From positions 1 to 32,115 of IMG/VR virus record IMGVR_UViG_3300034073_001631: DNA of 32,115 nucleotides. One strand, given 5' to 3'. Under the pieces are notes generated by a model. That model had not been told where the DNA came from and did not search any database. It saw only the letters and a program-made list of their open reading frames with translations. The translations under genes and the position numbers were made by a program. Positions 1 to 32,115 of this stretch are shown in pieces. This stretch comes from a virus. Numbering within the stretch: the stretch's first letter is position 1; every line of letters begins with the position of its first letter.

Positions 1-188
1 AACTAAAATATCTTTTTTTGATATAATAAAATATATGGCAAACTATAATTTAATAATAAAGCAAAAAGAATATCAGGATGTTAGGTCTGTGATAGTTGCA
101 TCACAAAGTGGCAACCAGTCTATCTTTTATGCCGAGGGCAATGGTGATAGATATTATATAAATCAGATTTCAGCAACGGCAACACCTG
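1..188. repeat. Terminal direct repeat, left copy (circular overlap)
   Basis: The first 188 bases recur at 31928-32115 with one difference: G at 61 against A at 31988. The repeat covers the leader and the first 51 codons of the plus-strand gene at 35. The difference is synonymous (AAG/AAA, Lys). The simplest reading is the overlap of a circular assembly. A physical direct terminal repeat is less likely, because the terminase and HNH genes lie about 7 kb away from it around the circle. Confidence 0.95.
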
Positions 189-607
189 TGTTAGAGGCAG
201 CAACTTTTAATTCATTTCTAAGTTTCACTATGTCAGGGTTAGGCACTTTTTCAATGCAAATGGTGCCGATGGCAACTGGTGAATCAGTCTTTATTGATAT
301 GCAAATCTATGGTCAGAATTCAGCATCAACAAAAGGATATGCTGAAAAAGTGATGACGGCTTATAGACATAGTGGATCGGCACTTTCTAGAATCGGTGCA
401 ATTCAGTCAAATAAAATATCAGATTTCACATCTGCTGTTGGTGTGACCTTTTCAACAACGGCAACTGCGTCAGTTGATTTAATTGTCTATGGTGAAACCG
501 GTGAATTGATAGATTTTGATATTTATATTCAATATAAAAAAGGGTACCACGCAATTCAGAATATAAATCAACCACAGACAATATCTCCGATATATCCTAG
601 TTCTTAG
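35..607 (+). CDS. Putative virion/adhesin-like beta-rich protein (190 aa)
   Basis: One of only two plus-strand genes supported here. The protein is rich in Ser, Thr, Ala and alternating hydrophobics, as in beta-sandwich tail-fibre or tail-tip domains. The segment around residues 100-165 (KGYAEKVMTAYRHSG, then SDFTSAVGVTFS and GETGELIDFDIYI) resembles the C-terminal repeat modules of phage fibres and adhesins. There is no signal peptide or membrane segment. The start is the ATG at 35, preceded by an A/T-rich leader. The gene is divergent from the early block and overlaps the 3' end of the holin gene by 11 bp, convergently. The ORF is clear; the function is inferred from protein texture only. 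It could be a host-recognition protein under its own promoter. Confidence 0.6.
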   Translation: MANYNLIIKQKEYQDVRSVIVASQSGNQSIFYAEGNGDRYYINQISATATPVLEAATFNSFLSFTMSGLGTFSMQMVPMATGESVFIDMQIYGQNSASTKGYAEKVMTAYRHSGSALSRIGAIQSNKISDFTSAVGVTFSTTATASVDLIVYGETGELIDFDIYIQYKKGYHAIQNINQPQTISPIYPSS

Positions 608-773
608 AAACCACAGACCAGATTGCACCGGTTAGTGCCAAAATGCCACCTATAATTTCATTTGACATTGCATCTGTGATATATCCATTTATGACTAAAA
701 GACCACCAACAAAAGTTAAAGTGTGTCTAATGATGCCTAAGACCTGCTCTTTTGATAATTTGATTTTTTTCAT
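597..773 (-). CDS. Holin-like small membrane protein (58 aa)
   Basis: A short ORF of 58 codons, ATG at 773-771 and TAG at 599-597. The sequence starts MKKIKLSKEQVLGIIRH. Two hydrophobic segments (about residues 12-29 and 38-54) are separated by a short polar turn (NGYITDAMSNE), and the protein ends WSVVSKN. This matches the layout of small phage holins in which two helices flank a short loop and IWS precedes a basic tail. It is the last gene of the late block, after the fibre gene, a normal place for lysis genes. Its product would insert in the inner membrane and time lysis. No endolysin was recognised next to it. It overlaps the convergent plus-strand gene by 11 bp. Confidence 0.75.
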   Translation of the reverse strand: MKKIKLSKEQVLGIIRHTLTFVGGLLVINGYITDAMSNEIIGGILALTGAIWSVVSKN

Positions 774-790
774 ATTTTTGAATTATATTT

Positions 791-2593
791 TTAATAAATT
801 GAAATATCACCTATCCAGACATAGACACTTTGTGTGCCATATGTTGCCTGTGTGTCACCAATTGTCAGTGTGTATGCCAATGGGCTGCCTGGTGTGTCTG
901 ACGCATAAACAATTTTATTGGCCAGGTCACTAGTGAAAGTTCGATTTATATTTGCCAAAGTCACTGAATATGTATAGGTTGTCCAGGTCGGTGTCAAAGT
1001 GATATTTGACAAAGTTAATGATGGCCCCTCTAAATTATAAGCATCACCCCTAATGATAGGTGTTGTGGTTAAAGTTGCAACATTTGTCTTTGCTGAAATT
1101 GAAAGTGTGAAATCTGTTGTTGGTTTCAAAGTTGCACCAATAAAATATTCTCTGGTTTTGCCAGTTGCGCCAACTGGATTTTTTTGTGTGTTAAATCTCA
1201 TACTTTGTGTGCCGACTGAATATGTTGATGAATCGGCAAATCTAACAATGCCTAAATTGTCAATAGATTTTCTGCCTTCTGTGTCTTTCACATACATATG
1301 CACTTTATTTTGACCAATTAGATCATTTGCTGTGTATGTGTTTGGATATTGCCAACGCAAATCCTCGACAACACCAGATGTCATTGTCAATTGATTTGGT
1401 GTTACAAATTGTGCTAACGCAGTGTGATTTGTGACCTGGCAATTTGTGCCATCAGGTCTATAAAGCTTAAAAGATTTTATTTCTGGTACAACAACACCGT
1501 TGCTTCGAAAAAGATATGATGATGTTGCATAAATATACACATCAACATTTTCAACTATAAAAAGTTCCGAAAAAGAGCCAAATCTATAAAAATTTAGACC
1601 TTTTGTTGATGATGCTGATGTGTTGCCAACATGTCTATATTTAATTTGGTTAAAAGTCACCTGTCTCGACCCGATGCCGATATTATCATCACCTGCCTGA
1701 TTTGATGATGAAATCCAAAAATCGAAAGAGTTAATTGAACCACCAAAGCCAGCACTCGTTGAATTTGAAAAGACACCACCTGGGCAACCATTTTGAATTA
1801 TAGTGCTTTTTATATTTGGATTTGATGATGATGGCCCCGCAACTACTGCATTTGAAACGCCAAAGCAATCATTAATGCCTGTGAAAATAAAGGTGTCAAT
1901 GCCTAATTTGAACTTATTAGAGCTTCTGTTAAATTTTGCATTGCTGAATAAAAATCTATCAAAGACAATATCTTTTTTTTCAAAAGTAGGCTGACCTAGT
2001 GGGTCAGGCATTAAAAATAAATTATATGAATTAACTGATGTTGGCGCACCTGCTTTAACACCAGTGTAACCCCATTGTGTGTCGAAAGTTGAATTCCAAC
2101 CACCTGAAACACTGACTGCTGCGGCTGCAATTGATGATGCCGTTAAAGTTTCAAATTGACCAGATGTTGATGTTGTTTGATAGTGATATGACTGACTGCC
2201 AGATCCAAATTTATACACTGAAAAAGTGCCGTGGCCAACAGGCAACCACATATTGGTTCTTAATGTGATGGTTGTTGGTGTTGTTGATGCAATTAACCAG
2301 GCTGAATAATCGACTGGCCAACCGTCTAAGGCAGTTGTGTCAAATCCAATGGTGTCACCTGCTGTTAGACCATATGGTGCCACCGTCAAATCGACTGATG
2401 TGGTTAAAGTGTTGCTTCTCGGCACATTTGTGATGAAACCAGGCAGTTGTGAAAATGAACCACCAGCCACTCTAATTTGGTCACCATCTGATGCAATCTG
2501 CAAAGCAGCATCTATTGATTTTTTTGGTGTTGATATTGTTAGACCATCATTTGTGTCTAACCCGAATATATTGTCTGCGTATAGAATTGCCAT
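791..2593 (-). CDS. Tail fibre / receptor-binding protein, beta-helix type (600 aa)
   Basis: The N-terminus (residues 5-45: YADNIFGLDTNDGLT, STPKKSIDAAL, ASDGDQIRVAGG) is the classic entry motif of right-handed parallel beta-helix proteins of the pectate-lyase type, found in many phage fibres and tailspikes. A long Ser/Thr/Asn-rich beta region follows. The last 140 residues or so (from YSVGTQSMRFNTQ) look like a carbohydrate-binding jelly roll. Expected role: binding, and possibly cleaving, host surface polysaccharide. It lies in a run of small tail proteins and is followed by the holin gene. The fold is well suggested; enzymatic activity is not shown. The start ATG follows an A-rich leader containing ACATATAAAAA. 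Confidence 0.75.
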   Translation of the reverse strand: MAILYADNIFGLDTNDGLTISTPKKSIDAALQIASDGDQIRVAGGSFSQLPGFITNVPRSNTLTTSVDLTVAPYGLTAGDTIGFDTTALDGWPVDYSAWLIASTTPTTITLRTNMWLPVGHGTFSVYKFGSGSQSYHYQTTSTSGQFETLTASSIAAAAVSVSGGWNSTFDTQWGYTGVKAGAPTSVNSYNLFLMPDPLGQPTFEKKDIVFDRFLFSNAKFNRSSNKFKLGIDTFIFTGINDCFGVSNAVVAGPSSSNPNIKSTIIQNGCPGGVFSNSTSAGFGGSINSFDFWISSSNQAGDDNIGIGSRQVTFNQIKYRHVGNTSASSTKGLNFYRFGSFSELFIVENVDVYIYATSSYLFRSNGVVVPEIKSFKLYRPDGTNCQVTNHTALAQFVTPNQLTMTSGVVEDLRWQYPNTYTANDLIGQNKVHMYVKDTEGRKSIDNLGIVRFADSSTYSVGTQSMRFNTQKNPVGATGKTREYFIGATLKPTTDFTLSISAKTNVATLTTTPIIRGDAYNLEGPSLTLSNITLTPTWTTYTYSVTLANINRTFTSDLANKIVYASDTPGSPLAYTLTIGDTQATYGTQSVYVWIGDISIY

Positions 2594-2595
2594 TT

Positions 2596-2811
2596 TTATA
2601 TTTGATTTTTATATGTTGCCTCTATCAGAGTTTCATATTGATTTTCTTTTGATTCAGCCTCTATCAAAGTTTGAAACACCTTTATACTTTGTGGTGTAAC
2701 TGGTTGCACTTTTTGCCATATCAAAGTTGTGCCTCGATATACATAATTCACATCAGTCGAGCCTCTTTGAACTGATGTGATGTCAGATGTTGATCTTTCA
2801 ATTTTTCCCAT
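2596..2811 (-). CDS. Small tail-associated protein with YRGTTLIW motif (71 aa)
   Basis: Residues 15-34 contain two related short units, VQRGSTDVNYVYRG and TTLIWQK. This xYRGsTxIxxVYRGxTxIW pattern is common in small tail proteins encoded beside fibre genes in phages and prophages of Bacteroidota. The C-terminal part carries an imperfect duplication (TLIEAESKENQ and TLIEATYKNQ), also visible in the DNA around 2625-2680. It sits two bases before the large fibre gene, in the same orientation. The exact role is unknown; a structural or fibre-adaptor part is likely. Confidence 0.6.
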   Translation of the reverse strand: MGKIERSTSDITSVQRGSTDVNYVYRGTTLIWQKVQPVTPQSIKVFQTLIEAESKENQYETLIEATYKNQI

Positions 2812-2813
2812 AT

Positions 2814-3095
2814 TTATTCAACAAAGTATATTGTGTCTGTGTTATATGACCCGAGGCCATTATATTGTGCCAAAGTGCCTGACCATATAAAAGAAACTGA
2901 ATTTGGTGATGCAGTTGCTGAAACTATGCCACCAGTCGGTGTTGTGCCGGATGTACCACTAGTGCCACTAGTGCCGGCAGCACCTGTGGCCCCTGTGAAA
3001 AGACCAGTGTTTGCATCTGTTAATATCGAATTTATTGTGTTTCTAGCCGTTAGACCAGAATCACCGTTGTTAATTAAAGTATATGGTGTTGGCAT
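2814..3095 (-). CDS. Small collagen-like tail protein with GTSG repeats (93 aa)
   Basis: The N-terminal 35 residues include NNGDSGLTARNTINSILTDA, a pattern common in small fibre proteins. A Gly-X-X run follows (GATGAAGTSGTSGTSGT, about residues 35-52), and the protein ends in a short beta-rich tail (NGLGSYNTDTIYFVE). GTSG runs form collagen-like triple helices in phage fibres, and the same repeat occurs in the 408-aa protein at 20771-21997. The gene lies between a 68-aa ORF and the YRG-motif protein, all in one direction, just upstream of the main fibre gene. It is probably a short trimeric fibre or linker. Confidence 0.6.
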   Translation of the reverse strand: MPTPYTLINNGDSGLTARNTINSILTDANTGLFTGATGAAGTSGTSGTSGTTPTGGIVSATASPNSVSFIWSGTLAQYNGLGSYNTDTIYFVE

Positions 3096-3114
3096 ATTTT
3101 ATATATAATTTTTT

Positions 3115-3321
3115 TTAATCTATCCAATTCTGGTCATCACGCCAAAAGTTAATATCCTGCCAGAAACCAGTTGCTAGAATCCAGTCAGAAACCCCCTGTT
3201 GTGGTTTTATTTCATAAAATCCACGCATTATAGTCAGTCGTCGAATTCTGTCAAAAGCCTCTTGTTTCTTTTGTGCCTCTAAGGCTGCTCTTTTCTGCCA
3301 GTCTGATGTCAATCTTTTCAT
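3115..3321 (-). CDS. Hypothetical small protein in tail region (68 aa)
   Basis: No family recognised. The N-terminal half is a charged helix (residues 4-28, rich in Lys, Gln, Ala, Arg). The C-terminal part is rich in Trp, Asp and Phe (WILATGFWQDINFWRDDQNW). Its orientation and spacing fit the late block. The start is well placed: a copy of the recurrent AAAAGACAT motif lies 11 nt before the ATG. It could be a small virion or assembly factor. Confidence 0.5.
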   Translation of the reverse strand: MKRLTSDWQKRAALEAQKKQEAFDRIRRLTIMRGFYEIKPQQGVSDWILATGFWQDINFWRDDQNWID

Positions 3322-3332
3322 TATATTAAATT

Positions 3333-3341
3333 ATGTCTTTT
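3333..3341 (-). promoter_or_regulatory. Recurrent upstream motif AAAAGACAT (copy before 68-aa gene)
   Basis: Exact AAAAGACAT on the minus strand, 11 nt before the ATG at 3321. The same 9-mer lies 8-9 nt before four other minus-strand late genes. It does not match a Shine-Dalgarno sequence. It may be a translation enhancer or part of a late promoter. Confidence 0.45.
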
Positions 3342-3355
3342 GATTTAATTTTTGT

Positions 3356-4507
3356 TTATATCAACACCGCTTTCATACGCCACTCGTGTCTGCAATATGG
3401 TGTTGTCTGATTTGTGCCTGGCAGTGTATAGAAACCACCTCTATATAAAAAGACATCTGGCTCTAAGCCCATATCCTTTAAGTGACCTGATGGCAGATTT
3501 TTTATTTGCTCTAATGTATATTCACCACCTTTTCTAAATAATTTGTCACAAAAAGGTCTAGATCCACTAATTGCCTCTGGTACATCTGGTCTAACTTTAT
3601 ATTCATAAAGAATTCTAATTGTTGCAAATTTCAATTTATGATTTTCAAAAAATGACTTTTCTTTATTTTCTGCATCCTCTATTGAAAAGACTGGCTCTGT
3701 GTGTAACACCTGTCTATAATGATATTTTTCAGATTTCATTAAAAGTGTGTCTAATATCGGATCGTCTGATGACATATAAAGACTGAAATCTTTTTGTCTG
3801 TCTAATTGCTTTTCATCACCAGATAGATAGTCAGAATCGAAATTCAAACCGAGTGTCTTTAATCTGTTGTATGCCTTTCTATCAGACCTTCTAATTTTTC
3901 TAGCAGATTTGATATAGACTTTGAAACCTCTGCTTTTCATATCTAAAATGGTTTCATCTGGCAAATTTTCATCAATTAAAATCTTTTTGACTTTTGCCAA
4001 ATTAGTCTTTTCACCTCTAATTTGCTCTAATTTCTTTTGTGCCCAGGCAACACCTTCGTCACCACCCCAGGCTTGCCACATCAGGCGGCCACATCCATCA
4101 CCTAATTCTTTATTAGAATTCCCTCTATGTCTTTCAAAAGCCGCCATACGGGCAATTGTTTCCTCTGAAATCTTTTCACCATTTGCCAATTGATTTGCTC
4201 TTTGTTTGCCAACCGGTGTGCCGCAATCACCCCAACCATTCTTTTCAGCCCAGTCTAACGCAATTTGTGCGTTTCTTTTAACTGCCTCTGGATAGTCATC
4301 ATATGATTCTAAATTGATAGAAATTGCTGGTGTTGATGACCAGGTTGCATCACTAACTGATGGTGTTGCAGATTTGAAATATTGGTCAGCATAATTTATA
4401 CAAATTGCAACTGCCTGATCCTGGCTTTTGTCTGAATCCATTTCGACTTTTATACATCGTGATATAAATTCATCACGGGTTTCATCTTTTCTTTTTTCAA
4501 TTGGCAT
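3356..4507 (-). CDS. Head morphogenesis-like / minor head protein (383 aa)
   Basis: It appears to have three parts. Residues 1-40 (IEKRKDETRDEFISRCIKVE, then DQAVAICINYAD) are a module often attached to phage head or portal-associated proteins. Residues 68-170 contain YPEAVKRNAQIALDWAEKNG and GCGRLMWQAWGGDEGVAWA, a conserved module of unclear role found in prohead-related phage proteins. The last 100 residues or so (SGSRPFCDKLFRKGGEYT, then FLYRGGFYTLPG and PYCRHEWR) resemble the Cys/His-containing C-terminus of Mu gpF-type minor head proteins. It lies after the portal, connector and membrane-protein genes, so a head-assembly role fits. The assignment is by motif and context; the fusion of these parts is notable. 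Confidence 0.55.
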   Translation of the reverse strand: MPIEKRKDETRDEFISRCIKVEMDSDKSQDQAVAICINYADQYFKSATPSVSDATWSSTPAISINLESYDDYPEAVKRNAQIALDWAEKNGWGDCGTPVGKQRANQLANGEKISEETIARMAAFERHRGNSNKELGDGCGRLMWQAWGGDEGVAWAQKKLEQIRGEKTNLAKVKKILIDENLPDETILDMKSRGFKVYIKSARKIRRSDRKAYNRLKTLGLNFDSDYLSGDEKQLDRQKDFSLYMSSDDPILDTLLMKSEKYHYRQVLHTEPVFSIEDAENKEKSFFENHKLKFATIRILYEYKVRPDVPEAISGSRPFCDKLFRKGGEYTLEQIKNLPSGHLKDMGLEPDVFLYRGGFYTLPGTNQTTPYCRHEWRMKAVLI

Positions 4508-4509
4508 AA

Positions 4510-4755
4510 TTATATCCTTTTATTTAATTCTTTAATTTCTTTAATTAGGTCTGTAACGGCAACTTTTAATTCATCAAATTTTTCAGTTAGACTTTTCATT
4601 TCTAATTTGTGCTCGATTTTCAAAAGGTCAATTTGATTTTTATTTTCATTAGTTTGCTTTTCAACGCCTGTTAGTTGATCCATTGTCTTTTTTAGAAAAT
4701 ATGCAATCACACTAACTAAAAGGCCACCGATAGTATAAAAAATTTCATTCATCAT
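4510..4755 (-). CDS. Small membrane protein with coiled coil (81 aa)
   Basis: One N-terminal transmembrane segment (about residues 5-22, IFYTIGGLLVSVIAYFL) is followed by a long heptad-patterned charged helix (residues 25-80, many Lys, Glu, Leu). This is the layout of XhlA-like holin-associated proteins and other small phage membrane proteins. It lies between the connector gene and the head-morphogenesis-like gene. It could take part in lysis together with the 58-aa holin, or anchor an assembly factor. The topology is clear; the function is inferred. Confidence 0.55.
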   Translation of the reverse strand: MMNEIFYTIGGLLVSVIAYFLKKTMDQLTGVEKQTNENKNQIDLLKIEHKLEMKSLTEKFDELKVAVTDLIKEIKELNKRI

Positions 4756-4756
4756 T

Positions 4757-5341
4757 TTATTTGCCGATATATTTTTGTAACAATTTCAACTGATCTGCCG
4801 TCAAATCTTTATAGACCTCTTCTATATAAATATCTGAATCATATACCCAATTTTGTGGATATATGTCAGGTGATGCTGCTCTATAAAGCGGGAAATATTC
4901 TGAATTTTCACATAAATAATTGACAACTCTTTGTGCCCAGAATTCAGCCAAATTTTTCATTTCATCACGAATATATCTTAGATCCTCTAATGACCCAGAT
5001 GATGTGTTGTCTGAAACTGCACGGCCTAACCCGATATTTCTAATTTGAATTGATAGATGTGGCAGTGCCAAATATACAGACCAATATGCCAGTGATTTAG
5101 AGCAAAGATTCACTAATTCAATTTCATATGATGTGAAATAGGGTTGTGAAAAAGTTAGACCTGAATATAATTTATATTCTAACTCGTTGTATAGTGGTGT
5201 GCCTAATAAATCCTGAATATAAATATCCTGTGCCTCGCCAACAAAAGGATATATCTGATCTACATCAATTGATTTGCCAACTGGTGTATAGGTTTTTAGA
5301 TATACATCATCTATGAAAAGAAATGAAAAAGTTGCGGCCAT
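4757..5341 (-). CDS. Head-tail connector-like protein (194 aa)
   Basis: A mostly helical protein with the pattern YPFVGEAQDIYIQDLLGTPLYNEL near residue 30 and NLCSKSLAYWSVYLALPHL near residue 80. This arrangement is typical of the gp6-like or DUF6712-type head-completion proteins of Bacteroidota phages. It directly follows the portal gene and precedes small head genes, the usual connector position. It would bind below the portal and form the neck. No catalytic motif is present. The family label is from memory of the pattern, not from a search. Confidence 0.6.
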   Translation of the reverse strand: MAATFSFLFIDDVYLKTYTPVGKSIDVDQIYPFVGEAQDIYIQDLLGTPLYNELEYKLYSGLTFSQPYFTSYEIELVNLCSKSLAYWSVYLALPHLSIQIRNIGLGRAVSDNTSSGSLEDLRYIRDEMKNLAEFWAQRVVNYLCENSEYFPLYRAASPDIYPQNWVYDSDIYIEEVYKDLTADQLKLLQKYIGK

Positions 5342-5349
5342 TTATTATA

Positions 5350-6495
5350 TTATATTTTTATTGGCACTAAGGCCTCTATGTCTAATTTTGTTACGCCATT
5401 ATAGACTAACACCATTTTGAAATGGTCGAAAATTAATTTTCTTTCTGGTCTAATGACCATTTTGTCAAAGATTTCCCAGGATTGCATCAATTCAGTTGAA
5501 TATCCTAATTTGCCTGGTGTCTGCACACCTAACAATTGCGGATGACATCTGTGTGCCGTGATGATTTGTTGCACTATCTGGTCTGAAACCTGAATCAACC
5601 TTTGGTCTATATTAGTTGCATCCAAAGTATCAACATCTGGTGCCAGGTCTTTGCCGTCTGAATAAAATATCAGTGCTTTGCCAGCATTTTTAGATCCGCC
5701 GTGTTGTGCCTTTATTTGCTCTGAATTCAATCTGCGCTCTTCTGGTGATGGCTTTTTATAGAATTTGAATACAATTGATGGTGAAAATCCGTTGTTAATT
5801 GCAGCCAGGTTATATTCTGACATAAGACCATCGGCTTTGATCCACCTAAGTGCAGAAAAGTAATTCGGCAGTGAATAATAATTCATATTGTTTTCATCAC
5901 GGCGTATAAAGACGAGTTGTCTTAGACTTTCACCATTAGGGTCAAAGGCATCTATCTTTTTTGGTGGATATTGTCTGGTGTTAGACCAATTTTCACTATA
6001 ATAAAAGTGTGTGATTTGGTCAAATTCATTTTTTTTGCCTATGGCAATTCGACTGGCATCAACCCAATTCATATCAACAATTCTGGTTCGATCCATTGAA
6101 TATATGATTTCAAAGCAACTATATCCAAAGATTTCTTGGTCTTTTGCCACCTGATAGAAAATTCTATCTAATTTGCGCCAAAAAGGCACCAGTCGCCAAT
6201 TTTCAACTAACCATATATCAGACAACTCTCTGTTGTCAGCAAATATGAAACCACTGCCGGCAATTAAAGAGGTTTTGCCCTCTATAATTGAATTATGAAT
6301 TGATGACATATTTTTATATTCTAAAAGGTCTAAGGGGAATTGGTTGTTGGGGCCATATGTAACCCAATCAACGCCTTTTTGCTCTTTTGGTTGCGGGATG
6401 TCTATATTTCTAAGATTTAGGCCTTCAACTAAATCTGATATAATTTCTTTTTTTTCATCGACTTTGCCAAATAAAAAATCTGTTAATTTTGCCAT
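5350..6495 (-). CDS. Portal protein (381 aa)
   Basis: The portal forms the dodecameric ring through which DNA enters the head and to which the terminase docks. The segment GVDWVTYGPNNQFPLDLLEY, then SSIHNSIIEGKTSLIAGSGF is the characteristic N-terminal part of portal proteins in Bacteroidota phages. Later blocks (WVDASRIAIGKKNEF and SDQIVQQIITAHRCHPQLLG) fit the stem and clip regions of HK97/SPP1-type portals. The frame is open upstream to an ATG at 6609, but I choose ATG 6495 (MAKLTDFLFG): it lies one base after the stop of the upstream gene (6497), and the extra 38 codons would fully overlap that gene's C-terminus. It is followed by the connector gene. Confidence 0.75.
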   Translation of the reverse strand: MAKLTDFLFGKVDEKKEIISDLVEGLNLRNIDIPQPKEQKGVDWVTYGPNNQFPLDLLEYKNMSSIHNSIIEGKTSLIAGSGFIFADNRELSDIWLVENWRLVPFWRKLDRIFYQVAKDQEIFGYSCFEIIYSMDRTRIVDMNWVDASRIAIGKKNEFDQITHFYYSENWSNTRQYPPKKIDAFDPNGESLRQLVFIRRDENNMNYYSLPNYFSALRWIKADGLMSEYNLAAINNGFSPSIVFKFYKKPSPEERRLNSEQIKAQHGGSKNAGKALIFYSDGKDLAPDVDTLDATNIDQRLIQVSDQIVQQIITAHRCHPQLLGVQTPGKLGYSTELMQSWEIFDKMVIRPERKLIFDHFKMVLVYNGVTKLDIEALVPIKI

Positions 6496-6496
6496 A

Positions 6497-6862
6497 TTAA
6501 TTTCGTCTAATTGCACCACCTGTCTTTTGACCAGGTCTGTGAATATTTTGCCAATTTTTTGACCATTTGACCATGATTTTGCCTGATTCAATTTTTTGTG
6601 AATTGGCAATCACATCAAAAGACCACATCCCGTCTGCCAGGTCTAAAATGCCAGCGGCTAGATTTTCAGGTTGATTTATTGACAAATAAAATATAGACCA
6701 TTTATTAGTCGGTTGCTGATCTGTTGGTGTGAATGATTTAGTTGCGCCTGTGATGTCATTAGTCAAATTAAATTGATATGATCCTGTATATCCGATCGGC
6801 ACACTTTCTTTCAAAGACATCCATACAGATGATGTAACACCCGTTTCTAAATTGATAGTCAT
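6497..6862 (-). CDS. Small structural protein, beta-rich (121 aa)
   Basis: No family firmly recognised. The protein is beta-rich, with NLETGVTSSVWMSLKESVP and GSYQFNLTNDITGATKSF, then a Trp-containing core and a basic C-terminus (KTGGAIRRN). The gene sits between the tail-tube candidate and the portal and ends one base before the portal start, so the two are probably translationally coupled. It begins a new unit after a strong terminator at 6903-6934 and carries AAAAGACAT 8 nt before its ATG. A minor capsid, decoration or head-completion role is possible. Confidence 0.55.
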   Translation of the reverse strand: MTINLETGVTSSVWMSLKESVPIGYTGSYQFNLTNDITGATKSFTPTDQQPTNKWSIFYLSINQPENLAAGILDLADGMWSFDVIANSQKIESGKIMVKWSKNWQNIHRPGQKTGGAIRRN

Positions 6863-6870
6863 ATTTATTT

Positions 6871-6879
6871 ATGTCTTTT
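6871..6879 (-). promoter_or_regulatory. Recurrent upstream motif AAAAGACAT (copy before 121-aa gene)
   Basis: Exact AAAAGACAT on the minus strand, 8 nt before the ATG at 6862 and directly after a terminator. This copy is informative: the downstream gene either needs its own promoter here or depends on read-through. Confidence 0.45.
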
Positions 6880-6902
6880 AATTCCAAAATTGTTTCGGCA
6901 AA

Positions 6903-6934
6903 AAAAAGGGGCTGAAATAAATCAACCCCTTTTT
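6903..6934 (-). terminator. Rho-independent terminator after tail-tube gene
   Basis: On the minus strand, AAAAAGGGG pairs with CCCCTTTTT across a 14-nt loop, in which three more pairs can form beyond one mismatch. A run of eight T follows. It lies 24 bp after the stop of the 170-aa tail-tube candidate. The A/T flanks make it potentially active in both directions. It should limit read-through from the highly expressed capsid and tail-tube genes into the portal genes. Confidence 0.8.
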
Positions 6935-6957
6935 CGATATATTAGACACACATTAGA

Positions 6958-7470
6958 TTATAACAAACCAGCAATGATGCTAGGATCAACACCCTGTGAC
7001 CTTTCAACCTCGAATCCTTTTAGTGTTAAGACATAATTAGATCCATCGGCTTTTGCAGTACCAGATGTTGATGTTGCCTCTGATAGATATAGACCTTCTG
7101 TTTCACCAGGATACCAAAAATATCCATTAGAATCTTTAACTATACACGCTAAGTCTCTTTGTGTCAAAAGAGCCAGAGTGTTTCTTTTTTGAACATCCCT
7201 GCGTGGGATAGTCACGGTTACGGTTTGCTCGAAAAGAGCCGAACCAGCCTCTACGGATTTAACTAAATCCTCTGTAAAAGTTGCCGAGTTTCTGTTGAAT
7301 TCGAATTCATAAAAGACAGATGCGGTTGCCAAAGTGATAGTTGAAATCGTACCACCAGCAGCGGTGATCCCTAACACATTGTCAAAATCTGTCAAATATA
7401 ATTTGGTTAGACCACCAATATTATTTTCACAATTCAAAGAAATTCCGCCTGAAAAACTTACACAAGCCAT
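6958..7470 (-). CDS. Major tail tube protein candidate (170 aa)
   Basis: A beta-rich protein beginning MACVSFSGGISLNCENN, GGLTKLYLTDFDNV, with a central TVTIPRRDVQKRNTLALLTQRDLACIVKD and a C-terminal NYVLTLKGFEVERSQG. This is the pattern of tail-tube proteins in Bacteroidota phages: an N-terminal Cys-containing sheet, then a strand-helix-strand core. About 170 residues is normal for a tube subunit. It directly follows the major capsid gene, has a very A-rich leader like that of the capsid gene, and is followed by a strong terminator; all fit a highly expressed structural gene. The tube would surround the tape measure. Confidence 0.65.
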   Translation of the reverse strand: MACVSFSGGISLNCENNIGGLTKLYLTDFDNVLGITAAGGTISTITLATASVFYEFEFNRNSATFTEDLVKSVEAGSALFEQTVTVTIPRRDVQKRNTLALLTQRDLACIVKDSNGYFWYPGETEGLYLSEATSTSGTAKADGSNYVLTLKGFEVERSQGVDPSIIAGLL

Positions 7471-7498
7471 ATTTTTTTATTTTATTTTTTTTTCAATA

Positions 7499-8404
7499 TT
7501 ATGAATAAAGTACAATTTCAGATCCATATAGATAATTCACACCAAATTTCAATGATGTTACAAATCTTTCAGTTCTAGCACCTGAAATATTTCTTTGTGG
7601 GATCAAAAGTACCTCATCCCAGTCTGATGTCAAATCTGTTAAGAAAAAGACTTTGTCAGAGTTGAAAGCGATTGCCTGCTTTGCATCTAGACCAGATGTC
7701 GGGATCAATCTATATCCTAAATAATTCAATTCTTTGTCACCAACTAAGAAAAGACCACCAGTTGTGGCTGCCTGTGCCTGTTTGTATGAAAAAGCAATTT
7801 CATTAGAAACAAAGATTTTGAAATTAGGTTGATTTCTAACATCTGCTGGCACTGCCTCTAAAATTCTATTCAATTCACCAACAACATTTGCTGATGTGAT
7901 AGTTGATGCAGTTGCAGAAACATCAATGACTGATCCGTCAGCCAAAAGTTGTTTCACTAACCCGTCACAAAGATTTAGTGGATATGATGCTGTACCAGTG
8001 TCACCTTTGAACATTGTGATTTCTAAATCTGCTGAAACTTTTTCAGCAACATAGTCAACAACAAATTCAGCGTATGATGCTGGCATCACCTCGTCAGAAT
8101 TAGATCCTGCTCTAAGTTGCAGTGATAGATAGTTTGCCTCGAAAGTTGTTGCACAATATTCAAGATTCACTTTCAAATCACACACATCCATAGTCTTTTG
8201 ATTTAATGACCCTTCACCTGTTGCTGAAAAAGAGCAATCATCTGCCTGCAAAATATTGCCTAAGTCAGAATATGCCAATTTAATTTTCGATTTAACATTA
8301 GGGATAAGTGTCAATTCATTTTTTGCCAGACCAGTTGTTAAGACTTTTTTGAAAAATCCTTCTGCGTCACGGCCATAAAAAGTTGTATTGTCTGTTAATG
8401 CCAT
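7499..8404 (-). CDS. Major capsid protein, HK97-like fold (301 aa)
   Basis: The shell-forming protein. Support: 301 residues; a position directly after the prohead protease/scaffold; and a sequence texture typical of HK97-fold capsid proteins of Bacteroidota phages. The latter includes a helical YAEFVVDYVAEKVSADLEIT spine segment near residue 115, ELNRILEAVPADVRNQPNFK and KIFVSNEIAFSYKQA in the A domain, and a beta-rich C-terminus ending FGVNYLYGSEIVLYS. The N-terminal extension is short, consistent with a separate scaffold. The leader is almost pure A and T, and a TTGACA-N17-TAAAAT promoter-like element lies upstream. No other protein in the window fits this role. Confidence 0.8.
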   Translation of the reverse strand: MALTDNTTFYGRDAEGFFKKVLTTGLAKNELTLIPNVKSKIKLAYSDLGNILQADDCSFSATGEGSLNQKTMDVCDLKVNLEYCATTFEANYLSLQLRAGSNSDEVMPASYAEFVVDYVAEKVSADLEITMFKGDTGTASYPLNLCDGLVKQLLADGSVIDVSATASTITSANVVGELNRILEAVPADVRNQPNFKIFVSNEIAFSYKQAQAATTGGLFLVGDKELNYLGYRLIPTSGLDAKQAIAFNSDKVFFLTDLTSDWDEVLLIPQRNISGARTERFVTSLKFGVNYLYGSEIVLYS

Positions 8405-8427
8405 TTTTTTAATTTTATTTTTTTTGG

Positions 8428-8456
8428 ATTTTAACCTCTATAATTAGATATGTCAA
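8428..8456 (-). promoter_or_regulatory. Candidate sigma70-like promoter before capsid gene
   Basis: On the minus strand, TTGACA (8456-8451), a 17-nt spacer and TAAAAT (8433-8428), about 24 nt before the capsid ATG. A GACATA core like that before other late genes overlaps the first hexamer (8454-8449). Bacteroidota housekeeping promoters normally differ (TTTG and TAnnTTTG), so this could be read by a different sigma factor, for example the phage sigma-like protein at 29227. It is a motif match only. Confidence 0.45.
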
Positions 8457-8471
8457 AATCTGATTTTATGT

Positions 8472-9551
8472 TTATTTCACTTTTGCAAATTCACGGATGC
8501 GTCTTTCAGCCTCTGTGAATTTATTTTGTGACGGTGCAACCACCTCTTTTTCTTTAATTGATTTTGCTGCCGGTGTCATTGAAAATTTTTCACTAACCTC
8601 TTTTTTGAATTTAGACAATTCATCATCTTTGCCCTCTATCATAATTTTTAGTCTGGTGATTTCTTCCATTAATTCACCGAATCTGTTGTCTATCATCATA
8701 GAAACTTCCTCTGCTGTGATATTTTCTGGCAATTCTTTGCCGGTGTTAGGATCTAAGGCCATTTTTTCATCATCCTCTTTTTTGTCATATCCTAAATCCT
8801 CGAGCTCTTTAATTTCAGTCAATTTGCCTTCTTTAACCGTGATGACACGGCCATCCTCGAAAGTGTGCTCGCCGTCTGGTGCTGGTTGTGTCAAAGCCTC
8901 GTCAATGAAAAGTGGTTTGCCAATTTCTAATTCACCTTCACAATAGACGGTTACATCACCACCTTTTAGTGGATATTTGTTAAAATCTAATTTTTTCATA
9001 GAATCTTTTATTTTATTTTTTAATGCCAAATTCAAATCGGCTTTTATTTCAACAGAAAATCCTCTAACCTCGTCATTTTTAACCTGATTTAGCCAGAAAT
9101 TCTGATCTTTAACTTTAACTGCACCAAACCAGGTGCCTAATGGCAAATCAAATCCATACATCTTTGATTTGTCTGAATCATCCTCTATGATCCAATTTTG
9201 TGAAACAAAAGCATCAACCTCTTTGTCAGTGTGCATAAAGTTGATATTTTTATTGTTAAGACTTTCATTAAATTTTTCTGCAATCTTTTCAATTTCTTTT
9301 GCTGAAAATCTAACATAATATTCACCCATCTTTTCATCAGACCGATATATCAACATATTCGGAATTAAAAAGGGGCCATACAACAATTGTCTATCCCCTT
9401 TGTCTGAAACAAAAGTCAATTTTTTCTGCTCTTTTAATTTAATGAAATCGACACCAATTGCGGGCACATCGACAACTGAAATCATATCAACGCCACCATC
9501 ATCACCGATAGTGATGTCATAGATAGGCAAATTTTGTGAATTATCTGTCAT
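8472..9551 (-). CDS. Prohead protease fused to scaffold (359 aa)
   Basis: Residues 1-175 match the XkdF-like / S78-type prohead serine protease. IYDITIGDDGGVDMISVVDVP lies at the N-terminus. A His in NINFMHTDK (His107) and a Ser in EVRGFSVEIKADL (Ser166) are the expected catalytic pair. Residues 197-250 form a beta-rich insert (CEGELEIGKPLFIDEAL, then DGEHTFEDGRVITVKEGK). Residues about 280-325 are a coiled coil (ITAEEVSMMIDNRFGELMEE), and the end is basic, as in scaffolds. It probably matures the capsid and then digests its own scaffold domain. It precedes the major capsid gene, and AAAAGACAT lies 8 nt before the ATG. Confidence 0.75.
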   Translation of the reverse strand: MTDNSQNLPIYDITIGDDGGVDMISVVDVPAIGVDFIKLKEQKKLTFVSDKGDRQLLYGPFLIPNMLIYRSDEKMGEYYVRFSAKEIEKIAEKFNESLNNKNINFMHTDKEVDAFVSQNWIIEDDSDKSKMYGFDLPLGTWFGAVKVKDQNFWLNQVKNDEVRGFSVEIKADLNLALKNKIKDSMKKLDFNKYPLKGGDVTVYCEGELEIGKPLFIDEALTQPAPDGEHTFEDGRVITVKEGKLTEIKELEDLGYDKKEDDEKMALDPNTGKELPENITAEEVSMMIDNRFGELMEEITRLKIMIEGKDDELSKFKKEVSEKFSMTPAAKSIKEKEVVAPSQNKFTEAERRIREFAKVK

Positions 9552-9559
9552 ATCTATAT

Positions 9560-9568
9560 ATGTCTTTT
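9560..9568 (-). promoter_or_regulatory. Recurrent upstream motif AAAAGACAT (copy before protease gene)
   Basis: Exact AAAAGACAT on the minus strand, 8 nt before the ATG at 9551 and 15 bp past the stop of the tape-measure gene. It continues into ATATAGAT before the start codon. Confidence 0.45.
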
Positions 9569-9583
9569 CTGGTTAATTTGTTT

Positions 9584-12500
9584 CTAACCAAAGGTTGCAG
9601 ATCCTTCTAACACTCTAACTCGTTGTTGTGCGTTAGATATATCACTTTCTAAGACATATACTCTTTGACCAGACTGACCACTTTGACTAGTTGAAAAAGG
9701 TGTTGTTGAACCGGCAGATGAAACTGGTGAATTAGTGAAACTGGTGAAACCACCACCTAGACCACCTAACTGATTGCCAGTTGTTGTGCCGGTTGATAGA
9801 CCACCAGATGCAAATCCAGTGTCGGCAACAGCCGTCTGTGGAATTGAACCAGATGAATCAAATTTAGTCTTTTGAATTGCTGCAACCTGAATGCCAGTTG
9901 TTGTTGCAACTAATGCTGATAGAATTCCACCTATAATTGGCGCAACACCACTGGCAACTAATGCTGGATTTGAAAAGGGACCTAAGAAAGCCTGTAAGGC
10001 ACCCTGTGCGCCCGATATAATTGACTGGGCAATTCGATTTTTTTTGTCAGTTTCAAATGCCTTTTTCTTTATTTCTAATTCTTTTTTAGATAGATTTGTT
10101 GCCAAAGCCTCTGTGCTAGCGGCTCGATTTTTGTCTAATTTAAGAATTGCATCATTATATTGTTGCTCGGTTATTAGACCAGCCTCGGCTCTTTTTTTCA
10201 ACAATTCAACCTCTGTGTTAAAAGATGCCGTTAATTCATTTTGTCGATTTTCATTATAGAGTTTCAATTCAATTAATGAATTTTCATCCTCTGTCTGTCT
10301 TAGTTGTTGCAGACTTTGTGCAAAATTAAAGACTAAGTCAAATCCCTGTTGGATTTTTTTGGCAGCCTCGTCAGCCTTTTTTAATTTATATTCTAACAAT
10401 TCATCCTCTGACAACTTTTCGGCATCCTCTTTTAATTTTAGATATTTTCTAACAATGCCTGATTTTTTAGATTCAGCCTCCTCTGTTGCATTAACACTGG
10501 CTTGACTAAGTGCATTTGCTGATGCCAGTGCGCCGGCATTTATTCTGGCCTGACCATCAGAATTTAACTTTTGAATTTTATTGTCAGTTTCTAAATTGAT
10601 TTTGCCAATGGCCTCTAAATATTCAGTCTGATTTATTTTCTTTTGGTCTAATAAGACTTTTTGCTGTGCCAACTCGGTCTGTCTAGTTGAATTGGCAATT
10701 CTAATTTCAGCAGTTGTTTCGGCTGCCAGTGTGTCAATATTCAATTGTCTGATTCTTTCAATTTTTTCAGTTTCAGATATTTCTAATTTATTGATTTTGT
10801 CTAATTCAGCCTTGAAATCTTTTTGTCTTTGCAATTCAGCAAATCCGAATTGCTTTATTATGAATTCCTCGAAATTTACAATTCTTTTAACTCTTTCATT
10901 TTCAATGGTTTGCGTTTCAATTGTTTCTTTTTCTTTTAATAAATCTAATTCTTTTTTTAGATTTGCCTCTCTTTCATTTGATATATCACTGAATGATTTA
11001 ATTTTTTCACCTGTTGTTTGCAACAATAAAAATCTTTCAACAAAGTTAGTTTCTTTGGCTCTTTTAATTTGCTCTTTTGTGTCATCAATTTCGAATTGAA
11101 TTTCTTGCAATTTCAGAAGCCTTCTTTGGTCACTAGCATTTTGGTCACCAAATGCCGTTTCAGTCTGTAACACCTGATTTATGACACGCAGGTCATTTGC
11201 CTTTTTCAATTCAGCGGCAACTTCCTCGTTAATTAGATTTAGTCTTTTTTGCAAATAAAATCCGTCTAAGGCCAAAAGTGCCTCGTTGAATTCAGAATTT
11301 ATTTTATTTATTTTTTGTGATTTTTCTTTTTGACCTAACACCGATTTATTAATTTCATCAGTCTTAGATTTAACTAATTCAGCAATTCTTTCTTTTTCTT
11401 TCTTTTTTTCAAATTCTAATTCATCTAATTTAGTCTTTTGACCTAGCCTTTCTAAATCCTCTAAATATTTCTTTTCTATGTTGTTTGCCTCGGTTAGTGC
11501 CGATGAAATTGATTGCGTGATTTGTTGATAGGCCTGCTTATATTGTTGTTGTGCTGCCTCTAATTTTCTTTTTCGCTCCTCGGCTGCCTGATCTGCTTTT
11601 TGCTTTTCAACCTCGATTTCTTTCTCACGCTGCTCTGATAGTGTCTTTAATTGGTCATTATATGACTTTAATATTGCTGTCCTTTCATTTGCAATTTTAG
11701 TCAAAAGTGAATTTATATCATCTTTTGTCTTTTTCTTGTCAATATCAGATGCTTGATTTACATATTTCAATTGTGCTTTTAGTAACTCTTGATATGTGCC
11801 AGTTGTGATTTCAACCTGTGCCGTTAGTCTTTCAATTAAGGCAATTTTTTCAGCAGTTGTTAAATTCTTAGTGTTGTTTGCAGTTGCCTGATTTCTAAGT
11901 TTCTCTAACTTTTCTAATTGATTTATTTGATTTCTTTTAGATGATATTTCATCCTGACCTAATTTAGTCACGACCTGCACATATTGTACACCCTGACCGG
12001 CCAATTCATTATATTCGGCTCTAAGTGAAATTAATGAAAATTCATTTTTAAATTTATTTGCTTCTTTTAATATAGAATCAAAGACACCCTCTTGATTTCT
12101 TTGATATTCAACAATATCTTTTTCCTGTGCTTTTATGAAATCTCTATTTGCTGCGTCTAAGGCTGCATTTCTTTTATCAACATCTTTTATTTGTAAAGCA
12201 TTTAGTCTAGCCGTTTCAAAAGCCAATTGTGTTAAAGCCTGTGCTGCATTGTTAGATTGCTCGACCTGCTCTTTTTGTTTCTGAATTAATTCATCTGTTG
12301 TTTCAGTTGTCTTTTCAGTTTCACCGCCAAATAAGACTAACCCGGCAACAACGGCTGATAGGGCAACTGCAATTAACCCGAGTGGATTTGCCGCCAGTGC
12401 TGCCGTGAATGACCTGGTTGCCACGGTGGCCGATGTGGTGGCAACAACATCTGCTTCTGTTGCAACAACTTTTGCCTCGGTGGCCACAACATTTGCCTCG

Positions 12501-13324
12501 GTTACAACGGTGTTAAGATTTTCAGTTGTTGTCTGACCTGCCACAGCAGCAGTCTGTGCCTCTGTTGCCGCCAAATCAGCAGATCTAGCCGCAGTTAAAG
12601 ATGAAAATCCTGCTTTAATTTGTGTGATTTGGTCAGCCAGACCACCAAAGGCTGATATAGATTGCGTGATTAAAAGTAAGCCCTGTAACTTTTGAAATAT
12701 CTCTTGAACCTTTTCACTTTCACCACCAAAAAGACCAATGGCACCTGTTAGACCCTGTAAGCCAACAATGCCGACATTTGCAACACCAGATAGGGCGTTG
12801 CCTAGTCTTTCGGTTGTGTTTCCTGCTAATGATGTAACAACGGCATTTGTGTCTGATATAGTGTCACGCAATTCACCGGCTCTAACTGATAGTTGTTGAA
12901 ATCTAGCAGATCCTGGCTCTAATTGTTGTAACTCTTGAATCACCTGACGCAATTCTGCTTTTAGACTTTGTGATGAATTAGATGAATTTTTTATTTCATC
13001 AGAAACCTTTTTAACACCACCAGCCTGGTTTGATATTTTAGATGCCGCCTCTGCTGTCTGTGTGAAATTTTGACCTAAGGTCTTTGCGTCATTTGCAGTT
13101 TGCTTTATAGTGGTGTCAAATTTCTTAGTGTCATTATTTAGGGCACCTATCACTTTTGTTAAATTAGATGCCTGATTTTGCAAAGATTTGAATTCACGGC
13201 TGCCTTCGTCGATTTTGCCTAATTCAGCATTAGTTTCTGCCAGTGCAGTTTCTAACCCACCAATAGTTGTGATGGTCTGCTCGACCCCGTTGATTTTAAC
13301 ATTTAATTCAAAATTAGTAGCCAT
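9584..13324 (-). CDS. Tail tape measure protein (1246 aa)
   Basis: The largest coiled-coil protein of the genome. The N-terminus (FELNVKINGVEQTITTIGGLE) and helical Gln/Asn-rich repeats are typical. A hydrophobic segment at about residues 305-330 follows NPLGLI (IAVALSAVVAGLVLFGG). A very long charged coiled coil covers roughly residues 340-1100 (EKEIEVEKQKADQAAEERKR and similar). A Gly/Ala/Ser-rich C-terminus contains further hydrophobic stretches. The protein sets tail length and helps pass DNA through the host envelope; by the usual scaling a 1246-residue protein gives a tail of roughly 180-190 nm. It follows a homing nuclease gene that overlaps its start by 11 bp. It is far from the chaperone-like gene, which is unusual. 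Confidence 0.85.
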   Translation of the reverse strand: MATNFELNVKINGVEQTITTIGGLETALAETNAELGKIDEGSREFKSLQNQASNLTKVIGALNNDTKKFDTTIKQTANDAKTLGQNFTQTAEAASKISNQAGGVKKVSDEIKNSSNSSQSLKAELRQVIQELQQLEPGSARFQQLSVRAGELRDTISDTNAVVTSLAGNTTERLGNALSGVANVGIVGLQGLTGAIGLFGGESEKVQEIFQKLQGLLLITQSISAFGGLADQITQIKAGFSSLTAARSADLAATEAQTAAVAGQTTTENLNTVVTEANVVATEAKVVATEADVVATTSATVATRSFTAALAANPLGLIAVALSAVVAGLVLFGGETEKTTETTDELIQKQKEQVEQSNNAAQALTQLAFETARLNALQIKDVDKRNAALDAANRDFIKAQEKDIVEYQRNQEGVFDSILKEANKFKNEFSLISLRAEYNELAGQGVQYVQVVTKLGQDEISSKRNQINQLEKLEKLRNQATANNTKNLTTAEKIALIERLTAQVEITTGTYQELLKAQLKYVNQASDIDKKKTKDDINSLLTKIANERTAILKSYNDQLKTLSEQREKEIEVEKQKADQAAEERKRKLEAAQQQYKQAYQQITQSISSALTEANNIEKKYLEDLERLGQKTKLDELEFEKKKEKERIAELVKSKTDEINKSVLGQKEKSQKINKINSEFNEALLALDGFYLQKRLNLINEEVAAELKKANDLRVINQVLQTETAFGDQNASDQRRLLKLQEIQFEIDDTKEQIKRAKETNFVERFLLLQTTGEKIKSFSDISNEREANLKKELDLLKEKETIETQTIENERVKRIVNFEEFIIKQFGFAELQRQKDFKAELDKINKLEISETEKIERIRQLNIDTLAAETTAEIRIANSTRQTELAQQKVLLDQKKINQTEYLEAIGKINLETDNKIQKLNSDGQARINAGALASANALSQASVNATEEAESKKSGIVRKYLKLKEDAEKLSEDELLEYKLKKADEAAKKIQQGFDLVFNFAQSLQQLRQTEDENSLIELKLYNENRQNELTASFNTEVELLKKRAEAGLITEQQYNDAILKLDKNRAASTEALATNLSKKELEIKKKAFETDKKNRIAQSIISGAQGALQAFLGPFSNPALVASGVAPIIGGILSALVATTTGIQVAAIQKTKFDSSGSIPQTAVADTGFASGGLSTGTTTGNQLGGLGGGFTSFTNSPVSSAGSTTPFSTSQSGQSGQRVYVLESDISNAQQRVRVLEGSATFG
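12438..12500 (-). repeat. Three 21-bp tandem repeats inside tape measure gene
   Basis: Three adjacent 21-nt units (12438-12458, 12459-12479, 12480-12500) encode the 7-residue repeat VVATEAx, just before the hydrophobic segment. A degenerate partial unit extends on one side. The length is a multiple of three, so copy-number changes would keep the frame. Confidence 0.7.
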
Positions 13325-13775
13325 ATATTCTAGATTTTTTATTTCTGATTAGTGAAATCATTGCAGTTGAAACACCATATTTTTTTGATAATGAAACACC
13401 AGTTTCTTTGCTGTTTCTAATATTCAATATTGAATCATAATTTAATTTCATTTTTCTAAGACCTTTTGAATATGCGTGTTTCAAATTTTCAGATCTAGTG
13501 ACATATTCTAAATTTTCTAAAATATTGTTACTTTTGTTGCCATCTTTATGGTTAATATCCATCTCTGAATTTTGACCTAAAAATGCATCACCGACTAAAT
13601 TATGAATAAATTTAATTTTATATAAATTGGTTTGACCTAGTCTTATTCTAACAAATTTGTAACCGAATTTATTAGTCATCGCTTTTAGATATTTTTTTCT
13701 TTTCAAAGAATATACATTTCCGAAAATATCAATTTCATAATTAGTTGCAATTTCATCTATAAAAATTCTTTTCAT
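13314..13775 (-). CDS. HNH homing endonuclease with NUMOD4-like N-terminus (153 aa)
   Basis: Residues 12-32 (NYEIDIFGNVYSLKRKKYLK) match the NUMOD4-type DNA-binding module. Residues 58-100 form the HNH_3-type nuclease core (IHNLVGDAFLG, then DINHKDGNKSNNILENLEYV and TRSENLKHA). The C-terminus (SLSKKYGVSTAMISLIRNKKS) is a helix-turn-helix-like DNA-binding tail. This is a free-standing homing endonuclease that cuts alleles lacking it. It sits between a fibre gene and the tape measure and overlaps the tape-measure start by 11 bp, so it carries the start region of that gene in its own 3' end. It is Lys/Asn/Ile-rich compared with the structural genes, fitting transfer. Confidence 0.85.
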   Translation of the reverse strand: MKRIFIDEIATNYEIDIFGNVYSLKRKKYLKAMTNKFGYKFVRIRLGQTNLYKIKFIHNLVGDAFLGQNSEMDINHKDGNKSNNILENLEYVTRSENLKHAYSKGLRKMKLNYDSILNIRNSKETGVSLSKKYGVSTAMISLIRNKKSRIYGY

Positions 13776-13778
13776 TTA

Positions 13779-14933
13779 TTAATATACTTTTATTAGTCTA
13801 TGATATTGATATGAACAAAGCCATTGTATAGATCCAACAATGCCTTTAACTTTAACATAAAAGCCATTTGCATCACAGGTCAAATCTGATTCTGGTTGTG
13901 TGCCAGAAAAAGATGACCATTCATTTTTAGTCGGCACGCCTATGATATGTGGTGTGCCACCGGCCTCGACTGAAAAGACACCACATAATTCAGATGAATA
14001 TACAATATCTGGTGAATTAATCACGGTGCCAATGACAAAGGCTTTTATTTGCACCACCTCGCCATAGTTAGTTAGGTCAGTCCAGGGGATATTAACTATA
14101 TCAGTGACATTTGCATTTGCCGTTGAAAGTCGATTTTGTGATGTGATCCACTCTGATTTGTCATATTGACCAGACCCGTCATCATCAATTGACCTAACCG
14201 CCAAATCACCACCAGCCCAGGTTGTTTCACTTTGCCAGACATCTCTTTGATGTGATTTGCCTAAATATACGGTGTTAGATGCAGTTGTGATATTTAACTG
14301 ATCTGTGCCGGCAACAAAGACATAATTTGAATCAGCAATTGTGATAGTCTGTGATGATGCTGTTGTTACATAATTAGATCCTGAAACTAATCCGGCTCTG
14401 GTGTTTAGAAAGAGTGGTCTAGATTTATTAACATTGGATGATTGCGAATGAATTTCAATTGGCGCCGCTGATGAAACAACACCATCAGTTGTTAGGATAT
14501 TGCCAGATGCTGATGTTAATTCAACACCTGCATTGACATCAACTTTTGTCGAGCCACCAGATGAACCACCTAAATAAAGGTCTTTGAAAGGCAAAGTCTG
14601 TGATCCTAAATCTGTATAATATCCTGACTTAGGTGTCACCGCATCGATAGACCAGGTTGCACCGATTTGAATATTAGGTGTTACAAAATCCCATAGTGTG
14701 TTAGAAATTGTGCCACCTGCTGATGACCCAGTTGTTGAAATTTGAATTATGCCGTTGTTAGACCTAAAAAAGATTTTGTCATCTGTTAGGTTAATGCCGA
14801 TTTCACCTAAATAAAGGTCTGTTGTCAGCCAGGTTTCATCTGTGTGATCCTCTGATAGTGGCACCGTAAAAGACTGACCTGATGTGGTTAGTCTGTGGTG
14901 TCTTAGTCGTGAATATTGGTCAATTCTAGCCAT
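13779..14933 (-). CDS. Tail fibre/appendage protein (384 aa)
   Basis: The segment near residues 38-66 (TDLYLGEIGINLTDDKIFF, RSNNGIIQIS) is a common opening module of phage tail fibres. The repeated DLYLGG and GSNYVTTASSQTITIADSN strands suggest a beta-prism or beta-helix shaft. The C-terminal 130 residues or so (from WITSQNRLSTA to LCSYQYHRLIKVY) look like a globular tip. No enzyme motif is seen. It lies between the tail-tip protein and the homing nuclease plus tape measure, so it is probably part of the baseplate or side fibres. AAAAGACAT lies 9 nt before the ATG, followed by ATAATATAA. Confidence 0.65.
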   Translation of the reverse strand: MARIDQYSRLRHHRLTTSGQSFTVPLSEDHTDETWLTTDLYLGEIGINLTDDKIFFRSNNGIIQISTTGSSAGGTISNTLWDFVTPNIQIGATWSIDAVTPKSGYYTDLGSQTLPFKDLYLGGSSGGSTKVDVNAGVELTSASGNILTTDGVVSSAAPIEIHSQSSNVNKSRPLFLNTRAGLVSGSNYVTTASSQTITIADSNYVFVAGTDQLNITTASNTVYLGKSHQRDVWQSETTWAGGDLAVRSIDDDGSGQYDKSEWITSQNRLSTANANVTDIVNIPWTDLTNYGEVVQIKAFVIGTVINSPDIVYSSELCGVFSVEAGGTPHIIGVPTKNEWSSFSGTQPESDLTCDANGFYVKVKGIVGSIQWLCSYQYHRLIKVY

Positions 14934-14942
14934 TTATATTAT

Positions 14943-14951
14943 ATGTCTTTT
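14943..14951 (-). promoter_or_regulatory. Recurrent upstream motif AAAAGACAT (copy before 384-aa fibre)
   Basis: Exact AAAAGACAT on the minus strand, 9 nt before the ATG at 14933. The bases after it include TATAAT, so a -10-like element directly before the start codon is also possible. Confidence 0.45.
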
Positions 14952-14959
14952 TTTTTATA

Positions 14960-17900
14960 TTATGATTTTAAATAATTTGTCTTTCTAATTAATTCAATTG
15001 TTGAAAAAGTTGGATTCTGCACTATGAAACCACCAAATGCATTTGTGCGTGGATTTGGATTTGTTAAAGTGCCGAGGCCTAATTCACCAACATCTGGCAA
15101 AATTCTATCAACACCAGCATCAATTGTGTTTTCAAATCCTGATGACCCACCTAAAATCACAACATCCTCGCAGGCATCTAACACGGTGATGATGGTGTTG
15201 TCTGATGTCTTTTGTAAGGCAATATCCTGACCTGCGTCTATCACCTGACTTTTTGATATAGGTGACCCTAATTTATATCTAATGCCGTTGATATAGGTTA
15301 CATCTGATTCACTAACATATCTTTTTGATGTGCCAATTAAATTAACATTTTTAACACCACCAGTTACAAAGTTGCCATCACCAGATGTGATATTGATATT
15401 CATGGCACCGCTGCCGACTGAATTTTCATTGCCATTGATTTGTATATTCTTTGCTGACGCAGAAATGAAATTAGACTGACCATTAGTTGTCTGATTTTGA
15501 TTTGATGAAATATCAGTTGCTGGATTTATATTTTGAAATCCGACATCTGGTCTTTTTTTAATTGGTGAATATTGTTTGTCTGGCACAATTTCAGTTAGTG
15601 GCTTCTGATTAACTATCTGATAGTCGGTGAATTCACTGCCGATTTCACCGAATTGATTTACAACAACTGACTGCCTTTGCCACCTAAAAGGTGCATTTAG
15701 TTTCAAAAATTCACACTTAGTTAGACTAGGATTTACTGCGTCAAAATCTATAATTCTTTGTAAGCGCATCCAGTGACCTGCTATGTTGTATATTTTAGAA
15801 AAGTCTATGTCTTTTATATCACTCGGTTTTAAGGCAAAATTGGCAACTAACACTCGACTGCCTGGGTCGGCCAACTCTCTAACCATATTAGAATAAAATC
15901 TGTTGAAAAGATTTGCGTTAGACCATCTTGCAAAATCATAATATACAAAGTCATCTGGATCCATATTGAACCAATTTATATCGTGATACGGATCCTGTGG
16001 TGAATCAACTAACCCACAATATGGATATTGATGATATGGTGTGCCAAAAGTTGCTGACTGCAAACCCTTTATTTCAGATGATATAATTTCAAATCCGGTC
16101 AGATAGTTAGTCTGTGGATTTTCTAAATTGATTTCGGCACCACCTCTAAAAGCCGTATAGGGTTTCAAACCACCCCATATTAAAATTCTGCCACTCGGAT
16201 TTGTTAGTGGCTTATTTGTGCCACCATCACGCTGAATTATAGACGGCATCACAACATCTGAAAATTGCGGATAGTTGATCATCACCGTTGATGCAAATTG
16301 GTTAATTTCAATTTGTGACACATCAGTCTTAAAATCATTAGATATAGTCTTTTGATATTCACCGAAAAGTCTGCCTCTTTCGGTTTTGAATTTAGAATTC
16401 CAATAGTCAGTTTCATCTTTATATTTGAAAATATAGGTCTTAGAAACAAATTCAGACATAGGCAAAATCTGCACTGATGTTTCATCTAATTTGTCAGACC
16501 AGTCAATAAAGTCAGATGACTGCGTGCCACCTCTATAATATTGATCTCTCGGTTCGATTCTATATCTCTTTTCATAGTCTCTATCACTTTCCACATAGAG
16601 GTTAAACATCTTACAAATTGACAATAAAAAATCACGACAGGTTAATTCAGGGTTGAAAAATGACCGACCTAATATCAGACTGCCTTCTGTTGCCTTAGGT
16701 GTTGGATCATTAAATATGAAACTTTGTGAATTTAGTGAAACCCGCCAGTCACCTCTAATTGCTCTAATTATAGTGTCAAATTGCACCTCTGTGAAAGCCA
16801 TAGTTGAAATGACACCACCAGTGGGGCCTGGTGTCTGTCTAGCCTGATTATACATCTGCAAATCAACCCAGACCTCGTCATCTTTTGCAAAATAAAAATT
16901 GTTACACTGAATTTGAATTTGAAAATCACGCCAATTTGCCGGTTGATAGACACCGAAATTTAACCAGTTAGTGTTGTCAGGTGCCCAATATGAAATCCGA
17001 TTCATATAAAATTGGTCAGATGTTGTTTCACCAATTTGTGTGTCTATGCCATTTCGCCGTAACCAAATCTTTGCAACCACTCTAACCCCGCAGTTAGGCC
17101 CCGACCATTGACTAGACGGGTCTGGTTGTTGTGTGATGCCACCACCAAAGTTAGTGAAACCACGGTTGTTGCCTGGAAAGTATATAAAATTAGGATTTGT
17201 CGGTTGAAATGATGCCGTGCCAGATGATGTTGGTGAATTGACATATCCATTCATTTGACATTGGCAACTTAGATTTAGTGTTGCATTTAGAGCATATTCA
17301 CCGTTGTTTCTAACAACCCATTTATATGAATTTTCATCCCAGTTGCCAATTTGATTTGAAACGGTGGCACCATTGTCATAGAAACTTTGTGTTGAAAAGC
17401 CACCAGTCTCTTTTCTAAAAGGCACTCGATTTGCAAATTCAGTTGGTTTGGTTGATGCAGTTGCCCCTGTTGTTGGATTTGTTAAATTAGGCCAATAAAA
17501 TCTGTTAGGTGTCACCTGTGAAAGCAGTGTGTGATATGACGCAGTTAGACCAACTGCAAATTTTCTTTCTTTAACATCAACTGGATTTAATTCATATGTT
17601 GATTTTTTTTGAATATAAATTAGTCTCCTAAAATATTCAGAGTTAAAGAAATTAGAATCATATGATGAATTAGTGCTTTCAAAGATTTTGTCTATAATGC
17701 CTTTGATATAATATCCTGGTGCAAATGATGTAACTGGCCACGAATTATGGTCGATTTCATCACCCCATTGAATCATAGGATAGACATAGCCATATCCTAA
17801 CAGATTTATTTTTTCACAACTGCCGATATTTATATTAGGTGATTCACCAAAAGGTGAAAGTGCCATTGGATATGGTTGATTGACTGAAAATTCAGTTGAA

Positions 17901-18760
17901 TTAACTGCCATCACTAACCATTCACCAGTTGCAGATTTATATTTATTTTCGATATTAGAATCTAAATTAATTTTAACATAGTCACCAACTGCCAGGTTGT
18001 GTGCCGTGTGTGTCTTAAAGGCCAGTCTGCCATCAGACCATTTTAATATGCCTTTTATGTAAGTGCCTCTTGTTGAACGAGTTGCAATCTGTGAATTAGT
18101 GCCATTTATAGAATTGATATAATTCCATGAATTAGTGATGTTGTCTCTCGACCAGATATGGTCATATTCAGACCAGTCTAAGTCTTTTAATTTAGTGTTG
18201 TCTATATCTGAAAAAAGACTAGTCAATTGACCACTAAGTGCAATTTCATATTCGATGTTGCCAAATCTATCTTTTGTGATAGACTTTAATTGCAGATTGC
18301 CTTTTAGGATTTCAATATCACCACTTAGTAACACAATTTCGGTTCTGATATGTGGGTTGAAATTTTGCCACACTGATGTGTTGCCAATTGTGATCCACAT
18401 ATCTGTGCCGAGGTCATAATATTGTGAAAAGATTTTATTGTTAGTCTTAGTGCCAGGCAGTCTAATTGATTTAGACCAGGTGGTCTTTATTTTGTCTGGC
18501 TCTTTTATATCTGATATAGTGAAATTTAGAGGGATTTGAATGCCGTCATAAAGGTCTAATTCTCGACCAAATCTAGTCACCACATTTTTTTTGCCATTAG
18601 TGATGACATTGTTAAGATTATTTTTATATTGATAGAAAAAAGACCCAGTGGCACCTATGGTCTGTGCCCCGACGGTGCCGGTTGCAATTGTTGTTAGTGG
18701 TTTCTTTATTGCCGAATCTGGCCTTTCATATATGATTAGTCTAGTCTGATTTTGTGGCAT
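14960..18760 (-). CDS. Large tail tip / baseplate hub protein (1266 aa)
   Basis: The second very large protein. Near residues 75-115 it has IPLNFTISDIKEPDKIKTTW, SKSIRLPGTKTNNKIFSQYYD, a recognisable motif of large tail proteins in Bacteroidota phages and prophages (ISDI, then SK-I-LPGTK-NN). The centre is Trp/Tyr/Asn-rich with many beta strands. The last 200 residues or so are Asn/Gly/Ile/Thr repeats (FISASAKNIQINGNENSVG, MNINITSGDGNFVTGGVKNV), suggesting a C-terminal beta-helix. It directly abuts the 495-aa gene (stop 18761, start 18760). It is likely the tail-tip or hub protein that initiates tail assembly or contacts the receptor. The exact homologue in model phages is uncertain. Confidence 0.65.
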   Translation of the reverse strand: MPQNQTRLIIYERPDSAIKKPLTTIATGTVGAQTIGATGSFFYQYKNNLNNVITNGKKNVVTRFGRELDLYDGIQIPLNFTISDIKEPDKIKTTWSKSIRLPGTKTNNKIFSQYYDLGTDMWITIGNTSVWQNFNPHIRTEIVLLSGDIEILKGNLQLKSITKDRFGNIEYEIALSGQLTSLFSDIDNTKLKDLDWSEYDHIWSRDNITNSWNYINSINGTNSQIATRSTRGTYIKGILKWSDGRLAFKTHTAHNLAVGDYVKINLDSNIENKYKSATGEWLVMAVNSTEFSVNQPYPMALSPFGESPNINIGSCEKINLLGYGYVYPMIQWGDEIDHNSWPVTSFAPGYYIKGIIDKIFESTNSSYDSNFFNSEYFRRLIYIQKKSTYELNPVDVKERKFAVGLTASYHTLLSQVTPNRFYWPNLTNPTTGATASTKPTEFANRVPFRKETGGFSTQSFYDNGATVSNQIGNWDENSYKWVVRNNGEYALNATLNLSCQCQMNGYVNSPTSSGTASFQPTNPNFIYFPGNNRGFTNFGGGITQQPDPSSQWSGPNCGVRVVAKIWLRRNGIDTQIGETTSDQFYMNRISYWAPDNTNWLNFGVYQPANWRDFQIQIQCNNFYFAKDDEVWVDLQMYNQARQTPGPTGGVISTMAFTEVQFDTIIRAIRGDWRVSLNSQSFIFNDPTPKATEGSLILGRSFFNPELTCRDFLLSICKMFNLYVESDRDYEKRYRIEPRDQYYRGGTQSSDFIDWSDKLDETSVQILPMSEFVSKTYIFKYKDETDYWNSKFKTERGRLFGEYQKTISNDFKTDVSQIEINQFASTVMINYPQFSDVVMPSIIQRDGGTNKPLTNPSGRILIWGGLKPYTAFRGGAEINLENPQTNYLTGFEIISSEIKGLQSATFGTPYHQYPYCGLVDSPQDPYHDINWFNMDPDDFVYYDFARWSNANLFNRFYSNMVRELADPGSRVLVANFALKPSDIKDIDFSKIYNIAGHWMRLQRIIDFDAVNPSLTKCEFLKLNAPFRWQRQSVVVNQFGEIGSEFTDYQIVNQKPLTEIVPDKQYSPIKKRPDVGFQNINPATDISSNQNQTTNGQSNFISASAKNIQINGNENSVGSGAMNINITSGDGNFVTGGVKNVNLIGTSKRYVSESDVTYINGIRYKLGSPISKSQVIDAGQDIALQKTSDNTIITVLDACEDVVILGGSSGFENTIDAGVDRILPDVGELGLGTLTNPNPRTNAFGGFIVQNPTFSTIELIRKTNYLKS

Positions 18761-20248
18761 TTATTTTAATAAGATTTTTGTGTTTGCAAAATTAAAGTCT
18801 AATTGATATTGAATTGGTCTGCCGAGGCGTTGTTGAATTTCAATTGATTTGACATCAACTATAATTGGCAAAGCCCGCCACGATGTTGATTTATGAATCC
18901 AACCACAGGTTGTTGCAAGTGCCGACCAGGTGGCAGATGTTGTTAAAATATCACCAGATTTATTTGTGATTTGAAATCTGCCATTATAGTTAGAGTTGTC
19001 ACCATACACATAAATAAAATCACCAACTGACAATTTATTTATTGGTGTGTCTTTTGCCAGACCAACTGCATTGTCAAAGTCATACATGACTAATTTATTA
19101 ACACCAGAATCATTTATAGACCTAAAAGGAATTAATTCTGGTCGGAGCAGAAACCATGCATTTTTAGACAGATATAATTCAGTTAGATATTTTGAAAAAT
19201 CCTCTTTAACAAAAGTTGTGATAGTTGCTCTTTCAGTTGCAGAAATTGCAAATATATCAGTGCCACGGCCACCAATATTATATTGTGGTGTGCCACCATA
19301 TGTTAAATCAAATGGCTTATTGAATGTGGTCTTTTCTATATCAATTGATTTTCTAAGTCTATGAAAAAAAGTGAAACTTTCGTGGCCTGCTGGCTGACCG
19401 ACAAATCCAAATCTATGTCTGAAAGTTGTTGGCTCTTTTATGTTAAAGGTCACAACCTCTGTTACGGTGTTGCCGGTTGGTACGTGTCTAAGACTAGTTG
19501 TATAATATTTGACTGATGGATTTATTATAGTTGAATTTGCGACTGAATTTATATCTAAGGGGCCACAGGCAATTCTAAATCGATATATCCCAGTGTGTGT
19601 CTTTGATGCACCATATGAATATGTTGCTGTCTGTATATTAGACTGGTCAAAAGTCTTTATATCAACACGCCAGTCTGCTGCATTGATAGTTAATTTAGTT
19701 AAAAAGTCTAAATAAAATCCGTCATTATATGTGATGTCAATTTGACGAGGTGAATTAGTTAAAAAAGTTGCCGTTGAATTAGTGCCAACAACAAAATCAT
19801 TTGAATTAAAAGTCGGATAGTCTGCAAATTCAACTGCTGATTCAAAGACATAGGCCGAGTTAGATGTGGCCAAATTTAGATATTGTAAAATTTGACCATC
19901 ACAATTAGTCGAAAGGTCATACTCTTCACCGAATTTTAATTGAAATGCAAATGCCGCAGTTGGCAGTGAAACGGTCTGTGCTGGGTCTAACAGGTGTGTA
20001 TAATTTGTGCCTCTATAAAGAGTTTCAACATAGTCTTGCAGAATTCTAGATATTTCAAACAAACCATATCCTGATGTTGGATCAGGAAACATTTTAATTG
20101 TGGTGACTTTATTTGAATTGATCCATATATCACATACATATCTGAAATTGCATTTGCCAGAGTTGTTAGAATCAACTGACACTGATATTGGATTTGCACT
20201 CGGATAGAAATATCCTGATGTTAAATTTTTAAGAATGGTGATTGCCAT
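18761..20248 (-). CDS. Tail protein, distal-tail or tip component (495 aa)
   Basis: A beta-rich protein with no catalytic motif. It opens MAITILKNLTSGYFYPSANPISVSVDSNN, followed by FEISRILQDYVETL and later RHRFGFVGQPAGHESFTFFH. Such proteins occur directly before the large SKxIxLPGT-type tail protein in phages of this host group, and here the pair is immediately adjacent with the stop and start codons touching. A distal-tail or baseplate role is the best inference from context. The gene opens after a 46-bp spacer holding a TTTAGACATATAATA element, a variant of the recurrent late motif. Confidence 0.55.
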   Translation of the reverse strand: MAITILKNLTSGYFYPSANPISVSVDSNNSGKCNFRYVCDIWINSNKVTTIKMFPDPTSGYGLFEISRILQDYVETLYRGTNYTHLLDPAQTVSLPTAAFAFQLKFGEEYDLSTNCDGQILQYLNLATSNSAYVFESAVEFADYPTFNSNDFVVGTNSTATFLTNSPRQIDITYNDGFYLDFLTKLTINAADWRVDIKTFDQSNIQTATYSYGASKTHTGIYRFRIACGPLDINSVANSTIINPSVKYYTTSLRHVPTGNTVTEVVTFNIKEPTTFRHRFGFVGQPAGHESFTFFHRLRKSIDIEKTTFNKPFDLTYGGTPQYNIGGRGTDIFAISATERATITTFVKEDFSKYLTELYLSKNAWFLLRPELIPFRSINDSGVNKLVMYDFDNAVGLAKDTPINKLSVGDFIYVYGDNSNYNGRFQITNKSGDILTTSATWSALATTCGWIHKSTSWRALPIIVDVKSIEIQQRLGRPIQYQLDFNFANTKILLK

Positions 20249-20270
20249 TTTTAGACCTCTTTTATATTAT

Positions 20271-20279
20271 ATGTCTAAA
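20271..20279 (-). promoter_or_regulatory. Variant GACATA motif before 495-aa tail gene
   Basis: TTTAGACAT on the minus strand, 22 nt before the ATG at 20248 and followed by ATAATATAAAA. It shares the GACATAWW core with the exact copies but has a longer spacer. Confidence 0.3.
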
Positions 20280-20294
20280 TATGAATTGTGTTGT

Positions 20295-20771
20295 TTATTT
20301 GCTTTTATTATATGATTCGATTTGCTTTGTCAAATAGTCATTATATGTCTTTGCAAATTCATCACCTAATTTTTCTAAGTTGGCCTCTATGGTGGATCTG
20401 AAAAATTTCTTTGGTTTTAGACCTGTAACAAATTGAATTTTATAGGCCACTGCATACGGGCTTTTTTCACCTAATTTCGACCAGGCTTTTATTGCCTCTG
20501 CTGTGCCAAAATATTTGCCCTTAAATTGAAAATCAGTTTCATATAATTTTTGACCGACTGGATTCACACCTCGATCCTGAAAATTGCCATAGTCTATAAT
20601 TGTGAAAGGGTTGTCACCATCAGCAGTTTCAGAAGGGTCAAATGCCACAGATGCTTTCATCTGACCTCTATCATTGATATTTAATTCATCAATTTTCTTT
20701 TTGATTGCCTCGACAACAGACTGGCCCCATTTCTTTTTTGCCTCGACTAAAAGAGTTTCTAATTCAGTCAT
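20295..20771 (-). CDS. Neck / tail-completion protein, HK97 gp10-like (158 aa)
   Basis: The helical N-terminus (LETLLVEAKKKWGQSVVEAI) and the core DNPFTIIDYGNFQDRGVNPVG, then PYAVAYKIQFVTGLKPKKFF resemble HK97 gp10-type head-tail joining proteins. In these, an xDYxxFxxxG segment is followed by a helix ending in a FFRSTIE-like block (visible here as KPKKFFRSTIEANLEKL). The length is usual for that family. Its ATG overlaps the stop of the upstream fibre gene by one base (TAATG), implying coupled translation. It would sit at the neck, between connector and tail tube. In most siphophages this gene is beside the portal and capsid; here it is among tail genes. Confidence 0.6.
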   Translation of the reverse strand: MTELETLLVEAKKKWGQSVVEAIKKKIDELNINDRGQMKASVAFDPSETADGDNPFTIIDYGNFQDRGVNPVGQKLYETDFQFKGKYFGTAEAIKAWSKLGEKSPYAVAYKIQFVTGLKPKKFFRSTIEANLEKLGDEFAKTYNDYLTKQIESYNKSK

Positions 20772-21997
20772 TAAATTGTTTCTAATTTATATGCAGACAT
20801 TTTGCCGCTCGGGATAGACTGACTGCCTTTTATTGTTAAATCAGATGCTGAATATAAAAAGATTTCAATTTTGTCTAAGGCATTTAGTTGTGCCTGCCAA
20901 CTGCCGTGAATTTCAAAATATGGCAAAGTGTCTGCACTACCGTGGTCTTGAACCGACCTGGCTGCAAACGCTATGCCAGTGCCAGACCAGGTGACACCAT
21001 TTTTCTTTAAGAAAAAGACTGCCTGATTATCTGAAACACTTTGATGACCTAATGAAACCATATAATGAAACTGATAGTAACCCGCTGTGCCAACTGAAAT
21101 CCATGACTGGGTTGCAGAGGCTGCTGAATTGAAACCCCATTGTGTTTCTATATTGTCTGTGAAATGCACAAAAGTTTCAGCACCGGCTGCTTTTGTCTGT
21201 GTCTTTTGTGACCAACCAGAAAAATATGCTGGTGAGAAAGATGTGCCACTTGTGCCTGATGTGCCGTCATTGCCGGTTGCACCAACAACACCACCTAATT
21301 CAAATGCTGATGCGTTGATATATTCATAAATCAAAGTTGTTGTGCCAGAAATTGTCTTTGCTAAAAGTGCAAACCAATATTGTGTGCCAACTGATAGTCC
21401 ATTTACTATAAAAGAAATTGACATTTCACCACCAAAAGAAATCATTCTTTCAGCAGTTGCGGTGCCAGTTGCTGCTGACCCATCAGCAGGTGCCGCACCT
21501 GTGCCATATCTTAATTCATAAATTAAATCAGTAGATGCTGATGATTGCAATTCATAATTGACATAGACAACACCAGTTGAAAGAGGTGTGAAATAAAATC
21601 CACCAGTCGCACCTATCATTTTGCCTGATGTACCAACAGAGGATATTGTTAAAGTCTGATATGAATTAGTTGAATTTTGCCAACTGATTTGACCAATTGG
21701 TGATGGTGATGTGCCTGATGTACCAGTCTGACCAGATGTGCCTGATGTGCCACTGGATCCAACACCTGATGTGCCTGATGTGCCATTTGTGCCTGATGTG
21801 CCACCACTAACAACACCCCAACTTAGACCACCTGCGCCATCTGTGACTAAACCCTGACCTGACGAGCCATAATTAGTTGGCAAATCAAAGTCTAATTGTG
21901 ATGAACCAGTGTAACCTAATGAAAGGTGTGTTGATGTTGAATTTGATATTTTTAACCGACCAGTGCCGTCAAATGAATTGTGTGAAATGCCAGACAT
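20771..21997 (-). CDS. Collagen-like tail fibre with C1q-like C-terminus (408 aa)
   Basis: The N-terminal domain (residues 1-60) contains DFDLPTNYGSSGQGLVTDGAG, GGLSW, a standard attachment module of tail fibres. A collagen-like run of about 35 residues follows (GTSGTNGTSGTSG type, about 65-97). The middle is a beta-sandwich domain, a second short GTSG run lies near residue 245, and the C-terminal 150 residues look like a C1q/TNF-type jelly roll (AGYYQFHYMVSLGH, FFLKKNGVTWSG). The protein should form trimers and bind the host surface. The repeats are visible in the DNA as imperfect tandem GCCTGATGT units around 21700-21810, prone to length change. Confidence 0.7.
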   Translation of the reverse strand: MSGISHNSFDGTGRLKISNSTSTHLSLGYTGSSQLDFDLPTNYGSSGQGLVTDGAGGLSWGVVSGGTSGTNGTSGTSGVGSSGTSGTSGQTGTSGTSPSPIGQISWQNSTNSYQTLTISSVGTSGKMIGATGGFYFTPLSTGVVYVNYELQSSASTDLIYELRYGTGAAPADGSAATGTATAERMISFGGEMSISFIVNGLSVGTQYWFALLAKTISGTTTLIYEYINASAFELGGVVGATGNDGTSGTSGTSFSPAYFSGWSQKTQTKAAGAETFVHFTDNIETQWGFNSAASATQSWISVGTAGYYQFHYMVSLGHQSVSDNQAVFFLKKNGVTWSGTGIAFAARSVQDHGSADTLPYFEIHGSWQAQLNALDKIEIFLYSASDLTIKGSQSIPSGKMSAYKLETI

Positions 21998-21999
21998 AT

Positions 22000-22488
22000 T
22001 TATATTTGGTTAGATTTTATTTGAAATGTATAGTCAGGGTCATCACAATCTGATGTCTGAAAATTAAAGACTATATTGACATCTAAGGTGACACCAGAAA
22101 CCTGGTCTAACCACCTATCAGAAAAAGGTGCAATTGTTGGCAAACCTGAAATATCAAATATATCAGATTTAGATTTTAGAAATCTAACTAGTCTGAATGC
22201 AATTTCCTCGCAATCAGATATAATTGAATTTTGATTTGATTTGCCAGTTGAATCATTAAAGACTAAATCATAAATTAAAATTTGATAGTTTCTGGTGATG
22301 GCATAGTCTGATAGAAAGTTAGTGCTCTGTGGATTCACCCACATCCCAGGATATATCTGATTTGCTTTTATTTCACCATTTTCACGCCATAATTCACCAA
22401 AGCCGAATTGATTTAGATTTGGATCTGCCGCTGCAAATTGTTGCATAATTTGCTCGAATCCAATTTGTGATAGAAATCCAATTGCCAT
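22000..22488 (-). CDS. Tail-completion / minor neck protein (162 aa)
   Basis: No firm family match. It begins AIGFLSQIGFEQIMQQFAAA. A mid-segment ITRNYQILIYDLVFND followed by IISDCEEIAFRLVRFLKS is an arrangement seen in tail-terminator or head-tail adaptor proteins (a strand pair followed by a helix). The C-terminus, VTLDVNIVFNFQTSDCDDPDY, is a beta hairpin. The position after the chaperone-like gene and before fibre and neck genes supports a tail-completion role. AAAAGACAT lies 8 nt before the ATG. Confidence 0.5.
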   Translation of the reverse strand: MAIGFLSQIGFEQIMQQFAAADPNLNQFGFGELWRENGEIKANQIYPGMWVNPQSTNFLSDYAITRNYQILIYDLVFNDSTGKSNQNSIISDCEEIAFRLVRFLKSKSDIFDISGLPTIAPFSDRWLDQVSGVTLDVNIVFNFQTSDCDDPDYTFQIKSNQI

Positions 22489-22496
22489 ATCTTTTT

Positions 22497-22505
22497 ATGT
22501 CTTTT
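22497..22505 (-). promoter_or_regulatory. Recurrent upstream motif AAAAGACAT (copy before 162-aa gene)
   Basis: Exact AAAAGACAT on the minus strand, 8 nt before the ATG at 22488 and 19 bp past the stop codon of the frame-shifted extension of the preceding gene. Confidence 0.45.
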
Positions 22506-22523
22506 ATTTTTTTTTATGTTTTT

Positions 22524-22796
22524 TTAACCACCTCTAACCACTCGGCGTGATGCCAGATATGATATATGATTTAAAAGTGAAATGACACCTAATTCATAAA
22601 GACTTTGAATTTTAATTGGGTCATCATCAACTAACTTTGACAACATATCATAAAGGCCAAATCTCTTTTGAAAGTTAATTAATTGCACCTCGTCAAAGTG
22701 ATGTGGGTCTAGACTATCCCCGCCCTCGTCAATTCCTGCATCATCACCTCTTTCAAATAGTCCGTCATATCTATCGACAATTGACCTGATAGAATG
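22524..22796 (-). CDS. Frame-shifted (-1) C-terminal extension of chaperone-like gene (90 codons)
   Basis: This 90-codon frame has no start codon of its own and continues from the T10 slippery site of the gene at 23296. If the ribosome slips back one base on the TTC codon at 22798-22796, it reads HSIRSIVDRYDGLFERG and on to TAA at 22526-22524, giving a 257-aa fusion instead of 195 aa. The extension has protein character: an acidic linker (FERGDDAGIDEGGDS), then helical NFQKRFGLYDMLSKLVDDDP and SLYELGVISLLNHISYLASR. Tail-assembly chaperones of many siphophages (lambda gpG/gpGT) are made by exactly this device. It also fills the otherwise empty gap before the next gene. Transcript slippage at T10 would give the same product. 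Confidence 0.65.
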   Translation of the reverse strand, partial: HSIRSIVDRYDGLFERGDDAGIDEGGDSLDPHHFDEVQLINFQKRFGLYDMLSKLVDDDPIKIQSLYELGVISLLNHISYLASRRVVRGG

Positions 22797-23296
22797 AAAA
22801 AAAAAAGTGTGGCACCAAAGACTTTTTCAATTGAAACTCTGTTTCTAAAAAATTCTGCACGCTTTTCAAATCCTTCACCTTTATGATTTTCGATTTTATA
22901 TTCAGTTTCAGATTTCTTTTCTATCACTGGTCTATAAATTAGTGCCAGAGTTCGATGCAGATTTTCAATTGGATCCTGTCTGAATTGCTCGGCATCAATA
23001 AAGACACCAGTTGATATAAAGTTAATATCTGGTTCGATGCCTAATTCAACACCATCATAGTCTATAAAAGTGCAAAAGTCATTTTGTGGATCTGATGTTA
23101 AAAATTGGAAATTAGTCTTTATAGTCTGCCAGTCTTTTAGTGTTAGGTTTCTAATATCATCCTGGTCGCAATCTAAGGCAATTGAAACCATTTGTATAAA
23201 TTTTGCAATTTCTGATTCAGTCTGAATTGAAATTAATTCTTGATATTGACCAACGGTGATGTCTGACCAGGTCATAATTTTATTTGTGTCTATCAT
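22709..23296 (-). CDS. Tail assembly chaperone-like protein, unshifted form (195 aa)
   Basis: Features: an N-terminal MTWSDITVGQYQELISIQTE helix; a middle DFCTFIDYDGVELGIEPDIN segment and VFIDAEQFRQDPIENLHRT; then LALIYRPVIEKK and a C-terminal VFGATLFFFILSGQLSID. Similar proteins in Bacteroidota phages are annotated as tail-assembly chaperones. A run of ten T (22806-22797) in the LFFF codons, with the heptamer T TTT TTC in frame, allows a -1 shift into a 90-codon extension. The unshifted form ends at 22709. Such proteins coat the tape measure during tail assembly. The gene lies directly after TerL and about 9 kb from the tape measure, which is odd for this function. Confidence 0.6.
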   Translation of the reverse strand: MIDTNKIMTWSDITVGQYQELISIQTESEIAKFIQMVSIALDCDQDDIRNLTLKDWQTIKTNFQFLTSDPQNDFCTFIDYDGVELGIEPDINFISTGVFIDAEQFRQDPIENLHRTLALIYRPVIEKKSETEYKIENHKGEGFEKRAEFFRNRVSIEKVFGATLFFFILSGQLSIDMTDYLKEVMMQELTRAGIV

Positions 23297-23316
23297 ATTA
23301 ATTATATATTTATTTT

Positions 23317-24498
23317 TTATAGGTCTAATATATCTATATCAAATGTATAATCATTTGATCTGGCGGTCTTTTGTATGTGTGACCACACTGCATATCTAAT
23401 GGCACAAAGTGCGTCATCAAAGAGTTTCACAGGTTGGTCTAATTTCATTTCACCACGCATCTGCCATTTATATTTTCTTAATTCAGTGATGATGTTAGTT
23501 GATTCATAGTGAATTGAAAAGTGAAAAGACTTTATTAAATCTATGCCTTCTTTAACCTCTTTCATTGCTGCCTTTGCATCAAATCCGGCTCGTCTAATTT
23601 CCTCTATGGTCTTAGGCTCTGCTGCATCACACCATATCACATCATCATCTGATATAATATTTAAATTTTTCATTTGACTAATTAAATCTGATGTTGTCAT
23701 AAAAGATTTGTATATGACCTCTTGACACCAGATGTGTCTTTTATTTCTGTTAATTATGACTTTAACTAACGCAGTCGGGTGATTAAATCCGAAATCGAGA
23801 CCCCATATAGTTTCATCATCTGAAAAATCGGATTTAGTTTCATAGGTTTGCCAGTGTGAATATACTAATTCATTATTCTTTGCCGGTAGACCTAAGCCAT
23901 ACATTTGCCACAGGTCATCGTCATATAATTTATAGGATTCAATTTGACTAACAACTGCTGATTCTAAAAATGGGTTGTCTTTATATGTTGAATGAATATA
24001 TTGGCAGTCATCACGCGTCTGATAGTCTAATGACCAGTGAAGGGCATTAGTTGGATTTTGACACATAATTATACGGCCAGTGGTACGCATAAAAATCTGC
24101 TCGGCTGCCTCTTTTTCGATTTCATTTATTTCATCAATAAAGACTATATCGTGTTTCAGACCACGCAATTTCACAGACTGGTCTAGGGATATAAATTGAA
24201 TTAAATTGCCACCAATAGAATATATGTGATTTGTCTTATTGTGGTTTCTTTCATCATAGATTTCATAGTCTTTTAACATCTGAATAAATTCTCTGTATGC
24301 ACCTTTTCTAAGACTGGGAAATGTCTTTCTGGCAATTGTTATAATTAGGCCAGTTTCTTTTAGTGCCTTTATTAAAATCCACTGCATTGCTGAATATGTC
24401 TTTGTGGATCTAGACCCGCCAACTGACAGGATGAAACGCCTATCTGTCTTTAACATAATATCTAAGACACGGCTGCCCTTTATTTGCAATTTATTCAT
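23317..24498 (-). CDS. terL: Terminase large subunit (393 aa)
   Basis: The DNA-packaging motor. The ATPase domain has a Walker A-type loop, VGGSRSTKT (residues 26-34), and a Walker B, DIVFIDEINE (residues 117-126, Asp122/Glu123). The nuclease domain begins with IWGLDFGFNH (Asp235), continues with VIWCDAAEP (Asp291) and ends at KLFDDALCAIRYA (Asp361/Asp362), matching the three-acid RNase H-like site of Terminase_3 (PBSX/SPP1-type). At 393 residues it is slightly short for the family but has all key residues. Its ATG overlaps the TerS stop by four bases (ATGA), indicating coupled translation. The preceding HNH gene suggests cos-type cutting. Confidence 0.92.
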   Translation of the reverse strand: MNKLQIKGSRVLDIMLKTDRRFILSVGGSRSTKTYSAMQWILIKALKETGLIITIARKTFPSLRKGAYREFIQMLKDYEIYDERNHNKTNHIYSIGGNLIQFISLDQSVKLRGLKHDIVFIDEINEIEKEAAEQIFMRTTGRIIMCQNPTNALHWSLDYQTRDDCQYIHSTYKDNPFLESAVVSQIESYKLYDDDLWQMYGLGLPAKNNELVYSHWQTYETKSDFSDDETIWGLDFGFNHPTALVKVIINRNKRHIWCQEVIYKSFMTTSDLISQMKNLNIISDDDVIWCDAAEPKTIEEIRRAGFDAKAAMKEVKEGIDLIKSFHFSIHYESTNIITELRKYKWQMRGEMKLDQPVKLFDDALCAIRYAVWSHIQKTARSNDYTFDIDILDL

Positions 24499-24860
24499 AT
24501 GTCATCTAAATTAAAATCATCACGGATGATTCTAACCTCGACCTCTGATATGCTTTGGCCTTTTGATGTGATGTCTAATGAATCTGTGTAACCTCTTTCT
24601 TTGGCTTTGAAACGCAAATAAAAATGAATTGACTTTTCTGATCCATTTTCAATTGCTTTGAATAATTTATTTTCAACAAAGTCTATCACGGTTTCATTTA
24701 TATCATCGACTTTTGATTTGAAATCTGGATCCTCTTTAACCCATTTGTGAAAAGTTTCACGAGCAATATTTGCTTCTTTGCAGGCGTGTGTGATGATGCC
24801 TCGGTGTCTTTCTAGGCACTCTAAGACTTTATTTTTTTTTATTATGGTGCTGTCACGCAT
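24495..24860 (-). CDS. terS: Terminase small subunit (121 aa)
   Basis: Recognises the packaging site and loads TerL. Residues 10-45 form a helix-turn-helix (VLECLERHRGIITHACKEAN, IARETFHKWVKEDPDF), typical of small terminases of the DUF1804/Terminase_2-like kind. A helical oligomerisation region follows (VDDINETVIDFVENKLFKAI, then EKSIHFYLRFKAKERG). The acidic C-terminus (IIRDDFNLDDI) would contact TerL. The gene overlaps TerL by four bases and follows the HNH gene. The gene-free region at 25343-25837 lies one gene upstream and is the expected place for a cos or pac site. A variant of the GACATA motif lies at 24886-24881. Confidence 0.85.
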   Translation of the reverse strand: MRDSTIIKKNKVLECLERHRGIITHACKEANIARETFHKWVKEDPDFKSKVDDINETVIDFVENKLFKAIENGSEKSIHFYLRFKAKERGYTDSLDITSKGQSISEVEVRIIRDDFNLDDI

Positions 24861-24880
24861 TGATATAGGATTTTCTTTTA

Positions 24881-24886
24881 TATGTC
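24881..24886 (-). promoter_or_regulatory. Variant GACATA motif before terminase small subunit
   Basis: TCTGACATATAAAAG on the minus strand, 20 nt before the TerS ATG at 24860. It shares the GACATA core with copies before seven other late genes but lacks the AAAA start and has a longer spacer. Confidence 0.3.
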
Positions 24887-24907
24887 AGATTTGTTAATAA
24901 GTTGTTT

Positions 24908-25342
24908 CTAATTTCTTTTTGACAACACCTTAGTTATGCGTTTCATAAATCCTTTATATTCACAAATTTTAATCTTTTTTTGTGTTTCATAAAAGTCTAA
25001 TGCTTCTTTTTCACTTTCAAATCCGAAATATTGACTTTTTATTTTAACAAAGAATTTATTTGATTCAATTCTGATCCATTTTCTTTTTTTAGGTTTGGCC
25101 TTTTTTTTCTTTTTAGGTTGTGTTTCTTTTCTTTTGTGGTGATTTTCATGACAAATTTTACACAACACCTCTAAATCAGATAATTTTTCGTTAAATATAT
25201 TTTCATAGGTTTTATGATGCACCTGAATATTAGTTATAGATTGACATCTTTCGCATACTTTGCCTCTTTCGGCAAACAATTGTTGTCTTTTCTTTTGCCA
25301 TTCATCACTTTGCAGATAGTCTTTATATTTTTGATTCATCAT
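24908..25342 (-). CDS. HNH endonuclease of packaging module (144 aa)
   Basis: Carries a complete HNH motif: Cys30-Glu-Arg-Cys33, His42-His43 (IQVHHKTYENIFNEKLSDLE), Cys61-Lys-Ile-Cys64 and His68-His69. The four cysteines bind structural zinc. The N-terminus (KYKDYLQSDEWQKKRQQLFA) is the usual lead-in. A Lys-rich linker (ETQPKKKKKAKPKKRK) follows, then a short basic C-terminal domain. HNH proteins next to TerS and TerL in HK97-type phages act with the terminase in cos cleavage, so that role is likely here. The promoter just upstream places the transcription start almost on the first ATG (25342 or 25339), so the message may be leaderless. Confidence 0.85.
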   Translation of the reverse strand: MMNQKYKDYLQSDEWQKKRQQLFAERGKVCERCQSITNIQVHHKTYENIFNEKLSDLEVLCKICHENHHKRKETQPKKKKKAKPKKRKWIRIESNKFFVKIKSQYFGFESEKEALDFYETQKKIKICEYKGFMKRITKVLSKRN

Positions 25343-25347
25343 TTTGA

Positions 25348-25378
25348 CAAATTTAATAAATTTTTTATGAAAGACAAA
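25348..25378 (-). promoter_or_regulatory. Bacteroidota-type promoter before HNH-terminase operon
   Basis: On the minus strand, TTTG (25378-25375), a 19-nt spacer and TAAATTTG (25355-25348). This matches the Bacteroidota consensus TTTG-N19-TAnnTTTG exactly. Transcription would start around 25344-25341, next to or on the first ATG of the HNH gene, implying a leaderless or nearly leaderless late transcript. Confidence 0.7.
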
Positions 25379-25380
25379 AC

Positions 25381-25410
25381 TTTTGATATATAAATTATAT
25401 AAATTTTAAT
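25381..25410. other. AT-only stretch next to iteron-like repeats
   Basis: Thirty bases with one G and no C (TTTTGATATATAAATTATAT then AAATTTTAAT). It sits between the late promoter and the AAAGGCAA repeats. Such easily melted DNA beside iterons is typical of replication origins; it could also hold plus-strand promoter elements. It contains no coding sequence. Confidence 0.5.
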
Positions 25411-25412
25411 TC

Positions 25413-25476
25413 AAAGGCAATCAAAGGCAATTTCTGGCATAAATTAAAGGCAAATCAGTTGACAAATCATAGGCAA
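25413..25476 (+). repeat. Four iteron-like AWAGGCAA repeats
   Basis: The octamer AAAGGCAA occurs at 25413-25420, 25423-25430 and 25446-25453, and ATAGGCAA at 25469-25476, all in the same orientation, with start-to-start spacing of 10, 23 and 23 bp. The 23-bp spacing is close to two helical turns, so bound proteins would lie on one face. Candidate roles: terminase small-subunit binding sites of a cos region, replication iterons, or operators of the weak Cro/CI-like protein at 25838. Confidence 0.6.
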
Positions 25477-25759
25477 TCGACCTTATAGTCTGACGCACAA
25501 ATGGCACCAGGGACTATATTGTAACGCCCCACTGGGAGGATATATGACATAGGGCAGCAATGGTGTTAATACCAGACGAGTTGTGAGCATATAGGTGACT
25601 TAGAAATCATCTTAAAGTAGGTCTGGCGACTATATTGACTAAGTGATATAGTTAAAATCCGATGGGGCTAATTGGTCGACGGCAAGCAATTGACGGCATT
25701 TATGTTAAACAGAGGATTTTAGATGACGGCCTAAGGATGGTCGTGTCTAAAATCCTCTG
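25435..25759 (+). ncRNA. Candidate large structured non-coding RNA
   Basis: Gene-free, with a visibly higher GC content than its surroundings. Hand folding of the plus strand gives nested helices: P1 25435-25444 with 25698-25707 (10 bp, two G-U); P2 25477-25482 with 25674-25679; P3 25484-25490 with 25512-25518; P4 25526-25531 with 25663-25668; P5 25572-25577 with 25621-25626; P6 25628-25635 with 25646-25653 (one G-U). P7 is a 14-bp perfect stem (25710-25723 with 25746-25759) capped by a 6-bp stem. The G-U pairs become A-C mismatches on the minus strand, favouring a plus-strand RNA. The short long-range helices could be chance; P7 is solid. No known class was recognised. A packaging-site DNA structure is the alternative. 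Confidence 0.5.
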
Positions 25760-25810
25760 AAACTTTTAATCTCTGGCAAACATTTTGGATATATCAGATC
25801 GGTCTAGATG

Positions 25811-25840
25811 TGATTTCACACACCAAAAGTGTGAAATTCA
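25811..25840. other. Inverted repeat at end of 92-aa gene
   Basis: GATTTCACAC and GTGTGAAATTC form a strong hairpin (9 bp plus bulge) with a short AC-rich loop, covering the stop codon of the gene at 25838. No T-run follows on either strand, so it is not a standard terminator. It could be an operator or an RNA-stabilising 3' hairpin. Confidence 0.5.
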
Positions 25841-26116
25841 CAAATAAATTCGATTCCAGAGGTCTTCATATTCAACTTTGAATGCCTTTGCCATAGTCGT
25901 TAAAAGGGGCTCTGATATGTGAAACTGACCATTAGATTGCAGAAATCCTTTTAATTTGCCAATATAATATGGTGAAATCCAACCCTCTTTATACATCACT
26001 AGACCAGATTTAATGACAAATGGTGGATATAAATCACACCTGATGATTTTTAGATGTGATTTAGAAATTCTAATTAGACACACATAGTGCCAATTTTTCT
26101 TTTTCTTTTTATTCAT
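25838..26116 (-). CDS. Small basic protein, weakly Cro/CI-like (92 aa)
   Basis: Not firmly recognised. It begins with a Lys run (NKKKKKNWHY). The second half (ISPYYIGKLKGFLQSNGQFH, ISEPLLTTMAKAFKVEYEDL) has the shape of the latter part of an XRE/Cro-type helix-turn-helix domain: a recognition-like segment, then a helix with a PLLTTMAKAFKV pattern like the usual LxxIAxAL.V. The first helices are not obvious, so the match may be false. It is the last gene before the non-coding control region, a fitting place for a regulator binding there. A hairpin overlaps its stop codon, and a weak terminator precedes it. Confidence 0.5.
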   Translation of the reverse strand: MNKKKKKNWHYVCLIRISKSHLKIIRCDLYPPFVIKSGLVMYKEGWISPYYIGKLKGFLQSNGQFHISEPLLTTMAKAFKVEYEDLWNRIYL

Positions 26117-26135
26117 TTTTATTTAACATTAGAAA

Positions 26136-26161
26136 AGGTGCCTAAATCTAATTAGACACCT
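26136..26161 (-). terminator. Probable terminator after membrane-anchored protein gene
   Basis: On the minus strand AGGTGTCT pairs with AGGCACCT (8 bp, one G-U) across a 10-nt loop, followed by TTTCT. The T-run is short, so termination may be partial. Immediately upstream (26187-26164) GACC/GGTC and CGCATT/AATGCG can form interleaved pairs, as in a pseudoknot. Confidence 0.5.
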
Positions 26162-26196
26162 CTCGCATTATGACCACAAATGCGGTCTCTTTTAAT

Positions 26197-26511
26197 TTAT
26201 TTTCGATAGTGACCTGAAACAAAAGTGCCATCTTTGCGTGTGTAACCTCTGACCCAGTGGCCACCACCACCAGATGATGCACTATCAGATGACCAATATT
26301 TTTCGATATTAATTTGTGTTAATGAATCTGCCACTCTGGTGCTGTCTTTAACAAATGCTGATCTGATAGAATCTGCTCTGTGTGTTGAATCGATTTCAAT
26401 TAGGGTTTGTCGATATTCACTTTGCATATCTTGAAACATTGGTCGATAGATGAATATTGCCATTGCGGTTAGAATTGTGGCGCCAATTAGGATTTTTTTA
26501 GTCTTTGTCAT
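26197..26511 (-). CDS. Membrane-anchored small protein with GYTRKDGT motif (104 aa)
   Basis: A single N-terminal membrane anchor (residues 6-24, KILIGATILTAMAIFIY, after a basic MTKTKK start) is followed by a polar helix rich in Asp, Ser and Arg (residues 30-75). A Gly run and the terminal motif HWVRGYTRKDGTFVSGHYRK end the protein; this terminal motif is found on many exported bacterial proteins. The anchor lacks a lipobox Cys. The topology (anchor plus periplasmic helix) would allow a role in superinfection exclusion or as a spanin-like lysis protein. There is no direct evidence. It lies downstream of two small genes with their own promoters. Confidence 0.6.
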   Translation of the reverse strand: MTKTKKILIGATILTAMAIFIYRPMFQDMQSEYRQTLIEIDSTHRADSIRSAFVKDSTRVADSLTQINIEKYWSSDSASSGGGGHWVRGYTRKDGTFVSGHYRK

Positions 26512-26540
26512 TTTATTTGATTTTATAGGTGTTTATAGAT

Positions 26541-26792
26541 TTATTTGAATTCGTTGTATAAAATATAGTCAGCCGTTTCATTGATAGGCTCTAACTCGAC
26601 ATTGCCATTGTCATCAATGACAATTTTATAGTCATTCAACATCACAGACAACCAGTCAGACGGTGTCATATGATTCATATCTGGATTTGACATAGTCATA
26701 ATTTGAATAAAGTTGTCACATATGAATTGTGCCAATTTGTTGTCACCTGTTGCTTCACAAGTTGCTAAGAATTGATTTGTTGAAATTGTCAT
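26541..26792 (-). CDS. Hypothetical small acidic protein (83 aa)
   Basis: No family recognised. It is acidic, with an N-terminal helix (NQFLATCEATGDNKLAQFIC), a central SNPDMNHMTPSDWLSVMLND and an acidic C-terminus (IDDNGNVELEPINETADYIL). It may be a distant relative of the 73-aa protein at 26873: both start MTIxxxQF, have a similar middle (NPDMNHMTPSDW against YPGVDANNLSKDQY), and lie behind near-duplicate promoter regions. It is probably an early gene aimed at a host protein. Confidence 0.55.
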   Translation of the reverse strand: MTISTNQFLATCEATGDNKLAQFICDNFIQIMTMSNPDMNHMTPSDWLSVMLNDYKIVIDDNGNVELEPINETADYILYNEFK

Positions 26793-26821
26793 TGTTTTTT
26801 GTTTTAGTGATTAATTATATA

Positions 26822-26852
26822 CAAATATACGGATTTATTTTTAACTGCCAAA
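26822..26852 (-). promoter_or_regulatory. Bacteroidota-type promoter of 83-aa gene
   Basis: On the minus strand, TTTG (26852-26849), a 19-nt spacer and TATATTTG (26829-26822), an exact TTTG-N19-TAnnTTTG match. Predicted start about 26817, leader about 25 nt. A TGAAACTTTTTTT block (plus strand, 26859-26871) lies just upstream. Confidence 0.75.
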
Positions 26853-26872
26853 TATTTTTGAAACTTTTTTTA

Positions 26873-27094
26873 TTAATTTTTTGGGATGACAACATATGCG
26901 CCGGTGAATTGCTTTTCAATTGTGAAATTGTCAATGATATATTGAAACATCATTTTATATTGGTCTTTTGATAGGTTGTTTGCATCGACACCAGGATAGT
27001 TAATGTCTAACACGGTTTGAATTGCAGAATGCATAATATTTGAAATTAAAGTTTCTGAATTCTTTTTGTCTTTGATGAATTGTAAGATGGTCAT
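26873..27094 (-). CDS. Hypothetical small protein (73 aa)
   Basis: No family recognised. A mostly helical protein: MTILQFIKDKKNSETLISNI, then DINYPGVDANNLSKDQYKMM and a C-terminal GAYVVIPKN. It may be a diverged paralogue of the 83-aa protein downstream, since the promoter regions of the two genes match at 39 of 50 aligned positions without gaps. It is divergent from the methyltransferase gene across a 100-bp promoter region. Confidence 0.55.
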   Translation of the reverse strand: MTILQFIKDKKNSETLISNIMHSAIQTVLDINYPGVDANNLSKDQYKMMFQYIIDNFTIEKQFTGAYVVIPKN

Positions 27095-27123
27095 TGTCTT
27101 TATTGTTAGTTGTTAATTATACA

Positions 27124-27131
27124 CAAATATA
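27124..27131 (-). promoter_or_regulatory. -7 element of 73-aa gene promoter (duplicated promoter region)
   Basis: TATATTTG on the minus strand, an exact TAnnTTTG -7 element. The expected TTTG at -33 is not intact at N19, so activity may be lower or the upstream TGAAACTTTTTTT block (plus strand, 27161-27173) may compensate. The 50 bp at 27124-27173 align without gaps to 26822-26871. Confidence 0.55.
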
Positions 27132-27160
27132 CAACTTTATTTTAAACTGACCGCATCTTT

Positions 27161-27189
27161 TGAAACTTTTTTTGAAAAAAAAATATAAA
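27161..27189 (+). repeat. 29-bp direct repeat, left copy, flanking methyltransferase gene
   Basis: TGAAAC, seven T, G, nine A, TATAAA. The identical 29 bp occur at 27859-27887, so the two copies bracket the methyltransferase gene. The first 13 bases occur a third time at 26859-26871. Long T and A tracts suggest bent DNA or UP-like promoter elements. Confidence 0.85.
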
Positions 27190-27194
27190 TATTT

Positions 27195-27854
27195 GTGTTT
27201 AGTTACTTTGGCAGAAAGAAAAAAATTGGTCATTTATATCCGAAACCTGAATTTGAAACCATTATAGAGCCGTTTGCTGGCGCCGCATTTTATTCATTGA
27301 CTGGTGACAATTGGCAAAAAAATGTGATTTTGACTGATTTAAATGATGATATTTATAGGATTTGGTCTTATTTAATTAGGTCAAATGAATCTGATATAGA
27401 AAAATTGCCAAATCTTTATAGAGGTTGCAAAATTAAAGATTTGGATGTTGATGACGACGCAAAAATTTTGTTAGGATTTTGTTGTAGTCTGGCACCAGGC
27501 AAACGCAAATATACAACAACAGAATGGGCTGCAAAAGCATGGCCTAGAAATAAAGCATTTATTAAATCAAATATACATAAAGTGAAACACTGGTCTATAT
27601 TTCATAAAAGTTACAATGAATTAGAAAATATAGAAGCCACATGGTTCATTGATCCACCATATAAAATCGGTGGCAAAGAATATAAATATCACAACATCGA
27701 CTATAATTCACTTTCAAATTGGTGCTTAGAAAGAAAAGGTCAAATAATTGTCTGTGAAAATTCTAATGGTGGTGACTGGTTGCCATTTAGACCACTATGT
27801 GATTTGCGTACAACCAGCAATTCTATAACAAAAGAATTAATTTATACAAATTGA
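27195..27854 (+). CDS. DNA adenine methyltransferase, D12 class (219 aa)
   Basis: Transfers methyl groups to adenine N6 in DNA. Motif order is that of D12-class enzymes: an N-terminal FSYFGRKKKIGHLYP block, the SAM-binding EPFAGA (residues 25-30), DLND (48-51) and the catalytic DPPY (153-156, in WFIDPPYKIGG). At 219 residues it is shorter than typical Dam (about 270), with a reduced target-recognition region, so GATC specificity cannot be assumed. GATC is not obviously avoided in the genome. The start is GTG at 27195, because the family's opening block begins there. It is the only plus-strand gene in this region, lies between 29-bp direct repeats and ends in its own terminator: an accessory cassette, probably for protection from restriction. 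Confidence 0.88.
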   Translation: MFSYFGRKKKIGHLYPKPEFETIIEPFAGAAFYSLTGDNWQKNVILTDLNDDIYRIWSYLIRSNESDIEKLPNLYRGCKIKDLDVDDDAKILLGFCCSLAPGKRKYTTTEWAAKAWPRNKAFIKSNIHKVKHWSIFHKSYNELENIEATWFIDPPYKIGGKEYKYHNIDYNSLSNWCLERKGQIIVCENSNGGDWLPFRPLCDLRTTSNSITKELIYTN

Positions 27855-27858
27855 AAAT

Positions 27859-27887
27859 GAAACTTTTTTTGAAAAAAAAATATAAAA
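27859..27887 (+). repeat. 29-bp direct repeat, right copy, flanking methyltransferase gene
   Basis: Identical to 27161-27189, starting four bases after the methyltransferase stop. Together the copies bound a 669-bp interval, as expected for insertion or loss by recombination between them. Confidence 0.85.
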
Positions 27888-27919
27888 TATATTAGTTGTC
27901 GTTACATAATATAGAAAAG

Positions 27920-27946
27920 AGGTCACCAGTTAGGTGGCCTTTTTTT
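27920..27946 (+). terminator. Rho-independent terminator of methyltransferase gene
   Basis: AGGTCACC pairs with GGTGGCCT (8 bp, one G-U on the plus strand) across the loop AGTTA, followed by seven T. It overlaps the stop codon of the convergent GIY-YIG gene. The G-U pair becomes a mismatch on the minus strand, so it works best for plus-strand transcripts. Confidence 0.85.
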
Positions 27947-28277
27947 ATACATCAGAAATCCTCGGCACTTTTTGCCACAGGTCACCATTTAGAAAATGGT
28001 CATTTAGAATCAACAGACATTCCCACCTTTTTGCCTCGACTTTGTCTGTGAATTGTCGATTTTCAGTTAGAGTTATAGATTTGATGTGTGGATATTCAAC
28101 TCTAATTTTATTATAGAGGTCTTTTTTATAGTCAGTCTTAAAGCAAAGTCTGTTGTGTTGCTTTTGTCTTAGTGGCAGATTTTTTGTATATCCGACATAT
28201 CTAACAACACCATCTATCCAAATTTCATAGACTGAATAAATTTCTTTATTTTTATATTTTTTTTGTGGCATATTCAC
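27945..28277 (-). CDS. GIY-YIG nuclease, short form (110 aa)
   Basis: The nuclease signature appears as YSVYEIW (residues 14-20) and RYVGYTKNL (26-34), followed by the Arg/His helix PLRQKQHNRL (Arg37, His41) and a downstream Glu in DKVEAKRWECLLI (Glu81). The domain is nearly the whole protein, with no separate DNA-binding module, so it may be a minimal nuclease or a Slx1-like domain protein. It overlaps the 78-aa gene by 26 bp and converges on the methyltransferase. The first Met could also be Met3. The presence of two GIY-YIG genes within 1.1 kb suggests homing activity here. Confidence 0.75.
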   Translation of the reverse strand: MNMPQKKYKNKEIYSVYEIWIDGVVRYVGYTKNLPLRQKQHNRLCFKTDYKKDLYNKIRVEYPHIKSITLTENRQFTDKVEAKRWECLLILNDHFLNGDLWQKVPRISDV

Positions 28278-28488
28278 CTTTTTTTATGTCGTACCAGGTC
28301 ACTAATTTTGACCAGACACGCTGTCGGCAACCACCACAACTTTTTGAATATTCAGGTCTATCCTGAAAAATTCGATTATGTATGTTGAAAAGTTGTGTGA
28401 TGGTTTCAGCAGGCACTCTTTCATATTCACGGCCGATCCAGTGCAACATCAGTGGCTCTAATTCTAAAAATATATCTTTTTCAGTCAT
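28252..28488 (-). CDS. Small CxxC protein (78 aa)
   Basis: No named family. A helical N-terminus (TEKDIFLELEPLMLHWIG, then ITQLFNIHNRIF) is followed by the conserved-looking block SCGGCRQRVWSKLVTWYDIK. Small proteins ending CGGCRxRVWxKL occur in many Bacteroidota phages. The two cysteines could bind metal with a partner. The gene is enclosed by two GIY-YIG nuclease genes: the upstream one ends three bases before it, and the downstream one overlaps its end. Confidence 0.6.
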   Translation of the reverse strand: MTEKDIFLELEPLMLHWIGREYERVPAETITQLFNIHNRIFQDRPEYSKSCGGCRQRVWSKLVTWYDIKKGEYATKKI

Positions 28489-28491
28489 AAT

Positions 28492-28983
28492 TTATTTATT
28501 TAATTTTTGTTTGATGAACCTTTTATTATGATCAACAAATCCATTTTTATGCCGATTTTTTGCTGCACATGAGTAACAGAATTGCGAATCTCTGTAAATT
28601 TCAACGCCGCAGTGGCAAAAGTTGATTTTATATTTTTTTTCTTGCCAATTAGGATTTTTTTCATCAGATATATCTCTGCCTGATGCCTTTTTTTCGATAT
28701 TCAAAATATTTTCAGACCAATATTTTTTCAAATAATTTGTTTCAATTTTTTTCAATTCTTTTGACGACAAGCCAACCGTTTCTTTTAATATCTGTACCTC
28801 TAAATCATGCCAATTGCAATTATAATTTATAGTTTTATAATATTTTGTACCTGGGTTAAAATAAGTCTTATGTTGCCTAAATCTGCCATATAAATCTATA
28901 CTAGATCCTATGTAGAATTTGCCATCAGGTTGTGTTATTAAATAGACACCCTGTTTATTTTTGAAATCAGTTGGAATTATCAT
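28492..28983 (-). CDS. GIY-YIG homing endonuclease with zinc finger tail (163 aa)
   Basis: GIY-YIG core: QGVYLITQ (GVY at 12-14), KFYIGSSIDLYGRFRQHKT (YIG at 24-26, Arg34) and a catalytic Glu in LKKIETNYLKKYW (Glu81). Residues 105-115 (ISDEKNPNWQ) resemble the start of a NUMOD3 DNA-binding motif. A zinc-finger-like tail follows (CHCG at 123-126, CYSC at 136-139). This is the layout of free-standing phage homing endonucleases of the Seg type. Its ATG overlaps the stop of the membrane-protein gene by four bases. Its Lys/Asn/Ile content is high compared with the structural genes. Confidence 0.85.
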   Translation of the reverse strand: MIIPTDFKNKQGVYLITQPDGKFYIGSSIDLYGRFRQHKTYFNPGTKYYKTINYNCNWHDLEVQILKETVGLSSKELKKIETNYLKKYWSENILNIEKKASGRDISDEKNPNWQEKKYKINFCHCGVEIYRDSQFCYSCAAKNRHKNGFVDHNKRFIKQKLNK

Positions 28984-29246
28984 AATAAAGTTCCAGTATT
29001 TAATTTTCTGGATATAAATTCTGCCAAAATAGCACAGATACTGGCGCCTAATATATCAAAATTATAATTTAATATCAAATTGTACCAGAAATATATGTGA
29101 AAAGTCGAGCACATACAGCAATTTATTAACCTATAAAAAAAATCTTCTCTTTTATACATCATTCTTAATCTGATTGTTGGCTCTGAATTGATCCAAAGAG
29201 CGCCTATACACGCAAAAGCAATTATGTTAAATAAAGTTGTCATCAT
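28980..29246 (-). CDS. Small membrane protein with CCMCSTF motif (88 aa)
   Basis: A hydrophobic N-terminus (TLFNIIAFACIGALWI, residues 4-19), a loop with RLINCCMCSTFHIYFWYN (residues 39-56), then a second hydrophobic stretch (ILGASICAILAEFIS) near the C-terminus. This resembles small phage membrane proteins with a CxxCxxFW-like segment whose role is unknown. It overlaps the sigma-like gene by 20 bp and the GIY-YIG gene by 4 bp, so the three are one translational unit. Confidence 0.55.
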   Translation of the reverse strand: MMTTLFNIIAFACIGALWINSEPTIRLRMMYKREDFFYRLINCCMCSTFHIYFWYNLILNYNFDILGASICAILAEFISRKLNTGTLL

Positions 29247-29841
29247 CTAATATTGTTTTAATTTTTAATTTAACTTTTTGCAAAATCGACCAGACTGCTG
29301 AAAGTGGCAATCTGGTCTTTTCTGCAATTTGACGCAAACTTAGACTTTGCTGGATATACATATTAATAAAAATCTTTTCACTATCATCTAACTTTTCTTT
29401 AATGACTAATTTAATTTTCATAATTTTTTGAATTTCTAAATCAGACCATTGTCTTTGCCAGTCTAAAATGACTTTTGCCATTTGACCTAATTCACCAATT
29501 TCGGCCGACAATTCAATTTCATTTTGACTTTCTAAATCATCAATATTGTTAGTTGCTTTTTCAACGGTGTCATCTAATTCACCTAAATCAATTTTGCCTA
29601 AGTTAGAATCTAAATTCAAATTAGACCTGCGCCATTTGACTTGATTTTTCATCCATATTTGACAGAATTTCATTTGACCATCGTGGTCTGTGATATTTTG
29701 AATTTTTGTGAAATCTCGATTTATATAAAGAGTTAGATGACTAATTAGTGCCGCTGGATCTTTTGGATTTCTGGCCTTTGCCATACGCCATAATTTGTCA
29801 TAATTTTTTATTAACCAAACCTCTGCAACTTTATTTGTCAA
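29227..29841 (-). CDS. RNA polymerase sigma factor-like protein (204 aa)
   Basis: The C-terminal helix-turn-helix (residues 163-192: QQSLSLRQIAEKTRLPLSAV, WSILQKVKLKIK) matches sigma-70 region 4. The N-terminal part (WLIKNYDKLWRMAKARNP, then AALISHLTLYI and GQMKFCQIWMKNQVKW) is compatible with a reduced region 2. The linker (residues 80-118) is acidic. Proteins like this occur in many Bacteroidota phages. It could redirect host polymerase to late promoters, for example the non-Bacteroidota-type elements before capsid and other late genes; that link is inference. It overlaps the zinc-finger gene by 11 bp and the membrane-protein gene by 20 bp. Confidence 0.65.
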   Translation of the reverse strand: MTNKVAEVWLIKNYDKLWRMAKARNPKDPAALISHLTLYINRDFTKIQNITDHDGQMKFCQIWMKNQVKWRRSNLNLDSNLGKIDLGELDDTVEKATNNIDDLESQNEIELSAEIGELGQMAKVILDWQRQWSDLEIQKIMKIKLVIKEKLDDSEKIFINMYIQQSLSLRQIAEKTRLPLSAVWSILQKVKLKIKTILDDDNFI

Positions 29842-30229
29842 TTAGATTTTCTAATTTTTTATGTCTAAAATGCAGACTGATATAAAGGATGCGGAGCATT
29901 TTGCGCCATTGTGTGTCAGTTGAATATGATCCATAGGCATCATGCTTATTAGTTACGGTCATCCAGATATGTGCAATCATTAGGATTTCTAAGGCTTCGA
30001 TTTTGTCTAATTTATAGAGACACCACAAATATGTGATTTCTTTTTTGTATATCTTAGGTGACATCACCCACGAGCCCATTTTGCCAATTAGACTAGTTTC
30101 ATTATATCCCCACTTTTTTTCACGATTTTCTTTTTCAGAAACTTGACAGGTTTGACAGGTGTCTATCCATTTGAATTTAGATAGATATTTGTCACCACAA
30201 CTCTTACATCTTTTTGATTTAGACATCAC
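29831..30229 (-). CDS. Zinc-finger-containing small protein (132 aa)
   Basis: Two CxxC pairs near the N-terminus (KRCKSCGDKYLSKFKWIDTC, then QTCQ) form a probable zinc ribbon (Cys8, Cys11, Cys25, Cys28). The rest is helical and Trp/Tyr-rich (YLWCLYKLDKIEALEILMIA, then WRKMLRILYISLHFRHKKL). No named family was recognised. Its 3' end overlaps the sigma-like gene by 11 bp, so the two are probably co-translated and may work together, for instance in transcription control. A terminator-like hairpin precedes it. Confidence 0.55.
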   Translation of the reverse strand: MMSKSKRCKSCGDKYLSKFKWIDTCQTCQVSEKENREKKWGYNETSLIGKMGSWVMSPKIYKKEITYLWCLYKLDKIEALEILMIAHIWMTVTNKHDAYGSYSTDTQWRKMLRILYISLHFRHKKLENLIDK

Positions 30230-30248
30230 TGAATTATATATTCAAAAG

Positions 30249-30310
30249 AAAGAGGCCCCTTTATAAAGCAGATATGGAATTTATATTAAAGACAACGGCG
30301 GGGCCTCTTT
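30249..30310 (-). terminator. Probable terminator after 74-aa gene
   Basis: AAAGAGGCCCC pairs with GGGGCCTCTTT (11 bp) across a 40-nt loop. The loop contains an internal palindrome, CTTTATAAAG. On the minus strand the stem is followed by CTTTTGAA. The long loop weakens the call. It lies in the 115-bp gap between the 74-aa and zinc-finger genes and may separate the first early unit from the sigma unit. Confidence 0.5.
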
Positions 30311-30344
30311 TGATTTATAGTGGTTAATTTTAATTTAGTTGTCA

Positions 30345-30569
30345 TCAATATCGAGTATAGAAACCCGAAACTTTCTTAAAGTCACTTTGCCACTCGATTT
30401 CTGTGATATTAGATTTAGAATCCGAATATCTTTTTTCTAATGGCTTTAACTGATCTATTTGCCACTGCAAAAGACACTCTGTGGTGGCGTTTCTAATGCA
30501 GCGTAACATAAATTGTCTATCACTATCTGAAATTGTCTTAGAATCAATATTTTTATTATATTTTTTCAT
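30345..30569 (-). CDS. Hypothetical small protein (74 aa)
   Basis: No family recognised. Helical and charged: KNIDSKTISDSDRQFMLRCI, then ECLLQWQIDQLKPLEKRY, with a C-terminal VSGFYTRY. Its ATG overlaps the TGA of the 44-aa ORF upstream (ATGA), so it is the third member of a chain of translationally coupled early genes. A terminator-like hairpin follows. Confidence 0.5.
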   Translation of the reverse strand: MKKYNKNIDSKTISDSDRQFMLRCIRNATTECLLQWQIDQLKPLEKRYSDSKSNITEIEWQSDFKKVSGFYTRY

Positions 30570-30700
30570 TTTTTATTTATTAAAAAGCATTGCCCGTTAT
30601 TATATTTATTGCATAATCTATCATAAAATTGGCTTTCAGTGCGAGCATCAATTTTTTTTAATTCTTTTCTAACTATAATTTTTATTAACCAATTAATCAT
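30566..30700 (-). CDS. Very small protein coupled by ATGA overlaps (44 aa)
   Basis: A 44-codon ORF, ATG at 30700-30698 and TGA at 30568-30566. Its start overlaps the stop of the 75-aa gene (ATGA at 30700-30697), and its stop overlaps the start of the 74-aa gene (ATGA at 30569-30566). Exact overlaps at both ends are strong evidence of translation. The protein starts MINWLIKIIVRKELKKIDAR, is basic, has two Cys, and ends NNGQCFLINKK. The function is unknown; the amphipathic start could associate with membrane. Confidence 0.65.
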   Translation of the reverse strand: MINWLIKIIVRKELKKIDARTESQFYDRLCNKYNNGQCFLINKK

Positions 30701-30924
30701 TTTTTATTTATTAATATGTCATTCAACTTTAATTGTCTAATTTCATCAACTGGCTCGGATTTTAATTCACTAATTTCTAATATCGGTTTGCCATCAATAT
30801 CTTTTAATTTAATGACCCTAAAAAGTTTCATTTTGCAGTCGCCTAATTTGACTAAAATTCTTTGATAGACTATATCGTCATTTTGATATAAAGTCTTTAT
30901 ACGGCAACTGCGACTATTAGACAC
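30697..30924 (-). CDS. Hypothetical small basic protein (75 aa)
   Basis: No family recognised. Two halves: a basic N-terminus (SNSRSCRIKTLYQNDDIV) and a beta/alpha segment (MKLFRVIKLKDIDGKPILEI). It overlaps the 86-aa gene by 8 bp upstream and the 44-aa ORF by 4 bp downstream. It is probably an early gene. Confidence 0.5.
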   Translation of the reverse strand: MSNSRSCRIKTLYQNDDIVYQRILVKLGDCKMKLFRVIKLKDIDGKPILEISELKSEPVDEIRQLKLNDILINKK

Positions 30925-31177
30925 CCAATTGACCTAATTTTTTCATTCTAACAAATTGCATAAATCCATATGGTGGCCACCACTTTTCAATTAGACCATA
31001 GTCAAAATGACCTCTATCATTATTCAACACCCAATAAAATTCTAATTCACCAGGTGGTTGTATGAAATCATCTAATAAATTTGCATCAGACCACCCTAAT
31101 TCTTTTTTGGCAATTTCTTTCATCAACTTTTGATATTCAACAAAAAGATGACCTAATTCAATTTGATTTATATGCAT
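30917..31177 (-). CDS. Hypothetical small protein (86 aa)
   Basis: No family recognised. A helical N-terminus (IELGHLFVEYQKLMKEIAKK) is followed by a Trp/Pro-rich second half (FIQPPGELEFYWVLNNDRGH, then EKWWPPYGFMQFVRM). The IEKWWPPYGF block looks conserved and would suit a protein-binding role. It overlaps the 236-aa gene by 20 bp and the 75-aa gene by 8 bp. Confidence 0.5.
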   Translation of the reverse strand: MHINQIELGHLFVEYQKLMKEIAKKELGWSDANLLDDFIQPPGELEFYWVLNNDRGHFDYGLIEKWWPPYGFMQFVRMKKLGQLGV

Positions 31178-31868
31178 CTTTAATGATTTTTGTGTTTAGA
31201 TTTGCATGCTGCCGTCTAATTAAATTAGTCTTAAAGGCCTTTATAGTTTCTAAATCTTTTGTTTTGAAACCTCTGTCAGGAATTGAAAAATATCTAGACG
31301 GTTCGATTTGATAGTCACACCAATTGATGGCTCTTTGAATTGTATGCCAGGCCTTTAACACCTCGTCAAAGTTAGTGATTTCAACACCGCCATAATGTGA
31401 ATTTTCTGCAAGAAATATTTTACCACAACTCGAATATCTAAAAAGACCATTGCCTCTAATTATTGGCTTTTCATCTGATGTTGTTTCAACCTCTTTAATT
31501 TCTGACCTTAGAGCCTCGACTTTTTCAGTTAGAATAAAGGTCTTTGTCTGACCATTTGAAAAAGTTAAAGTCAATTCAGTTGGTGTTTCTAATTTGATAT
31601 TTTCAATATTAGATTCAATTGCCGCCTCGGGGTTAAAAGACCTATCTAACTTTTCATAATTGATTTTTCTGAATTCACGGCGCATTTCTGTTAATATCAT
31701 TTTTTTTGCATTGGCAATTGTAACAAAATGCAGTGGCAAATTTATATCACGGCTGCAATTCTGCACCTTAGACATAAAGTGAAACTCTAAGTCATTTTCA
31801 TCGACTAGACCATTTTGCACCATATATTGTGCAACCTTCTTTAATTTTGATTTTGTGAAACTTTTCAT
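31158..31868 (-). CDS. Unknown early protein (236 aa)
   Basis: The first gene of the minus-strand early block and the largest without a recognised family. It has a basic helical start (KSFTKSKLKKVAQYMVQNGL), a second helix with KKMILTEMRREFRKINYEKL, a short beta segment (PTELTLTFSNGQTKTFILTE), and a C-terminal YSSCGKIFLAENSHYGGVEI with a basic end. No catalytic signature was found. As the genome has no recognised replication gene, this promoter-proximal basic protein is a candidate for replication initiation or host takeover. That is a guess from position only. Confidence 0.55.
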   Translation of the reverse strand: MKSFTKSKLKKVAQYMVQNGLVDENDLEFHFMSKVQNCSRDINLPLHFVTIANAKKMILTEMRREFRKINYEKLDRSFNPEAAIESNIENIKLETPTELTLTFSNGQTKTFILTEKVEALRSEIKEVETTSDEKPIIRGNGLFRYSSCGKIFLAENSHYGGVEITNFDEVLKAWHTIQRAINWCDYQIEPSRYFSIPDRGFKTKDLETIKAFKTNLIRRQHANLNTKIIKDAYKSN

Positions 31869-31913
31869 AATATTTTTTGATTTATTTATATATATTATAT
31901 TCTTTTAACTTCC

Positions 31914-31943
31914 TTTGTTTAGATAGAAACTAAAATATCTTTT
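31914..31943 (+). promoter_or_regulatory. Weak Bacteroidota-type promoter for plus-strand adhesin-like gene
   Basis: TTTG (31914-31917), an 18-nt spacer and TATCTTTT (31936-31943), one base off TAnnTTTG. It precedes the second copy of the gene start at 31962, and therefore the gene at 35 in the circular genome. The early minus-strand gene starts 45 bp away on the other side, with no clear promoter seen for it. Confidence 0.4.
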
Positions 31944-32115
31944 TTTGATATAATAAAATATATGGCAAACTATAATTTAATAATAAAACAAAAAGAATAT
32001 CAGGATGTTAGGTCTGTGATAGTTGCATCACAAAGTGGCAACCAGTCTATCTTTTATGCCGAGGGCAATGGTGATAGATATTATATAAATCAGATTTCAG
32101 CAACGGCAACACCTG
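31928..32115. repeat. Terminal direct repeat, right copy (circular overlap)
   Basis: Repeats 1-188 with one mismatch (31988). The gene that starts at 31962 here is the same as the gene at 35 and is cut by the window end. The sequence just before the repeat, 31869-31927, is therefore the true upstream region of that gene. Confidence 0.95.

Follow-up and report, generated by a model that had tools for sequence, protein, structure and literature searches.

A conserved T9/T10 run in a two-frame gene, putatively encoding a tail assembly chaperone, of phages with probable Bacteroidota hosts

Introduction

Tail assembly chaperones made in two lengths are a textbook use of ribosomal frameshifting. 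In phage lambda, gpG and gpGT have a common N-terminus and the long form arises by a -1 shift (PMC5009743). In P2 and its relatives (gpE/E+E', PF10109 Phage_TAC_7, phrog_103/166), a short N-terminal form and a -1 fusion are made at a T run lying near the end of the zero frame; the P2-like sites are T6-G (or TTTTTTC, GGGAAAG), the gene adjoins that of the tape measure protein, and T7G and T7C sites have been reported in xanthomonad relatives (PMC3931495). Two products from one gene can also result from transcriptional realignment, as described for Shigella mxiE (Tn), Thermus thermophilus dnaX (A9), IS elements (A9/T9) and Citrobacter rodentium tssM (A11), all with a homopolymer of at least nine at the shift point (PMC1088944, PMC3711429, PMC4256274). 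Selection against slippage in many bacterial genomes appears at nine A or T (PMC1088944), and Tn with n > 8 has been cited for transcriptional realignment (PMC3711429). Chaperone recoding and homopolymer slippage are each known; our literature search, which covered few subscription papers, found no case combining them, and no priority is claimed.

The gene described here lies in the 32,115-nucleotide record IMGVR_UViG_3300034073_001631, hereafter the window. It resembles lambda G-GT in its architecture, gene order and slippery site both being different. The locus follows the P2 pattern, with a short form, a -1 fusion and a T run close to the zero-frame end, and one member of the present family matches phrog_166 as P2 gpE does; however, the run is T9 or T10, the gene adjoins the terminase, and there is no direct profile homology. 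With the cases of transcriptional realignment it has in common a long homopolymer at the shift point and two predicted products, whereas no phage tail chaperone was among the examples found.

The gene and its two reading frames

The features of the locus are collected in Table 1. The reverse complement around the run reads directly as ...GGTGCCACAC-TTTTTTTTTT-CATTCTATC..., with the zero-frame codons CTT TTT TTT TTC ATT. The short form would end in the zero frame 28 codons past the run, and a shift to the -1 frame, which opens only shortly 5' of the run and ends at a TAA (22524-22526), would give a full fusion of 257 aa. The sequence-only reading had described ten T at 22806-22797 with T_TTT_TTC in frame, a -1 frame open for 90 codons beyond them to 22524, and a gap of 220 bp filled by that frame; the run is indeed read on the minus strand, the open frame is seen in the translation, and the distance from the zero-frame stop to the next gene (22488) is 220 bp.

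Table 1. Features of the recoded locus and its module in the window
Feature	Position	Strand	Basis or remark
Terminase large subunit (PF04466), upstream neighbour of the recoded gene	23317..24498	-	
Zero-frame ORF, 195 aa: short form (G-like), putative tail assembly chaperone	22709..23296	-	homologues with T run in 12 lineages
T10 slippery run	22797..22806	-	holds in-frame T_TTT_TTT and T_TTT_TTC
-1 frame extension, 90 codons and stop: acidic linker, helical domain	22524..22796	-	selection on the -1 frame in homologues
162-aa gene (MSIGYLSQNG...), directly downstream	22000..22488	-	position; conserved neighbour in close relatives
Neck/tail-completion protein, same module	20295..20771	-	phrog_29822; weakly phrog_5
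Tape measure protein, expected chaperone partner	9584..13324	-	phrog_3336, E 5.6e-12

The product of the directly downstream gene has no family match and is a probable tail completion or terminator protein. In the lineages inspected the terminase is followed by the recoded gene, and in several of them this is followed by a gene of 150-235 aa and a neck-like protein, then by the large tail genes. A Bacteroidota host is suggested by the similarity of the terminase to those of Bacteroides and Flavobacterium phages and by the Nonlabens phages discussed below. Elsewhere in the window, four ORFs (13314-13775, 24908-25342, 27945-28277, 28492-28983) resemble HNH or GIY-YIG endonucleases by eye, with one just upstream of the tape measure gene, and collagen-like GTSGTSGTSG repeats occur in two structural-region proteins (20771-21997, 2814-3095). 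The ORF at 35-607 recurs from 31962 to the end of the window (32115); the ends of the record probably overlap, which would make the genome circular or terminally redundant and about 31.9 kb long, and no exact end repeat of 101-400 bases was found in the window.

Conservation of the run and of the -1 frame

A profile scan of viral contigs returned 73 loci. Once identical proteins had been dropped and the homologues found earlier included, 61 loci (window included) keep both the run and the conserved -1 domain. These fall into 12 lineages with less than about 50% identity (clusters at 50% identity, single linkage). The sequence L061 stops short of the site and is uninformative, L007 was left out since its match is of 16 residues, and L002 is the same virus as the window. 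Six close relatives (L003, L004, L006, L008, L018, L020), 36-46% identical to the window's short form, all carry T9 at an unchanged codon phase, and their -1 extensions can be aligned over the full length. Searches of other kinds were negative: the 195-aa protein of the window had no tblastn match in phage records, two scans of genome contigs returned no relative, and a terminase scan of viral contigs returned the window's own virus alone; no comparable T-run chaperone candidate emerged from six phages of Bacteroides, Flavobacterium, Parabacteroides and Riemerella whose terminases are related.

Among the 61 loci the run is T9 in 54 and T10 in 7, never shorter and never longer; no T6-T8, T11 or other heptamer was found in any locus with a separate -1 frame. 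It lies in codon phase 1 in 45 loci and in phase 2 in 16, the flanking bases vary on both sides, and T9/T10 is kept even in contigs of 57% GC (range of the loci 0.29-0.57). Since the domain and the T9/T10 run are kept wherever a homologue has a separate -1 frame, this frame is not a chance opening. Internal T10 and T9 runs were also noticed in other genes of two relatives (L018:4399-5616 and L097:3180-3728), as possible further slippage sites.

The family extends to the cultured Nonlabens phages P12024S and P12024L, which were reached through a relative of the window used as query (about 26% identity) and not through the window's own protein. Their site is CATAC-T9-ATC, and the extension carries the same aromatic motif. 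In P12024S (Inhavirus; phrog_32199) the genes gp38 and gp39 match the present locus in homology, in the T9 run and in the conserved -1 extension, but are only about 26% identical and are annotated as two hypothetical genes. They are very probably one recoded gene (L012:11995-12689), and a two-frame reading would correct the annotation of both phages.

That annotation embodies the first alternative, namely an independent downstream gene for the extension, translated from a start codon of its own. GenBank lists gp38 and gp39 as two genes, and a 54-aa ORF with a GTG start is present in the window. Nevertheless, the conserved residues begin right at the run, whereas the first start codon of the -1 frame lies 118-250 nt beyond it; P12024S is the exception, since a TTG stands 8 nt ahead of the run and an ATG follows 85 nt after the run start. 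In the window the -1 frame offers its first possible start codon (ATG, GTG or TTG) 118 nt beyond the run start, so the conserved first part of the extension is not a separately started gene. A separate gene is also at odds with the five loci of four lineages (L060, L077, L081/L089, L143) in which both domains lie in one ORF of 235-260 aa without a T run. These natural fusions indicate that the fusion is a real protein state, and a separate gene seems very improbable. In the alignment, made without L143, they continue across the junction with EYTKFR-like residues where FFF stands in the other homologues; the run is therefore not kept for its amino acids.

The second alternative is that a sequencing error in the homopolymer, or a frameshift mutation, has split a single ORF. 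A homopolymer of ten is error-prone and some lineages do carry the domains in frame; yet the same -1 offset is found in all 61 loci, two isolate genomes included, and it recurs at two run lengths (9 and 10) and in two codon phases. Change in close pairs, moreover, is about twice as rapid in the zero-frame tails as in the -1 frame. Over the two-frame stretch of 166 close pairs, amino-acid differences number 1216 for the zero frame, against 553 for the -1 frame and 1387 for the +1 frame, and the nucleotide changes by -1 codon position (1/2/3) are 437/204/1087; these pairs are not independent, and the signal persists in most of the 18 non-overlapping pairs listed. In the overlap of the frames, constraint acts on the -1 frame. 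A broken ORF is scarcely credible: for the family, its repeated occurrence in isolate genomes and in independent contigs already refutes it. By this comparative evidence the recoding at T10 is real and not an assembly error, because the arrangement is also present in P12024S/L and in dozens of other contigs. The proposal of the sequence-only reading that a programmed -1 shift gives the long form of a tail assembly chaperone thus gains support from the homologues it had suggested comparing, in which T run and -1 frame are both kept.

Polymerase slippage or ribosomal frameshifting

The ribosome and the polymerase read the same sequence, so that it is patterns alone that can discriminate between them. 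Several points favour a programmed -1 shift by the ribosome on T_TTT_TTT/TTC, the mechanism of lambda G-GT and P2 E-E': a perfect in-frame heptamer of the X_XXY_YYZ type (T_TTT_TTT) is present in every homologue with the run, P2 itself uses T_TTT_TTG, and the chaperone cases found in the literature are all described as ribosomal (PMC5009743, PMC10885494). A purely ribosomal shift leaves unexplained why T6-T8 and other heptamers are absent here, since P2-like sites use them. Among 11 diverse P2-like E/E' sites, taken as a control for ribosomal shifting as established for P2, nine are T6-G, one is T6-C and one GGGAAAG, none exceeding T6; by comparison, the homopolymer of at least eight to nine at the shift point that characterizes slippage is found at all 61 loci as T9 or T10.

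No conserved stimulator of the ribosomal shift, either a downstream structure or an upstream SD sequence, was found. Pseudoknot-free RNA folding around the run of eight sequences, all from outside the distant lineages, gave nothing consistent downstream or upstream, the z-scores scattering around zero with only L004 below -2. The ribosomes of Bacteroidia do not engage in SD pairing (PMC9976891), and a stimulator of the SD type would be removed if the host belongs to the Bacteroidia.

Runs of A9 or longer are rare in the genes of these phages. In eight sampled phage genomes one A9+ run was observed in genes against 14.3 expected, and eight of the nine T9+ runs are this site. The window itself has one A9 run in a selected gene, at codon 6 of a small gene (24495-24860, minus strand) upstream of the terminase, which is at odds with the general avoidance of A9.

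Two further patterns provide modest evidence. The free Phe wobble position is TTT in 15 of 15 sampled lineages, where a ribosomal heptamer would permit TTC (product of the TTT fractions 0.015 across the 15 lineages; 0.36 in the GC-rich lineage). In 23 of 23 sequences no more than 11 codons are open in the +1 frame, to which only slips of another size would lead (P 0.0004 for the maximum and 0.009 for the mean against a resampled background), a test that was chosen after the lengths had been seen and is weaker than its P values. This early closure, too, is not accounted for by a ribosomal shift. As counterpoints to slippage, every T9 includes a perfect T_TTT_TTT heptamer on which a ribosome could shift as well, and the run length follows in part from the Phe and Leu codons of the two frames.

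On these comparative patterns, programmed transcriptional slippage is the most likely source of the -1 shift, and polymerase slippage is favoured over ribosomal frameshifting, with RNA polymerase as the presumed agent; a ribosomal shift is possible but rather unlikely, and the two mechanisms could act together. The transcript slippage that the sequence-only reading had named as the less usual of two mechanisms turns out to be the better fit. RNA polymerase would stutter on T10 and add one U, or drop two, in a fraction of transcripts, and standard ribosomes would read the altered transcripts on into the -1 extension, with a presumed ratio of short to long products. This slippage model assumes that Bacteroidota RNA polymerase may slip on T9.

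Nature of the protein

A tail assembly chaperone is the best reading of the protein, which we consider likely from synteny, architecture and weak profile links rather than from strong homology. The tail protein family phrog_166 is matched by the short form of L043 with E 7.3e-5 and by P2 gpE with E 4e-7, over overlapping profile positions (50-101 and 14-97, respectively). Two members match PF10109 at 16-18 bits, against a curated cut-off of 25. Comparison by hhalign with 11 P2-like E sequences gave a probability of 1% and no homology, profile alignment to P2 E and E' was likewise unsuccessful, and Pfam, NCBIfam and the PDB provided no firm match. AlphaFold models were weak for the short form (pLDDT 68) and poor for the extension (pLDDT 53); Foldseek of the short form retrieved mostly unnamed relatives from uncultured phages, P12024S gp38 among them, with weak chaperone matches, and nothing useful from the PDB.

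Two products with a common N-terminus, the long one by -1 recoding, are predicted from conservation and selection, as expected of a chaperone. However, the gene is not directly upstream of that of the tape measure protein, which in the window lies about 9 kb downstream, a gap that makes the locus unlike lambda or P2. This gene order, adjoining the terminase and far from the tape measure gene, together with the lack of matches over curated cut-offs, would suit a two-form recoded protein with another role, such as a packaging or neck factor. We regard such a role as unlikely, given the phrog_166 matches of L043 and P2 gpE, the sub-threshold PF10109 matches, a two-domain -1 fusion architecture typical of chaperones and the position of the neck and tail genes after the gene. 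The favoured identification is that of a two-form tail assembly chaperone of a siphovirus, probably with a Bacteroidota host. If lambda gpG/gpGT is taken as the model, coating of the tape measure protein would fall to the short form and recruitment of the tail tube protein to the extension.

Concluding remarks

It appears fairly probable that these loci represent a widespread, unnamed chaperone family of (probably) Bacteroidota phages, in which the long form is made by RNA-polymerase slippage on T9/T10 and which has become a permanent fusion in some lineages. For annotators, a T9 or T10 near the end of the gene after the terminase would offer a simple rule. The fused lineages pose the question of whether one form is enough or whether the short form is made otherwise. 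If the polymerase decides while the two-domain logic is kept, this would show that selection acts on the product ratio and not on the machine that sets it; and for hosts among the Bacteroidia, if that is what they are, slippage would be a rational solution, since SD sequences are ignored by their ribosomes.

Follow-up and report, generated by a model that had tools for sequence, protein, structure and literature searches.

Phages and prophages carry ornate RNAs, among them ROOL and GOLLD, whose function is described as not known in PMC12286853; the same account reports pseudoknots in ROOL, describes a ROOL of 659 nt, puts many GOLLD RNAs above 800 nt and often places these RNAs near tRNA islands. 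Small RNA anti-CRISPRs (Racrs) are presented in PMC10651486 as phage-encoded RNAs directed against host defence. The Rfam catalogue also holds RF02932 (Betaproteobacteria-1), for which no paper bearing the name or accession was found in the literature that we searched. Here we describe a locus in a linear IMG/VR virus record of 32,115 bp, the whole of which was analysed and is referred to below as the window. The plus strand of positions ~25424-25769 almost certainly encodes a structured RNA; this extent reflects conservation with a diverged homologue, L214, and its ends are estimated from an alignment of the two (A5).

Genomic setting and folding of the RNA region

No apparent gene lies between 25343 and 25837. 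To the left, on the minus strand, are an HNH gene (24908-25342, with its start at 25342) and the terminase genes (24495-24860 and 23317-24498); to the right are small minus-strand ORFs, including 25838-26116. The closest named TerL relatives are those of Bacteroides phages, at ~33% identity, and no tRNA genes were found in the window. Two claims of the sequence-only reading, that about 325 bases (25435-25759) are free of genes and that their plus strand forms a structured RNA, both stand. No plus-strand ORF of at least 50 aa lies inside this interval, for which reason a protein-coding reading was dropped, and its G+C content (42%) is higher than the 35% of the window. The plus strand folds at -101.2 kcal/mol, compared with -77.3 ± 4.5 kcal/mol in 100 dinucleotide shuffles, none of which folded as well (z = -5.28). 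The fold of the minus strand is weaker (z = -3.63), which favors the plus strand, as do G-U pairs in helices H1 and H3c that are retained in the window and in both homologues described below.

An exchanged RNA block and its close relatives

Using the exact arms of the 3' hairpin as the query, we retrieved L014, L015 and L016. A 506-bp block (25336-25841, plus strand), which spans the gap from the start of the HNH gene to the stop of ORF 25838-26116, is 97.8% identical in phage L014/L015, while the other genes are far more diverged; the window and L015 differ over this block at 10 mismatched positions and 1 gap, and the differences include an A-U to G-C double change in helix H3c. L214 was reached through an alignment of the TerL proteins of these two, used in a viral scan, and its RNA is ~69% identical to that of the window (blastn E 2e-23). 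TerL identity is 48% between the window and L015 and 88% between L015 and L214. The RNA tree conflicts with the terminase tree, and the RNA block has therefore moved between lineages; comparison of these loci shows horizontal exchange of the block between phages as a cassette.

Other queries returned little. Among 28 loci of TerL relatives (L213-L240), searched with blastn and with R2, a model of the window lineage, the RNA was found only in L214. The window TerL alone retrieved one near-identical contig, which does not carry the RNA; the HNH protein retrieved only HNH relatives, and the neighboring ORF 25838-26116 none. Direct similarity searches of the window RNA against phages and plasmids gave short, chance-like matches or none. 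A 25-mer from loop 2 had no match in a genome scan, and a looser pattern matched one Sphingobium contig, with no RF02932 match there.

Several short elements lie around the RNA. Three AGGCAAT direct repeats (window 25408-25478) reach into its 5' side, and one of them is retained in L214. At the end of the exchanged block, a 9-bp inverted repeat, ATTTCACAC/GTGTGAAAT (window 25813-25837), may be a terminator. On the minus strand at 25348-25378, TTTG is followed after 19 nt by TAnnTTTG, the form of a Bacteroidota-type promoter; this promoter-like sequence faces the HNH-terminase genes and ends nearly at the HNH start codon.

The genes next to the RNA bear on whether it is a cis-acting, riboswitch-like leader of a downstream gene. 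L015 and L214 share a ParB gene (48% identity) and a 102-aa gene (66%) that flank the RNA, and in each of them a gene on the same strand follows it, as such a leader would require. That gene is ParB in L214 and the 102-aa gene in L015, and the RNA lies in opposite orientations relative to these two neighbors; the downstream partner differs between lineages while the RNA is kept. A leader role also misfits the window, where the next downstream gene is on the opposite strand, and we regard this explanation as scarcely credible.

A conserved pseudoknotted core

We lined up the helix strands of three sequences, those of the window, L015 and L214, at stated positions; the strand pairs were chosen by hand, so the count that follows is not a blind one. 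Over eight helices, 17 of 45 pairs are altered on both sides in L214 and still pair, 2 are altered on one side and 1 is a non-pair, the outermost U.U of H1, which is unpaired in the window, L015 and L214 alike. Covariation within the window lineage comes from only two independent lineages. The sequence-only reading had held that conserved DNA without compensatory changes would speak against an RNA; both-side changes occur in 7 of the 8 compared helices, in L214 or L015, and the RNA is thus not refuted on that ground.

All of the helices lie on the plus strand. Hairpin 1 (H1; 25484-25518, stem 25484-25491/25511-25518) has one pair that goes from C-G to U-A in L214 (1/9 pairs changed on both sides), and its loop carries GACGC...GGCACCAG; the same hairpin is present in the RF02932 alignment. 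The end of loop 1 (CCAG, 25507-25510) pairs with the start of loop 2 (CUGG, 25532-25535) in a kissing helix, K1 (25507-25535), which is invariant in the window lineage (0/4) and of which 3/4 pairs covary among 40 RF02932 RNAs. Hairpin 2 (H2; 25526-25555, stem 25526-25529/25552-25555) likewise has a single C-G pair that is U-A in L214 (1/4). A second pseudoknot, K2 (25542-25592), joins AUAUG (25542-25546) to CAUAU (25588-25592); these strands read AUGGA and UCCAU in L214, with both sides changed in 3/5 pairs. Helix H3a (25557-25584) pairs GCAA (25557-25560) with UUGU (25581-25584), the counterparts in L214 being GCGG/CCGC (double changes in 2/4 pairs). Within its loop, CCAGAC (25572-25577) pairs with GUCUGG (25621-25626) to form H3b (25572-25626), replaced by UCCUUG/CAAGGA in L214 (5/6). 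The inserted hairpin H3c (25593-25612; AGGUGA/UCAUCU) has its A-U to G-C double change in both L015 and L214 (1/6), and hairpin H4 (25629-25652) pairs ACUAUAU (25629-25635) with AUAUAGU (25646-25652), which become GCCAAUA/UAUUGGU (4/7). The long 3' hairpin H6 (25710-25759) differs in length between lineages, one pair being deleted on both sides in L214, and was left out of the 45-pair count; it is a possible terminator or processing signal. The 5' strand of H2 (25526-25530) has an alternative distal partner near 25664-25668; in the comparison over 25658-25668, 3 pairs are double-changed and 3 broken. Pairing with either partner is retained in L214, and a conformational switch of this strand between the two is possible.

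These comparisons support a conserved pseudoknotted core: two hairpins kiss through their loops, the loop of a third pairs with sequence farther downstream, and a second helix joins loop to loop. When the minimum-energy fold is mapped onto alignment A5, H1 holds 8/8 pairs, H3c holds 6/6 and the 3' hairpin 17/20 comparable pairs, so that the comparison backs the hairpins at 25484-25518 and 25593-25612 and the 3' hairpin in addition to the pseudoknotted core. The terminal hairpin of 14 + 6 bp that the sequence-only reading had drawn was recovered, at 25710-25759. The rest of that drawing, a purely nested multibranch arrangement with a closing helix, fared less well, since it differs from the conserved architecture, whose pseudoknotted core is invisible to nested folding. 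Its 10-bp closing helix (25435-25444/25698-25707) has 5/10 pairs broken in L214 and 1 in L015, with zero compensatory changes; the nested multibranch interior of the minimum-energy fold does as poorly over much of its extent, the helices 25541-25552/25639-25650 and 25579-25592/25617-25631 each having 6 broken pairs in L214.

The helix comparison also bears on a reading of the region as a DNA element, whether an origin, a packaging or recombination site or a recombination hot spot, with the fold a by-product of inverted repeats. The entire 506-bp block, spacers included, is near-identical in another phage, contig L016/L017 breaks within it, and the RNA lies no more than a few kb from terminase genes in the window, L015 and L214, all of which would suit such an element. 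Pairing is nevertheless kept through double changes, including those in K2 and H3b, which are not nested and which a DNA cruciform would not form, and the G-U pairs of H1 and H3c that are kept in all three sequences favor the plus strand. We therefore hold a DNA element to be very improbable.

Relationship to RF02932

Group I and group II introns, HEARO, riboswitches, phage pRNA and other Rfam classes were rejected, there being no gathering-level match in the window. The Rfam models run on the window included GOLLD and ROOL, which match the RNA region neither at gathering level nor in a permissive scan of 4227 families. The sole match to the region with E below 0.5 in that scan is RF02932, at 25482-25581 (26.2 bits, E 0.006), and L015 matches the same family with 26.8 bits (E 0.004); both scores lie below the gathering score of 49.4. 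The earlier statement that the RNA matches no recognized class thus holds in so far as it is neither GOLLD nor ROOL and no family reaches its gathering score, and gives way before the sub-threshold match to RF02932 and the architecture shared with it. In RF02932 RNAs one hairpin follows another, the two loops being 19-20 nt long and carrying the conserved letters ..CAG and CUG.G.G..UGA.A. The same arrangement is found in the window, where CCAG, CUGG and UGA of these loops are all present.

RF02932 members came from 4 of the 398 Pseudomonadota genomes that we drew, 3 of them scoring above the cut-off, and from 39/299 genomes of the G324 family, where 37 did so. The degenerate genomic matches L024, L026, L114 and L115 were excluded from alignment A2 and from the sensitivity count given below, and near-duplicates from A2. 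Column covariation in an alignment of 40 RF02932 RNAs revealed K1, hairpin 3a and K2 beyond the helices of the Rfam model. K2 is paired in 91.8% of cells, with both-side changes in 4/4 pairs; for the extended structure, 91.9% of cells pair, compared with 33-44% when the partners are slid, and both-side changes are found in 356 cells against a shuffle mean of 117. K2 and hairpin 3a were derived from RF02932 first and then sought and found in the window, where they covary in L214; the window thus has both K1, which is invariant, and K2, with its 3 double changes.

Covariance-type cross-matches were weaker. R1, a model of RF02932 members, misses the window with default filters and scores 7.2 bits (E 2.9) with filters off, less than a chance match at another place in the window. 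R3, built on hairpins 1 and 2 of the 40 members, gives the window 10.8 bits (E 0.32) and leaves L214 unmatched; in 58.9 kb it finds nothing up to E 10 other than the window and L015. R2 finds the window and L214, and in 73 loci it gives no significant match to an RF02932-type RNA. A six-helix descriptor, whose offset ranges were set after the window had been seen and which L214 fails, matches once in the window (64 kb, both strands), at 25485, and in 0/5000 shuffles of the region. Its sensitivity is 30/55 genomic and 47/80 viral loci; shuffled window sequence (6.4 Mb) gives 41 false matches, and a set of 40 decoy loci (377 kb, both strands) gives 1. The two loop motifs of the window matched 34 stretches in an IMG/VR scan, including the known relatives and L049, an RF02932 RNA above the cut-off (76.9 bits); the remaining stretches appear by eye to be coding or unrelated.

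Homology with RF02932 rests on architecture, because the scores stay below the membership cut-off and our own models fall short of significance. This leaves some room for a genuine phage RNA of other descent, whose plan has come to resemble that of RF02932 by convergence or chance, a reading that the lack of a significant cross-match from R1, R2 or R3, the sub-gathering score and the choice of descriptor ranges with the window in view would favor. It sits poorly with the E value of 0.006 that Rfam's own model gives over 4227 families, with a descriptor match in the right place once in 64 kb and in none of 5000 shuffles, and with K2, which RF02932 had led us to expect and which covariation in the window lineage then bore out; we judge it improbable. 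Shared descent of the window RNA and RF02932 is well favored, and we call it likely, not proven. The best explanation places the window RNA in a broad class, as an AT-rich lineage that has diverged within it; RF02932 is the one part of this class that we found catalogued.

RF02932-type RNAs in phages

A loop-2 pattern matched 94 viral stretches in IMG/VR, from which 80 loci were listed. In a search of 81 sources (the window, L049 and 79 new loci) R1 matched 72, the unmatched ones being the window and 8 coding-looking loci. RF02932-type RNAs are therefore common in phage contigs (72/80 viral loci, L117-L195 and L049), and the name that Rfam gives them appears much too narrow. K2 can pair in 41/41 non-redundant phage RNAs, at an offset of 24-26, and its variable pair is C-G in 12 of these, G-C in 11, U-A in 9, A-U in 8 and G-U in 1. 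Two carriers are annotated, Acidovorax phage AP1 and MW202545; in AP1 the RNA lies in an unannotated gap (11822-12114) following the annotated primase.

The recurrent neighbors of the RNA in the 72 viral loci, co-oriented with it, are primase-like (26), helicase (22) and ParB-like (16) genes upstream and exonuclease-like (28) and RecT (24) genes downstream; Pfam searches of representatives passed cut-offs for Toprim, ResIII and RecT and failed for YqaJ. A pre-primer or origin-proximal RNA that, like ColE1 RNA II, helps to start phage DNA synthesis would fit this placement in a replication and recombination module on the same strand (primase-like upstream in 26/72), as it would the AP1 copy in the gap after primase and the copies in L015 and L214, which adjoin a ParB gene. 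Against such a role, the RNA is inverted between L015 and L214 relative to the same two neighbors, the window copy lies between the HNH gene and a small ORF, and some of the bacterial neighborhoods that we scanned have no phage replication genes. A replication-linked RNA is on balance unlikely, and is still the alternative role to which we give most weight.

Bacterial copies among defence genes

The bacterial copies of RF02932 (L243-L261, L059, L061) sit among anti-phage defence genes. Around 19 of them (107 proteins), 103 PADLOC models match at E ≤1e-20, compared with 30, mostly of one HerA-SIR2 system, in 19 other regions of the same contigs (106 proteins); these figures count models, which are redundant, and not loci. 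The systems named include Zorya, Septu, Gabija, Avs2, Shedu, Qat, Hhe-like and others. Comparison thus shows RF02932-type RNAs distributed over both phages and defence islands.

TniB matches 6 proteins and TniQ 4 near the bacterial copies, and neither is among the 25 families listed for the controls. TniB and TniQ homologues precede the RNA in 5/19 regions (L250, L251, L252, L256, L258), where it lies near position 5000 on the minus strand, opposite in strand to TniQ and 0.8-1.5 kb after it. The RNA may be a target site of a TniB-TniQ element or a part of that element. Another shared gene comes first in 4 of the 5 regions, and one of them has a weak Mu-transposase match. No protein common to all bacterial copies was found within 1.5 kb. 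In many bacterial copies (L063-L090) the first hairpins are preceded at a short distance by a TATAC(A/T) box, read by eye, which would be expected of a separately transcribed RNA.

A proposed role in phage-host conflict

With the leader and DNA-site roles failing, a trans-acting or a replication RNA is left. The dispersal of the RNA, its exchange as a cassette and the presence of bacterial copies in defence islands favor a trans role in phage-host conflict, to which we give the edge over a replication role. That the window RNA is, whatever its exact role, a stand-alone, cassette-exchanged, trans-acting pseudoknotted phage RNA of the RF02932 class is a proposition that we consider evenly poised; that it serves in cell takeover or counter-defence is a more tentative suggestion, guessed from the neighborhoods of its relatives. 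We infer that the window RNA is transcribed, that it binds protein and acts in trans, and that this action is one of takeover or counter-defence. The core is compact: hairpins 1 and 2 kiss loop to loop, the remainder of loop 2 pairs with the strand past hairpin 3, and the loop of the latter pairs farther downstream. In the mechanism that we propose, this rigid core would present loop 1 and the UGA-containing loop 2 to a host or phage protein, and the RNA would act in trans, most likely in cell takeover or against host defence.

A bolder and rather doubtful extension is that RF02932 is the visible part of a much larger and widespread class: compact, pseudoknotted effector RNAs that phages exchange as cassettes, that disarm or redirect a host protein, and that bacteria have co-opted into defence islands and Tn7-like TniB-TniQ elements. 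The bacterial copies would then work for the other party, or act as a guide or a mark for the TniB-TniQ element, and the window would hold a branch of the class in a Bacteroidota-type phage.

Although filed under a host-group name, this family seems to be an RNA that is common in phages and has two loop-loop pseudoknots. Its mixed distribution over phages and defence islands makes a role in phage-host conflict a concrete hypothesis, the covariation model renders the structure directly testable, and the occurrence of an RF02932-type RNA in a named isolate, Acidovorax phage AP1, opens it to deletion and probing.

Comparison with known RNAs

The window RNA resembles GOLLD and ROOL in kind, as an ornate phage non-coding RNA. 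These are larger and often lie by tRNA islands, as described in PMC12286853, whereas the window is without tRNA genes. Racrs are mimics of CRISPR repeats. RF02932 is the closest of the known systems, although Rfam's model of it spans just 120 positions. The two RNAs have hairpin 1, hairpin 2 and helix 3b in common, along with three features that lie outside the Rfam model, namely the kissing loops, K2 and helix 3a; the loop letters GGCACCAG and CUGGGAGG of the window are as in the RF02932 member L049. The window RNA differs from RF02932 in stems that are nearly all different in sequence, in being AT-rich, in its other 3' half and in the extra hairpin H3c, which is absent from RF02932.
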